IMG/VR virus record: IMGVR_UViG_3300037493_001326
Coordinates: 1-46,288 of that record
Source: a virus
Direction: 5' to 3' (one strand)
DNA: 46,288 nt
This document shows positions 1-46,288 of the stretch, in pieces. Position numbers and translations under genes: made by a program. The notes below the pieces were generated by a model. The model made no database searches. It worked only from the letters and a program-made list of their open reading frames with translations, and was not told where the DNA came from. Within the stretch, counting starts at the first letter, position 1. Each line of letters starts with the position of its first letter.

Positions 1-3000
1 TTTTCAGTCCTTTCTGCTTTCAATGCCTCTTGCTCCTTTGCGTCAGGTATTGTTACATCTACCCCTTGTATATTAGTCTTGTCTCCAAATGTCAGCTGTT
101 GCTTGGACTTAAGGACTTCTTTATGGAATTGTTCTAATGCCGCTTGTTTTATATTTGTAAATATTTCTTTTGCTGATTTGTATTCCTTTGGGAAGAATGT
201 ATATTTTTCAAAATTGTAATAGTATTCTTTGCCATCTTTTTTAAAAAACTTATTTGTCGCATCTCCTTCAATAGAAGCCCCTTCCAAATCTATAAATTGG
301 AATCCTTTATCTTTATCATAAAGGACATTACTTCTTTTTGTCAAATCAGTTTGAATACCACGATTAGATAATTCCCTTATAGTTTGTTCAAATTTATCCC
401 AATGATCTTGTGGTATGTTATCAATTTCTTTTGGTGTTAATTCATTGCCGATTTTGCCACTTGCTTTATCCATAACAATAGCCTGCCTACCATTTGGTAA
501 GCCAATAAAATCTAATGCAGGATATACGTTATCCATATCACTAACTCTCTCCCTTAATCTATTTACGTCTTCCTTTGATACATTTCTTTTGCTCTTAACT
601 ACTTTTACAAATTTATTTTTAAAGGAATACAATCCAATGTTTCTACTTCCATTGGCTTTTTCTTTTTCTAACTTATCAATATCCCTGACAAATTCTTCTT
701 TATTAAAAACCTTATCCTTTGTAGAAACGGTAATATTGACCACATCTTCCCCTACACCCATTCTTCTCTCCTCCTCACTCAGCTGCTGCTTGGACTTAGG
801 TTTGTTCTCATTGGCGACGTACTTCTCTAGCTTCGGATTGAAGACGGTAGATGTGTGGTAGTCAGGGTGAGGCTTCTCGTAAGTCTCGCCCTTCATTACC
901 TTCGTAGTCTGAGCACGTAGGTCATTGCCCCACTTAGCGACGGTCATATCGTAGCCTGCCTTTGCAGCCTCCTGAGAGACGAATGCGACCTGCTTGTTCT
1001 TGTCGAAGGCTTGTCCTGGGTACATCTTTTCAAACGTAGCCTTAGCCTTGTCCATCAGGTTCATAGGGTCGCTGTTGAAAGGGTACACCTTATCCTTAGG
1101 GACACGCACCACATACCCATAGCTACCGCCGACATCTCGTCTGTCAGGTCGTGTGTAGTACATACTCACTCCTATGCCCGGACGCTCGTCTCTGCCCGTC
1201 CTAAGGTTCTTACCAAAGTGTCTTGGGTCGATGTTAGGTATCTTCCCCGGAGAGTAGTGGTAGAATAAATAGTTACCCTTCTCGTCCTCCGTCATATCCT
1301 TTGTCATCTTCGCATCGTCAACTAACGACTGCTTGGATTTGGGTTTAGCCACCTCTTCAATACCTCTAAGAAGACCTTCAGATGCCTTGCCGGGGGCAGA
1401 AGACTCTGCTCCAAGTTTTTGCCATAATCTTTTTTCAAAGTCCCATACTCGTTGCTGAATAATTGCAGGCTTTGTACCTAGATCTTCTGCAACTTGTTCC
1501 CAGGCCTTGTCCGCTAGCTTTCTTCTTCTAATGCCGTCTGCAGTAATATTCCAGGGGGTCTTTAATACCTCCCCTGCTTTATTAATCAATGGCTCGCCAA
1601 ATAATCTAGCCATAGTACGAGCATACCATAAATCCTTTGTTACCGTTCCGTACTCGCCAACCCTATTTAATATGTATGACCCAAGTTTTGGCCCAGATAT
1701 AGCAAATGCTCCAAATCCCCCATGTTTTACACTTAAATTCTCGTGCGGCTGTAACGGCTTATCTTTAACAACCTTCTTACCTGCATCGTTAACCCCATAA
1801 ACATTTTTTAACGGGGTCCCCATTACATTAGATAGCTCATCATAAGAGTGTACTGACTCCACCCAATTAACAGCTTTTTTAACATCTCCGCCAAAGTATT
1901 CAACAACTTTTTTAAAGTTATCCAAAGATTCCATTGCATAAGCTCTTGCTATCTGGGCTTTAACAGGCGTCACGCCATCGTCTTCAAATTTTAACACCTT
2001 AGTATCGTACCTGACAGTTTTAAGTTTTCCATTCTTGCCTTTAACTTGAACGCCCTTTTTATTCAATACAGGTTTATGCTCCCATATAGTAGCTTGCTTT
2101 GTATCGTGGTACCCAGATATCTCCCCTGTTTTTAGATATCTATCAAATATTTGTAATCCTATATTTGAGTCAAAAACAGGTGTTGCACTTGGGGATGCAA
2201 ATGAGCTAAGTATATGGTACAGAGATATTTGGTCATTAGTAAGGTCAACACCGTGTTCCTTCTTAGCCCACTTCATTAATTCAGGGTTCAATGCATTTGG
2301 GATATCTTCATCATAAAATCCTTCGTACCCCTCATTTATTGTTTCCCAGGCCTCTAATTCTTTTTTTGTATGTTCTACTAAAGATTTTATTATTTTATTG
2401 TCGCTTTCCTTTGACATATCGACATTTACTATTCTATTTTTTCTTGACCAATTGCCTAGCCATTTAGCAACATCTGTAAGATTTTTAAATTTAGGATGTT
2501 CTTCTTCTCCTGTAAAAAACTTTTCAGCCTGTTGCCTTGACTTATTAGCCCCCTCATTTTCTTTTGTGTTGACTACTTCATCTTCAGCCTTATTCTCACT
2601 TTCTTTTGTAGCCATTTCTCTTATCTCAACAGGAGCACCAGTACGAACAGCACTTGCCATAGACCCAAAATAACGAATGATGTCATTCGAATCATTTACA
2701 TCTTTAAAAGGAACAAAATTATCACCTAAATACTTAGCAGCTACATTGTTAATAAATTCAGCAATTTTTGCAAGAGCACCAGGCTTGATGTCCTTACTTA
2801 TTGCTGACAATTCTGCGAGGTACTCTTCAGCACTATCTTCCTTTGCGTATATATCGGCAAATTTAAGTAGCTTGCTATCGTTAAACATATTCCCGTAAGA
2901 CCTGAACGCATCCTTCATTTTATTGATCATCTCTGGGGCTTCCCCAAATGCATGAAGTAGTACCCCGTGAGTAAACTCGTGACGGATAGTAGTAGCATCT

Positions 3001-6000
3001 GCTCCGGCCTTTAGATTAATGTCTATAGACATATCCCAGCCACCCTTATCATTTCTTATATATGAAAAGTTGCCTCGTGTTTTTTTAGCTTCCTTATCAG
3101 CAGCACCACCTTTATTCATAGCACTCTGCATACTAGTATTAGTGTCGTGGAAGTTTATTGAGATATTGTTTTTATCAGACAGGCCAGAAACTGCAGACAT
3201 CCCATTTCTAACTGCCTTTATTATCTTATTATTTTCTCCCAGATTAGCTGTTACTTCTTCAAGACTTATAGGTTTAAAGTCGGCTTCAGATGCTTTTGTT
3301 CTTCCTGCTATTTCTCTAATGTCCTTTATTCTTTCTGCTTCACTTTTTAGCCCTTCAATTTCCTCACCAGTACCTCCTGTAGGTACAGATGTACCTTTTT
3401 CTAAATTGAATACGGCCTGCTGATTATATTTTTTACCCAACTCTTCAGCCTCTGCGTGAGGCGTTACTGAAGATATATCAATGTTTGTTTTCCCTTCTCC
3501 ATCCTTCCATGTCCCTACAGAAAGTACATCTTCATTCCCTTCTAGTATGTCTTTATTTTTCTCCTTAAAATCATCAAGATCCTTTTGAGTTAAAGGCCTG
3601 TCTATTATAACAGTTCTTTCAGGGAATATAGATACGGATGTTCCCTTACTGCCCATGGCATTTTTGCCATTAACAAATGAGCTCCCTCCTTCCTTTTCAT
3701 GCTGATACACCTGATCATTCTTCATTGCAATGTTTTGCAATTTTTCATTATTACTTTGCTTCTGCTTTTCATAAGGTGCCTTAAAAAAATCGCTAAGTCC
3801 GCTTGACTCATGGTCTAACCTTTTATTGTCTTGCATTATTTCCCAAGCCTCATACTGATCAGGGATAGATAATTTTTCGTCAATTGACGTAATACTTTTT
3901 CTAAGATCAACTAAATTCTTTATTGCATTAGACGCAGTTTGTTTGTCAATTTTGCCATTAGCGTGGGCCTGTTTTATTATGTTTATGTTTGAAGACATAA
4001 CACGTTGATCCCTAAGTTTTGTTGCGTCACTAAATGTGCTTCTATTTAATTTCCCAGTTTGATACGCATTTACAGGAGTCATTACGCCACCTAGGATTAT
4101 TCCATCTTTTAGCCCGCCTACAGCGGACTCTCCCATTTGACTTATAACTTCTGCAAAATCTTGAGTATCAACTTTATTTTTTGAAATGGCATTATTTAAT
4201 TCGTCAATTGAAGCCGTTGTTGCAACGCCAACCGGATTAAGAACGGCAAATGACAACCCACTGGCTAACGAAGTAGTTCCAACTTTTTTTGTAGCACCTA
4301 TTACCTTGTCAAGATATGGGTATAAATTGCTAAGTTTTATTTTGCCAGTTGATTGCTCTACAAAGTTTAAGACTGCTGAATTTATAACCCCGTGACCTTT
4401 TGTAACTTGAAGGCCTTTGCCCATTATATAGGCACTAGCTGCAGATTGTAATGAATTTAATACAAATGATTGTGAAGAAGGCAAGTCTTTGTATTTCTCG
4501 GTATTTGAATTAAACGATGAAAAAAACATCATTGGGATCGCTATTTCTCCTTCTAGAACATACGGCACCATCCCGCCAAGAAACCCTATTTCTTCGTGTT
4601 TATCTTCTACATTTTCAGGAGTTTGATTAAAAAATAGTTGTGCCCCTGTATTTGCGTTGGCTCCAAATTCACTTATCTTTTTATTTATGGACTTCCATTC
4701 ATCGTCTGACGCCATCCACCCCGCACCAAATTCCAATCCTTGTGCTGCAAAATGCAATACTCCTGCAAACATATCATTGCTAGATTCTGCAATTTTATAC
4801 AAAAATGCACCTGCCGTGGATCCTGTTTTATTTCTTATCTCGTGTCTACTAGAACTAAACTCATGTTGTTTGTCTGCTAATATGCCCCTAGCTTTAATTA
4901 TACGATTTCTTTTTTCTAATATTGCTTGTTGTTCATCAGGGGCGGCAGTTTTTATTTGTTCCGCTGTTGCCTTTATTTGTTCGTCTAATTTAGATATGTC
5001 ACTATTTATTTGGTCCGATGCGGCTCTGTAGTATGCCTGCTTTTTGTGATCATTTATATCATTCCCGGATACCTCGTCTTCAATAGTCACGTTCCATTTA
5101 AGAGGAGCTCCTATATTTTCTCCAGTAACCAAAGTTCTACTTTCAGGAGAAATACCAAGATCTACTGATTTAGAAAAAAATTCTTTATCTGCCTTTGATT
5201 GATAAAACATCTTTTTAGACTCCTTTAAGAAATCTTCTCTTTTTTTCTGCCAATTAGATTGCGATGCTTCTGTCGCAAGATTAGGGGCAGGGATATCTCC
5301 TCGAACTCCCCCTGGCTGAGTAGCAAATGGAGATATAGGGAACTCCATTTTTGTATATGCTGGAGTAGCTGTAGCCGTATTGCCATATGCCGCTGCGATT
5401 TTTTTAAATTTTTCGTTTGCAGCAGGCAACTCAGATTCTGATTTTACAATAGGTACATTTACTCCAAACTTGGCGTTTATTGTTTTTGCTTGTTCATTCC
5501 AATCAGATACTGTTTTTTGTGAATCTAATTCTTTTATTTTTTTATTTAACTCTGAACGCCTAGCATCTGCGTCTTCTTTACTTTTAAATTCTGGGACATC
5601 GGATAATGATTTGTATTTGCTTTTTATTTCCCTTAATCTCTTGTTTTCTTCTTCTGTTGTGAACTTGTCATCGTATTCGTCAATAAGTTTCCAGTCTATT
5701 GACCCGAAGTCTTTAAATCCTTCCCCTGTGTACCCTTGTTTTTTTAAATTTAAATTTACCTTTTCTGTGTATTTTGATTTAGCTTTATCAAGAAATTCAG
5801 GGGTGAAATCATTGACGTTTTTTAAAGGCTTCATACCGCTATTGCTTGGCAGCTGTTTTACAATCTCATTATACTGCGTTAGTTCAGATTGTTTTCTATC
5901 AACATTATCTACTTCTACTAATTTATCATAGTTATCTTTATTTATATCCCATGCATTTTCAATTTTGCCAATTTTTAATTCAGGATGCTTTTCAGATAAT

Positions 6001-6311
6001 TTGTTATGCCAATTTACAGTTTCAGTCTCTACCTTACCCTTTAACCCATTGTACTCTTCGTCAGGGATATCCTGTGCAAACTTATATTTCACCAATGGCT
6101 TCTCGCCCTCTGCAAGGTTAGAGTTGTGCCAGTCCACATTTTTGTTAAAGAAGTCAATATCCTTCAACACGGCTGCAGGCTTCTCTGGCTCTACAGGAGG
6201 CGGTGCGTCAGGCGTTACTGCTACATCTTCCTGTTGCGTTTGCTCGTCAATAATAGGCACCGGCTGCTCTGCCGGTGCTGTTGTAATGTCTGTTATGTTA
6301 TCTTCTATCAT
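1..6311 (-). CDS. Giant polyvalent virion cargo protein (C-terminus outside window)
   Basis: The frame is open from ATG at 6311 to the left edge, giving at least 2103 residues. It starts just after the stop of the upstream gene. The N-terminus is acidic and Pro-rich (1-60), followed by charged helical stretches and Ala/Gly-rich hydrophobic stretches (about 480-780). A zincin signature HEFTH lies at 1111-1115 (bases 2967-2981), with EEYLAEL at 1162-1168 as a plausible third-ligand helix, so a gluzincin peptidase is likely. Residues about 1680-1790 (LFYHYSPGK, then MYYTRPDRRD) resemble ADP-ribosyltransferase-like domains of phage polyvalent proteins; this is tentative. Residues about 1860-2015 carry kinase-like pieces: FVKVVK, a loop TDLTKRSNVLYD in place of HxDxxxxN, and FIDLEG in place of DFG. 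Four KS[KR]QxL/A linkers separate these regions. Proteins of this kind are known to be packaged and injected with phage DNA; that role here is inferred from domains and from its place after the tail genes. Confidence 0.8.
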   Translation of the reverse strand, partial: MIEDNITDITTAPAEQPVPIIDEQTQQEDVAVTPDAPPPVEPEKPAAVLKDIDFFNKNVDWHNSNLAEGEKPLVKYKFAQDIPDEEYNGLKGKVETETVNWHNKLSEKHPELKIGKIENAWDINKDNYDKLVEVDNVDRKQSELTQYNEIVKQLPSNSGMKPLKNVNDFTPEFLDKAKSKYTEKVNLNLKKQGYTGEGFKDFGSIDWKLIDEYDDKFTTEEENKRLREIKSKYKSLSDVPEFKSKEDADARRSELNKKIKELDSQKTVSDWNEQAKTINAKFGVNVPIVKSESELPAANEKFKKIAAAYGNTATATPAYTKMEFPISPFATQPGGVRGDIPAPNLATEASQSNWQKKREDFLKESKKMFYQSKADKEFFSKSVDLGISPESRTLVTGENIGAPLKWNVTIEDEVSGNDINDHKKQAYYRAASDQINSDISKLDEQIKATAEQIKTAAPDEQQAILEKRNRIIKARGILADKQHEFSSSRHEIRNKTGSTAGAFLYKIAESSNDMFAGVLHFAAQGLEFGAGWMASDDEWKSINKKISEFGANANTGAQLFFNQTPENVEDKHEEIGFLGGMVPYVLEGEIAIPMMFFSSFNSNTEKYKDLPSSQSFVLNSLQSAASAYIMGKGLQVTKGHGVINSAVLNFVEQSTGKIKLSNLYPYLDKVIGATKKVGTTSLASGLSFAVLNPVGVATTASIDELNNAISKNKVDTQDFAEVISQMGESAVGGLKDGIILGGVMTPVNAYQTGKLNRSTFSDATKLRDQRVMSSNINIIKQAHANGKIDKQTASNAIKNLVDLRKSITSIDEKLSIPDQYEAWEIMQDNKRLDHESSGLSDFFKAPYEKQKQSNNEKLQNIAMKNDQVYQHEKEGGSSFVNGKNAMGSKGTSVSIFPERTVIIDRPLTQKDLDDFKEKNKDILEGNEDVLSVGTWKDGEGKTNIDISSVTPHAEAEELGKKYNQQAVFNLEKGTSVPTGGTGEEIEGLKSEAERIKDIREIAGRTKASEADFKPISLEEVTANLGENNKIIKAVRNGMSAVSGLSDKNNISINFHDTNTSMQSAMNKGGAADKEAKKTRGNFSYIRNDKGGWDMSIDINLKAGADATTIRHEFTHGVLLHAFGEAPEMINKMKDAFRSYGNMFNDSKLLKFADIYAKEDSAEEYLAELSAISKDIKPGALAKIAEFINNVAAKYLGDNFVPFKDVNDSNDIIRYFGSMASAVRTGAPVEIREMATKESENKAEDEVVNTKENEGANKSRQQAEKFFTGEEEHPKFKNLTDVAKWLGNWSRKNRIVNVDMSKESDNKIIKSLVEHTKKELEAWETINEGYEGFYDEDIPNALNPELMKWAKKEHGVDLTNDQISLYHILSSFASPSATPVFDSNIGLQIFDRYLKTGEISGYHDTKQATIWEHKPVLNKKGVQVKGKNGKLKTVRYDTKVLKFEDDGVTPVKAQIARAYAMESLDNFKKVVEYFGGDVKKAVNWVESVHSYDELSNVMGTPLKNVYGVNDAGKKVVKDKPLQPHENLSVKHGGFGAFAISGPKLGSYILNRVGEYGTVTKDLWYARTMARLFGEPLINKAGEVLKTPWNITADGIRRRKLADKAWEQVAEDLGTKPAIIQQRVWDFEKRLWQKLGAESSAPGKASEGLLRGIEEVAKPKSKQSLVDDAKMTKDMTEDEKGNYLFYHYSPGKIPNIDPRHFGKNLRTGRDERPGIGVSMYYTRPDRRDVGGSYGYVVRVPKDKVYPFNSDPMNLMDKAKATFEKMYPGQAFDKNKQVAFVSQEAAKAGYDMTVAKWGNDLRAQTTKVMKGETYEKPHPDYHTSTVFNPKLEKYVANENKPKSKQQLSEEERRMGVGEDVVNITVSTKDKVFNKEEFVRDIDKLEKEKANGSRNIGLYSFKNKFVKVVKSKRNVSKEDVNRLRERVSDMDNVYPALDFIGLPNGRQAIVMDKASGKIGNELTPKEIDNIPQDHWDKFEQTIRELSNRGIQTDLTKRSNVLYDKDKGFQFIDLEGASIEGDATNKFFKKDGKEYYYNFEKYTFFPKEYKSAKEIFTNIKQAALEQFHKEVLKSKQQLTFGDKTNIQGVDVTIPDAKEQEALKAERTE

Positions 6312-6312
6312 A

Positions 6313-7803
6313 TTATCTTGTTATTGGGGGTAATGTAGCTGCCGTGTTACTTGTGACTTCAGCTGCCTTTATTAAACTTGCAATTTTAGTTCTAGCCTGT
6401 TTCTCATTATTCATATCTATATATTCAGGCTGCCAAGATACGGTGGTTCCGGACTTGCCTTGCTCTGAATACACGGTCATTATTTTAGTTGTAGGGTTAT
6501 AGCTTACAACCTCATGATCAACACCGTTAGCATCTTTTATAGTACCGGTAGGAATTATTCTGCCAGCCCTTCTTGCAAGTGTCTTAAATGTATCAACCCA
6601 GCCAGCCTCATTATTTCTAACCCCCTGAACTAAGTCATCTGCCTGAGATTGTGCTTGTGCTTGAGATGTAATATTAACGGTAGTAGTACTAGGCATTGAA
6701 ATGGCTTTAGATTTAACGGCCATTGCAGTTACGCTTGACTTCATCTCTTTTTTTAATTCTGCCTTTTGCTCCTTTGTGAGGATAGGCATTGGCACCTTGT
6801 TTTTATTGTCAAATGAAACTTCAACAAGATATTTTTCATTTTCTTTCAATTTATTTTCGTCAACACCTAGCGATAATAGAGCTGTTTTTCTTTCCTCTTC
6901 AGAGGCCCCTTTCTTTATAAATGCAACATTCCCATCATTCATGTAATGCCTATATGCATTAGCTGCAGAATAGGCATCGGACGTAACTTTATTTATCCAT
7001 GTATTAGCAAATTTCTCAAATTTATCGTTTTTTAATTGGTCTATATCTGTTTGAGTGCCGCCGCCTTTTCTTAGAGTTTCCGTAGAATTTTTAGGGATTA
7101 GCTCTATGACATTTTTTTTTGCATCTTCATCAAAATTAATAACCGGATGTTGAGTTAAAGCTGTTACGCTTTTTAATACACTTATATCATGCCTATCCCC
7201 TTTGCTATTTTGTACATAATACACCCCATCAGCGTCTTTCATTAAAGCCTTTTGGTTATCTTCAGAAGGTACAACTTCGTTATATACAGAATTGGCTACC
7301 CATTGTTCAAGAGGGTTTGAATTAGCATTTGTGTTAATTTTTTCTATAGCCGCCTCAAATGTTTTAAAGGTTTCCCCTACACCTTTCACCCCAGAAGTAA
7401 TCGCATTAAGTCCGGCGTTAAACCCTTGCTGATCAATTTCTTTTTTAGTAAGTTTCCTTGTCAACTCTATAACTTCAGGCTTTAACTGCGTATTAGAGAA
7501 ATTAGTAAACAAACCATCTGCGTCTGGAGACGTAATTACACTTCCTGTCTCTATTACTGATGATTGAAATTCTTTTTCTTTAACGTCTATTAATTTTGCA
7601 TTCTCAGCATCTTGCTTTGCATTGGCCTGATCTATTTTATCTTGTGCTGCTTTGTTTTTAGCAGCAAGGGTATCGTCCTTATATTTTTGAGCTCGATCAA
7701 GCTCTTGCTGTTTCAGATCAAGAGCCTTCTGCTTGTCTATTTGTTCTACGGCTACAGCCCCAAGGTTAGGGGTTTCGTATCGTTGGTATCCTGCGTATGT
7801 CAT
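6313..7803 (-). CDS. Virion-associated protein with N-terminal coiled coil
   Basis: The protein has 496 residues and I do not recognise its family. Residues about 20-85 are rich in Lys, Gln, Ala and Asp with heptad-like spacing and are probably a coiled coil. The rest is mixed, with several Thr/Asn-rich segments and a short Gln/Ala run (SQAQAQSQADD, about 380-390). There is no signal peptide or clear membrane segment. Its stop (6313-6315) is one base from the start of the giant cargo gene, and 17 bases separate it from the gene before it, so all three are probably cotranscribed. Position after the tail genes and before the polyvalent protein suggests an internal or ejected virion protein. This is inference. 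Confidence 0.7.
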   Translation of the reverse strand: MTYAGYQRYETPNLGAVAVEQIDKQKALDLKQQELDRAQKYKDDTLAAKNKAAQDKIDQANAKQDAENAKLIDVKEKEFQSSVIETGSVITSPDADGLFTNFSNTQLKPEVIELTRKLTKKEIDQQGFNAGLNAITSGVKGVGETFKTFEAAIEKINTNANSNPLEQWVANSVYNEVVPSEDNQKALMKDADGVYYVQNSKGDRHDISVLKSVTALTQHPVINFDEDAKKNVIELIPKNSTETLRKGGGTQTDIDQLKNDKFEKFANTWINKVTSDAYSAANAYRHYMNDGNVAFIKKGASEEERKTALLSLGVDENKLKENEKYLVEVSFDNKNKVPMPILTKEQKAELKKEMKSSVTAMAVKSKAISMPSTTTVNITSQAQAQSQADDLVQGVRNNEAGWVDTFKTLARRAGRIIPTGTIKDANGVDHEVVSYNPTTKIMTVYSEQGKSGTTVSWQPEYIDMNNEKQARTKIASLIKAAEVTSNTAATLPPITR

Positions 7804-7820
7804 ATTATTATTTTAGTTTA

Positions 7821-8381
7821 TTAAAAAGTCCCTACACTAGCGTCTAAGCTATCCATTCCTACTCTATTTCTGGTCTTATCCATGCCTGCTCCTAAAGCTG
7901 TCAACCCACTAAGGCCCTGCCACGCAGTCTGTCCGCCCTGTGCGGCAGCCTGACCGGCACCGGTTAACTCCATTAGGTCAAGTTGTTTTTGATAGTTAGC
8001 ATACTCAGAGTTGAGTCTTGACTGCTCCTGTCTCTTCAGCATCTCAACCTGTTTCAATTCTGCAGCCTTCTTAGCCGCAATGTCCGCATTGGCCGCCATA
8101 GACTGCTGCTGCACCATAGGTATACCACCCAAAGCAGCTGTAACGCCTTGCTCGGATAATCCTGCTACTAGATTTGCCTCGGTCTGTGCATTTTGCGCCT
8201 CCTGTGCGGCATATGCCTCGTTGCCTATTCTCATAGACTCAAATGCGTTAGTGCCTACACCCTGTGCTCTAGCCTTTTGCATAGCCTTTTCTCCGGCCAC
8301 CTTGGCCTGGTGCTGTTGGTACAATCCAATTCCTGTTTGAGCTAGACCCCCTACGGCTCCAACTATTAATCCTGCTCCCAT
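7821..8381 (-). CDS. Small internal virion / ejection-type protein
   Basis: The protein has 186 residues and is Ala/Gln-rich, with a Gly-rich hydrophobic N-terminus (residues 2-20: GAGLIVGAVGGLAQTGIGLY) followed by long amphipathic helices. The C-terminal third is again Gly/Ala-rich (GAGQAAAQGGQ). This composition resembles internal virion proteins such as T7 gp14, which enter or cross the host envelope during DNA ejection; I cannot show homology. It lies between a GNAT-like gene and the coiled-coil virion protein on the same strand, with gaps of 1 and 17 bases. Confidence 0.6.
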   Translation of the reverse strand: MGAGLIVGAVGGLAQTGIGLYQQHQAKVAGEKAMQKARAQGVGTNAFESMRIGNEAYAAQEAQNAQTEANLVAGLSEQGVTAALGGIPMVQQQSMAANADIAAKKAAELKQVEMLKRQEQSRLNSEYANYQKQLDLMELTGAGQAAAQGGQTAWQGLSGLTALGAGMDKTRNRVGMDSLDASVGTF

Positions 8382-8382
8382 G

Positions 8383-8778
8383 TTATATAATTTTTAGTAA
8401 TTCTGTGTGATTTTTATCTGCCTCAATGAAACCTGCACTCTTCTGTGCGTCGATCATACTCTGTATTCTGAGGCTTGAATACAGGTACTTAATGCCATTA
8501 TCCTTGGCTATCTTTTCAATCTCTGATATCATAATCTGTATCGCCTTCTTCCTGGCAACTCCCCGTATAGCTGGGTTAGACACCGGGAAGGTGAACCAAC
8601 CAACCGGCGCATTTGATATAGTGTACAGGAACCCTGCACATATATTCACGTTCTCTTCACTAACCATTACCCCCGTATCTGATAGGAAATCCTCAGGGAC
8701 AGGAGCCTCCCATCCCCACGCCGCCCACCATTGACACAGTTCATTATAGTCGTCATTTGATAGTCGCCGTGTTTGCAT
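8383..8778 (-). CDS. GNAT-like acetyltransferase-fold protein
   Basis: The protein has 131 residues, the size of a minimal GNAT domain. The order fits the fold: RRLSNDDYNELCQWWAAWGW (beta1/alpha1), then ICAGFLYT and VGWFTFPVSNP (central strands), then RGVARKKAIQIMISEIEKIA as the region after beta4, then GIKYLYSSL and a C-terminal KSAGFIEAD typical of beta5-beta6. The classical Q/RxxGxG/A acetyl-CoA loop is not clean (RGVARKK), so activity is uncertain. Similar small GNAT-like proteins occur among structural genes of Bacteroidota phages. The start is fixed by a TAAATTTG box ending 4 nt before the ATG. Confidence 0.6.
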   Translation of the reverse strand: MQTRRLSNDDYNELCQWWAAWGWEAPVPEDFLSDTGVMVSEENVNICAGFLYTISNAPVGWFTFPVSNPAIRGVARKKAIQIMISEIEKIAKDNGIKYLYSSLRIQSMIDAQKSAGFIEADKNHTELLKII

Positions 8779-8782
8779 ACTG

Positions 8783-8790
8783 CAAATTTA
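8783..8790 (-). promoter_or_regulatory. TAnnTTTG box abutting the GNAT-like gene start
   Basis: On the minus strand this reads TAAATTTG, followed by CAGT and then the ATG at 8778. Its TAA is also the stop codon of the upstream gene (8788-8790). It matches the Bacteroidota -7 consensus; no clear -33 TTG is visible. A start site near the ATG would give a near-leaderless transcript. Confidence 0.5.
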
Positions 8791-9591
8791 CGGAAAAGAC
8801 TTGAATATATCGCTTGAAATTGAGAAGAGTTCTACCTTAGATGTACCAGTTATTGTAATCGTGCCGGTCATATACGATCCTCTAATGCCATAAGACTCAG
8901 AAGTTGTGTTTTTTGATATGACAATAGTATCTCCTATCGCTGGTGTATTGGCTTGTGCATCTGTATAAAACACCATTTCTCCGTTTAATATGTAATACGC
9001 TGTTATAAGCCCTATCTCAAAGTGTATGCCATTTGAGTTTATAAATAAAAGAAGATCACCATATCCCGATGCAGTAGGATCTGCAGTAGGAGGAGTTATT
9101 ACAGATGTAGCCTTAACCTTGTAAGACAATGCCCCTGTGTTAAACCCATATAATGCCCCTACCCCTTGTTCTTTCATAGTGCTTCCAAATGCGTTTTCTG
9201 CGGGGTTATTTTCTGATCTTATAAACCCGTACATCTCTCCTTCTTTTTTAAAAAACATTCCTGAACCAATGCTGCCTATATATTTTCGTTCAGACAATAT
9301 TGTTTCAAACCCAGCAGATACGGAATTATCAGGGTAATTGCCATTGTAAGAAAATGTTTTAAATAATTTAACCTCATCAGGAGAATCGTTAAAACATATC
9401 TCCACCGTAGATGAGTATGGGCCAATGTTATAGTATCTATTTCTTAGCGGGTTGATGTAGTGCTTCCATATCTGACCGCTCTTGAATGTATACAGGTAAT
9501 TGTTCATGCCTATAGCCCACTCAGGCTGATAGCTAAAGAATGATGTAAACCCGTCTAGTTGAGGCTGGTAAGCCACTGTATATTCTGCCAT
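8788..9591 (-). CDS. Tail/muzzle-associated protein
   Basis: The protein has 267 residues. The N-terminus has the pattern DGFTSFFSYQPEWAIGMNN, then LYTFKSGQIWKHY, a short Asn-rich turn (NRYYN), and a segment EICFNDSPDEVKLFKTFSYNG. I associate this pattern with the C-terminal part of large tail muzzle proteins of Bacteroidota podoviruses. The C-terminal half (from about residue 150) is beta-rich. It follows the BACON protein by about 10 bases. It is probably a virion tail component working with the 632- and 1212-residue proteins encoded just upstream; this rests on pattern memory, not a search. Confidence 0.65.
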   Translation of the reverse strand: MAEYTVAYQPQLDGFTSFFSYQPEWAIGMNNYLYTFKSGQIWKHYINPLRNRYYNIGPYSSTVEICFNDSPDEVKLFKTFSYNGNYPDNSVSAGFETILSERKYIGSIGSGMFFKKEGEMYGFIRSENNPAENAFGSTMKEQGVGALYGFNTGALSYKVKATSVITPPTADPTASGYGDLLLFINSNGIHFEIGLITAYYILNGEMVFYTDAQANTPAIGDTIVISKNTTSESYGIRGSYMTGTITITGTSKVELFSISSDIFKSFP

Positions 9592-9601
9592 ATATTATAT
9601 T

Positions 9602-11500
9602 TTATCCTCCGCAATTTACTACGCTTATAACTTGTCCTATCCCGTCTATTAAAATAGATTGATTGCTATCCATTTTATAATAAAGGTACCCCCCATTAAA
9701 GTAATCATTCTTGTAGCCGTCTATGTAAACAAAGTCGTTAACCGCAGGGTACGAGCACACGTTATCGCAGTTCACCCCGTCGAACCAAAATGTTGACATA
9801 CACTCTGTACTGCTACAGGCAGATGTACTATCGCACTCCCCCACAGACGTCATCTGGAACGGACTAAGTGTTGGCGGGTGCTGTACTGTAAAATAAATAG
9901 TTCTATTGTCTGAAGCCCCTATACAGTTGGTTGCCACAAGACCTATAGAGTATGATCCAGGAGTGGTGAAGTTTGTCTGTAATATCCCGTTGTCGTCTAT
10001 AGATAGTCCGTATGGTACGTATACGCCGACTGTTGTATACGTTGCACTTGATGTTATGATCGATGTTATTGACTCATCCTCTACCGGAATCGTTACATTT
10101 TCCCCTACCCCTACAGATAATGTTTTATCACATCCATTTTCATCTGTGTAATCAAATACTCCGCCAGTTCCATTCCCGTTAAATGTGACCATATGCACTG
10201 TAGAGGCAATGGCCCAAGATGTTGGGTTGCGTGAAGCCCTCATTTTAAATGAAGATGCCACACCAAGCTGTATAGGGAATGTAGCTGTTTCTATTACTGG
10301 TATTAAGGTCTCTCCACAAACACAGCTAGTTACCGATACGACTCCGCCATTTGAGTCAATTTTAATAGAAGAATTACTTCCTGATATGTAATAGTATTTA
10401 TTGTTACCGTTAAAAGATGTTGCACCAGAGCTGTTTGTAAATATGTAATCACCAACGGCAGGGTAAGTCCCAGCACCATTGAAATAGTAAGTAGTATCAC
10501 CTCCCCTCCATGGACAAGCAGCAGTCGTAGTATCAAAATAACTGCTTGATATAAGTACGGTATTTAATGTTGCACATACGCCATTGAACTTTACATTACC
10601 TTCAATAGGCCCTTCATTTGTTACAGATAGATATAGCGTGTCTTCGCTTACAGATGTTTTCATAAATGTAAAACTTCCGGTTCCGCCTGATGATACATAG
10701 GCTACCTGACTATTATTGTACACCCCATTTATAATATTGCCTGTATCTGCTGTTGCTATGTTGATGCCGGCTCTGCCTCTAACAGACCCGCTATTAAATT
10801 TCATATTGACATTAACCGGGTAGTACGAACCAATAGCGTTTATCCCTACTAGACCTGCAGAACACGTTACTATATTTCTCATGTCAATGACAATGTAGTA
10901 ATAGGTATTCCTTGAATAAGTGAACGACCCTTGGTAGCGAGACTCTCCGGAATTGTATGTCATAGTTATTGGAGCCGCCCCTGCAGCTATTACTTCCTCT
11001 CCAGATAACAATGGAGTTGCAGATGTCTTCCAGTACACCTTGTTGTTGAACGTAGGCACAAATGGCTTCTCCACACTAGTATATCCTATTGCACTTACAT
11101 ATATACTCACAGTATCCCCTGTTACAGGAATTACCCCTACCTGTGGATTGTTAGATATATCTATAGTCTCTCCGCACCCTGCGTTATTGCTATACATGTC
11201 TTCGTATGGCGTGTCTATAACAAATTTTACTTTTTGCCCAACATCATCACTTAGCCCAAGTATATATATCTTGGCGTCTACATAATTTTCCGCAAACTGG
11301 ACAATTGGGACTGTAGTAACTGTAGCGGATGCATTTGCATATGTAATAGTTATGCTGCCCGAACGCTTGTTCCCTGTTGTGTTTGAAGTACATATTGGTG
11401 CAAGGCTAAAGTTCCCAGATCCAGCCATAGGCAAATTAGTTACCCATGCAGGTCCGGTAGCTGTCCACGTTGTATTTGATGATATATTTATGTATGACAT
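9602..11500 (-). CDS. BACON-domain tail protein
   Basis: The protein has 632 residues. Residues about 3-70 look like a BACON domain: ISSNTTWTATGPAWV, a Gly-Ser turn, then NTTGNKRSGSITITY, followed by a closing strand ending in VQFAEN. BACON is an immunoglobulin-like domain common in Bacteroidota proteins and linked to carbohydrate or mucin binding; crAssphage has a known example. The remainder is Cys-, Ser- and Thr-rich and beta-structured. Two similar segments, DTTYYFNGAGTYPAVGDYIF and a later one around FWFDGVNCDNVCSYPAVNDF, look like an internal duplication that includes a YYIS/YYKM..SI.ID..G.V tail. It lies between the muzzle protein and the 267-residue tail protein. Confidence 0.75.
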   Translation of the reverse strand: MSYINISSNTTWTATGPAWVTNLPMAGSGNFSLAPICTSNTTGNKRSGSITITYANASATVTTVPIVQFAENYVDAKIYILGLSDDVGQKVKFVIDTPYEDMYSNNAGCGETIDISNNPQVGVIPVTGDTVSIYVSAIGYTSVEKPFVPTFNNKVYWKTSATPLLSGEEVIAAGAAPITMTYNSGESRYQGSFTYSRNTYYYIVIDMRNIVTCSAGLVGINAIGSYYPVNVNMKFNSGSVRGRAGINIATADTGNIINGVYNNSQVAYVSSGGTGSFTFMKTSVSEDTLYLSVTNEGPIEGNVKFNGVCATLNTVLISSSYFDTTTAACPWRGGDTTYYFNGAGTYPAVGDYIFTNSSGATSFNGNNKYYYISGSNSSIKIDSNGGVVSVTSCVCGETLIPVIETATFPIQLGVASSFKMRASRNPTSWAIASTVHMVTFNGNGTGGVFDYTDENGCDKTLSVGVGENVTIPVEDESITSIITSSATYTTVGVYVPYGLSIDDNGILQTNFTTPGSYSIGLVATNCIGASDNRTIYFTVQHPPTLSPFQMTSVGECDSTSACSSTECMSTFWFDGVNCDNVCSYPAVNDFVYIDGYKNDYFNGGYLYYKMDSNQSILIDGIGQVISVVNCGG

Positions 11501-11509
11501 AGTATTGTG

Positions 11510-14500
11510 TTATGGGAAAATATTACCGCTTGCTGACATTATTATTGATCCGTCATCACCTAATGGGAATGTTGCTCCTAGGGTATCTAATGGGTCATTT
11601 ACTACTGTGATGCTTGGTAATGATTGTGATTTACTAAATCCTGTTTCTGAAAGTATGTATCTCTTGTAGTACGGATCAAATACGCCAATCTTCAATGTGT
11701 CAGGCTGTGATTTAAAGCTAGTGTTAAAGAATGCTTTCATTCCATTGCTAGATATCTCAAACAATCCGTCATTGCCAAGGCGAAGCACTGCACCTCTCTG
11801 GCTATCTGTGAAGAACATATTATCGTCCCATTGTGCGAATGACTCAGGGTTATTGCTGATTCCAAACTCCCCCTGATATGCAATCTGTGTGCCCAATACC
11901 TCTGGGATACTTGCTACTTGACCGCCACCCGTTGAGTCGCTAAGAAGGTTCTTGCCAAAGAGCACCTTTGATACCTTGTCTTGTTGTAAGACAACAAGGT
12001 CAGTGTTTCTTGATTTTATCTTTTGTACAGACCCGAATGACTTATCCAAGTATTTAAAGTTACCAAGGGATATATTAAACTGGTTAAGATTATTTACGTT
12101 TGAGTCTTGCTTGTAGACACCGCTATATGTAAGCCCCTCTGAAACGATCTGTTCTCCATAGTCTTCTATTGGAACGGATACCCTAGGCGACCATTCCATT
12201 GTTGGAGCATTAAATTCGTCTTTTATTCTATCCGACTCAACCCCATTAGGGAATGCCCAACAGTTAAAGCTATTGTTAAAAGCAGAAAAATTATCTTGCC
12301 TTAAACTTACTATAGCTGGCAACATATTAGTTTGATTTTGAACGGTACCTGAAGCCAACAAGTTGCCTTCATGTTTTTTCCTACCGAAAGCATCTTCGTA
12401 TATGCTTAAATTTTCTGTGCATTCGTGAAACACAGAGTTATTTGATATTTTAGGTACAGTTTCCAAGCATAAAAAATTTTTTTGATATGTTATAGAAAAC
12501 CCGCCATAATTACCAGTCATACCGGCCGGCAACTCAAAAGTCATATACGAATAATAATTTGAACCAAGGGTTAAATTAGTTGACACTAACATAAATATAG
12601 TAGCAGATGCAATAGTTGATAAGTTACCGACAGTATTTGGCAGTATTTGATCTGTACTCCAATTCGTAGATGGGATCTGCGTATTCGTTATGCCAGTTCC
12701 GTATCTAAAAAACACATTACTATACCCAGTATTATTATTACCATTTGTTTGAGCATACGTACTATATGCCCCGCTTTCCCAAAACCATTCCTGCATATCT
12801 ACATATTGCGTTGGAGCTATATATGTCATATATGGAGATGTAAATATAGGCGGGTTAAGATTTGATAACCCTAAGCTGCCCTCTTTTAACTGACTAAAAT
12901 ATATTTCAGCCCCTGGGTATATTGTAGATGGGTTGTTGGACGGGATTACTATAGATAATTTACTAATAAAATTACCTGCTATTGTTTTAGCTGATGATGT
13001 TTTGCTATATAAATTTAATCTCCAAGAATCTCCAGATGTCATTGCCAAAGATGGCGATATAATAACATTCCCATATAAAGGGCCTATTGGAGTAGATGTA
13101 TATGTGGTTAGATATATAGGAACAGGTATAGATGCATTTGTAATTGGCTGTCTAAATGGGACAGGAGTGGGGTTTATGTTTTGCGATGAATTAAAATCTC
13201 TATAATTTAAACAATGCTGCCCAAGTGAATTTATACCTGCATACGACATAAATATTCTTCTATCTTTAGGCACGTTGATTAACATATTGTAAGTTATATC
13301 AAATGTTTTAAAAGACAGGCCTGAATACGGGTAAAATATAATTGGCGAATAGTCAACTGGGTTTGATGGAATTGCATTCCATGATGGGACGTTTGATATA
13401 TTTGACGACATTCCAAGTATGTCTATAGGAGAAAACGTATTAACAGGGGCTATTGCATTTGTAGTTAAATACGATATTTTTATATAAAGCCCTTCTGGCT
13501 CAGGAGTACCTGGCCCTACAACAACTATATCAATAACTTTGTATTGCTTATCTGAATAGGTTATCCCTTCATACGTAGATTTTATTACTACAAAATCTCC
13601 TATACTTACTTTATCCTTATCTGCAGGACTTAGTCTATAAAACGAATACGGCCCCTTTGGGATAACAGACAAAGGGAAAATATTGTAATACTCTCCTGCA
13701 CTTTGTTTTATTGCCAGCCTATATTTAGTAGCCCAATATGGCGGTGTATGGAATATACTTAACTCTACATAATTTTTTAATTTTGGATTGCCATTAGCCC
13801 CCGGCATATTTAAAACTGAATTATTTATTCTGCAGGTATTTGTAGGGCATGTTATTATCGTAGACATCCTGCCATAATTGTCAAGATAAATTAACCCAAA
13901 TTCATAATCTCGATTTGTTTTTAACGAAGGCTCTACCTGGTTAATTAATATTTCTTGTTGTTTTTTTTGTATTGTAAAATTTGGGATAACAGCTGCGTTA
14001 TTAGTAGTTATCATATTATAATACTGAGTATAATTACCATAAATTAGCCGGCTACCTATAATATCTTGCCCAAGGGCCCTGGTAGGCACGTTGTCAAATA
14101 ATCTAGTTAATTGTGATGACGGTAAAGAAGAATATGTTTTAGTGTTATCAAATTTTTTATATGTCCATAAAGAGTTATCAGGTATAATTGACGTGCTTAT
14201 AATTGGCTTTGCTTTGTTTATTGTTTCTATTATATAAACATTAGGCTGAGACGAATCTTTAAATAAAAACTGAATGTCTGTTACCTGCCTATCACCTGTA
14301 GCTACAGTTATAAAAACAGAGCTTATTGTATTTAACATACCCGCATTATATCCAGTATAGGCGTTATATGAAAAGACAGATGGTTTAAAGGCCACCTTGC
14401 TAAATGGGGCTATTGAGCTCCATCTCCCATCTGTGTATTTATACCTATATGAAAAATAAATAAATTTTTCGCTTATGTAATTCCCTTCTACACCTATACC

Positions 14501-15148
14501 TGTTAACTCAACAGTCGGTGCTGTTAATGGGGGTTTGACAATTACGTTTATATCATCTTGATTCCACGCAAAGTTAACAGCAGGCGTTGTCCAAGTTTTA
14601 AACGTGTTGACGTTTATCATCCTTGGAGGGTTCAGATTGTCCGTCCACATTAAGAACCCGTTGAAGTAATTCATCCCCGTGACAGGGTAGTTTATGTTAA
14701 AGTTGAAGTACTTGCCACTGCCAGTAGCCGTAGGCTTAACCGCTCTAGCGATATACGAAATAGCACCTGCAGTTCCTGCAGCTCCTCCCGTAGGAGTAAC
14801 ATTAGGCGTGTCTAGGTACTCTACTATCAAGTCCTCGTATGTTGACGTAATTAGCCAGTAAATAGAGTTTGACTGGGGGTTTATGCAGGCCCCTATACAT
14901 CTAGGGGCAACGAGTGCCCCTCCAGAGATGTTTGTAACATTAAGCGACCCGCCAGCCCCATTCACTGGCTGTTTATTGCCCAAAGAATTTCTTAGGGTGC
15001 CTGAGTCTCCATATGCTAAATTGCTAGACTCGTTTTCAGAGTTAATAACCTCTATGTTAAGTGCCTTAAAATACTGACCCTTAGGCAAAAGCCTTTGATC
15101 AATATCCATATTCATCTTCCCACCTAAAAACGTATTGGTTATCTTCAT
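11510..15148 (-). CDS. Tail muzzle / tubular protein B-like (T7 gp12-type)
   Basis: The protein has 1212 residues. The N-terminus MKITNTFLGGKMNMDIDQRL followed by LPKGQYFKALNIEV fits the xTNTFxGGMNxDxDxxLLPxGxYxxAxN pattern that I associate with muzzle (T7 gp12 / P22 gp10-like) proteins of crAss-like phages. Near the C-terminus GEFGISNNPESFA, then FFTDSQRGAVLRLGNDGLFE and ISSNGM are further family-like marks, followed by DPYYKRYILSE. Such proteins form the distal tail tube closing the DNA channel. Its ATG overlaps the stop of the upstream ring-protein gene as TAATG, so the two are translationally coupled. The protein ends earlier than single-chain homologues would, with its expected C-terminal modules in the next genes. 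Confidence 0.8.
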   Translation of the reverse strand: MKITNTFLGGKMNMDIDQRLLPKGQYFKALNIEVINSENESSNLAYGDSGTLRNSLGNKQPVNGAGGSLNVTNISGGALVAPRCIGACINPQSNSIYWLITSTYEDLIVEYLDTPNVTPTGGAAGTAGAISYIARAVKPTATGSGKYFNFNINYPVTGMNYFNGFLMWTDNLNPPRMINVNTFKTWTTPAVNFAWNQDDINVIVKPPLTAPTVELTGIGVEGNYISEKFIYFSYRYKYTDGRWSSIAPFSKVAFKPSVFSYNAYTGYNAGMLNTISSVFITVATGDRQVTDIQFLFKDSSQPNVYIIETINKAKPIISTSIIPDNSLWTYKKFDNTKTYSSLPSSQLTRLFDNVPTRALGQDIIGSRLIYGNYTQYYNMITTNNAAVIPNFTIQKKQQEILINQVEPSLKTNRDYEFGLIYLDNYGRMSTIITCPTNTCRINNSVLNMPGANGNPKLKNYVELSIFHTPPYWATKYRLAIKQSAGEYYNIFPLSVIPKGPYSFYRLSPADKDKVSIGDFVVIKSTYEGITYSDKQYKVIDIVVVGPGTPEPEGLYIKISYLTTNAIAPVNTFSPIDILGMSSNISNVPSWNAIPSNPVDYSPIIFYPYSGLSFKTFDITYNMLINVPKDRRIFMSYAGINSLGQHCLNYRDFNSSQNINPTPVPFRQPITNASIPVPIYLTTYTSTPIGPLYGNVIISPSLAMTSGDSWRLNLYSKTSSAKTIAGNFISKLSIVIPSNNPSTIYPGAEIYFSQLKEGSLGLSNLNPPIFTSPYMTYIAPTQYVDMQEWFWESGAYSTYAQTNGNNNTGYSNVFFRYGTGITNTQIPSTNWSTDQILPNTVGNLSTIASATIFMLVSTNLTLGSNYYSYMTFELPAGMTGNYGGFSITYQKNFLCLETVPKISNNSVFHECTENLSIYEDAFGRKKHEGNLLASGTVQNQTNMLPAIVSLRQDNFSAFNNSFNCWAFPNGVESDRIKDEFNAPTMEWSPRVSVPIEDYGEQIVSEGLTYSGVYKQDSNVNNLNQFNISLGNFKYLDKSFGSVQKIKSRNTDLVVLQQDKVSKVLFGKNLLSDSTGGGQVASIPEVLGTQIAYQGEFGISNNPESFAQWDDNMFFTDSQRGAVLRLGNDGLFEISSNGMKAFFNTSFKSQPDTLKIGVFDPYYKRYILSETGFSKSQSLPSITVVNDPLDTLGATFPLGDDGSIIMSASGNIFP

Positions 15149-16020
15149 TATTTAATCCATTTATCTTGACCTCTTAGTGTCATTAACAATCTAGCCGAAT
15201 GAATATTACTGAGCCTTATTTTGGCGTTTCTCAATGCGGACATTTTATCTTTTTTTGCTCGTGAAATAGCGTACTCTTGAACATTTGATTTGGCACTTAT
15301 TAAGGCCCATTTTATGTAAGCGTAGATATATTCTTCTGCCAGCTTGTTGATCATAATATTGCTATCGTCAAAACTAAGCCCATCTGATATATACTCAATT
15401 ACTATACTGCTTCCTGACAGCGATGAATTAAAATTCATTACCCCTGCAGACTTGTCCACACGGAATGTTCCATTATTATTAGCCTCCTCTGTGTTAAGCC
15501 CGTATCTTACCCAATTCTGAGGGAAGTACCACTGATCGTTTATGAACCACCCCCAGTAATTGTACGGAGACCATTGTAGAGGCATTCCGTTTAAAGCATT
15601 TTGTGTAAGTAGCCCTTCAACATTTAATGAATTACCAAGATAATCGTATACAATGTCCCCATTAAAATCAGCTAGCAATGATTCGCTTCTATTAGCTCTA
15701 GGAGATTCGAATATTTGCATTAGAACCCCAGAGACATTTTTGCTAACCTTAACGTAATTAACGTAATTTGACGGTAGCACCAATTTTAAGCTATCAGTTA
15801 AAGTTGACTCCATTGTAAGTATCTCTCTTGAGGCGTCATAATTAAGCTCTTGGATACCTCTCTTTGCATGGAAGATGACGTTATACCTATTCGTATTGTA
15901 TGAGGCCTGCATCTCGTCGCCTACATACATCAACATAAAATTATTGACGATGTCTGCTAGAGATACATATTGGTAGCTTCCGAAGTTAGTGCTATTGCTG
16001 TAATATTGTTGATCTGTCAA
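15148..16020 (-). CDS. Head-tail ring / adaptor protein (tail tubular A-like)
   Basis: The protein has 290 residues. It includes YVSLADIVNNFMLMYVGDEM near the N-terminus, FHAKRGIQELNYDASREI, a beta-rich middle with aromatic patches (QWSPYNYWGWF, DQWYFPQNW), and a helical C-terminus (INKLAEEYIYAYIKWALISA, then ARKDKMSALRNAKIRL). A compact N-terminal helical bundle, a beta domain and a C-terminal helix are typical of podovirus ring proteins such as T7 gp11. It is immediately upstream of the muzzle gene (TAATG overlap) and downstream of another ring-type gene, as in crAss-like tails. Confidence 0.65.
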   Translation of the reverse strand: MTDQQYYSNSTNFGSYQYVSLADIVNNFMLMYVGDEMQASYNTNRYNVIFHAKRGIQELNYDASREILTMESTLTDSLKLVLPSNYVNYVKVSKNVSGVLMQIFESPRANRSESLLADFNGDIVYDYLGNSLNVEGLLTQNALNGMPLQWSPYNYWGWFINDQWYFPQNWVRYGLNTEEANNNGTFRVDKSAGVMNFNSSLSGSSIVIEYISDGLSFDDSNIMINKLAEEYIYAYIKWALISAKSNVQEYAISRAKKDKMSALRNAKIRLSNIHSARLLMTLRGQDKWIK

Positions 16021-16022
16021 TG

Positions 16023-16979
16023 TTATTGTTTTTCAGTTTGATGTGTAATCTGCTCTTGTTGAGCTGCGTATGTGACAACCTCTTGCTCACGTATTTGTAC
16101 CCCACAATATTGTAATATCTTTAAAACTAACTTAACATACTCAGTTTCAGCTACCTCAAAGTCTTGATACAATGTAGAACTAAAATCAAAAACGGGTTGC
16201 CCATTTGAAATTAAAGTATAAGTCCAATTTGGGATTTTTGGGTATCTGATATAAAATAATTCAAGATCGTCTTGTATTGAAGAAGGGTATAACTCAATAG
16301 AATTTCCGTGCATTACATATGATGGGTATGTCTCTGTAGGTGCCGTTAAATTCGAGTTTAAAAGATAATATAGCTTCTGTTGAGATACAGGCTGCACCTC
16401 TTTGCCATTTAAATATACTGCATTTAGAAGAAACCAATCAGCAGGAAGGTCATATGACTGGCCTGCGTTACCTGTATTATCCGCCATTGCTGTTACTACA
16501 TTTGGATATCCAGAACCAGGAGATACAATAACCGTATTTATTACATTCCCTAATGCATCGGTTGAGTATAATATAGTTGCAGCCGTTGTAGGGGGCGTTG
16601 ATGATATTATAACCAATGGCGAAGCAATTAGAGTCGGATCATACCCTGCACCAGGTGAAAGTATGTCGACATTTAAAATAGCCCCGGTTGTAGGGTGTAC
16701 GGTAACAGCAAATTTTGCAGGAGAAAATGCTTTAGCACAAATTGTATTAGATGTGAAATAATCGATAGCCTGCTCCATCTGCTTTACTATGTCTGCATAG
16801 CCAGAGTTTACTCGACCCAGCTTCATCTTGTTCTTGTAGTCGTTGTACCTTCCAAAATACTCTTGGAATATCTCATTTTGAGCCATGTCGGCGTACTTAT
16901 TGAACTCGTCTGGGGTGATGTACCCATTGTTGTCTTTACTCAAGACATACATTACAGTTTGTCTAACCTTGTCAATCAT
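16023..16979 (-). CDS. Head-tail connector / ring protein with GSGY insertion
   Basis: The protein has 318 residues from ATG 16979, chosen because a TACCTTTG box ends exactly 4 nt before it; a longer reading would run into the box and terminator. Residues 1-70 are helical (IDKVRQTVMYVLSKDNNGYI, then EFNKYADMAQNEIFQEYFGR), a pattern common in connector proteins of Bacteroidota phages. Between about 85 and 165 lies a beta-repeat insertion with SPGAGYDPT and SPGSGYPNV. The conserved part resumes with YDLPADWFLLNAVYLNGKEV and ends in a helical region (FEVAETEYVKLVLKILQYCG). It probably sits in the neck between portal and tail. Confidence 0.65.
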   Translation of the reverse strand: MIDKVRQTVMYVLSKDNNGYITPDEFNKYADMAQNEIFQEYFGRYNDYKNKMKLGRVNSGYADIVKQMEQAIDYFTSNTICAKAFSPAKFAVTVHPTTGAILNVDILSPGAGYDPTLIASPLVIISSTPPTTAATILYSTDALGNVINTVIVSPGSGYPNVVTAMADNTGNAGQSYDLPADWFLLNAVYLNGKEVQPVSQQKLYYLLNSNLTAPTETYPSYVMHGNSIELYPSSIQDDLELFYIRYPKIPNWTYTLISNGQPVFDFSSTLYQDFEVAETEYVKLVLKILQYCGVQIREQEVVTYAAQQEQITHQTEKQ

Positions 16980-16983
16980 ATCG

Positions 16984-16991
16984 CAAAGGTA
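16984..16991 (-). promoter_or_regulatory. TAnnTTTG box of the connector gene
   Basis: On the minus strand this reads TACCTTTG, then CGAT, then ATG at 16979. It lies directly after the terminator of the upstream gene, so the connector gene appears to start a new transcript here. No -33 TTG is visible because the upstream bases are the terminator T-run. Confidence 0.55.
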
Positions 16992-16992
16992 C

Positions 16993-17020
16993 AAAAAAAA
17001 GCCCACCCGTTAAGGTGAGC
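16993..17020 (-). terminator. Intrinsic terminator after the repeat-bearing head protein gene
   Basis: On the minus strand GCTCACC, loop TTAACG, GGTGGGC form a 7-bp stem (one T-G wobble) followed by eight T. It lies 25 bases after the stop of the 414-residue protein and directly before the next promoter box. Confidence 0.75.
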
Positions 17021-17044
17021 TCTGATTCGTTATGACTGGTTAGA

Positions 17045-18289
17045 TTAAGACATAAATACAGACGATATTAAGTTCGGGAACCAAACACCGTTGTATGATA
17101 ATGATAGACCGTATGTACCTAAACTTCCTGCGTATCTTTTTTCTGCCATCTTATCAAATGATTCCATTATTGAAAAATGAGTAGAATATGAAGAATCCGG
17201 AGATACAGAGTTGATATTAATATTGGTTACATCCCCATTCGTATTCAGATATTTTATCTGAGTAGCGTATGTATTTACTGGCTGAACTGTCAAAATATTA
17301 TCAACATTAATTACATACTTAGATCCTATGTTGCATATAAGCAACACGGATAAACCCCCATCTCCGCCTGATAGCGTTTCAGAAGTGATGCCTGATGGGG
17401 CAGATGTAGATGATCCAGCAGATGTTACTACGTATGTATTTTGTCCGTAGTATATTCGTGAATACTGAGGATACGTTACATTCGGCACCCAAGGCATCCC
17501 TGGGCTGTAGTAAGATGCAATAAATTTAAGAGCCACTGTACCGTTAGTTACGCTTCCTGACGTATGAGTAGGAGCGGTAGTTGCATCCGTAGTCCCGGTT
17601 CCTGTAGCCCCATATATATTACCTCCCCAATAAACAATATTATTTGCAACAAGAGCTCTAGATGCTGTCCATTGAGTCCCGCTAACTGTAGCTTTCCCTA
17701 TATAACTTACAACTAAAGCTCCCCCTGCTAATGCCCCACTAGAACCTGATGTATTAGTCGGGGCCGTAGTAGACGAACCAGTAGTTGTTACTAAATACAT
17801 ATTACCTGCATGTGTAATAATTGTATTTGCGTTGTACGAAGTACCAGTAACCCAAGCCGTAGATGCCGAAACATAACTTACAACTAAAGTACCCCCAGTT
17901 AAGGCCCCACTAGAACCTGATACATTAGTCGGGGCATCTGTAGATGAACCAGCTGTAGTAACATAATATGTGTTGCCACCGTTTGTTATAAACTGACCAA
18001 TTGTAAATGACGTTCCTGAAGCCCAAGCTGTAGTAGCAGCTGTATTTAGCTTGCCTAAACATACTAAATTGCTAGTCGTACCATACGTAAATGTAGTGTT
18101 AGGGGTTGTAGTAGTAGGCAGAGCCGTTCCACTAGCTGCAAATGTCCCTGACACTATTACGGCGTTAGCATATGTTGACCCTGATATATTAGTATATACA
18201 ATAGAGCCTACTGGGAATGTTGCGGTACCATCACCGTATGTTATGTGCGAACCTATCATTGATGTAGGTATTGAAAGTATTTTACTCAT
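17045..18289 (-). CDS. Head auxiliary/decoration protein with four carbohydrate-module-like repeats
   Basis: The protein has 414 residues, very rich in Gly, Ser and Thr. The middle (about 85-310) holds four tandem copies of a roughly 50-residue unit of form W..GT.Y...N.I...GN.Y.VTT.GSS...APT..SG.....G...L.Y, resembling small carbohydrate-binding modules. The C-terminal 85 residues match the neighbouring 110-residue protein: DNIL.VQP against DNITNMQP, and DSSYSTHFSIMES against DSSYGTHYAIMQA. It is therefore probably a virion head auxiliary protein, with repeats inserted for surface display. It lies between the capsid gene and the neck genes and ends at a strong terminator. Confidence 0.65.
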   Translation of the reverse strand: MSKILSIPTSMIGSHITYGDGTATFPVGSIVYTNISGSTYANAVIVSGTFAASGTALPTTTTPNTTFTYGTTSNLVCLGKLNTAATTAWASGTSFTIGQFITNGGNTYYVTTAGSSTDAPTNVSGSSGALTGGTLVVSYVSASTAWVTGTSYNANTIITHAGNMYLVTTTGSSTTAPTNTSGSSGALAGGALVVSYIGKATVSGTQWTASRALVANNIVYWGGNIYGATGTGTTDATTAPTHTSGSVTNGTVALKFIASYYSPGMPWVPNVTYPQYSRIYYGQNTYVVTSAGSSTSAPSGITSETLSGGDGGLSVLLICNIGSKYVINVDNILTVQPVNTYATQIKYLNTNGDVTNININSVSPDSSYSTHFSIMESFDKMAEKRYAGSLGTYGLSLSYNGVWFPNLISSVFMS

Positions 18290-18300
18290 ATTTTTTTTTA

Positions 18301-18633
18301 TTAAGCGTAAGCAATTGTTGTTATTACATTAGCAGTTGATGCACCTGATGCTACAGGTAGTGTAGGCATTACATACACACCGCCTGGCATAGCTGCAGAA
18401 ACCATTGAATCGCTAACCGCTTGCATTATGGCGTAATGTGTGCCATATGATGAGTCAGCAGCAAATGTTATAGTTAATTTAGACGCAGATGTCCCAGCTA
18501 TGTAATATATAAGCAATGTAGACGTGCTACCTGGCTGCATATTCGTAATGTTATCCAAACCTACCAAGCATTTGCCTGGAGCCGTTGTAGAATATGGTGA
18601 TGCTGTTAAAGCAAATTGAAGGAATTTTTTCAT
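18301..18633 (-). CDS. Small head auxiliary protein, paralogue of the preceding repeat protein core
   Basis: The protein has 110 residues. Its core LVGLDNITNMQPGSTSTLLI, then ADSSYGTHYAIMQAVSD, aligns with the C-terminus of the 414-residue protein encoded just downstream. The N-terminus MKKFLQFALTA is mildly hydrophobic but I do not think it is a signal peptide. A TAACTTTG box lies 14 bases upstream of the ATG, so it heads a transcript that also includes the repeat protein. Function is inferred from position beside the capsid gene and from paralogy. Confidence 0.65.
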   Translation of the reverse strand: MKKFLQFALTASPYSTTAPGKCLVGLDNITNMQPGSTSTLLIYYIAGTSASKLTITFAADSSYGTHYAIMQAVSDSMVSAAMPGGVYVMPTLPVASGASTANVITTIAYA

Positions 18634-18647
18634 TTTTTTTATTTTTA

Positions 18648-18655
18648 CAAAGTTA
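18648..18655 (-). promoter_or_regulatory. TAnnTTTG promoter box
   Basis: On the minus strand this reads TAACTTTG, with an A-rich 14-nt leader to the ATG at 18633. It lies three bases beyond the stop of the upstream gene. Confidence 0.5.
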
Positions 18656-18657
18656 TG

Positions 18658-19398
18658 TTATTTTTGTTTCGTTTCGAGCATCTTTAAAACTTCAATTCCG
18701 TCGTCAGTAATTAAAAACGAGACTATAGCTTGCACCGGTTCCTCTCCAAATGGTATTGTCAACAACTTCTTTTTATTTGTTCCGATGTTGAAATAGATAT
18801 CCTTGTTATTATTTTTAAGGACAAACGTACCATTTGATAAAGCCTTTGATGCAGTACTGTATAGTTTTAATTGTGGATCGTCAATAGCATCCATAAACTC
18901 TTCTGGATTGCGTTTGGCATATATCAATATGTCACGCTTAATCTCATCAGATGTCATCTTGTCTACATTAGCATTTGTCATCACACGAAGCACAGATTCT
19001 GCAGCGTCCATTGCAAGCCCTTTAGCGGCTATCAATGCGTCAACCTCTTTGTTTAGATTATCAACCTCTTCTTTAGCAATTTTTTCAAAGTCAAGCTCCA
19101 TAAATGTAATGCCGAATCCTGGGTGCATACTTAAAAATGCTTGTAGAACTGGGTTTGTCTTTGGAACTGATAATGATCCGTCTATGAATGTGACGTGCTC
19201 TAAAATAAAGTGATCGTCTTGCTCATCAACGAATGGGCTCTTTTGGTTACGAGCATATCGTAACTCCCTGTTGACTTGCTTTACCTCGTCCCAGTATAAT
19301 AGTGGGTTCTTTTGTGTGTGTTTTGACGCTAACATAAACGATATTGGAGTTGCATCCCCATTTAAAACGTAAGTCCTGTCTTTTAATTCCTGTTTCAT
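18658..19398 (-). CDS. Conserved phage head-region protein of unknown function
   Basis: The protein has 246 residues. The N-terminus (YVLNGDATPISFMLASKHTQ, then PLLYWDEVKQVNRELRYARN) is followed by a central coiled coil (about 105-150, KIAKEEVDNLNKEVDALIA) and a helix-rich segment with a ...DEIKRDILIYAKRNPEEFMD pattern. The C-terminus is beta-like (FVLKNNNKDIYFN, LLTIPFGEEPVQAIVSFL). I do not recognise a named family. It lies directly downstream of the capsid gene, beyond a terminator, so it may be expressed by read-through or its own promoter. A capsid accessory role is likely. Confidence 0.6.
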   Translation of the reverse strand: MKQELKDRTYVLNGDATPISFMLASKHTQKNPLLYWDEVKQVNRELRYARNQKSPFVDEQDDHFILEHVTFIDGSLSVPKTNPVLQAFLSMHPGFGITFMELDFEKIAKEEVDNLNKEVDALIAAKGLAMDAAESVLRVMTNANVDKMTSDEIKRDILIYAKRNPEEFMDAIDDPQLKLYSTASKALSNGTFVLKNNNKDIYFNIGTNKKKLLTIPFGEEPVQAIVSFLITDDGIEVLKMLETKQK

Positions 19399-19426
19399 TT
19401 AATTTAATTTTTAAAGATTTAAAATA

Positions 19427-19444
19427 CAGGGGCCGAAGCCCCTG
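19427..19444 (-). terminator. Intrinsic terminator with TTCG tetraloop after the capsid gene
   Basis: On the minus strand CAGGGGC-TTCG-GCCCCTG is a perfect 7-bp stem closed by a C(UUCG)G tetraloop, followed by TATTTTAAAT. It starts 8 bases after the capsid stop. The stem is also symmetric for plus-strand transcripts, which would meet TTTTTG after it, so it may work in both directions. Confidence 0.8.
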
Positions 19445-19451
19445 TTTTTGT

Positions 19452-20876
19452 TTAGTTTTTGAATAAGAAGAAGTTATTCGCACCTAGAACACATAATGCT
19501 CTTTCAGATAAGAAGTTAACCTTCATGTAATCGTAATCACTTGTAGCTGCACCGCCGGCACCGCCTGTGATCCAAGTTTTATAACGACGATCTTCTGTTT
19601 CGCTTGCTCTGTATCGAACGTGCAAGAATGGGCGTTTGGCGTTTTTGCCTAACACTTGATCATATACGTTTGTAGAGCCTGCTGGTACAAGGACACCGTT
19701 AATTCCACCTGCTGAAATATCACCACGCAATGTAGCGTCGTTTAAATACTTCCAGTCAGTTTTGTAGAAATCATAACCTCTACGGAATCCTGTGAAACCT
19801 AAGTTCAACGCCATTTCTTTGTCATTGTCAAACAATCCGAAGCTAGAACCGCCAGCACCGTAACTGTTTTGGGCAGCTAACATATCATCGATATCGAAGC
19901 TGAACTGACGATTTAAGAAGATTGCATTCTCTTGGATAGCACCTTGCTTGTCAAGACGTTGGATAATTGCATCGAAGTCATTCAATGTTTGTGGGTTACC
20001 ACCTGACCATACGTTTCCACGCTCATTGACTTCATAAAACAATCCTTTGGTACCTGCTGATGTTTGGCCTGTTGCCCCACCAGTAATTGTACTATTAGGA
20101 GACAAACTATTTAAAGCCGCAGAATTAGCTATTGCTGGTACGCCCTCTACCATTGCCATTTCAAGATAATCTTCAAAACGAAGACGTGTCTCGTGCTCTG
20201 ACTTAATGTACCACAGATAACCTGTCGCTCCATTTTCAGACGCTACTTCAACCCATCCAATCTGAGCCATGTCAGATCCTGATACTTGATAGTTGTCTTT
20301 AATGATAATCGGCTTGTTGTCAAAGAACTCATCTTTTGCCTCAAGAGATCCATCCATACCGGCTGTCCCTTTTTGGAACTCAGATCCATATACAAATGCT
20401 GTAACTGTGCCCGAACCAAACGGATCAGAAGCAGATGTATTTATTGAATAGTATGCTACAGTAAAAGTTGTAGCAGGTGATGCTACAGCTGTTATTAACG
20501 CTTTTTGAGATGCGCCATTAGTTCCCGATAAGAAAACAGTCTGGCCAACTCTAAATGCGTGCGTACCGCTACTTGCTACTGTAAATACTTGTGTACCTGC
20601 AGTATAGGCACTTGGGGCCATCCCTGTATATTTCATGTGTAAACGACCTTGCTCTGACCATTTGATCATGTCTGAGTTAGTCGGCATCTCTGCTCCTACC
20701 ATACGTAAGAATGATGCGATTGATCGATTGCCATAACGCTCAAATTCTTTTTCGTAAGTATCCGGAAGATACTGATTCAAGAAATTGAAATTGTTAATGT
20801 AATTTGTTGTTGAGGCCACCTTTACTGGGGCCGGGGTTAACCCATATGTGGGTGTAGCCGATAATGTTCCTGCCAT
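19452..20876 (-). CDS. Major capsid protein
   Basis: The protein has 474 residues, a usual size for a HK97-fold capsid protein of this phage group. An N-terminal helical arm contains FLNQYLPDTYEKEFERYGNR and SIASFLRMVGAEMPTNSDMI. A beta-rich insertion (about 85-160) follows. The middle has VSGSDMAQIGWVEVASENG and YLWYIKSEHETRLRFEDYLE. The C-terminal half has QTLNDFDAIIQRLDKQGAIQ and NSYGAGGSSFGLFDNDKEMA, and the chain ends in a domain closing with ALCVLGANNFFLF. Position after the portal and scaffold-like genes, isolated abundance-type terminator and length support the call. It assembles the icosahedral shell. Confidence 0.85.
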   Translation of the reverse strand: MAGTLSATPTYGLTPAPVKVASTTNYINNFNFLNQYLPDTYEKEFERYGNRSIASFLRMVGAEMPTNSDMIKWSEQGRLHMKYTGMAPSAYTAGTQVFTVASSGTHAFRVGQTVFLSGTNGASQKALITAVASPATTFTVAYYSINTSASDPFGSGTVTAFVYGSEFQKGTAGMDGSLEAKDEFFDNKPIIIKDNYQVSGSDMAQIGWVEVASENGATGYLWYIKSEHETRLRFEDYLEMAMVEGVPAIANSAALNSLSPNSTITGGATGQTSAGTKGLFYEVNERGNVWSGGNPQTLNDFDAIIQRLDKQGAIQENAIFLNRQFSFDIDDMLAAQNSYGAGGSSFGLFDNDKEMALNLGFTGFRRGYDFYKTDWKYLNDATLRGDISAGGINGVLVPAGSTNVYDQVLGKNAKRPFLHVRYRASETEDRRYKTWITGGAGGAATSDYDYMKVNFLSERALCVLGANNFFLFKN

Positions 20877-20895
20877 TTTTTAATTTTTTTTGTTG

Positions 20896-21978
20896 TTAAC
20901 GATTTTTGTTGCTTTTTATTCTGAGGCTATTACCTCTTTCGTCGTCAATAACGGTTACTTTAAATCCTTCCTTGCTTGTGACCTCAGGTGAGCGTCTCAC
21001 TCCACCCATATCAATATTCTTCATCTCTCTTGTAGAATCAGAGATGGCGTCTGCCTGCCCCTGTTCGTAGAAATGCTTTGCGAATGCGTCCGGATTCATT
21101 GCGACCGACAATGACTTATGGTAAGCAGCAGCGTCTTTAAGGAACCCTTGTTCATTGACGTGATTCTTAATAAAGTTGTTCACGTCCATCTGGGATTGCT
21201 TAATCTTTTCTGTATCGCCCGGTTTGTAAGCCAATTCCTTGCCATTGATATTAAACTCAAAACCTTTGAATTTATCATTGAACAAGTCGTTTGTCTTTTG
21301 GACGAAATAATCAGACTGCTTCTTACTATTCTCTTGAGAACTAGCCGCCTCTTGCATAGTTCTTTTATATTGCTCGTAAGATTCTCTCTCGTTACCAGGA
21401 ACTGAGGCGTCGCTTGACCCAAGCGGCATCTTGTATTGTTCCTTTTGTTGGTTGAAAAACTTCAGAGCATCAGAAAGGTCTTTTTTCATTGCTATCTTCT
21501 TCTGTTTGATTTCTCTTTCGTCATCAAACTCTTCGTCATAGCTATACTTCTGATCTATCTCGAACATAATATCGTCCGGGTCAAGGTCAGGGTTATTCAT
21601 AGCCATATACTCCGACAGCAATTTCTTTGGGTCCTCCTTTTCGAAGTCTCTGTTAACCTTAACAAAGTCATCGATCCCTCGTCCTGTATCCTTCTTAAAT
21701 TTGAAGAATGCAGACACGTCTTCAGGGAGGTCCTCGTTAGCCTGGCGTTGAGATAACATCTCGTCGACAGAGCTAAACTCTTTATTGTATCTATCCTTAA
21801 TATGTGTAAGAACTATTTTTTCATCAAACTCCGGTGCTGATTGGGCGACCTCGGCTGCCGGCTCTTGTGAGGCAGCTGCCTGTTGATGTTCCTCTTCGTG
21901 CTTGGCTAGAAGCGATGCCTCTATCTCTTGCACTGATTTTTCTTCGTGCGGGACTTCCCTTACAGTTGTAAATTCCAT
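20896..21978 (-). CDS. Scaffold-like / capsid assembly protein
   Basis: The protein has 360 residues, highly charged and acidic. The first 50 residues are Glu/Gln/Ala-rich (EASLLAKHEEEHQQAAAS), then DKI-type helices, an acidic loop (PDLDPDDIMFEIDQKYSYDE) and a long coiled coil (about 150-225). The C-terminal part includes a conserved-looking NINGKELAYKPGDTEKIKQS and ends with a basic tail. Location between portal and major capsid genes and the helical acidic character fit a head scaffolding protein. No protease motif is visible. A TAACTTTG box lies 19 bases upstream of the ATG. Confidence 0.7.
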   Translation of the reverse strand: MEFTTVREVPHEEKSVQEIEASLLAKHEEEHQQAAASQEPAAEVAQSAPEFDEKIVLTHIKDRYNKEFSSVDEMLSQRQANEDLPEDVSAFFKFKKDTGRGIDDFVKVNRDFEKEDPKKLLSEYMAMNNPDLDPDDIMFEIDQKYSYDEEFDDEREIKQKKIAMKKDLSDALKFFNQQKEQYKMPLGSSDASVPGNERESYEQYKRTMQEAASSQENSKKQSDYFVQKTNDLFNDKFKGFEFNINGKELAYKPGDTEKIKQSQMDVNNFIKNHVNEQGFLKDAAAYHKSLSVAMNPDAFAKHFYEQGQADAISDSTREMKNIDMGGVRRSPEVTSKEGFKVTVIDDERGNSLRIKSNKNR

Positions 21979-21997
21979 ATTATATTTAATTTGCGTA

Positions 21998-22005
21998 CAA
22001 AGTTA
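21998..22005 (-). promoter_or_regulatory. TAnnTTTG promoter box for scaffold and capsid genes
   Basis: On the minus strand this reads TAACTTTG, 19 nt upstream of the scaffold-like ATG at 21978, in the short gap after the portal gene. It would allow strong capsid expression independent of the portal. Confidence 0.55.
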
Positions 22006-22025
22006 TGATAACATTTGATTAACTC

Positions 22026-24455
22026 CTAATGAGGAGAAAATTCGTTCAACGAAAATCCGTCAAGTGAATCCTCATTTGACTCAAAATCGGTAGGAGGTAG
22101 ATCCTTCTTACGTTGCTCGATCAGCTTTGATTGCTGAGTTGCCTGGATCTTTGTTCTGTTATCTTTTGCGTCCTCTTTCATCTTATCACGCTTGTCCTGA
22201 AGTCCTGTCTCTGCACCCTTTAGCTGCATATTGAACTCAAATTCTTTTGTCATTAACTGCAATTTGAGCTCTGCCTCTGCCTTCATCTTATCCATATCGA
22301 ACTGATGCTGGGACTGCATTACCTGCATCTTTATCTGAGCCTCCGCCTGTGTAGCCTGGGCCTTTGCCTGAGACGCTGCCTGCGTTGACTGGACATTGCT
22401 TTGTGTTTGCATATCCATCTTCTGCTTCTCCTCGTCCATTCGCTGCTTGTTTCTGTCCTTACGCTTCTTCTTCAGCAACTCATTGGCCAGCTTGATGTTC
22501 TTCATCTCTCTGATATCGATAGCGTCCTCAAGATTGATCTGCCCTCCCTTGAGAGCCATCTGAATGTTCTGCTCAAGTATAGCCTTCTCTTCCTCGTCAG
22601 GTGCAACGTCGATGAATATTCCAAAGTCGTGTAGATATAGGTTCTTGATATCCTCAAGAGTAGCCACACTGTACTTACCTATTTGCATAGATAGCTCTTC
22701 CTTAAACTCAGAGTACTCCAACACGTCTGCGATACGACACGATAATGCCTCTGCCATACGCTTGGTGATAAACAGGCTGGCCTGTAAGATATGCCTTGTG
22801 GCGGTGTTTGAATTTGCCGCAGCTAGTTTCTGAACGCCAACCAATGCGTTTGCATCAGGCGTCGATCCGTCACGAGCCTCGTTGAGACCGGTGACATCAC
22901 GTATCATACTTAAATAATGATTATACGTATTGGCCAGGCTGCCTATCTTGTCCTGACCGCTGTTAGCCGTAAGCTGTTGGATAGGTATCTTGGCGTGATT
23001 GAACTCTCCGTCCTGAGTGTAGCTTCGGCCGATGACGCTACCTGTCTGGAAGTACAATCTAAGTGCATCCTCAGGGTTATATGCGGCACCCGTACCTAGG
23101 TCTACCTCGTTGATACCGTCTGCATCCAAGAACACACCGTCCGGCACCATCTTAGACAAGACCTGCTGGAGTTTTAGGTGTGTCAATTGGATAAGATCGG
23201 CAAACGTAATCATACGTCTTACCAATGACTCTATTCCGCCTTTGTATAGTCTAGGTGCACAGAACACGTAGTTCGATAATGCATACTGAGAGGCAGACTG
23301 AGGGCGAACCATGTTCTTTGCCATCTCCCACTTCAGCAGATACGAGCTACCCATCACCATTATGCCTTCGTACCACACATCGATACGTCTCTCTATCCTT
23401 TCAAAGTTATCGTTTTGCTCAGGGTTGAAGCCTTCGTCCTTTCGGATTACCTTCTCCATCCCGTTGTCTAATTTCTTTTTCTTGTAGACAAATTTCTTGT
23501 CTGTCTTATAGTTGAAGTACAAAAGTGTGACCACATCCCTTTGGAATAGATCGTTTCTGTACGTTCTCATTACTCCGTAGTAGTCATACCAAGCAGATCC
23601 TAGGTTTGATATCTCGTTGAGCTCGTCCTTTGTAAGATCTGGCTTTATTTTATACAGCTCAGATATTGGAACTTGCTTCACCTCGCCCCAGTAGAACACG
23701 TCATCGAATGTAGGCGACTCGGTATATGAGTACACGACATTGGCCGGGTCAACATAATCAATCTTGATACCTGAGTTAGGGTAGAACATATGTCTGCACC
23801 CTCCGACACCCAGTACCGTTAGGTCATAGTCTACCTGCTTCTTTACTAGATCGTATTTGTTCTGCTGCATCACCGTATCGATGGCGACCTCCTCGGCTAT
23901 CTCGATACTTGGCTTGTAGTTGAGCTGCATATACAGGTTCAACTCTTGCTTGTTCTCTGGCAATTGGTCTGGAGGTATGTCAAATGCATCTACGCCAAAG
24001 TTTTGCTTGATCGACATCAGTGCATCCTTTGCGTACATATTAGCCTCGACCATATCCTGGAAGGCGTTCTTTTTTTCTGCAGACATTATATCTACAGCCT
24101 CTGCCTTTACCTTGTAGATTCTTTCCTGCATCCCGTTAACAACGATGTCAACGAACTTAGGGATAACCGGCACAGGAGTCCAGTCTAAATTAAGGTGAGA
24201 TAGGTCTCCCTGTGGGTCAAACGTAGCCTTGTACTTGGCGATCGATTGCTCACCCCTTGCGTATAGTCTAAGTCTGTGAAAATCTACCCATTGATCATAG
24301 AACCTACAGCTATTCCCAGAACGTCTGAACCATTCGTATTGAATACTTTGGCCTATACGAAGACCGAACTCTTGGCTAGCCTTCTCAGCATCTGACACTA
24401 ATACATTAGGAAACGTGATTGGGTTTATTATTACGTTCGGCTTAATATCCTTCAT
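22026..24455 (-). CDS. Portal protein
   Basis: The protein has 809 residues. The N-terminal and central body has portal-like marks: QYEWFRRSGNSCRFYDQWVD, PKFVDIVVNGMQERIYKVKA, DPANVVYSY, LKLQQVLSKMVPDGVFLDAD, IRDVTGLNEARDGSTPDANA and NSNTATRHILQASLFITKRM. The last 200 residues form a long Gln/Lys/Ala-rich coiled coil (MDMQTQSN... through DKMKEDAKDNRTK), longer than in compact portals. It forms the dodecameric ring at the packaging vertex. Its start overlaps the end of the terminase gene by 14 bases. The size and gene order match crAss-like phages. Confidence 0.88.
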   Translation of the reverse strand: MKDIKPNVIINPITFPNVLVSDAEKASQEFGLRIGQSIQYEWFRRSGNSCRFYDQWVDFHRLRLYARGEQSIAKYKATFDPQGDLSHLNLDWTPVPVIPKFVDIVVNGMQERIYKVKAEAVDIMSAEKKNAFQDMVEANMYAKDALMSIKQNFGVDAFDIPPDQLPENKQELNLYMQLNYKPSIEIAEEVAIDTVMQQNKYDLVKKQVDYDLTVLGVGGCRHMFYPNSGIKIDYVDPANVVYSYTESPTFDDVFYWGEVKQVPISELYKIKPDLTKDELNEISNLGSAWYDYYGVMRTYRNDLFQRDVVTLLYFNYKTDKKFVYKKKKLDNGMEKVIRKDEGFNPEQNDNFERIERRIDVWYEGIMVMGSSYLLKWEMAKNMVRPQSASQYALSNYVFCAPRLYKGGIESLVRRMITFADLIQLTHLKLQQVLSKMVPDGVFLDADGINEVDLGTGAAYNPEDALRLYFQTGSVIGRSYTQDGEFNHAKIPIQQLTANSGQDKIGSLANTYNHYLSMIRDVTGLNEARDGSTPDANALVGVQKLAAANSNTATRHILQASLFITKRMAEALSCRIADVLEYSEFKEELSMQIGKYSVATLEDIKNLYLHDFGIFIDVAPDEEEKAILEQNIQMALKGGQINLEDAIDIREMKNIKLANELLKKKRKDRNKQRMDEEKQKMDMQTQSNVQSTQAASQAKAQATQAEAQIKMQVMQSQHQFDMDKMKAEAELKLQLMTKEFEFNMQLKGAETGLQDKRDKMKEDAKDNRTKIQATQQSKLIEQRKKDLPPTDFESNEDSLDGFSLNEFSPH

Positions 24456-26664
24456 TCTTTTTTATTTGGCTAACTCTACCAGAGTTGTCGTAAGTCGCAA
24501 AGTTAACGATTATTTTACTCTTTTTTACCTCAGGGACATACATATGGCGTTGATTTGCCATAATTGCTAACCCGGAACTTATGGAGGCATCATGTTTTGT
24601 TCTATTATTGATATCAAACTTTGCCCAATCCTCAAGCGTTCTGATAAAATACATCGATCCCATCTCGTCTGGATCTCGATATGTACCTTCCATATCTAGC
24701 CCAACATACTTCTCAATATACGTCTGAATAGCATCGGCGTGAGCCTGCTTCATGTCCTCGCTGTTGTTGGGCACACCGCCTATCTCTCTTTCTGTTACAG
24801 ATAGCTTTGCCAGAGGCTTGTCAGGTCTGTTTGATGCAAACCTTCTGTATCCCCTGTTCTTGAAATGATACAGCAGACGGGGCTTGTTATTCTCCGCCAG
24901 CACCGGCATACCGTAAAAGAAACAGGCCATCAAGACGTCTTCGAAAAATATCTCTGCAGTCTGAGGACGTGCGATATACTCAAGAAAGAACTCGTGGCTA
25001 GGTGCGTGTTCCATGTGGAACTTTGTCATTCCGTGCAGAGAGCCGTTTGATCCGCCTCCTCCTACAACTCCTGAGATATCGTATGGGTCACAGCCGAACG
25101 AACCTAGGTGCTCATTGCCTGGGTACTTTGCGCCGTTGCGTTCAATAACATTGTTCTGCATATTGGCGTCAGGTATCCAGCTTACAAGGAACCTACCCTT
25201 AGGGTCAGGAGTCCATACCACCTTCGTATCCTTCTCGCCGTGCATCCAACTAAAGTATCCTCTTGTCAGGTACTTGCCCTTTATCAGTCCGTCGTTATAG
25301 TCGATCTGTTGGTATATCTTGGTCAGATTAAATAGAGACTCCTTCGACTCGTCACGGAATGCGTGAGACTCTGTCCTTGGATACTGCCTGTAAAACTCGT
25401 TCAGTGCGTCTGAGTCCGATTTTAATGCGGCAACCTCGTTGTTCCAATATTCAATTACGCCTATCTTTACCTTGTCGCCCTCCATGTTCTCTACCTCGGA
25501 CCCTTCATTCACCGTGAGTATCGGGAACCCGTGCTTGTCTATATAGCCCTCAAAGTTCCACTCCATAGGAATGAACAGCGAGTATAGTCCGCTCTTAGTC
25601 TGTCCGTTGGCACTTCGATTCCTTGGGTTAGAGTCCTCGTACATCTTCTTGTAGTTCGCACCACCCTTGGATAATGCGTTCGAAGTCGAGCCCATCATAC
25701 ACTTACCGATGATACGGCTACCCAGACGTAGACAGGTCTTTCTTACACGCCACCCGTTCAATATATTCTCAGGCTTGACAATCTTACCGGCCTCGTCCTC
25801 GATCAATAGCTTTAATTTTTCACCATCATAGGCGTTGTCTGACGTGCTTCTCCAGTCAATAACCGTGTCCAGCCCTGAAACAGTTGACGAGTCAACATTG
25901 TACATATTCTTCTTGGTGATCTTTGCCGCTGGCACCTTGTACGATAGCTCCGTCTTCGGCTTATCCATACCATCCTGCACCGGCTTAAAGAAGAACGGGT
26001 AGTTCTGACTGATAGGCACCACCTTGTCCGTAAACATTGACTTGGCATCCGGACCGGTCTTGGACATTATCCCTAGGTGACCGTTCTTGGTGAGCGTACC
26101 TGTGTTGACAACCTCGCACGAGGCCATATACGAGAACCCGGAACGTCTGTTCTTTAGATAGCACAGCCCGAAGCACCTGTTGTCAGCCTTACAGGCCTCC
26201 CAGTAGATAAAAAATATCCTGTTAGACTCACGGAAGTCTGGTAGACCTACGTCGGTCTTGCTCCACTGCAAATACATCCAGTGTGTGCCGGTCATATAGG
26301 TAGGCGTCTTCTTGTTTACGAACCAATGACCGTACTCCCTTCGATCAAACTGGTCTTCGATGTAGTTGACCCACTTTGACTTGAATATATTGTCCCTATC
26401 GTTCCATTCGAACATTGACGATATCGCCTTTAGCTCGTCTGGGTACTTCTCTACCGTCCATACCCCGCCCTTGTTCTCAACGCTGTTAGGGGCTTCAGGC
26501 AGGGCGATCTTTACTCCGTTGATGTTGTATATATCGCCAATTGTTCCGTCCTTAGAGATTACGACAATGTCGTACTTCTCGTTGTACCCATAGGCCCATT
26601 TCTTGCCCTTATTAAAGCTAGTAACTACACTCTTCTGTATGAGATCCTTCTCTATTGTATACAT
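24442..26664 (-). CDS. terL: Terminase large subunit
   Basis: The protein has 740 residues. The ATPase has a deviant Walker A, KNRRSGFS at 171-178, matching the lambda gpA arrangement (KSARVGYS) where the lysine is at the start of the loop rather than before S/T. Walker B is LKLLIEDEA (284-292) with catalytic Glu, and MGSTSN (324-329) fits the coupling motif III. The RNase H-like nuclease begins at FGCDPYD (524-530), whose Asp is a metal ligand candidate, with more acidic residues toward the C-terminus (FEDV, 580s; D-rich KYVGLDMEG). It cuts and pumps DNA through the portal encoded just downstream. The ATG overlaps the last base of the upstream small gene's stop. Confidence 0.9.
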   Translation of the reverse strand: MYTIEKDLIQKSVVTSFNKGKKWAYGYNEKYDIVVISKDGTIGDIYNINGVKIALPEAPNSVENKGGVWTVEKYPDELKAISSMFEWNDRDNIFKSKWVNYIEDQFDRREYGHWFVNKKTPTYMTGTHWMYLQWSKTDVGLPDFRESNRIFFIYWEACKADNRCFGLCYLKNRRSGFSYMASCEVVNTGTLTKNGHLGIMSKTGPDAKSMFTDKVVPISQNYPFFFKPVQDGMDKPKTELSYKVPAAKITKKNMYNVDSSTVSGLDTVIDWRSTSDNAYDGEKLKLLIEDEAGKIVKPENILNGWRVRKTCLRLGSRIIGKCMMGSTSNALSKGGANYKKMYEDSNPRNRSANGQTKSGLYSLFIPMEWNFEGYIDKHGFPILTVNEGSEVENMEGDKVKIGVIEYWNNEVAALKSDSDALNEFYRQYPRTESHAFRDESKESLFNLTKIYQQIDYNDGLIKGKYLTRGYFSWMHGEKDTKVVWTPDPKGRFLVSWIPDANMQNNVIERNGAKYPGNEHLGSFGCDPYDISGVVGGGGSNGSLHGMTKFHMEHAPSHEFFLEYIARPQTAEIFFEDVLMACFFYGMPVLAENNKPRLLYHFKNRGYRRFASNRPDKPLAKLSVTEREIGGVPNNSEDMKQAHADAIQTYIEKYVGLDMEGTYRDPDEMGSMYFIRTLEDWAKFDINNRTKHDASISSGLAIMANQRHMYVPEVKKSKIIVNFATYDNSGRVSQIKKNEGY
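24498..24505 (-). promoter_or_regulatory. TAnnTTTG box inside the end of terL, upstream of portal
   Basis: On the minus strand TAACTTTG lies within the last codons of the terminase gene, 42 nt before the portal ATG at 24455. It could be a chance match within coding sequence, though it has the same form as the boxes of the scaffold and head protein genes. Confidence 0.3.
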
Positions 26665-26945
26665 TACCTTGATTTACGTTCTGCAAAGCCTTCGTTTGAC
26701 TTAATGTTATCTGGCACCGATGCGGTTGACATCCTAGACTCCTCCTCCTCTATGCGTTGCAGGATGCTGAACGAGTCCTCGATAGCTATACGCTTTGCCT
26801 GGGCTGCTGACTTTAACTTATCCGCAGACAGAGAGTCCTCTGCATCGATGCTGCCTATGATCTCCTCCTTGGCTACCTTGATAAGCTCCTTGATGGCGAT
26901 ACGTCCGGCCTTTATTATTTCCTTCTTTAAATCTTCGTTAGGCAT
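26664..26945 (-). CDS. Small helical protein upstream of terL (small terminase candidate)
   Basis: The protein has 93 residues, nearly all helical and charged: EDLKKEIIKAGRIAIKELIK, then EEIIGSIDAEDSLSADKLKS and AIEDSFSILQRIEEEES. The stop overlaps the terL ATG by one base (TAATG). Position and helical character fit a small terminase subunit, but no helix-turn-helix is evident, so the call is tentative. The C-terminal tail is Ser/Arg-rich. Confidence 0.6.
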   Translation of the reverse strand: MPNEDLKKEIIKAGRIAIKELIKVAKEEIIGSIDAEDSLSADKLKSAAQAKRIAIEDSFSILQRIEEEESRMSTASVPDNIKSNEGFAERKSR

Positions 26946-27448
26946 ATGTTCTTTGTAAACATTCTATAAAGTTTCTCACCCTCAATATTAAACTCGTACT
27001 CCGACTCAGGCTGGAACGACACAATGTCGCCAATCTCCATCCCCATAGCCAACATCTCGGTATTAATGTAGGCAATCTCCCCCATAAGAGGTTCCTCTGT
27101 AGGCCTGATGAAGCAATACGGGTCTGGTGCCATCCATACATCGTCGTGCTTATACATAAAGTACTGGTCGTCAAAGATAAAGTACATATTATCCCTGAAG
27201 TACGACGGTCCGTTACGCTCACGACCCTTCATGTCGTAGTACTTCCTAAATGTGTTGTGATGTACAAGGAGGGTGTCTCCTGGCACTACAGGCCCCTTAT
27301 AATATACAGGGACTGATATTACCTTAGCCATGCGGTTGGTGGCTGTATGGTCCTCCTGTGAAGCACTCAGGACTATCCCTGAGTCCGACACAGAGTCGTA
27401 CCTATTACCCCCTACCGGTTCGGCTATAAAGCAGAACGGTGATCTCAT
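26927..27448 (-). CDS. GroES-like co-chaperonin, probably two-lobed
   Basis: The protein has 173 residues. The N-terminal half reads like a GroES fold: FCFIAEPVGGNRYDSVSDSG with SGIVLSAS as a mobile-loop-like IVL motif, then RMAKVISVPVYYKGPVVPGD and TLLVHHNTFR. The C-terminal half (from about 108) looks like a second GroES-like copy: YCFIRPTEE, GMEIGDIVSFQPESEYEFNI, EGEKLYRMFTKNICL, paralleling the GroES end VGDTVLF...IDGEEYLILRESDIL. The family reading is by eye. It overlaps the next gene by 19 bases. A co-chaperonin role in capsid folding, as for T4 gp31, is inference. Confidence 0.55.
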   Translation of the reverse strand: MRSPFCFIAEPVGGNRYDSVSDSGIVLSASQEDHTATNRMAKVISVPVYYKGPVVPGDTLLVHHNTFRKYYDMKGRERNGPSYFRDNMYFIFDDQYFMYKHDDVWMAPDPYCFIRPTEEPLMGEIAYINTEMLAMGMEIGDIVSFQPESEYEFNIEGEKLYRMFTKNICLTKI

Positions 27449-27450
27449 AA

Positions 27451-27666
27451 TTAAAATTCTATATTGTACTCAATTGATACAGGCATAGTGAAGTTGAAAA
27501 ACTTCCACGCCATTACCTCCTTGCCGGAGTTCTCTATCCACACCTTGAACCCGTCGCTGGTGTTCTCGATGTTGTGGATGATGAACTGGTCTTGCATAAC
27601 CTTCTGACCGACGATGTAATGCATCGCCGTCTTATAGTCAGAACCTACAGATATCTTCCTAATCAC
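27451..27666 (-). CDS. Small conserved phage protein (GTG start)
   Basis: The protein has 71 residues from a GTG at 27666, whose codons overlap the upstream stop as GTGATTAG; the in-frame ATG further upstream lies inside the previous gene in another frame and is unlikely. The C-terminus has MAWKFFNFTMPVSIEYNIEF, preceded by FKVWIENSGKEV, a compact beta-like pattern I recall as recurring near terminase genes of Bacteroidota phages. Function unknown. Confidence 0.6.
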   Translation of the reverse strand: MIRKISVGSDYKTAMHYIVGQKVMQDQFIIHNIENTSDGFKVWIENSGKEVMAWKFFNFTMPVSIEYNIEF

Positions 27667-27907
27667 CGTTGTGAACGATTTCTCCTGTCTGCAAATTGAC
27701 CGTAATCTCTCCGTACTTTTCCTTGATTTGCTTTTGCACATCACCGTACTCGGTCTCTGCCTGATTGAAGTTAAACATCAGACGTGATCGGTCCGCCTTG
27801 CATCGCTCTTCAAAGATGATGTTTTCTGCAATGTCGTTTTTGAGGTCAAAAACTTTTTGTCTTGTGGAGTCTATCTGTTCTAGCTCTTCCGTTGTTACTG
27901 TTTCCAT
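27659..27907 (-). CDS. Small coiled-coil protein
   Basis: The protein has 82 residues, largely one charged coiled coil (ELEQIDSTRQKVFDLKNDIA, then ERCKADRSRLMFNFNQAETE), ending in a short beta tail (GEITVNLQTGEIVHNGD). It is the first of a tightly packed set leading to the terminase. Function unknown. Confidence 0.65.
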   Translation of the reverse strand: METVTTEELEQIDSTRQKVFDLKNDIAENIIFEERCKADRSRLMFNFNQAETEYGDVQKQIKEKYGEITVNLQTGEIVHNGD

Positions 27908-27925
27908 TTTATTCTATTTTAATTG

Positions 27926-28330
27926 TTAATAAGCCGTCCATACCGTAGACGACAATCTTTTTATTGTAAGGACTTTATTTATTGTAGCTATATATTGTTC
28001 TCCAGTTAAAGTGCAGCCAGACCCTTTTGTTATTGAAACTCTACCAGCTACCGTTAATTGCACTTGCAGTGACCCTCCAATAGGGAATGACGTATCCGTG
28101 CTTCCAGGCAAAAAAAGCTCTTTATCTGAAACAGAAAATGTAATAAATCCACCTAAATTTGAAACCGATGCATTGTAGTTAGCTCTAGTATCTACCACGT
28201 TTCCAGTAGCTCCTGATACATATGTTTGAATGTCAGATGCATAGAAATTTTTTGTTTCTCCATCTGAATTGCTTCCAAGAAATTTTGTGTCAGCAGTTAT
28301 TGTGCCTATAGGGTATGATGATAATTCCAT
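27926..28330 (-). CDS. Virion appendage / tail-fibre-associated protein
   Basis: The protein has 134 residues. The start YPIGTITADTKFLGSNSDGE, then TKNFYASDIQTYV, is a pattern recurrent at the N-termini of tail-fibre-type proteins in Bacteroidota phages. The rest is Gly/Ser/Thr-rich and beta-structured (FITFSVSDKELFLPGSTDTS). The start is fixed by a TACCTTTG box exactly 4 nt upstream. It is adjacent to a large tail fibre gene. Confidence 0.55.
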   Translation of the reverse strand: MELSSYPIGTITADTKFLGSNSDGETKNFYASDIQTYVSGATGNVVDTRANYNASVSNLGGFITFSVSDKELFLPGSTDTSFPIGGSLQVQLTVAGRVSITKGSGCTLTGEQYIATINKVLTIKRLSSTVWTAY

Positions 28331-28333
28331 ATT

Positions 28334-28341
28334 GCAAAGGT
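28334..28341 (-). promoter_or_regulatory. TAnnTTTG box, 4 nt before ATG
   Basis: On the minus strand TACCTTTG-CAAT-ATG. It is one of seven genes here with exactly this spacing. No -33 TTG is visible upstream. Confidence 0.55.
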
Positions 28342-28358
28342 AATGAAATATTGTTTAC

Positions 28359-28643
28359 TTAATATTTTATAACGCCAATTTTATTTAATACAAAATCAAT
28401 TGCTACATTATCATCAGAACCCCAAGTTTCTAAATCAGCATCAGCCATAATGACTGCACCTGATGTAATAATCTTGCCTTCTAATGGAGGAGCAGAAGAT
28501 ATTAAATTTATATTTTCATAAATAACCCAATTTAATGGGACGCTATTTGACCCTAAAATAAAAGAATCTGCCGTAATTTTTATGTAATTGCCAATCCCTT
28601 TAGTAGGAAAATTTATAGGCTTAATTTGTGTGTATGTATTCAT
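28359..28643 (-). CDS. Small structural-type protein of unknown function
   Basis: The protein has 94 residues with a beta-rich pattern (NYIKITADSFILGSNSVPLN, VIYENINLISS) and a C-terminal ETWGSDDNVAIDFVLNKIGV. It follows the large tail fibre by three bases. Hydrophobic content suggests a folded domain rather than a membrane protein. Probably a virion or fibre assembly component; not recognised. Confidence 0.6.
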   Translation of the reverse strand: MNTYTQIKPINFPTKGIGNYIKITADSFILGSNSVPLNWVIYENINLISSAPPLEGKIITSGAVIMADADLETWGSDDNVAIDFVLNKIGVIKY

Positions 28644-28646
28644 TTT

Positions 28647-31600
28647 TTACCAAGTTATTATTTCTGTTGCTAAAACCATTGTTGCTACTATTGTTGCGTG
28701 ACCCCATACACCTTGCGTTGCCCCACTTGTCTGAAGTCCCCATAATTCTACATAATCATTCAAATTTAAAGTCAAATCAGTCGTAGCAAATGGAGTTGCA
28801 TAACTTCCAATTAATGCTGAACAATCTGAATTACACACACTTGCCGCATTTACTCTAATTTGAGTTAATGCTCGTGGTGAATTTACTGAAAAATTATTAT
28901 ATGAGACAGCACCTTTTAAAGAATAGATACTACCTCTTTTTATGTCAATTCTTCGACTTCCAGTATTTGCCATAAAGCCAGTGTTATTTACTTTTACTCC
29001 TGTAATAGGAACTTTTGTATCTGTATTATTTAGAAACAATGTTGTATTTACGGATGTTTGATACATTTGACAAGTCATTGGAATACTTAACCCTGCCATC
29101 TTCTTCCATCCTGTACCATCGCAATATAAAATAGCCGTCTCGCCTTTCCACATAATACGAGTATTCACCCCATCAATCAATTCACTTGCGTTACCTTTGA
29201 TTGTAAAAAATCGAGTTGCACTTGTTGATATTCTAATGCCTATAAACTTATCTGTATTGCCACTTGCAGCAGGTAGTGTAACTATATAATCAGCAGTTGT
29301 TCCGCTTATTAAATGTTGCCGACTAATTGTAGCGGTAGCAGTTGTGGCAATTGCTATTTCAGCCCCTGTTAATGTGCTAAGATAATCACCTGCTGAACCA
29401 CCTCCTCCACTTGCAGAAATAAGACCACCACTAATAGTTACATTAGTTCCTGCGGTAATAATTGAACCATCGGCAGCAAGTATTTGTGCTGATGTGCCTC
29501 CTGTTTTAATCAATGACAATGCCGTTAACGCTGATGAAAAAGTCTTAGCGCCTGCTATTGATTGCGCACCTGTTGTTACTACACCCCTTGCCGTTACCGA
29601 AGCATCGGGAACATTTAAAGTAATGACAGGAGTTGTAGTTCCATTAGCGACTGTACTTGACAAATCAGTACCTGTCGTTCCGATTGTTAAAGCAGCTACT
29701 GACGTAACTGTTCCACCACTTGAAGGACTTGTATTCGTTATAGTAAAGTTTGGATAAGTTCCGCTTACCGAAATACCGGTACTTGCAGTTAATGCAACAA
29801 GTTGGTCAGGTGCTGAATTGGTTATAGTTAATGTTCCACTCGTAGTTATAGGACTGCCCGATATTGTTATTCCCGTTCCTCCCGTTGCTGCAACACTCGT
29901 TACCGTTCCAACACTCCAACTTCTATCAGCACTTAAATCAAACGGAGTACCATTAATAGTCAATTGTCTACTTGTAGGCACATATCCACCTAAAGCAGAC
30001 CCGTAATCAGGAATGTTCAATATTGCACCCACCAAAGTTGCTGTACCTGAAGTTCCCGTAGTAGTAAGACTAAGAGCAGCTTGCTTATTGTTAAATATAT
30101 TCCAATCAGTTGAACTTAAATATCCTGCCTGACTACCACTTGATTGCTGAATTGTAATATTTGGCGTAGACCCACCACTTGAAAATAAAGGCGTTGTAGC
30201 TGTGACACCACCTACTTTAGTATTAAATGTGGACCAATCAGCAGCACTTAAAGCACCCCGATTTGCTGCACTAGCAGTTGGTACGTTTAAAGTAATTACA
30301 GGGGTAGTGGTACCAGTAGCTACTGAACTTGATAAATCTATTCCTGTTGTTCCTAATGTCAGTGCAGATACTGATGTAACCGTACCTGTTGTGCTTGACG
30401 TTCCTGCCCCAATAGCTGTTCTAAATGTAGAAGCGTCTAATGTTGATACGGTATTATCCGCATTTATACGAATAAAAGTAATTGCAGTAGGATTAGTTAA
30501 TTTAACAAAATTTTGTCCAACTGTTGTACTGTCATTTATAGTACTTACAGGAGTGCTTAATGTACCTCCTAATGTTATATTTCCTGTAGAAGTAACAGTT
30601 CCTGATAAACTTAATCCCGAAACCGTTCCTGTACCGCTAACTGATGTAACAGCTGATGTTAAATATGTAGCTGTATCAAGAGAGAAAGCACCTGCTGCTG
30701 TCATTTTAACAAATGGGGTTCCACTTGACCAAGTAGGGTAGTTTGCAACAGCAAATGTACCTAACCCTAATGACGCTCTTCCTGTAGCAACAACTAATCC
30801 AGTTGCACCGCCATCCCATTTATTTCTGTCGGTATACGCCGTATCCCAATTCGTAGAATTATCTGTAATATAAGTTATTGTACCAGTTGTACTTTTTACT
30901 AATCCAGTCCCTGATAAGGCATTTTGCTTCCCGTTAAACGTAGTCCAGTTTGCAGCTGTTAAGTACCCATCTACGGAAGTAGTAGCAGCTGCCATTGAGA
31001 TTGCCCCTGTTCCACTATTGTAACTTACTGGAGCTGTTCCACTTAAAGAAGATAGTTGTATAGGAGTATACCCTAATACTGTAGATATAGATGCTGTTTT
31101 CCATTGGTTGCTACCAAAATAATACAGTACATCATTAGTAGAAGGTGCTGTAGCTTGTACATTATGTAGTTCATCTAACTCATACCCATTTTGAATTCTT
31201 ACATACATTCTACCTGCTACACCAGGACTTGCTGTTGTAACTACTCCTAGATATACAAGGTGATTAGGAGCATAAGGTTTTACATTTGTTATAGTACCAG
31301 CAGTTGCCCCAAGATATATAGGATTCCCATCAGCAAAGGTTGATGTTGGAAGAATGCTTAAACCATCCAACAGCCCTTGCATCATTATAAGTCCTTTTTG
31401 TCCTGCTGCAATAGATGCAGACAATACTAACCCTACTGTCTGAGCAGATGTTGCATCAGTTGTATTGTAAGCTCTCCTAACAGTCATTCTATCTCCTGCA
31501 CCACCAAAAGCATAAACAGGCATACCTTTAGTTATTGTAACAGAATCATCATTAGTAACATAAGCAATTAATGAATTAGGTGATACACCTATACATTGGA

Positions 31601-32516
31601 ATACATTTGTTGTAGAATTATATACACAAATCATCTCCCCACCTGCTATTACATCTCCTCCAAGTAAAGGCCCATCATTATTTCTGTATAATTGTATTGC
31701 CCCTTGAGCATTTATATTTAATGTAGCATTTGTAGTATTACCAATAGCAAATCTTATAAGATAAGCATCTCCATCAGCATAAGCAGGAGCTCCTGCTATA
31801 GTTACAGTATATGTATCAGTTCCTGATGTAGTACCATGTAGTAGTCCTCCTCCCCCTCCTGTTGCACTTAATGTTACACCACTTAAACTTAGCCCTGATC
31901 CTATAGCTATCTCTTCCATTATCCCTATCCCAGCGGTGCTTCTACCGACAAGTTTCCCGGTTGACATTGATGTAGTAATAGTCCCTGTCCCTGTTATTGG
32001 GCCCCCAGATATAAGCCCTGCAGTTGCTACAGACGTAACAGCAGTTGTTATATACGATGGAGTAAAATACTCTAATGCAGTTGCGCCTGAGTTTACTCTA
32101 ATTAATTGATTAGATGTACCTAAAGCTGATAACCCAGTACCACCTCTAGAGGTGCTTAATTGCCCTGTCCATCCTAATGTCAAAGACGTGGCAGCTAGCA
32201 AAGATGTAGCAGAAGCACCGCCTAGAGTTAACGTAACATTTGTATCATTAACTCTTGTCAAAGCGGCAGGGGATAAAGTAAGCCCACTGTCCTTTATAAG
32301 TTTACCTGTAGTCCCGTCAAAAAAAACAACACAATTATTAACAGAAGATGAAGGGCCAACAACATCTCCCGTTCCACCACCTACAAGGTTACCACCTACG
32401 GTAGTCCCGTCACCTATATACAATTTCTTGGTGTCGGTAGTCCATAATGGTTCTCCCGACTCCGGTGTAATAGTTATCCTATCTGAGTTAAGCCCTCTTC
32501 TTAATTTTATAGCCAT
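28647..32516 (-). CDS. Large tail fibre with tropism-determinant-like N-terminus
   Basis: The protein has 1289 residues. Residues 1-50 (AIKLRRGLNSDRITITPESG, then EPLWTTDTKKLYIGDGTTVG) match the pattern of the N-terminal domain of phage major tropism determinants. Long Gly/Ser/Thr-rich repeats follow (GTVTSVAALTIGTTGTDLSS, TTTPVITLNVP, ADWSTFN), typical of trimeric beta-helical shafts. A globular insertion lies at about 250-460 (GMPVYAFGGAG, YLGVVTTASPGVAGRMYVRI). The C-terminal 200 residues, without repeats (from about QHLISGTTADYIVTLPAASG), are the likely receptor-facing head. No intramolecular chaperone motif was recognised. Confidence 0.8.
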   Translation of the reverse strand: MAIKLRRGLNSDRITITPESGEPLWTTDTKKLYIGDGTTVGGNLVGGGTGDVVGPSSSVNNCVVFFDGTTGKLIKDSGLTLSPAALTRVNDTNVTLTLGGASATSLLAATSLTLGWTGQLSTSRGGTGLSALGTSNQLIRVNSGATALEYFTPSYITTAVTSVATAGLISGGPITGTGTITTSMSTGKLVGRSTAGIGIMEEIAIGSGLSLSGVTLSATGGGGGLLHGTTSGTDTYTVTIAGAPAYADGDAYLIRFAIGNTTNATLNINAQGAIQLYRNNDGPLLGGDVIAGGEMICVYNSTTNVFQCIGVSPNSLIAYVTNDDSVTITKGMPVYAFGGAGDRMTVRRAYNTTDATSAQTVGLVLSASIAAGQKGLIMMQGLLDGLSILPTSTFADGNPIYLGATAGTITNVKPYAPNHLVYLGVVTTASPGVAGRMYVRIQNGYELDELHNVQATAPSTNDVLYYFGSNQWKTASISTVLGYTPIQLSSLSGTAPVSYNSGTGAISMAAATTSVDGYLTAANWTTFNGKQNALSGTGLVKSTTGTITYITDNSTNWDTAYTDRNKWDGGATGLVVATGRASLGLGTFAVANYPTWSSGTPFVKMTAAGAFSLDTATYLTSAVTSVSGTGTVSGLSLSGTVTSTGNITLGGTLSTPVSTINDSTTVGQNFVKLTNPTAITFIRINADNTVSTLDASTFRTAIGAGTSSTTGTVTSVSALTLGTTGIDLSSSVATGTTTPVITLNVPTASAANRGALSAADWSTFNTKVGGVTATTPLFSSGGSTPNITIQQSSGSQAGYLSSTDWNIFNNKQAALSLTTTGTSGTATLVGAILNIPDYGSALGGYVPTSRQLTINGTPFDLSADRSWSVGTVTSVAATGGTGITISGSPITTSGTLTITNSAPDQLVALTASTGISVSGTYPNFTITNTSPSSGGTVTSVAALTIGTTGTDLSSTVANGTTTPVITLNVPDASVTARGVVTTGAQSIAGAKTFSSALTALSLIKTGGTSAQILAADGSIITAGTNVTISGGLISASGGGGSAGDYLSTLTGAEIAIATTATATISRQHLISGTTADYIVTLPAASGNTDKFIGIRISTSATRFFTIKGNASELIDGVNTRIMWKGETAILYCDGTGWKKMAGLSIPMTCQMYQTSVNTTLFLNNTDTKVPITGVKVNNTGFMANTGSRRIDIKRGSIYSLKGAVSYNNFSVNSPRALTQIRVNAASVCNSDCSALIGSYATPFATTDLTLNLNDYVELWGLQTSGATQGVWGHATIVATMVLATEIITW

Positions 32517-32735
32517 TTACACGAATGATCCTGCGTCTATCAACACAGAGTTTGTAGGTACTAAAAAAGTCCCTCCGTCGATAAGCACATTGCTATTCGT
32601 TGAGGAACCGGTTATATCGATATTTTCGCATCCGTCTCCGCAGTTAACCAAGCTCTGCCCGTTGATTGTCTTCAGGTTGATGTTTTTAGGCACCTTGAGT
32701 TTATTGATTACTGAAAGATTTACGAATGTGTCCAC
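32517..32735 (-). CDS. Small fibre-associated protein (GTG start)
   Basis: The protein has 72 residues from GTG 32735. The start is chosen because TATCTTTG-CGGT-GTG repeats the box plus 4-nt spacing seen at other starts; an upstream ATG would lie inside the promoter box. The chain is short and beta-like with Asn/Gly turns (INLKTINGQSLVNCGDGCEN), and two related short segments, NVLIDGGTF and SVLIDAGSF, form a small direct repeat. Its stop abuts the tail fibre ATG, so it is probably a small virion or fibre-attachment protein. Confidence 0.6.
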   Translation of the reverse strand: MDTFVNLSVINKLKVPKNINLKTINGQSLVNCGDGCENIDITGSSTNSNVLIDGGTFLVPTNSVLIDAGSFV

Positions 32736-32739
32736 ACCG

Positions 32740-32747
32740 CAAAGATA
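32740..32747 (-). promoter_or_regulatory. TAnnTTTG box, 4 nt before a GTG start
   Basis: On the minus strand TATCTTTG-CGGT-GTG. It would drive the small fibre-associated gene and the 3.9-kb tail fibre. A second partial match (TAATATTTG) lies just upstream, overlapping the stop of the preceding small gene. Confidence 0.55.
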
Positions 32748-32753
32748 CAAATA

Positions 32754-32906
32754 TTACTGCTCAGTAGGTGATGCCGGTAAATCTTTTGACGGCCTAGACG
32801 CAAATCGCTCTGCCACCGTGCCTCCTATGGCGACTATGCATATTATCTCAAGGCTGCCGGAAAGAGTTGGGTCAACTATCGGCGACATCAAAAACTTTGT
32901 GCACAT
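32754..32906 (-). CDS. Possible small one-TM membrane protein
   Basis: A frame of 50 residues from ATG 32906, 18 bases after the spanin stop. It has one hydrophobic stretch (SLEIICIVAIGGTVAERF) and a Pro/Ser-rich tail ending SPTEQ. An extended reading of the frame upstream overlaps the spanin and is unlikely. It could be an accessory holin or antiholin, but it may also be non-coding; evidence is only the compact position and the membrane segment. Confidence 0.4.
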   Translation of the reverse strand: MCTKFLMSPIVDPTLSGSLEIICIVAIGGTVAERFASRPSKDLPASPTEQ

Positions 32907-32926
32907 ACAAATGGTACATATGTACC

Positions 32927-33403
32927 CTATAATCCTTTTATGAGAAACCTTCCCTTGCTCGCTAAATACCATCTTCCTACGATAAAAATTATTATTAACA
33001 TATTGATTCCAAGCAAGTACCAGCACCATTTAGGCACCTTGTTCTTGACAATCTCCTTATACTCAACATGGGACACGATCTTTTCGTGCACCTGCTCTTG
33101 CCTTGATGTTGTGTCTGCGTCCTTTTTTACTATCGTCTTTATCTTGCCGTGGTCGTTAAACACATTGACCATAACCCCGTCGGCCTTAATGGTCTGGCTG
33201 AACGCCTTTAGTATGCCTGCACTGTCGCACGGGCTGTCAACATATGACGTATCGTGAAACTCCTTGCTTATGATTCTGTCACGCATAAACGTGTCCTTCA
33301 CAATCATAGTGTCGTGAACGTATTCTTTGTATGATGCTACCTTTCGTAGTTTACAACTAAACAAAAGCGGCACCAGTGCCAGGATGATTATCGTCTTTTT
33401 CAT
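32927..33403 (-). CDS. Unimolecular spanin (lysis, outer-membrane stage)
   Basis: The protein has 158 residues. It begins with a lipoprotein signal, MKKTIIILALVPLLFSC, with Cys17 as the likely lipidation site (lipobox LFSC). A charged, coiled periplasmic region follows, and the C-terminus has one transmembrane segment (WCWYLLGINMLIIIFIVGRW) with a basic tail. Outer-membrane lipid anchor at the N-terminus plus inner-membrane helix at the C-terminus is the topology of u-spanins such as T1 gp11, which fuse the two membranes at the end of lysis. It overlaps the holin-like gene by 47 bases. Confidence 0.75.
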   Translation of the reverse strand: MKKTIIILALVPLLFSCKLRKVASYKEYVHDTMIVKDTFMRDRIISKEFHDTSYVDSPCDSAGILKAFSQTIKADGVMVNVFNDHGKIKTIVKKDADTTSRQEQVHEKIVSHVEYKEIVKNKVPKWCWYLLGINMLIIIFIVGRWYLASKGRFLIKGL

Positions 33404-33569
33404 TTCTTTCTTTTATCATTATCACCCACTTATGGATAGAGTACCCTATAGTGATTATCAATAATATTATCTTCAATACAGTGTCAATATCTGTCATACC
33501 TATAGCTGCCATTGCTGCGTTTAATACCCACAGCAATAAGTAATCGTGATGATTCTCAATGTTTACCAT
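33357..33569 (-). CDS. Holin-like membrane protein
   Basis: The protein has 70 residues with two hydrophobic segments (YLLLWVLNAAMAAIGM, about 10-25, and VLKIILLIITIGYSIHKWVI, about 31-50) and a charged, hydrophilic C-terminus (KERNEKDD). Size and topology fit a small holin that times release of the endolysin. Its last 47 bases overlap the start of the spanin, giving a holin-spanin pair, while the endolysin is encoded about 3 kb upstream. The start overlaps the stop of the upstream gene. Confidence 0.6.
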   Translation of the reverse strand: MVNIENHHDYLLLWVLNAAMAAIGMTDIDTVLKIILLIITIGYSIHKWVIMIKERNEKDDNHPGTGAAFV

Positions 33570-34090
33570 AAACCAAGTACATTTACATAATTATAAATGT
33601 CAGTTACTTTAACTACCTGTATTGGCAGAGTAGCCCCACTTGCCGCACCCTTAAATACAACAGAATCACCGCCTGCAGTTAATACAGTTATTGATGCATC
33701 AGTACTGCTTGCGAGACCTAAATAAATAGAGCACGGTTGAGCGTATGAAAATATTTCATTACTAATAGCTATAGTAGGTGTTGATCCAGTATACCCAGAA
33801 CCTCCGCTTACTATTGTTAATGAATTAATTGATCCATCTGCAGCTAAATTTGCTGTTATAATAGCCCCAGTACCAGAGCCGCCGGTTACTTTTATGTCTG
33901 GAGGCTGAGTATACCCAGATCCCTTGTAAGTGGAACTCAACGATATAGCTGTTATTACACCGCTACCGTTTAATGTCCATGTAGAATCTGTTCCAACTGC
34001 AGATGTATTTGTAACCCCAGGAGGGGCTATAAAATTAGCAGAAGCCGTTATGGTTTTTGCTCTTGAATATTGTAATTTTTGATATGGCAT
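33563..34090 (-). CDS. Virion protein with GSGY beta repeats
   Basis: The protein has 175 residues. Residues about 35-110 hold repeats of the type YKGSGYTQPPDIKVTGGSGT and VSGGSGYTGSTPTIAIS, common in phage tail and fibre proteins. The C-terminal 60 residues are beta-like (SIYLGLASSTDASITVLTAG, VFKGAASG). The same repeat type is inserted in the connector protein ending at 16979. The start is fixed by a TATCTTTG box 4 nt before the ATG. Likely a surface or fibre component. Confidence 0.6.
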   Translation of the reverse strand: MPYQKLQYSRAKTITASANFIAPPGVTNTSAVGTDSTWTLNGSGVITAISLSSTYKGSGYTQPPDIKVTGGSGTGAIITANLAADGSINSLTIVSGGSGYTGSTPTIAISNEIFSYAQPCSIYLGLASSTDASITVLTAGGDSVVFKGAASGATLPIQVVKVTDIYNYVNVLGLW

Positions 34091-34094
34091 ATTG

Positions 34095-34102
34095 CAAAGA
34101 TA
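34095..34102 (-). promoter_or_regulatory. TAnnTTTG box, 4 nt before ATG
   Basis: On the minus strand TATCTTTG-CAAT-ATG(34090), directly after the stop of the upstream small basic protein. It probably drives the GSGY protein and the holin/spanin pair. Confidence 0.55.
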
Positions 34103-34384
34103 TTATTTTTTCTTCGAACCTCGTGCACGACGGTCGCCGGCAGAGTCATTTTTACTGCCACGATTAGCCGAAGCCTTCTTGTAGCCTGTGATTACGCCGT
34201 TATGGTGTGCAGCATCTTTACCGTCACCATTCCCGTAAGTGCCGTGCTGACGGTTATATTTATTCAATTCTACACGCTTTGCTACCTGATCAGGAGACTT
34301 CTGATACTCCTTTTGGTAGTCCTGGTGCTTCTTCCGGGCCTCCGGGTTGTCCCTGTAATACTTCGCCGTTCGTCCTAGTGCCAT
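34103..34384 (-). CDS. Small basic conserved phage protein
   Basis: The protein has 93 residues, strongly basic: ALGRTAKYYRDNPEARKKHQ, then DYQKEYQKSPDQVAKRVELN and a Gly/Asn turn (HGTYGNGDGKDAAHHNG), ending in a Lys/Arg-rich tail. I recall similar small proteins in phages of Bacteroidota and marine bacteria but no proven function. The N-terminal coding bases overlap the 3' end of the preceding gene by 95 bases. It may bind DNA or RNA. Confidence 0.65.
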   Translation of the reverse strand: MALGRTAKYYRDNPEARKKHQDYQKEYQKSPDQVAKRVELNKYNRQHGTYGNGDGKDAAHHNGVITGYKKASANRGSKNDSAGDRRARGSKKK

Positions 34385-34526
34385 TAATAGGGAATTTTTT
34401 GTTTAACATCTCTCTCCTACGCTTACACGGGAGACAATCCTTCTTTGCAAACCGTGACAAACCAGTCACGGTTATAACATTTGCGACAACGTCGCCTAAG
34501 CCGGTTATTTTTTCTTCTTGTTCCAC
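34290..34526 (-). CDS. Small Cys-containing phage protein (GTG start)
   Basis: The protein has 78 residues from GTG 34526. Residues 9-48 (GLGDVVANVITVTGLSRFAK, then CLPCKRRREMLNKKFPING) match the GLGDxxAxxTxxxGI...C.C..RRExLNxxFP pattern common to a small phage protein family; the CxxC pair could hold a metal. The last 30 residues overlap the start of the next gene in another frame and are Gly/Pro-rich, so the conserved core ends near residue 50. Function unknown. Confidence 0.6.
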   Translation of the reverse strand: MEQEEKITGLGDVVANVITVTGLSRFAKKDCLPCKRRREMLNKKFPINGTRTNGEVLQGQPGGPEEAPGLPKGVSEVS

Positions 34527-34642
34527 ATCATAGACTCTTTCTTCTCAACCTTAGGACCTTCCTTCTTCTCGTGCTTGGCCTTTGCAGCCATAGATGTGTA
34601 CTTTTCTTTTCCTCCGTATTCGGAGATCGTTTTCTTTTTCAT
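34505..34642 (-). CDS. Tiny Lys-rich protein (45 residues)
   Basis: ATG 34642 to TAA 34505, 45 residues, about 38% Lys (MKKKTISEYGGKEKYTSMAA to MMWNKKKK). Composition resembles small basic virion or nucleic-acid-binding proteins. It overlaps the next gene by 22 bases and follows the previous small gene by one base, so it is part of a tight run. Function unknown. Confidence 0.55.
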   Translation of the reverse strand: MKKKTISEYGGKEKYTSMAAKAKHEKKEGPKVEKKESMMWNKKKK

Positions 34643-34643
34643 G

Positions 34644-34793
34644 TTATTTTTTTGTTTTTTTATGAGCACTGTCTTTCATTGTCTTGCCATTAGGCATTAC
34701 GTGAGTTCCTACATTCCCTTTCAGAAACTTCATAGGACCGTCTAATGATTTCTTAGACTCAAATTTTTTTGCTTTTTCGATTACTTTTTTCAT
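34644..34793 (-). CDS. Tiny Lys-rich protein (49 residues)
   Basis: ATG 34793 to TAA 34644, 49 residues (KKVIEKAKKFESKKSLDGPM, then THVMPNGKTMKDSAHKKTKK). The start overlaps the stop of the 96-residue gene as TAATG, which supports translation. The MPNGKTMKDSAHK stretch is a recognisable motif type in small phage proteins. Function unknown; perhaps virion-associated like its neighbours. Confidence 0.6.
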   Translation of the reverse strand: MKKVIEKAKKFESKKSLDGPMKFLKGNVGTHVMPNGKTMKDSAHKKTKK

Positions 34794-35083
34794 TAATATT
34801 TACCTTGTCTGTTTTTAGGATTACTTGTTGTTGGGCCACCCTCCCCCTTCCAAAGATGTTTACAAGACCAATAACGTGGAGTCAGCTTATCATTAGCCGT
34901 GTCACAACTATGTCTTGCCTTGAAACTCTTACGAGCCGCAGCTGAATAGTTATTCCCGTATCCCTTGGCTCCGAAGTGCAGAAGTTTTTCTTCACCGCCG
35001 GAGCAGCCCTTGACCATCATCTTCTTGCCGGCCCTGTCAGATGACACAGGTCTGTTGCATTTCATTTTAGTCTTGTCTGCCAC
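34793..35083 (-). CDS. Conserved Cys/basic phage protein
   Basis: The protein has 96 residues: KMKCNRPVSSDRAGKKMMVK, then CSGGEEKLLHFGAKGYGNNY and FKARHSCDTANDKLTPRYWS followed by CKHLW. This KxCN...KxxVKxCxGGxEKLxxFG...RxSFxARHxCxxAxDKxTxRYWxCKxLW pattern is widespread in tailed phages, next to structural genes. Four Cys and several His suggest metal binding. Function is not established in my knowledge. Confidence 0.7.
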   Translation of the reverse strand: MADKTKMKCNRPVSSDRAGKKMMVKGCSGGEEKLLHFGAKGYGNNYSAAARKSFKARHSCDTANDKLTPRYWSCKHLWKGEGGPTTSNPKNRQGKY

Positions 35084-35407
35084 TTATTTTTTTCTTAACA
35101 CTTTATCTTTACCTTCAGAAAAACCTGCGTTGTAAGAATCAGATAGCCCTACAGCTCGATACCCTTTTTCAAATTTACCACCAATATGCCCCTTGCCTTC
35201 TGGATTTTTTGCTACTTCATCTTTTGCACTTAAATACCCTTTTTTATATGAAGAGGAATCCTCTTTTGTATAGCTTCCTTTCTTATATGTATAACTAGGC
35301 ACATCTGATTTAAAAGAAATTTCTTTTAATGAAGGATGTGTTGTTCTTAATTTGTCAACTGGCGTGACTGATAAAGGGTAATCTCTACCCGTAATTTTAT
35401 TTCCCAT
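35084..35407 (-). CDS. Small protein of unknown function, Tyr/Gly/Lys-rich
   Basis: The protein has 107 residues, Lys-, Ser- and Gly-rich. It has two related segments, SSYKKGYLSAKDEVAK (about 52-67) and DSYNAGFSEGKDKVLR (about 90-105), both of form SY..G...GKD.V, suggesting a short duplication. No membrane segment. It is separated by only a base or so from its neighbours. Function unknown. Confidence 0.55.
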   Translation of the reverse strand: MGNKITGRDYPLSVTPVDKLRTTHPSLKEISFKSDVPSYTYKKGSYTKEDSSSYKKGYLSAKDEVAKNPEGKGHIGGKFEKGYRAVGLSDSYNAGFSEGKDKVLRKK

Positions 35408-35410
35408 TTT

Positions 35411-35713
35411 TTATTTTTTTCTTCTTGATGTTCCAAAATACCCTGACACAGCACCAATGATCCCGCCTGTTACAGCACCAACAGCCTTACTGTTTATTGA
35501 TCTGACATTGTCCTTTGGGTTATTAACCACAATTGTTTTATCGTCACTTTTGTTTGAAGGTACACCTGCAAAACCTGTCGCAGCCCCTACCACACCGCCT
35601 ACGGCTGCGTTAGTAATTCGTCTCTTGTTGTATTTGAAATCGCTTTCGGCTAATGGTGTACTCTTGCGTACCTCGCTTGAATCTGAATTAGATGCACTGC
35701 TTAAATTTATCAT
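35411..35713 (-). CDS. Gly-zipper membrane-type protein with STPLA N-terminal tag
   Basis: The protein has 100 residues. Two Gly/Ala-rich hydrophobic segments ([17 protein letters not shown], about 36-52, and [18 protein letters not shown], about 77-94) look like glycine-zipper helices. The N-terminus [17 protein letters not shown] matches the N-terminus of the 71-residue protein two genes upstream ([18 protein letters not shown]). It might act in membrane penetration or in the virion. Its ATG overlaps the preceding stop as ATGA. Confidence 0.6.
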
Positions 35714-35841
35714 TTTTTCTTTGTTTTACCGGCCTTTGATAATGCTATTGCTATCGCCTGCTTAGGCTTCATGCCAGACTTTATCTCTGTCCTAATGTTT
35801 TGACTAATTACCTTTTGCGAACTACCCTTCTTTAATGGCAT
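35710..35841 (-). CDS. Tiny [13 protein letters not shown]-type protein (43 residues)
   Basis: ATG 35841 to TGA 35710, 43 residues. The sequence [20 protein letters not shown], then [17 protein letters not shown], matches a small widespread phage/mobile-element family with the pattern KKGxSxxxISxNIxxEIxxGKPxxQAxAIAxxxA. The stop overlaps the ATG of the next gene as ATGA. Function is unknown in that family to my knowledge. Confidence 0.75.
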
Positions 35842-35845
35842 AGTG

Positions 35846-36061
35846 CTATTTTTTTACACGTTGAGAAATAGTCTTCTCAGTTTTTTTGATAAAACTTTTA
35901 GTATTTTCTACTGGAGTTAAAGGTGCTGAAGATACCTTTCTTACAGGAGTGGATACGGTTTTCTCCCTTCTTCTGATAAAATCTCCAGTAGCTGCCAATG
36001 GAGTTGATTGTCTTACCCCGCTAGAGGCTGATTGATCTGTAGATTGTGTACTTAACATCAT
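35846..36061 (-). CDS. Small basic protein with STPLA N-terminal tag
   Basis: The protein has 71 residues, Ser/Thr/Lys-rich. N-terminal [20 protein letters not shown] parallels the 100-residue protein at 35411-35713. The C-terminus is basic ([15 protein letters not shown]). The start is set by an 18-nt leader from a TATCTTTG box. A virion-associated role is a guess from location; no family recognised. Confidence 0.55.
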
Positions 36062-36079
36062 TGTTTATATTATTTGTTG

Positions 36080-36087
36080 CAAAGATA
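36080..36087 (-). promoter_or_regulatory. TAnnTTTG promoter for the small basic-protein cluster
   Basis: On the minus strand TATCTTTG, 18 nt before the ATG at 36061, between the endolysin stop (36105) and the cluster of small genes. Confidence 0.5.
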
Positions 36088-36104
36088 GATACAATTTATG
36101 ACTA

Positions 36105-36545
36105 TTACGCCAGTCTAATGAATCCTTTGATCGATGAAATAGGTCGTCCACCAGGTTTTGCACATACCTCATAGCCCTCTCTTGACCCTTCGTCATTTGA
36201 GTTGCCCTCGATTGTCTCTATTCTGTCGCCATTTACAGCAGTAACAAATCCAGTATGCCCGTGGCCGTTTCCAAAATTCATGATGAATATGTCACCAGGC
36301 AATGGCACCTTTACCTTCATCGACTTAGGCAATGAGTTCCACTGGGCTAACACGCCTCCGGTCTTGGTAAGTGGGTTCTTTGGGTAATGCTGGTCAACGC
36401 ACCAGTATACAAAGGCCATACACCAGCTTGCAGGGAACGTAATACCTACAGATGCTAAGTATTTTTTGACATCTGGACCCCAGTTAGAATTTTTTGGCAG
36501 CTCACGCTTGCCCATCTGTGATTTTGCTATATCTAGGTGCTTCAT
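36105..36545 (-). CDS. CHAP-domain endolysin
   Basis: The protein has 146 residues from ATG 36545; a slightly longer reading is rejected because the TATATTTG box ends 5 nt before this ATG. CHAP amidase/peptidase marks: SWCMAFVYWC with catalytic Cys42, and GNGHGHTGFV with catalytic His97, followed by ETIEGNSNDEG as the third polar position. The N-terminus begins HLDIAKSQMGKRELPKN. No cell-wall-binding domain or signal peptide is visible, so release depends on the holin. It cleaves peptidoglycan at lysis. Confidence 0.85.
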   Translation of the reverse strand: MKHLDIAKSQMGKRELPKNSNWGPDVKKYLASVGITFPASWCMAFVYWCVDQHYPKNPLTKTGGVLAQWNSLPKSMKVKVPLPGDIFIMNFGNGHGHTGFVTAVNGDRIETIEGNSNDEGSREGYEVCAKPGGRPISSIKGFIRLA

Positions 36546-36550
36546 AATTG

Positions 36551-36558
36551 CAAATATA
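36551..36558 (-). promoter_or_regulatory. TAnnTTTG box, 5 nt before endolysin ATG
   Basis: On the minus strand TATATTTG-CAATT-ATG(36545). It sets the endolysin start and gives the gene its own transcript. Confidence 0.55.
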
Positions 36559-36621
36559 CCCAATAATCCGAAATAATTGGATTTTTAGTCGCAAATATCG
36601 CAACAATTCGGGACGATAGCA

Positions 36622-36696
36622 CTACCTTTCTGATATGTCAGCAATAGATGTGATAAAAATTAACAAAATAAATACCACTATAACTATCTTAATCAT
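36622..36696 (-). CDS. Possible 24-residue membrane peptide
   Basis: ATG 36696 to TAG 36622. About 17 consecutive residues are hydrophobic (IKIVIVVFILLIFITSIA) with a single Lys near the start and a charged C-terminus (DISER). It lies between the endolysin and the plus-strand regulator, and starts immediately beside the regulator's TATTTTTG box on the opposite strand. AT-rich DNA readily produces such frames, so this is only a candidate. Confidence 0.3.
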   Translation of the reverse strand: MIKIVIVVFILLIFITSIADISER

Positions 36697-36704
36697 TATT
36701 TTTG
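36697..36704 (+). promoter_or_regulatory. TAnnTTTG box for the winged-helix regulator
   Basis: TATTTTTG-CAAT-ATG(36709), the same box and 4-nt spacing as on the minus strand. The intergenic space 36546-36708 is therefore divergent between endolysin and regulator. Confidence 0.5.
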
Positions 36705-36708
36705 CAAT

Positions 36709-37188
36709 ATGAAATTTGAATTTGAATTACACGCCAATCTATTTAAATACTGGAGACCAATCACTCGCTATGTCAAGGAGAAGCACCAGATCAACCAGGC
36801 CGACCTCGATATGCTGATGTTTTTATACGCCGAGCAGTACTTCGCACAGAAAGATTTTAAATCATTCGAGGCTGCATTCCCATGGGACATCAGCCGATTC
36901 CGACGTCTGATGAAGGACGGATGGGTTCACGAGTTTAGGAAGCCTAAGCCGGGCAAGGCTGCTCTGTACTGCCTGACAATGAAGGGCAAGGCCGTCATGC
37001 TTCATATGTTTCGAAAGCTGTTCGGAGAGGAGACCATATCAGAGACATACCGATCGCTACCCAACTACAACAAGCGGAACAATCACGCCAAGGTTATTCG
37101 ACGTGGTCTTGCAAAGAAGATAAACGAGGAAAACAGAGTACGACGTCAATCTCTCGAATCACCGTCCGAAGAACCCCCTCAATCCTAA
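36709..37188 (+). CDS. Winged-helix DNA-binding regulator
   Basis: The protein has 159 residues. Residues about 25-100 fit a winged helix: QADLDMLMFLYAEQYFAQKD, then FPWDISRFRRLMKDGWVHEF as recognition helix and beta start, and KPGKAALYCLTMKGKAVML as the wing. The C-terminal tail is basic and disordered. It is the only rightward gene between the two blocks of leftward late genes. A MarR/PadR-like transcriptional role is inferred; what it controls is unknown. Its last 95 bases overlap, convergently, the 3' end of the GroES gene. Confidence 0.7.
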   Translation: MKFEFELHANLFKYWRPITRYVKEKHQINQADLDMLMFLYAEQYFAQKDFKSFEAAFPWDISRFRRLMKDGWVHEFRKPKPGKAALYCLTMKGKAVMLHMFRKLFGEETISETYRSLPNYNKRNNHAKVIRRGLAKKINEENRVRRQSLESPSEEPPQS

Positions 37189-37384
37189 CCTGGTGCCCTG
37201 CGGCCTTGTCGTAGTATATCTCGTCACCGGCCTGTACACACTTCACCTCCGTTCCGGGAACGTGAACAATCCCTCTATTGTACCTTACATCGTACTGGTC
37301 CTCTGCGGACATTATAAGACCACTGCTTGACTTTACATCCTCGACTATCTTGTCGACGACAATGTATTTATTTATTGCTATCAT
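37094..37384 (-). CDS. Phage GroES-type co-chaperonin
   Basis: The protein has 96 residues, the usual GroES length. IAINKYIVVDKIVEDVKSSS, then SGLIMSAE is a mobile-loop-like (L/I)-I-M segment, then YNRGIVHVPGTEVKCVQAGD with EIYYDKAAGHQVRIEGVLRT and VIREIDVVLCF, parallel to the GroES core and its ...DIL-type end. It caps the GroEL-type chaperonin encoded two genes upstream in the same operon. Its C-terminal tail (about 12 residues) is extra and lies in the part that overlaps the plus-strand regulator gene. Confidence 0.7.
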   Translation of the reverse strand: MIAINKYIVVDKIVEDVKSSSGLIMSAEDQYDVRYNRGIVHVPGTEVKCVQAGDEIYYDKAAGHQVRIEGVLRTVIREIDVVLCFPRLSSLQDHVE

Positions 37385-37575
37385 ACTTCTTCTTTATACA
37401 CGGCTATGCCGGTTTTTATAATGTAAATTTCGGCCAGGACAAACACGCACTTTAGAACAATGCTCCAATGAGTAAAGTTTATATCTTTCGAAACAAAGCA
37501 GAACAGAGGGTACATTGACAGCATCACCATGGCTACCGAGAGCAGGTACATTGCTGTGTATTTAACTTGCCGCAT
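37381..37575 (-). CDS. Small two-TM membrane protein
   Basis: The protein has 64 residues with two hydrophobic stretches (MYLLSVAMVMLSMYPLFCFV and WSIVLKCVFVLAEIYIIKT) and a charged C-terminus (VYKEEV). It overlaps the GroES start by four bases and the previous gene by 14. Its place between chaperonin genes does not identify a role; a membrane function such as superinfection exclusion is possible but not shown. Confidence 0.55.
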   Translation of the reverse strand: MRQVKYTAMYLLSVAMVMLSMYPLFCFVSKDINFTHWSIVLKCVFVLAEIYIIKTGIAVYKEEV

Positions 37576-37747
37576 TCTCCTTCAGTTCTTCTTGATAAAA
37601 TATCGCACCCTCCAGCATCTCGATAGTGTTCTCGTGCTCCTCGTGCGGATCTGCCTTGTTCAGCTCCTCGTAGTTGTGTTTGATCCCGTTTAGCATTGCT
37701 AACAGCTGTTCGTTGTACTCGTGCATCATTTCCATTGGTGTGTTCAT
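37562..37747 (-). CDS. Small acidic helical protein of unknown function
   Basis: The protein has 61 residues, acidic and helical (EYNEQLLAMLNGIKHNYEEL, HEEHENTIEMLEGAIFYQEE). Its start shares a base with the end of the GroEL gene, so it is probably translated from the same message. Function unknown. Confidence 0.55.
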   Translation of the reverse strand: MNTPMEMMHEYNEQLLAMLNGIKHNYEELNKADPHEEHENTIEMLEGAIFYQEELKENAAS

Positions 37748-39315
37748 TATGATTGTCTTACGTTTGTGATTATGCAGTTGGTGCTCATTATCGTAGTCGC
37801 TACACTCACGGCGTTCTCCAACGCATTGATCGTAACCTTGGCAGGGTCGACTATCCCCATCTTGACCATGTTCCCTATCTGCATCGCAGAGACATCGTAT
37901 CCGGTGCCTGGGTCAGACGATCTGATCTCTCTCTCAATGTTCTCGTATGGTATCCCTCCGTTGCTGAGTATCTGTCTGAACGGTGCAAGCATCGCAGACT
38001 GTAAGATATGCCATGCGACACGCTCGCTCTCGTTGCTTCCCCAAGACGTGCTAGCAGAGACGTCCATCAGTGCTATCCCTCCTCCAGGCAATATCCCGGC
38101 CTCAAGTGCAGCGGCCGTTGCACAGACTGCGTCGTCGACACGGTCCTTCTTCTCCTTACGCTCTATGTCAGTACCTGCACCGACGTAGATCACACCTACC
38201 CCTCCAGACAATGACGCAATACGTTCCTTCAGGAAGTTCACCTCGTGTGGTGTGGTCTGCTCGGCAAGCTCCTCCTCAATCATCGATATACGGTCGCTGA
38301 TGTCGTTGTGCTCAGAGTTTGTCATGATCGTCGTGTGACCACGGCCGCAGATGATCTTGTTGGCGTAGCCCAGGTCGACCGGCATGAACAACTCGAAGTT
38401 GTCACCTGTCGCATCGCTGAAGTACTTCGCACCGGTAGCACAGGCAATGTCCTGCATCACCTCAGATCGACGGTACCCGAACTGCGGAGGGGTTATATGA
38501 CAGACCTTGACGATCCCTCTCATCTTGTTTATGACCAGAGCCTGCATTGCGTGCTCACTCAAATCGCCGATGATCAACAGCGGTCTCTTCGACTCCATGC
38601 TATACTTCAGCAGGTGCTCGATACTTGAGAGTGTCTCTATGGTCTTATCGGTGACCATCACCAATGCACCGTCCATCACGCACTCCTGCTTGACAGTGTC
38701 TGTAACGAACTGCGGTGCGGACCATCCTCGATCGACCCTCATCCCCGATGTTATCTCTGAGTAGGTGTCCGTTGTGCGGGACATATCGACCGTCACCGTC
38801 CCCTTCTTCCCGACCTTGCTGTAAGCGTCTGCTATCATCTTCCCTATCTCCTTGTCGCCGTTGGCAGATATCGTAGCAACGTATCTAAGGTTTTTCTCGG
38901 AGACAGGCTTAGACATCTTGGTCAGCTTTGATGTGACCACCTCTGATGCTGAACGGATTGCACGGATGATCTCTGTGGTGTTCATACGCTCCTTGACCAG
39001 ATTCTGTGCCTCAAGCACGATAGCCTGTGTCAGAACGATCGCCGTAGTCGTACCGTCGCCGGCGACTGTCGCAGTCTTGTCTGCTGCCTGCTTCATTAGC
39101 GTAACCGCCAGGTTCTCTGTCGGGTCGAGTAGTGTTATTGCGTTAGCAACACTGATACCATCCTTCGTGACGGTCAGCCCACCTATGTGGTTCTCCGACT
39201 CCATCAGGACGGTCTTGCCTCTTGCTCCAAGTGTAGACTTGACAGCGTCTGCTATAATATTAATTCCGGAGTATAATTTCTCCCGGTTAAACGATACCTC
39301 TTTTACGATTGCCAT
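37747..39315 (-). CDS. groEL: Phage GroEL-type chaperonin
   Basis: The protein has 522 residues, slightly short of host GroEL. Equatorial ATPase marks are intact and almost in E. coli numbering: TKDGISVA with Asp52, AGDGTTTA with Asp87, and DRVDDAVCATAAALEAG with Asp395 (E. coli Asp398), followed by GILPGGGIAL. The apical region (about 190-370) is diverged: E. coli FDRGYLSPYF corresponds to VDRGWSAPQF, and the substrate-groove hydrophobics are only partly kept. The C-terminal GGM tail is missing. It would form a cage closed by the phage GroES, and may fold phage proteins such as the capsid. Codon use is richer in G+C than in the tail-fibre gene. Confidence 0.93.
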   Translation of the reverse strand: MAIVKEVSFNREKLYSGINIIADAVKSTLGARGKTVLMESENHIGGLTVTKDGISVANAITLLDPTENLAVTLMKQAADKTATVAGDGTTTAIVLTQAIVLEAQNLVKERMNTTEIIRAIRSASEVVTSKLTKMSKPVSEKNLRYVATISANGDKEIGKMIADAYSKVGKKGTVTVDMSRTTDTYSEITSGMRVDRGWSAPQFVTDTVKQECVMDGALVMVTDKTIETLSSIEHLLKYSMESKRPLLIIGDLSEHAMQALVINKMRGIVKVCHITPPQFGYRRSEVMQDIACATGAKYFSDATGDNFELFMPVDLGYANKIICGRGHTTIMTNSEHNDISDRISMIEEELAEQTTPHEVNFLKERIASLSGGVGVIYVGAGTDIERKEKKDRVDDAVCATAAALEAGILPGGGIALMDVSASTSWGSNESERVAWHILQSAMLAPFRQILSNGGIPYENIEREIRSSDPGTGYDVSAMQIGNMVKMGIVDPAKVTINALENAVSVATTIMSTNCIITNVRQS

Positions 39316-39326
39316 TATATTGTATT

Positions 39327-39518
39327 TTATTTAGTTCTATTTACCCCGTCGACATAGTCCGCCACAAGCTCCATCGCCTTTGCGACGAATGTCTGTGCCT
39401 TCTGCAACTTCACGTCGTCTCCCATCTTCTCTATCTCCATCGCAGCAGACAGAAGTTCCCTCTCGGCCTGCACCATCTGCATGGTATTGAATCTCCTCCC
39501 ATGGACGTTGTCTATCAT
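39327..39518 (-). CDS. Small helical protein of unknown function
   Basis: The protein has 63 residues from ATG 39518, chosen over ATG 39536 because a TATATTTG box lies at 39526-39533, 7 nt upstream of the former. The sequence IDNVHGRRFNTMQMVQAERE, then LLSAAMEIEKMGDDVKLQKA and a final ADYVDGVNRTK, is helical and I recall similar GRRFNTMQ-type small proteins in phage genomes, function unknown. It precedes the GroEL gene in the same orientation and probably shares its transcript. Confidence 0.6.
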   Translation of the reverse strand: MIDNVHGRRFNTMQMVQAERELLSAAMEIEKMGDDVKLQKAQTFVAKAMELVADYVDGVNRTK

Positions 39519-39525
39519 TGTGCGG

Positions 39526-39533
39526 CAAATATA
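39526..39533 (-). promoter_or_regulatory. TAnnTTTG box for the chaperonin operon
   Basis: On the minus strand TATATTTG, 7 nt before the ATG at 39518. It is the most likely promoter for the small gene, GroEL, and the two small genes and GroES downstream of it. Confidence 0.5.
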
Positions 39534-39582
39534 CAAAGCTGTTTTGAATTAACATCACACATACAAATAATTAACATATCAT

Positions 39583-39843
39583 TCACGAGCCGTCCTGCAT
39601 AGGCTTGCTATCGTCCATCTCACACCTCCGGTATCCCTCAGACCATAGAAGATGTGTCAGCCCAACGGATAGTCTGATCACACCATCCTCTGTCATCTCT
39701 GGGAGAAGATAATGGACAGCCTCGTGGATCAGGATCTCCAAATGCTTCTTACCCTTGAGCCTTGAGTCGATCTCAATGAGACCGTCCTCGTATGACAAAC
39801 CTAGTGCCTTTTGCTTGCCCAGTCTCCTATATTTTACCTTCAT
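39583..39843 (-). CDS. Small HExxH zincin-like protein
   Basis: The protein has 86 residues from ATG 39843; a further upstream ATG would add 11 residues and lacks support. Sequence KVKYRRLGKQKALGLSYEDG, then HLEILIHEAVHYLLPEMTED, contains HEAVH on a helix followed after five residues by acidic residues (EMTED) that may act as ligands. The fold resembles tiny SprT/ImmA-like metallopeptidase domains found in phages. Activity is not demonstrated. It is the first leftward gene after the putative origin region. Confidence 0.6.
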   Translation of the reverse strand: MKVKYRRLGKQKALGLSYEDGLIEIDSRLKGKKHLEILIHEAVHYLLPEMTEDGVIRLSVGLTHLLWSEGYRRCEMDDSKPMQDGS

Positions 39844-39904
39844 ATATTTATTTTTATAATAAGCTAGTGATACCAAGGGCTATGTCGATTTGATTTCGCT
39901 GAAT

Positions 39905-39931
39905 CCCTTTATTTACAAGGGTCGTTTTTTT
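39905..39931 (+). terminator. Weak rightward terminator-like hairpin
   Basis: CCCTT, 7-nt loop, AAGGG, three bases, then seven T. No rightward gene ends directly before it; it could stop read-through into the intergenic control region, or be part of the origin. Confidence 0.3.
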
Positions 39932-39960
39932 GCCATGTTGATAGAACCCTTTACCAGTAT

Positions 39961-40200
39961 GGTCTACGTAGAGATTGGTTTGGACCTATGTTGACTTTAT
40001 GTAGGAATACCAAGGGTTACGTAGAAAAATCGATTTTTAGGACGGTAAATTACTATTTAATAATATTTATATTATATATTTTTTTTTCAATACAGTAGGA
40101 AGAAAAAGTTAACATCTCTACGTAGCCTTAGATAGGAGCGGATCTAGCTTACACAAAGTCAACATAAGCCAACATAAAAAGTGCAAAGTCAACATAAAAA
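39961..40200. other. Candidate origin-type region: AT-rich core flanked by inverted motifs
   Basis: A stretch at about 40045-40090 is almost only A and T and ends in a T-run. Left of it CTACGTAGAGAT (39964-39975) and TATGTTGACTTTATG (39988-40002) appear; to the right ATCTCTACGTAG (40115-40126) and twice CAAAGTCAACATAA (about 40154 and 40184) are the reverse complements. Left also holds ATACCAAGGG(C/T)TA twice (39870 and 40007). A low-melting core between oppositely oriented binding-site-like motifs resembles replication origins; the role is inferred. Confidence 0.4.
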
Positions 40201-40222
40201 AGAGGGGATCTCTCCCCCCTCT
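40195..40222 (-). terminator. Intrinsic terminator after the small minus-strand gene
   Basis: On the minus strand AGAGGGG, 8-nt loop, CCCCTCT, then a T-run. It lies about 65 bases downstream of the stop of the 66-residue gene (40286). Confidence 0.65.
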
Positions 40223-40285
40223 GGTCAACACATTAAGAAATTTAATCATATGTATGTTTAACATATTATAAATTTAATACATATG

Positions 40286-40486
40286 TTAGTAAGATGATAC
40301 CGGCATACTCTTGTTCATTTTGTTCATAATTGCTAACTTAGAGATGCCCATCATCCGATCATTAATCGGTCGACCTTCACTTTTGCCTAACCCATTTGGC
40401 CCTGGGGCGGGCTTGATTTGAGCGCAGTACTTCCCGTTTGCCTTAGGCGGGCTAGAGGATAACGCTGTGTATATTTTCGGTTTCAT
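40286..40486 (-). CDS. Small isolated protein of unknown function
   Basis: The protein has 66 residues from ATG 40486, set by TATCTTTG-TAAC-ATG. It is basic with a Pro-rich middle (SSSPPKANGKYCAQIKPAPG) and PNGLGKSEGRPINDRMMGIS. It stands alone in the control region, with its own promoter and terminator, so it is probably a small regulator or a replication/host-interaction factor. No family recognised. Confidence 0.6.
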   Translation of the reverse strand: MKPKIYTALSSSPPKANGKYCAQIKPAPGPNGLGKSEGRPINDRMMGISKLAIMNKMNKSMPVSSY

Positions 40487-40490
40487 GTTA

Positions 40491-40498
40491 CAAAGATA
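40491..40498 (-). promoter_or_regulatory. TAnnTTTG box, 4 nt before ATG
   Basis: On the minus strand TATCTTTG-TAAC-ATG(40486). It gives this small gene an independent leftward transcript adjacent to the ATAG/CTAT site array. Confidence 0.55.
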
Positions 40499-40650
40499 CG
40501 GATTTTTGAAGGTTACGTGTATAGAGTGTTCGGGTAATAAGGTCATTTTAAATTGGTTACCATCAAAAGAAAGTCAGAAAATATCGACCCACGGGGGTCA
40601 GCATTTGTTAACATTTGGTGAAAACTTTTGCCTTTTTTGGTGGCGGTGGC

Positions 40651-40916
40651 ATAGGCTGAGTCTATGGGACGCACGTAATTATATAGACGCTGACTATAGC
40701 TACTATAGATTACGTCTATAGTTGAGCCGTCTATATATAGGCTGAGTCTATGCCAAGCTATAGCTTTACTCTATGGAATGAGGACTGATGTATAGATAGA
40801 GCCTATATGAATCTATAGACCAACCCTATATCAATGGCATTGTTATATAGACTCACTCTATATCCTCCTATAGACTGAACCTATATTACTACAGCTATTA
40901 TATAGGCTGAGTCTAT
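40651..40916. repeat. Array of ten ATAG-N7-CTAT sites with 55-bp period
   Basis: Fifteen-base sites with conserved arms ATAG and CTAT start at 40651, 40683, 40705, 40737, 40760, 40792, 40815, 40847, 40870 and 40902. Start-to-start distances are 32, 22, 32, 23, 32, 23, 32, 23, 32. The 7-base core is GCTGAGT in three copies and differs in the rest, and the spacers (17 and 7-8 bases) are unrelated in sequence. Two 13-base relatives (ATAG-CATTA-CTA[TC]) follow at 40927 and 40948. Arm centres are one helical turn apart, fitting a dimeric DNA-binding protein. It is too regular to be chance. Confidence 0.85.
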
Positions 40917-41024
40917 GGTCAACTTGATAGCATTACTATCGTATCACATAGCATTACTACTGCTGATTCAGTGCCTATACGAAACTTAATTGACATATTG
41001 GAGTAATAAGGTCTCATTAACTTG

Positions 41025-41234
41025 ACGTTAACGTAGTTGCTCCATGGGAGCGCACTTTTGGTGGTGGATACGTGTAAACTGAAGAGCAAATGAATGACTG
41101 AAGACCTAGAGACTCTGTTTTACATCTGTAAAAAGTTAGACTAATCTAACTTATTTGTTAGCCTACTAATCCCAACCTCACTCATCCTCTGTAACGTGCG
41201 TCATTGCTACATTGTGCTACGTAATTTAATTACG
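41025..41234. repeat. Cluster of perfect palindromes
   Basis: Four perfect palindromes lie within 210 bases: ACGTTAACGT (41025-41034), TTTTACA-TC-TGTAAAA (41118-41133), AAGTTAGA-CTAA-TCTAACTT (41133-41152, directly adjacent), and CGTAATT-T-AATTACG (41220-41234). Such spacing fits operator sites or origin elements; transcription factors are not known here. Confidence 0.5.
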
Positions 41235-41517
41235 CAGTGAATCTTTAACTATCTATTAACACTTGGTCTGCTCAACATAGATTATACGCGTACCTATATC
41301 CTTTCGAGATTTGCATTCAACTAATGGTATAGAGAGAACTTATAATGTCTGCATATGGTTATATTATTTTAACAGAAACTTTACATTAGCTGTCATTCAG
41401 AGTGCCCGTTTCACAATCATTTTATGTACATCTGACAAGAAATTATTTCCTCTGAAACGCTGTCGTAGTAAGGGTTCTAGAATCGTTAACATTTCATTAG
41501 CTAAAATAACTTGTATA

Positions 41518-41525
41518 TAACTTTG
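41518..41525 (+). promoter_or_regulatory. Candidate rightward promoter for the plus-strand operon
   Basis: TAACTTTG is an exact -7 consensus match, preceded by AT-rich DNA. A short inverted repeat ATCGG-ATATG-CCGAT (41530-41544) follows and would be at the 5' end of the RNA. It would give a leader of about 470 bases to the first ATG at 42000. A good -33 TTG was not found. Confidence 0.4.
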
Positions 41526-41930
41526 TACATCGGATATGCCGATATATGTTTGCATCGGATTTGAAACACACCTCACCTCCACCCCGCTCTTTAACTTTTA
41601 GTCCTTCGGTCAACGGCAACGATGAATGCACTTCGCTTGGCACTGATGTAATATCAGCAACAACCTATCAGTCGAAACAATCGCCCCTACATAATGCAAC
41701 CGAAAATAGCACGTAAAACTATTACACCTTCAATGTGTGGACACAGACAGCAGATAGCACAATGAGTATAAGTCTATCAACGTTTGAACTTAGACCTTAT
41801 AGGGAATCGCACCGACTCTATATTGTATTCAGGTCGCGACGAAGTGGAGAGAGAAAGCCACAAGTAGTCGAAGAGGGAATCTGATTCACAAGAACGATGG
41901 CCCAAAAGTAAGATAAAAAGAAACAAATAT

Positions 41931-41975
41931 CCCGATGCAATAGCAGATATTACGGCTGTCGTTCAGCCCATCGGG
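41931..41975 (+). other. Nested stem-loop in the leader of the plus-strand operon
   Basis: CCCGATG (41931-41937) pairs with CATCGGG (41969-41975), and directly inside it GGCTG-TCGTT-CAGCC (41954-41968) forms a 5-bp hairpin; a 16-base bulge separates the left arms. It ends 24 bases before the first ATG (42000), so it may regulate translation or stability. There is no T-run, so it is not a terminator. Confidence 0.45.
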
Positions 41976-41999
41976 AACTAACTTAAAAACTGCAATATC

Positions 42000-42242
42000 A
42001 TGAACTATTCAAAATTGATGGCACTACAGCCAACACACTACGGAACAATGACCAACAGTATCGGTCAAGTAATCGACTTTTATGAGCATCCAATACACGG
42101 TGACGAAACACCCGTTGTTGCTGTATCTCACGCCCACAAGCTAGCCGCATCTACTGACTTCTATGAGTTGGATGATATGGTCGCAGACCACGGAGAGTAT
42201 GAGCCGTTATTCATTGACGGCAAATTTCAACACGGCGAATAA
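42000..42242 (+). CDS. First gene of the rightward operon, unknown small protein
   Basis: The protein has 80 residues (NYSKLMALQPTHYGTMTNSI, then GQVIDFYEHPIHGDETPVVA, VSHAHKLAASTDFYELDDM) and is acidic with several His. It looks like a compact folded domain; the HGDETPVV and VSHAHK pieces are not a motif I can name. Its leader carries the nested stem-loop. Placement suggests an early, host-directed function. Confidence 0.6.
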   Translation: MNYSKLMALQPTHYGTMTNSIGQVIDFYEHPIHGDETPVVAVSHAHKLAASTDFYELDDMVADHGEYEPLFIDGKFQHGE

Positions 42243-42282
42243 TGTTCGCAGTCATCAATCAATCAATAACAACAATAAGGGG

Positions 42283-42301
42283 TGACGCATCCTACACGTC
42301 A
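42283..42301 (+). other. Leader hairpin 1 (loop CATCCTACA)
   Basis: TGACG (42283-42287), loop CATCCTACA, CGTCA (42297-42301), a 5-bp stem, 8 bases before the next ATG (42310). The surrounding AATCAATAACAA and the loop match hairpin 2 at 42512, while one stem pair is changed in both strands (C-G here, G-C there). Confidence 0.55.
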
Positions 42302-42309
42302 GCAAAAAT

Positions 42310-42495
42310 ATGGCACAAGAAACTAACTTCAAAATTGGAGACATCGTGGGTAACTTCACCTACGGATGTGGCACGGGCGAGATAACCGAATACATAGACG
42401 GCAAGCCATTTGTATGTTGGCACGAATGGTCTATACCGAATTGCTGTATGGACGAACAAGACTTAGAACTTGAGCCATACGGAGGCTTTAAATAA
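42310..42495 (+). CDS. Small protein of unknown function
   Basis: The protein has 61 residues, with FKIGDIVGNFTYGCGTGEIT, then EYIDGKPFVCWHEWSIPNCC and MDEQDLELEP. The KIGDIV...GxGxI...V.W....E.DLEL pattern resembles small SH3-like beta barrels that start with IGDxVxxxxxGxGxV. Three Cys and a His near CWHEWSIPNCC may be structural. The gene is preceded by leader hairpin 1. Confidence 0.55.
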   Translation: MAQETNFKIGDIVGNFTYGCGTGEITEYIDGKPFVCWHEWSIPNCCMDEQDLELEPYGGFK

Positions 42496-42511
42496 TCAAT
42501 AACAAAAGGGC

Positions 42512-42528
42512 GAGGCATCTTACACCTC
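42512..42528 (+). other. Leader hairpin 2 (loop CATCTTACA)
   Basis: GAGG (42512-42515), loop CATCTTACA, CCTC (42525-42528), 9 bases before the ATG at 42538. The loop matches hairpin 1 except one pyrimidine, and one stem pair is exchanged. Both are preceded by AATCAATAACAA. Confidence 0.55.
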
Positions 42529-42537
42529 ATACATATT

Positions 42538-42804
42538 ATGAAAATAGAAATCACAACAACCTACGGGTTTGTAAGAAATTGGACATTGCAATGCTACGGC
42601 AAGCAATTCTTTCTAGGTCAAGACATCAAGTTCTGCACTAGGGTACTAGGGGTTCACCCTAAGGACATCGTGGATACCATAGGTACACGGGAGATTCAGT
42701 CAAGAAAGGGCAATCTAGCATTGTCAAGATACATACGAACTGAGCTAGGCATCACTAGGAAGAACGTATCAAAGATTCACACGGGTCAATTTTGCACACT
42801 CTAA
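42538..42804 (+). CDS. Unknown small protein
   Basis: The protein has 88 residues, basic, starting KIEITTTYGFVRNWTLQCYG and then QFFLGQDIKFCTRVLGVHPK; the LGQDIKFCTRVLGV stretch suggests a helix-turn-helix-like segment but I cannot assign it. The C-terminal half (LSRYIRTELGITRKNVSKIH) is helical and basic, so nucleic-acid binding is possible. It carries leader hairpin 2. Confidence 0.55.
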   Translation: MKIEITTTYGFVRNWTLQCYGKQFFLGQDIKFCTRVLGVHPKDIVDTIGTREIQSRKGNLALSRYIRTELGITRKNVSKIHTGQFCTL

Positions 42805-42814
42805 AATACACACA

Positions 42815-42973
42815 ATGAAAACACAAAACATCCTATTCATCACGCTGATGCTATGCATGACAGCAATGATGTACTCAATGTGCATCAGAGACATCAACCT
42901 ATTCGCATTCTTCGAGATTGCAACACTTATCAACATCGTAATTTTAATCATAATTTTAAACAAACAAAAATAA
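42815..42973 (+). CDS. Small two-TM membrane protein
   Basis: The protein has 52 residues from ATG 42815 to TAA 42971. Two hydrophobic segments (ILFITLMLCMTAMMYSM and IATLINIVILIIILN) are separated by a short charged link (CIRDINLFAFFE). It follows the previous gene by 10 bases and precedes the next by 4, so it is probably translated. Role unknown; small membrane proteins in such blocks can be exclusion or signalling factors. Confidence 0.6.
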   Translation: MKTQNILFITLMLCMTAMMYSMCIRDINLFAFFEIATLINIVILIIILNKQK

Positions 42974-42977
42974 CATC

Positions 42978-43847
42978 ATGAACATCAACAAATTCATCGC
43001 ATTAGTAAGAGCAAACGGAGGCGGTAGCATCCATATGCCATCAGCAACAATCAACCCAACACGTGGCTATATGGTAAGCCTAAAAGGATTCGAGAAGAAA
43101 CTTAAAGGTAGCCTAAAGGTCGAAGAGGTAATGGACTATGTCCACAGCGAGATAGACAGCACGGGGTTACTCAACAATCACCACACCTACCTTGGCATAT
43201 GGCTGAAGGATGGCGTATGGTTCTTGGACGTCAGCATCAATATGGACGACAGAGACTCAGCCATCGCATTCGGCAAGGCTAACGAGCAGATAGCCATATG
43301 GGATTGTGCCAAGGGTGATGAGATAGTACTTGACTATGAGGAAGTCAACCTATACCCACGCAAGTGTTCGGTGACGGGCAAAGGTATGGCAGAAGGATGG
43401 TGCCTATTCGGTGGTGATGAGTACGCATCTGACGAAGCAAGTGCAAACATCATAGCACAACAATACGGATATGATGACCTATCCGATGCCATCGAGGATA
43501 GCGACAACACGTATTGGACGGAGTGGGATACTGACCTAAATGAAGACGACAACGACGAGACGTGGGATGCTGACGGCAATCTATACACGTGGGTTGACGG
43601 CAAGCCGACACGTTATGTAGAGCCTACTGCTGAGGTGATAGACCTACGCAAGAATGTTCGCAGTCATCATCAGTATGCGGTCACCTTTACACGTGAATAC
43701 ACGACAACCATCAACGTCAGCTCTGAGGATGAGGCATCGGCCATCGTGATGGCTCACGATACCTTAGCAGAGCAAGAGATGGAGCAGATGAACGTCGAGA
43801 TGACCAACATCGTCGTCAAAAAGAGATTCAATTTAGCAAAAGGATAA
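42978..43847 (+). CDS. Acidic protein of the rightward operon, unknown function
   Basis: The protein has 289 residues, strongly acidic in the middle (DDLSDAIEDSDNTYWTEWDT, then DLNEDDNDETWDADGNLYTW). N-terminal NGGGSIHMPSATINPTRGYM and VSLKGFEKKLKG is followed by a HHTYLGIWLKDGVWFLDVSI strand set, a Cys-containing RKCSVTGKGMAEGWCLFGGD segment and a C-terminal YAVTFTREYTTTINVSSEDE-type domain (about 230-285) resembling small beta-alpha modules. The GGGS..P..GYMVS start is a pattern of unknown-function phage and plasmid proteins. Acidity could mean DNA mimicry, but this is only a suggestion. Confidence 0.6.
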   Translation: MNINKFIALVRANGGGSIHMPSATINPTRGYMVSLKGFEKKLKGSLKVEEVMDYVHSEIDSTGLLNNHHTYLGIWLKDGVWFLDVSINMDDRDSAIAFGKANEQIAIWDCAKGDEIVLDYEEVNLYPRKCSVTGKGMAEGWCLFGGDEYASDEASANIIAQQYGYDDLSDAIEDSDNTYWTEWDTDLNEDDNDETWDADGNLYTWVDGKPTRYVEPTAEVIDLRKNVRSHHQYAVTFTREYTTTINVSSEDEASAIVMAHDTLAEQEMEQMNVEMTNIVVKKRFNLAKG

Positions 43848-43885
43848 TGGTTGAAAGGGGGGGTTCGATTCCCCTCCATCCTACA
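43841..43885 (+). other. tRNA-like minihelix (acceptor plus T-arm half)
   Basis: AGGAT (43841-43845) and GG (43849-43850) can pair with CC-ATCCT (43876-43882), and GGGGG-TTCGATT-CCCCT (43859-43875) is a T-arm-like hairpin with the canonical TTCGATT loop. The end reads CCATCCT-ACA. D- and anticodon arms are replaced by TTGAAA. It lies between two genes and overlaps the stop of the upstream one. It could be a relic of a tRNA, an integration-site copy of a tRNA 3' end, or a regulatory structure; it is not a functional tRNA by sequence. Confidence 0.5.
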
Positions 43886-43915
43886 AAAGTAAGGCTACTT
43901 TACAGCCACAATATT

Positions 43916-44416
43916 ATGCAAACAATACTAAAAGTAAACAAACAAGAGAGATACGATAGAGTCGTATTCTTAACCTACAACGGCAACGATATAGTGGGCA
44001 TCAACTTCCACTACGACTGCTACTCGATTGACTACTCATTCGCAAAGCCTTGCGAGTCACTGACTGACATCTTCAATAGGCTGAAAGACAATATGCCATC
44101 GCTCAACGATGAGTCACGCATCAACAAGGCAATCAAGTTGTATCAACAAGCCTTCATCCTTCAAGATGCACATTCGGTTGTCATCCCTAGAGAGCAGACA
44201 TCCTTGATCAAAAAGGCATTGAACTACTATGTCGAGCAGTCAGCTAGACTAAACAGCGAGCCAACACAAGATGAGCATTACGAACTATTCGATATGCAAC
44301 AGCTAAGTGCAATGATGAACTACGACATCAGCATCAGCATAATGGACGAAGAGAGAGAGTTATTTGCATCCAATCACGGAATGGACTTCCCAATTTATAA
44401 CACTAAAAACAACTAG
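43916..44416 (+). CDS. Unknown protein of the rightward operon
   Basis: The protein has 166 residues from ATG 43916; a longer in-frame reading from 43847 would run through the tRNA-like element and is rejected. The N-terminus is beta-like (RYDRVVFLTYNGNDIVGINF, HYDCYSIDYSFA), the rest helical (SLTDIFNRLKDNMPSLNDES, LYQQAFILQDAHSVVIPREQ). No family recognised. It is followed three bases later by the next gene. Confidence 0.6.
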   Translation: MQTILKVNKQERYDRVVFLTYNGNDIVGINFHYDCYSIDYSFAKPCESLTDIFNRLKDNMPSLNDESRINKAIKLYQQAFILQDAHSVVIPREQTSLIKKALNYYVEQSARLNSEPTQDEHYELFDMQQLSAMMNYDISISIMDEERELFASNHGMDFPIYNTKNN

Positions 44417-44419
44417 GCA

Positions 44420-44635
44420 ATGCAACAAGCAATTATCACAGCAGACGGGTTCATCTTTATGAAAGTGAACGACAAGGCAAAGGAAATTTTTAACAGCGGT
44501 CTATTCGAGTTATACGTAGTGTATAGCGACGAGACCGAATCATTAATCGAAACATTTGAAGACTTAGATATGCATCTATCAAACGGGATGGACGTATGCA
44601 TCGAGGTCGGATTCATCACAAAAAAAACTAACTAA
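44420..44635 (+). CDS. Small unknown protein
   Basis: The protein has 71 residues (QQAIITADGFIFMKVNDKAK, then LFELYVVYSDETESLIETFE and DLDMHLSNGMDVCIEVGF), a mixed beta/alpha pattern with FELYVVYSD..E.LI as strand-turn-helix. It is acidic. The 3-base gaps to both neighbours support co-translation. Confidence 0.6.
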   Translation: MQQAIITADGFIFMKVNDKAKEIFNSGLFELYVVYSDETESLIETFEDLDMHLSNGMDVCIEVGFITKKTN

Positions 44636-44638
44636 AAT

Positions 44639-44899
44639 ATGAAAACAAGAATAGAAATTAGCGGACAAATCGGAGGCAACTACAAGTTGCTATCCGCCAT
44701 CGGCAACGGAGACGAGATGAACAGAACAATGTTCAACGGATTCGCCATCACATTTGCCACAAGAACTGAGGCAAGAGAGTGCATGAGGCAAGCATTCAAG
44801 TACCTAAAGAATGAGGACTGCAGATGTTGGAAACTCAGCCACACATCTGACTATGGGGTACTAAACTATGATTCATCAACAGCTAAAATTATTTTGTAA
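44639..44899 (+). CDS. Small unknown protein
   Basis: The protein has 86 residues (IEISGQIGGNYKLLSAIGNG, then DEMNRTMFNGFAITFATRTE, AREC), with a helical segment MRQAFKYLKNEDC and a short beta end. The FNGFAITFATRTEARECM pattern is a strand followed by a helix. No family is recognised. Confidence 0.6.
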   Translation: MKTRIEISGQIGGNYKLLSAIGNGDEMNRTMFNGFAITFATRTEARECMRQAFKYLKNEDCRCWKLSHTSDYGVLNYDSSTAKIIL

Positions 44900-44900
44900 C

Positions 44901-45158
44901 ATGAAGCAGACATTCAAAGTAGAAGTAAACCCGTTCTTGAGGACGGCAAAGATAGAGTCAGTATTCAGCAACGTAATGTACACGCAAGTACTAAGCTACA
45001 CCGACCTTGATGAGTGGAACTCATTCGAGATGGCTTGGGAATGCTTTGACATCCACTTCCTATACGACGACAAATTTAGCGTCAGCATCTATCCAATTGA
45101 AGATGAGGTTGCCGACTATAAGAACCCTTGCATTGTTCACCTAAAAATAATAATCTAA
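44901..45158 (+). CDS. Small unknown protein
   Basis: The protein has 85 residues from ATG 44901, starting one base after the previous stop; an upstream in-frame ATG lies inside that gene. It is acidic with aromatic patches (YTDLDEWNSFEMAWECFDIH, FLYDDKFSVSIYPIEDE). No family is recognised. Confidence 0.6.
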   Translation: MKQTFKVEVNPFLRTAKIESVFSNVMYTQVLSYTDLDEWNSFEMAWECFDIHFLYDDKFSVSIYPIEDEVADYKNPCIVHLKIII

Positions 45159-45159
45159 A

Positions 45160-45351
45160 ATGAAGCCACTACTAATTATCACACTGATGCTGTCACTGAC
45201 AGCCACATCCAAGCCAATCTCATTCAGAGAGTGCAACAAGATGACCGCCCCGACAAGATGTCAATTCATCAAGGGCAACTGCAAGCAATGTACAAACAAA
45301 GCGTTCAAACAAGGCACGCTTTGTATTACTCACCTAAAAAAATTCAACTAA
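45160..45351 (+). CDS. Small Cys-rich protein, zinc-finger-like with N-terminal hydrophobic segment
   Basis: The protein has 63 residues. Residues 4-17 are hydrophobic (LLIITLMLSLTATS) and may be a signal or a buried helix. The C-terminal half RCQFIKGNCKQCTNKAFKQG, then TLCITH, matches the CxxxTKxGxxCxxxAxxGxxxCxxH pattern of small zinc-binding modules known from phages and large viruses. The two together are unusual. The stop overlaps the next ATG as TAATG. Confidence 0.6.
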   Translation: MKPLLIITLMLSLTATSKPISFRECNKMTAPTRCQFIKGNCKQCTNKAFKQGTLCITHLKKFN

Positions 45352-45635
45352 TGGCACGCATAACTAAACTACAGAAGGCAATTGCTGACGCACACATTGA
45401 CTCGATGACTGCGAACATATACGACGACCCTACACTTGATGGCTCTCTTGATTCGCTCAGAGTCGCACTAAGTGACGGCAAGACCATCAGGTATATGATG
45501 GAAGGGATAGTCACACGTAACGTCAGCATCACGTCGCAGATAATGAGCAAGGCTATGGGTTACACATCTGACGCCTACAATAAGGGCGTCTACAAAGGAT
45601 TCAAGGACATACTAAACAAATTAAATATCAAATAA
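45351..45635 (+). CDS. Small helical unknown protein
   Basis: The protein has 94 residues from ATG 45351 (TAATG overlap with the preceding stop), starting ARITKLQKAIADAHIDSMTA, then LDGSLDSLRVALSDGKTIRY and a helical C-terminus (SKAMGYTSDAYNKGVYKGFK). A frame reading from 45231 is not needed. No family recognised. Confidence 0.6.
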   Translation: MARITKLQKAIADAHIDSMTANIYDDPTLDGSLDSLRVALSDGKTIRYMMEGIVTRNVSITSQIMSKAMGYTSDAYNKGVYKGFKDILNKLNIK

Positions 45636-45636
45636 A

Positions 45637-46062
45637 ATGAGACAAGTAACAACTGCCGAAGCCAACGAGATAATGGCACGCAATGAACAGCCTATCTACA
45701 TCTACGATAAGAAGGGCAAGAAGATTAAGCTATACGTCAAGGCTGACATCAAGATGATGGACTTGGTCGGCATCGAAATGTACGTCGACGACGACCTAAC
45801 CGATGCTTGCAAGACGATGATAATCTGCGGAAACTTCCGACAGATACGCAACGATATGTCGCAACCTAAGTTGCCATACATCTACAACATCTCGGTGTAT
45901 GGACAGACTGATAGGCATACAGCCATCGTCAAGGTCAAGGACATGACCATCACGACCTATGGCAACGGAGAGATGCTGACCAAGTGCGTCGACGCATTCA
46001 ACGATTACTTCGGGACGAGCGGTGGTGACATTATTATTTACTCTGAAATCAAAGGAATATGA
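45637..46062 (+). CDS. Unknown protein of the rightward operon
   Basis: The protein has 141 residues. The N-terminus (RQVTTAEANEIMARNEQPIY, then YDKKGKKIKLYVKADIKMMD) is followed by a beta-rich part (IYNISVYGQTDRHTAIVKVK) and a helical end with ECVDA-like FNDYFGTSGGDIIIYSE. No family recognised. It starts 2 bases after the preceding stop, and its stop overlaps the next ATG as ATGA. Confidence 0.6.
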   Translation: MRQVTTAEANEIMARNEQPIYIYDKKGKKIKLYVKADIKMMDLVGIEMYVDDDLTDACKTMIICGNFRQIRNDMSQPKLPYIYNISVYGQTDRHTAIVKVKDMTITTYGNGEMLTKCVDAFNDYFGTSGGDIIIYSEIKGI

Positions 46063-46288
46063 ATCTAACAAACATAGTACAGACAGCCCTCGATAAAGGT
46101 GCTGTTTGTTACTCTCTCAGCACGGGAGAGGTGAAGGGCAATGACCATGCGGTCAGCAAGTTAACATCGACCATCTTCCATCTGACAGACAAGTTGGTGG
46201 CAGACTATATCAAGGCGAACGCTGTGATGCTATCTACGGGCGACAACTACCTACAGATACATCAGAGTGGTGCAAAGTGGATGATGAG
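46059..46288 (+). CDS. Unknown protein, cut by the right edge
   Basis: The frame runs from ATG 46059 to the end of the window, at least 76 residues (NLTNIVQTALDKGAVCYSLS, then TGEVKGNDHAVSKLTSTIFH). The ATGA overlap with the previous stop supports the start. The C-terminus is missing, so no assignment is made. Confidence 0.6.
   Translation, partial: MNLTNIVQTALDKGAVCYSLSTGEVKGNDHAVSKLTSTIFHLTDKLVADYIKANAVMLSTGDNYLQIHQSGAKWMM

Follow-up and report, generated by a model that had tools for sequence, protein, structure and literature searches.

A phased lattice of ATAG-N7-CTAT palindromes at the late/early gene junction of a Bacteroidota podovirus: almost certainly where a protein complex docks, and perhaps a replication origin

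What kind of element is built from ten short palindromes set in a strict alternating rhythm between the late and the early genes of a phage? The question is raised by the IMG/VR record IMGVR_UViG_3300037493_001326, which was analysed in its entirety (46,288 bp, hereafter the window). Comparison of its terminase, portal and GroEL proteins groups this phage with podoviruses of Bacteroidota, the nearest named record being Podoviridae sp. ctfjg026 (MW202828.1; terminase 67% identical), followed by Flavobacterium phages of the genus Elemovirus and by Cellulophaga phages. A leftward block of structural, lysis and chaperonin genes extends up to about 39.9 kb, and a rightward block of small early-type genes starts at 42.0 kb; the palindromes sit in the mostly non-coding junction of about 2 kb between the leftward late and the rightward early genes. 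The window ends before most of the early genes. For Bacteroidota podoviruses akin to Elemovirus and the Cellulophaga phages we know of no mapped cis-element at an origin, centromere or switch region, and a literature search found nothing specific on a matching element.

37747-39315, minus strand: GroEL (phrog_5725, E 4.5e-135), in the leftward block
40651-40916, no strand: the array of ten ATAG-N7-CTAT palindromes, from an exact pattern search; arms and phase kept in the relatives L029 and L017
40926-40960, no strand: two ATAG-N5-CTAT variant sites with a 5-bp core

The first-pass annotation had read ten 15-bp sites in an alternating rhythm of 32 and 22-23 bp, and the pattern search recovered them exact to the base, with zero mismatches in all ten, starting at 40651, 40683, 40705, 40737, 40760, 40792, 40815, 40847, 40870 and 40902. 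The successive steps (32, 22, 32, 23, 32, 23, 32, 23 and 32 bp) describe five rigid 32-bp pairs linked by steps of 22-23 bp, over a total length of 265 bp. Elsewhere in the 46 kb the exact pattern occurs a single time, at 43323 within an ORF; there is one array locus, and no operators are dispersed over other promoters. No equal array arises in shuffled sequence: in 2000 dinucleotide-shuffled versions of the 300-bp region there were 0-2 sites, against the ten real ones, and when any 4-bp arm with any spacer of 3-13 bp was accepted, the best of 1000 shuffles reached five.

The cores had been called mostly unrelated, and varied they are, yet not free of pattern: GCTGAGT is seen three times, and over the sites of the three array-bearing phages the core begins with A in 20 of 31 cases and ends with T in 20 of 31. 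In all three phages the first site is preceded by GGC or GCC and the other sites by T. The two shortened relatives that had also been noticed follow the pattern ATAG-N5-CTAT, the one at 40927 exactly and the one at 40948 with a single mismatch; judged by sequence, they are probably real sites, because L029 has two exact copies in the same place (GATAGTATTACTATC, starts near 12421 and 12454).

The two array-bearing relatives were fetched from IMG/VR by a three-site scan for ATAG-N7-CTAT, in which 22-33 was allowed between successive exact sites, and groEL served as the anchor for finding the homologous junction. The close one, L029 (contig 3300043570_001535), is about 90% identical to the window in blocks and its early region is likewise cut off; its array holds eight sites with steps of 32, 22, 32, 23, 32, 23 and 32 bp, one 55-bp unit being gapped out with the phase retained. 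In the pairwise alignment the arms are identical at 64 of 64 positions, the cores at 45 of 56 and the linkers at 51 of 91 (56%), a difference between arms and linkers with a Fisher p of 9e-12. The distant one, L017 (contig 3300020159_002173), has a GroEL 46% and a terminase 64% identical to those of the window, and its DNA is not alignable (blastn gave zero matches). Its array nevertheless lies at the same junction, upstream of groEL, with 13 sites at offsets 0, 32, 53, 85, 107, 139, 160, 192, 215, 247, 268, 300 and 324 and a decayed fourteenth at 356; some of these sites are degenerate, and the exact ones alone (0, 32, 53, 192, 215, 247, 300 and 324) fit the lattice. Across the three phages the 32-bp step is invariant and the alternate one measures 21-24 bp, while the number of sites goes from 8 (L029) through 10 (window) to 13-14 (L017). 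A position-weight chain score, trained on the same three phages that it scored, reaches 220, 176 and 202 bits in these, against null level in all other relatives scored.

Arms and 55-bp phase are thus kept in both array-bearing relatives while the linkers diverge, which strongly supports the earlier claim of selection for protein contacts at a fixed geometry. We have hardly any doubt that the array is a protein-binding element under selection, and it is almost surely the docking track of a protein complex, perhaps at a replication origin. We read the rigidity of the 32-bp pair as a sign of a fixed protein-protein contact spanning it, and the 21-24 bp step as a sign of a flexible one. The array is in any case a precise 265-bp target that comes with a natural deletion variant (8 versus 10 sites) and a deep homologue (13-14).

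The same annotation had placed half-sites and sites at whole helical turns. Half-sites within one site lie 11 bp apart, and the best single helical period over all half-sites is 10.95 bp in the window, 10.90 bp in L029 and 10.80 bp in L017, with a phase coherence R of 0.96, 0.96 and 0.90 that 0-1 of 5000 random spacings reach; at 10.5 bp the coherence is 0.15-0.25. The half-sites are therefore in phase, but with a fitted period of 10.95 bp in the window instead of 10.5, so that they would share one face only if the DNA were underwound or wrapped, or else the path of the complex would slowly turn. This lattice (rigid 32, elastic 21-24, period about 10.9 bp) constrains the geometry of any model of the bound complex.

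How widely is the element shared? Some 20 other relatives, two of them with complete genomes, lack it, and a whole-record search of 13 relatives, among them the complete MW202828 and Elemovirus elemoA_7-9A, found no pair of sites. Because most relatives lack it, the array is, as far as these records indicate, a lineage-specific cis-element and not a family-wide one. In the GroEL tree, where several long branches make the placement of carriers indicative only, these fall in two places and are not sisters, which needs two changes and would be expected of an exchangeable module; either the module is passed between lineages, or there were repeated losses. A search of IMG/VR for more 32/22 arrays returned just the two known lineages. 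There was no match for the array region by blastn against 50,697 phage records, for the right half of the window by megablast, or in Rfam; the 289-aa early protein and the HTH protein of L017, used as queries, brought no new relatives, and in the array-less ones no other spaced motif that might replace the array stood clearly above shuffles.

The immediate surroundings of the array contain the following features.

40286-40486, minus strand: short ORF, 66 aa from the ATG at 40486, with a GRLINDR...GI motif in common with short ORFs of L061, L070 and L076
40491-40498, minus strand: promoter-like element of the Bacteroidota -7 type, TATCTTTG, from a TAnnTTTG consensus scan; identical in L029
40600-40650, no strand: non-coding block abutting the array (GACCCACGGGGGTCA...TTTTGCC...GGC), 98% identical to L029
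41518-41525, plus strand: candidate -7 element TAACTTTG, from the same consensus scan; kept in L029

In the 50 bp to the left of the 40600-40650 block identity to L029 falls to 76%, and in L017 a loosely similar GGGGGGTCA...TTTTTGCC adjoins the first site. The two -7 elements, which are consensus matches and not mapped promoters, lie about 150 bp to the left and about 600 bp to the right of the array, which overlaps neither; the leftward one is about 150 bp from the array in the window and about 545 bp from it in L017. TATCTTTG stands directly upstream of the ATG at 40486, and weak BLASTP matches suggest that this short leftward ORF and those upstream of groEL in L061, L070 and L076 form a family. 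At the array and next to it the AT content in 50-bp bins is 56-68%, with AT-rich stretches 400-600 bp off and no AT-rich unwinding element adjoining it, and no DnaA box lies at the array within one mismatch; GC skew is unusable as an origin test here, since gene direction flips at the same place.

Other elements share this junction. Repeats of a second family, TGTCGA / GTCAACATAA, which are often paired at a distance of 9-12 bp, occupy 39987-40230 of the window and 6443-6718 of L017, and are also found upstream of groEL in L056, L061, L069 and L072; unlike the ATAG array, they occur at the same junction in array-less relatives too, and they are a possible site for a MarR-fold or DnaA-IV-like protein. 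A terminator-like hairpin (GAGGGG...CCCCTC plus a T-run), seen by eye on the minus strand at 40196-40222, follows the short leftward ORF, and about 150 bp at 41600-41750, in which there is no clear gene and no Rfam match, show nearly 100% identity to L029.

As to function, we conjecture, with a confidence somewhat short of even, that the array is iteron-like and seeds a replication-initiation complex. Each ATAG-N7-CTAT palindrome would be bound by a symmetric dimer of a phage-encoded protein; a pair of dimers at a distance of 32 bp would make one rigid unit, and units would be joined through the slightly flexible 21-24 bp step. With all sites on the same face, 8-14 dimers would build at the late/early junction an extended nucleoprotein complex round which the DNA is wrapped, or by which it is underwound. 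Its purpose would most likely be the initiation of phage DNA replication, at an origin working like the lambda O-some, and the carrier lineage would have acquired or kept the module while its relatives use another. As in iteron origins of the lambda O type, there are several palindromic sites at regular spacing, and the varying unit number (8, 10 or 13-14) is iteron-like behaviour. The differing distance to the leftward promoter-like element suits an origin or a centromere better than a promoter operator and, together with the single locus, the varying unit number and the patchy distribution, favours an origin- or centromere-like element. Against an origin counts the fact that the array-less relatives replicate without it. 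DnaA domain-IV-like proteins, the only hit of the initiator search among the scanned L017 early genes, are widespread, so that initiation across the family may not need the array. Near the array in the window, which lacks most early genes, no gene for an initiator, a helicase loader or any other replication function was recognised, and this lack of a known initiator and of an adjoining AT-rich element argues against over-confidence.

A protein that could fill the role of the dimer was sought in the window and in L017, and a single recognisable DNA-binding protein is encoded in the window.

36709-37188, plus strand: MarR-fold winged-helix protein (AlphaFold model, pLDDT 81; top PDB hit a MarR on operator DNA, with a modest E of 1.3e-3)

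Relatives that carry the array and relatives that lack it both keep this protein; as an array-specific binder it is therefore unsupported, although it could still bind there. The cognate protein was not found among the window proteins examined. The early genes of L017 encode a DnaA domain-IV-like protein, a MoxR-like ATPase, an annealing protein and a product of 204 aa that may contain a helix-turn-helix, and no tie was found between the array and any of the L017 early proteins scanned. Within the family, free-standing DnaA domain-IV (Bac_DnaA_C) proteins have a wide distribution, with carriers in the L017 (L077:10623-10922), MW202828, L056, L058, L061, L066, L072 and L076 records.

Known systems offer partial likenesses. 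The four O sites of the lambda origin lie within the O gene and adjoin an AT-rich region; like the array, these iterons are tandem palindromic sites with a spacing of about two turns, each a dimer site within a wrapped nucleoprotein complex, whereas here dimer binding and wrapping are what we infer. The array differs in its 8-14 sites, its non-coding DNA and its alternation of 32 and 21-24 bp, and no initiator gene or abutting AT-rich element was identified for it. In phi29, the p4/p6 region is a protein array at a divergent early/late transcription junction, a likeness of position only, since sites, proteins and phage are unrelated. Operator clusters of the CI/Cro type also place palindromes at fixed spacing in a divergent region, but no CI/Cro gene was found adjacent to the array, which has more sites and lies off the promoter-like elements. 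The RepA_N iterons of the PLE satellite are semi-palindromic repeats in a non-coding region, needed for replication (PMC7145576), and resemble the array in this respect, although arms and spacing differ and no RepA_N protein was found here.

Replication, partition and silencing had all been offered in the first reading, and the sequence shifts their relative odds but cannot tell the three apart. An early/late transcription switch, in which a phage regulator coats the array between the divergent promoters, represses one block and activates or insulates the other in the manner of phi29 p4/p6 or of CI/Cro, is possible but on the unlikely side. The array does lie between the leftward late and the rightward early blocks, its sites are palindromic and operator-like, and the TAnnTTTG elements on both sides are kept in L029. 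Moreover, arrays of GATA-N7-TATC, a palindrome of equal composition that served as control, stand beside Cro/CI-type HTH_3 genes in other phages, where multi-site phased operators are thus common; these are mostly of 3-5 sites, 28, 29 or 35 bp apart, against 10-14 sites here when non-tandem control arrays are compared. The array overlaps neither promoter-like element, its leftward distance is not fixed between relatives, and no HTH_3 gene or Pfam HTH appeared among the flanking ORFs tested. That a new kind of nucleoprotein element, a paired-palindrome lattice with an invariant three-turn and an elastic two-turn step, exchanged among Bacteroidota podovirus lineages, controls through one wrapped complex both replication and the early/late switch seems to us improbable. 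A partition or other DNA-anchoring site, centromere-like and bound by an adaptor of the ParR, TubR or ParB type, is still harder to sustain: a single cis locus of phased palindromes with variable copy number and strongly conserved arms would fit it, but no ParA, ParM, TubZ or ParB-like gene was found in the 46 kb or in the scanned L017 proteins, both genomes being incomplete, and the named relatives are isolated free phages without signs of a plasmid state.

A packaging-initiation site of the pac/cos type, bound by a small-terminase ring, is very unlikely here, even though phased ATAG-N7-CTAT arrays of unrelated phages do lie within 3.6 kb of terminase genes. TerS rings have been proposed to wrap DNA, and the array, like the SPP1/SF6 pac repeats, might be wound about a ring made up of helix-turn-helix domains (PMC4737164). 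SF6 TerS, however, has little sequence specificity (PMC4737164), and the arms here are strictly conserved. In the window the terminase lies at a distance of 14 kb (about 8 kb in L017), so the packaging link does not apply directly to this array. No small-terminase-like gene adjoins it, and in the 93-aa product encoded upstream of TerL no helix-turn-helix is evident, while its gene has a positional counterpart in the array-less MW202828; terminase-linked arrays, besides, are mostly spaced 31/25-26/30-31 or 24/30, not 32/22. Finally, five units of similar length might be the functionless relic of a 55-bp tandem duplication, an idea already contradicted by the conservation pattern and scarcely credible: arms are 100% conserved against 56% for linkers in L029, the same lattice occurs in L017 without alignable flanking DNA, Tandem Repeats Finder yields no repeat in the array, and the linkers are alike in length, not in sequence. 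The 17-bp linkers show a symmetry about the unit centre that is suggestive in L017 and weak in the window.

The three-site scan also returned unrelated contigs, whose steps, once tandem copies were removed, cluster at 30-33 and 21-26 bp. With a large-terminase profile, TerL was found at most 3.6 kb from the array in 10 of 11 TerL-matching contigs and 7 of 8 families (grouped by array spacing), against 0 of 14 for the GATA-N7-TATC control (Fisher p 3e-6 when counted by contig and 5e-5 by family). Some of the ATAG contigs are short, which favours nearness to the terminase; among those of at least 29 kb it is nearby in 6 of 7, where about 23% would be expected (p 8e-4). From their position, such phased arrays in other phages look like candidate pac/cos packaging sites.

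The terminase-linked arrays (L016, L018, L021, L025, L027, L028, L030, L031, L037, L044, L045, L047 and L051) have 3-6 sites with steps mostly of 30-33 and 23-26 bp, several of them just upstream of the small-terminase gene. Arrays of ATAG-N7-CTAT with varied cores and a 21-bp period occur as well in L085, L087, L110 and L112, on several contigs of one bacterial genome, Candidatus Aminicenantes CS4-C025.
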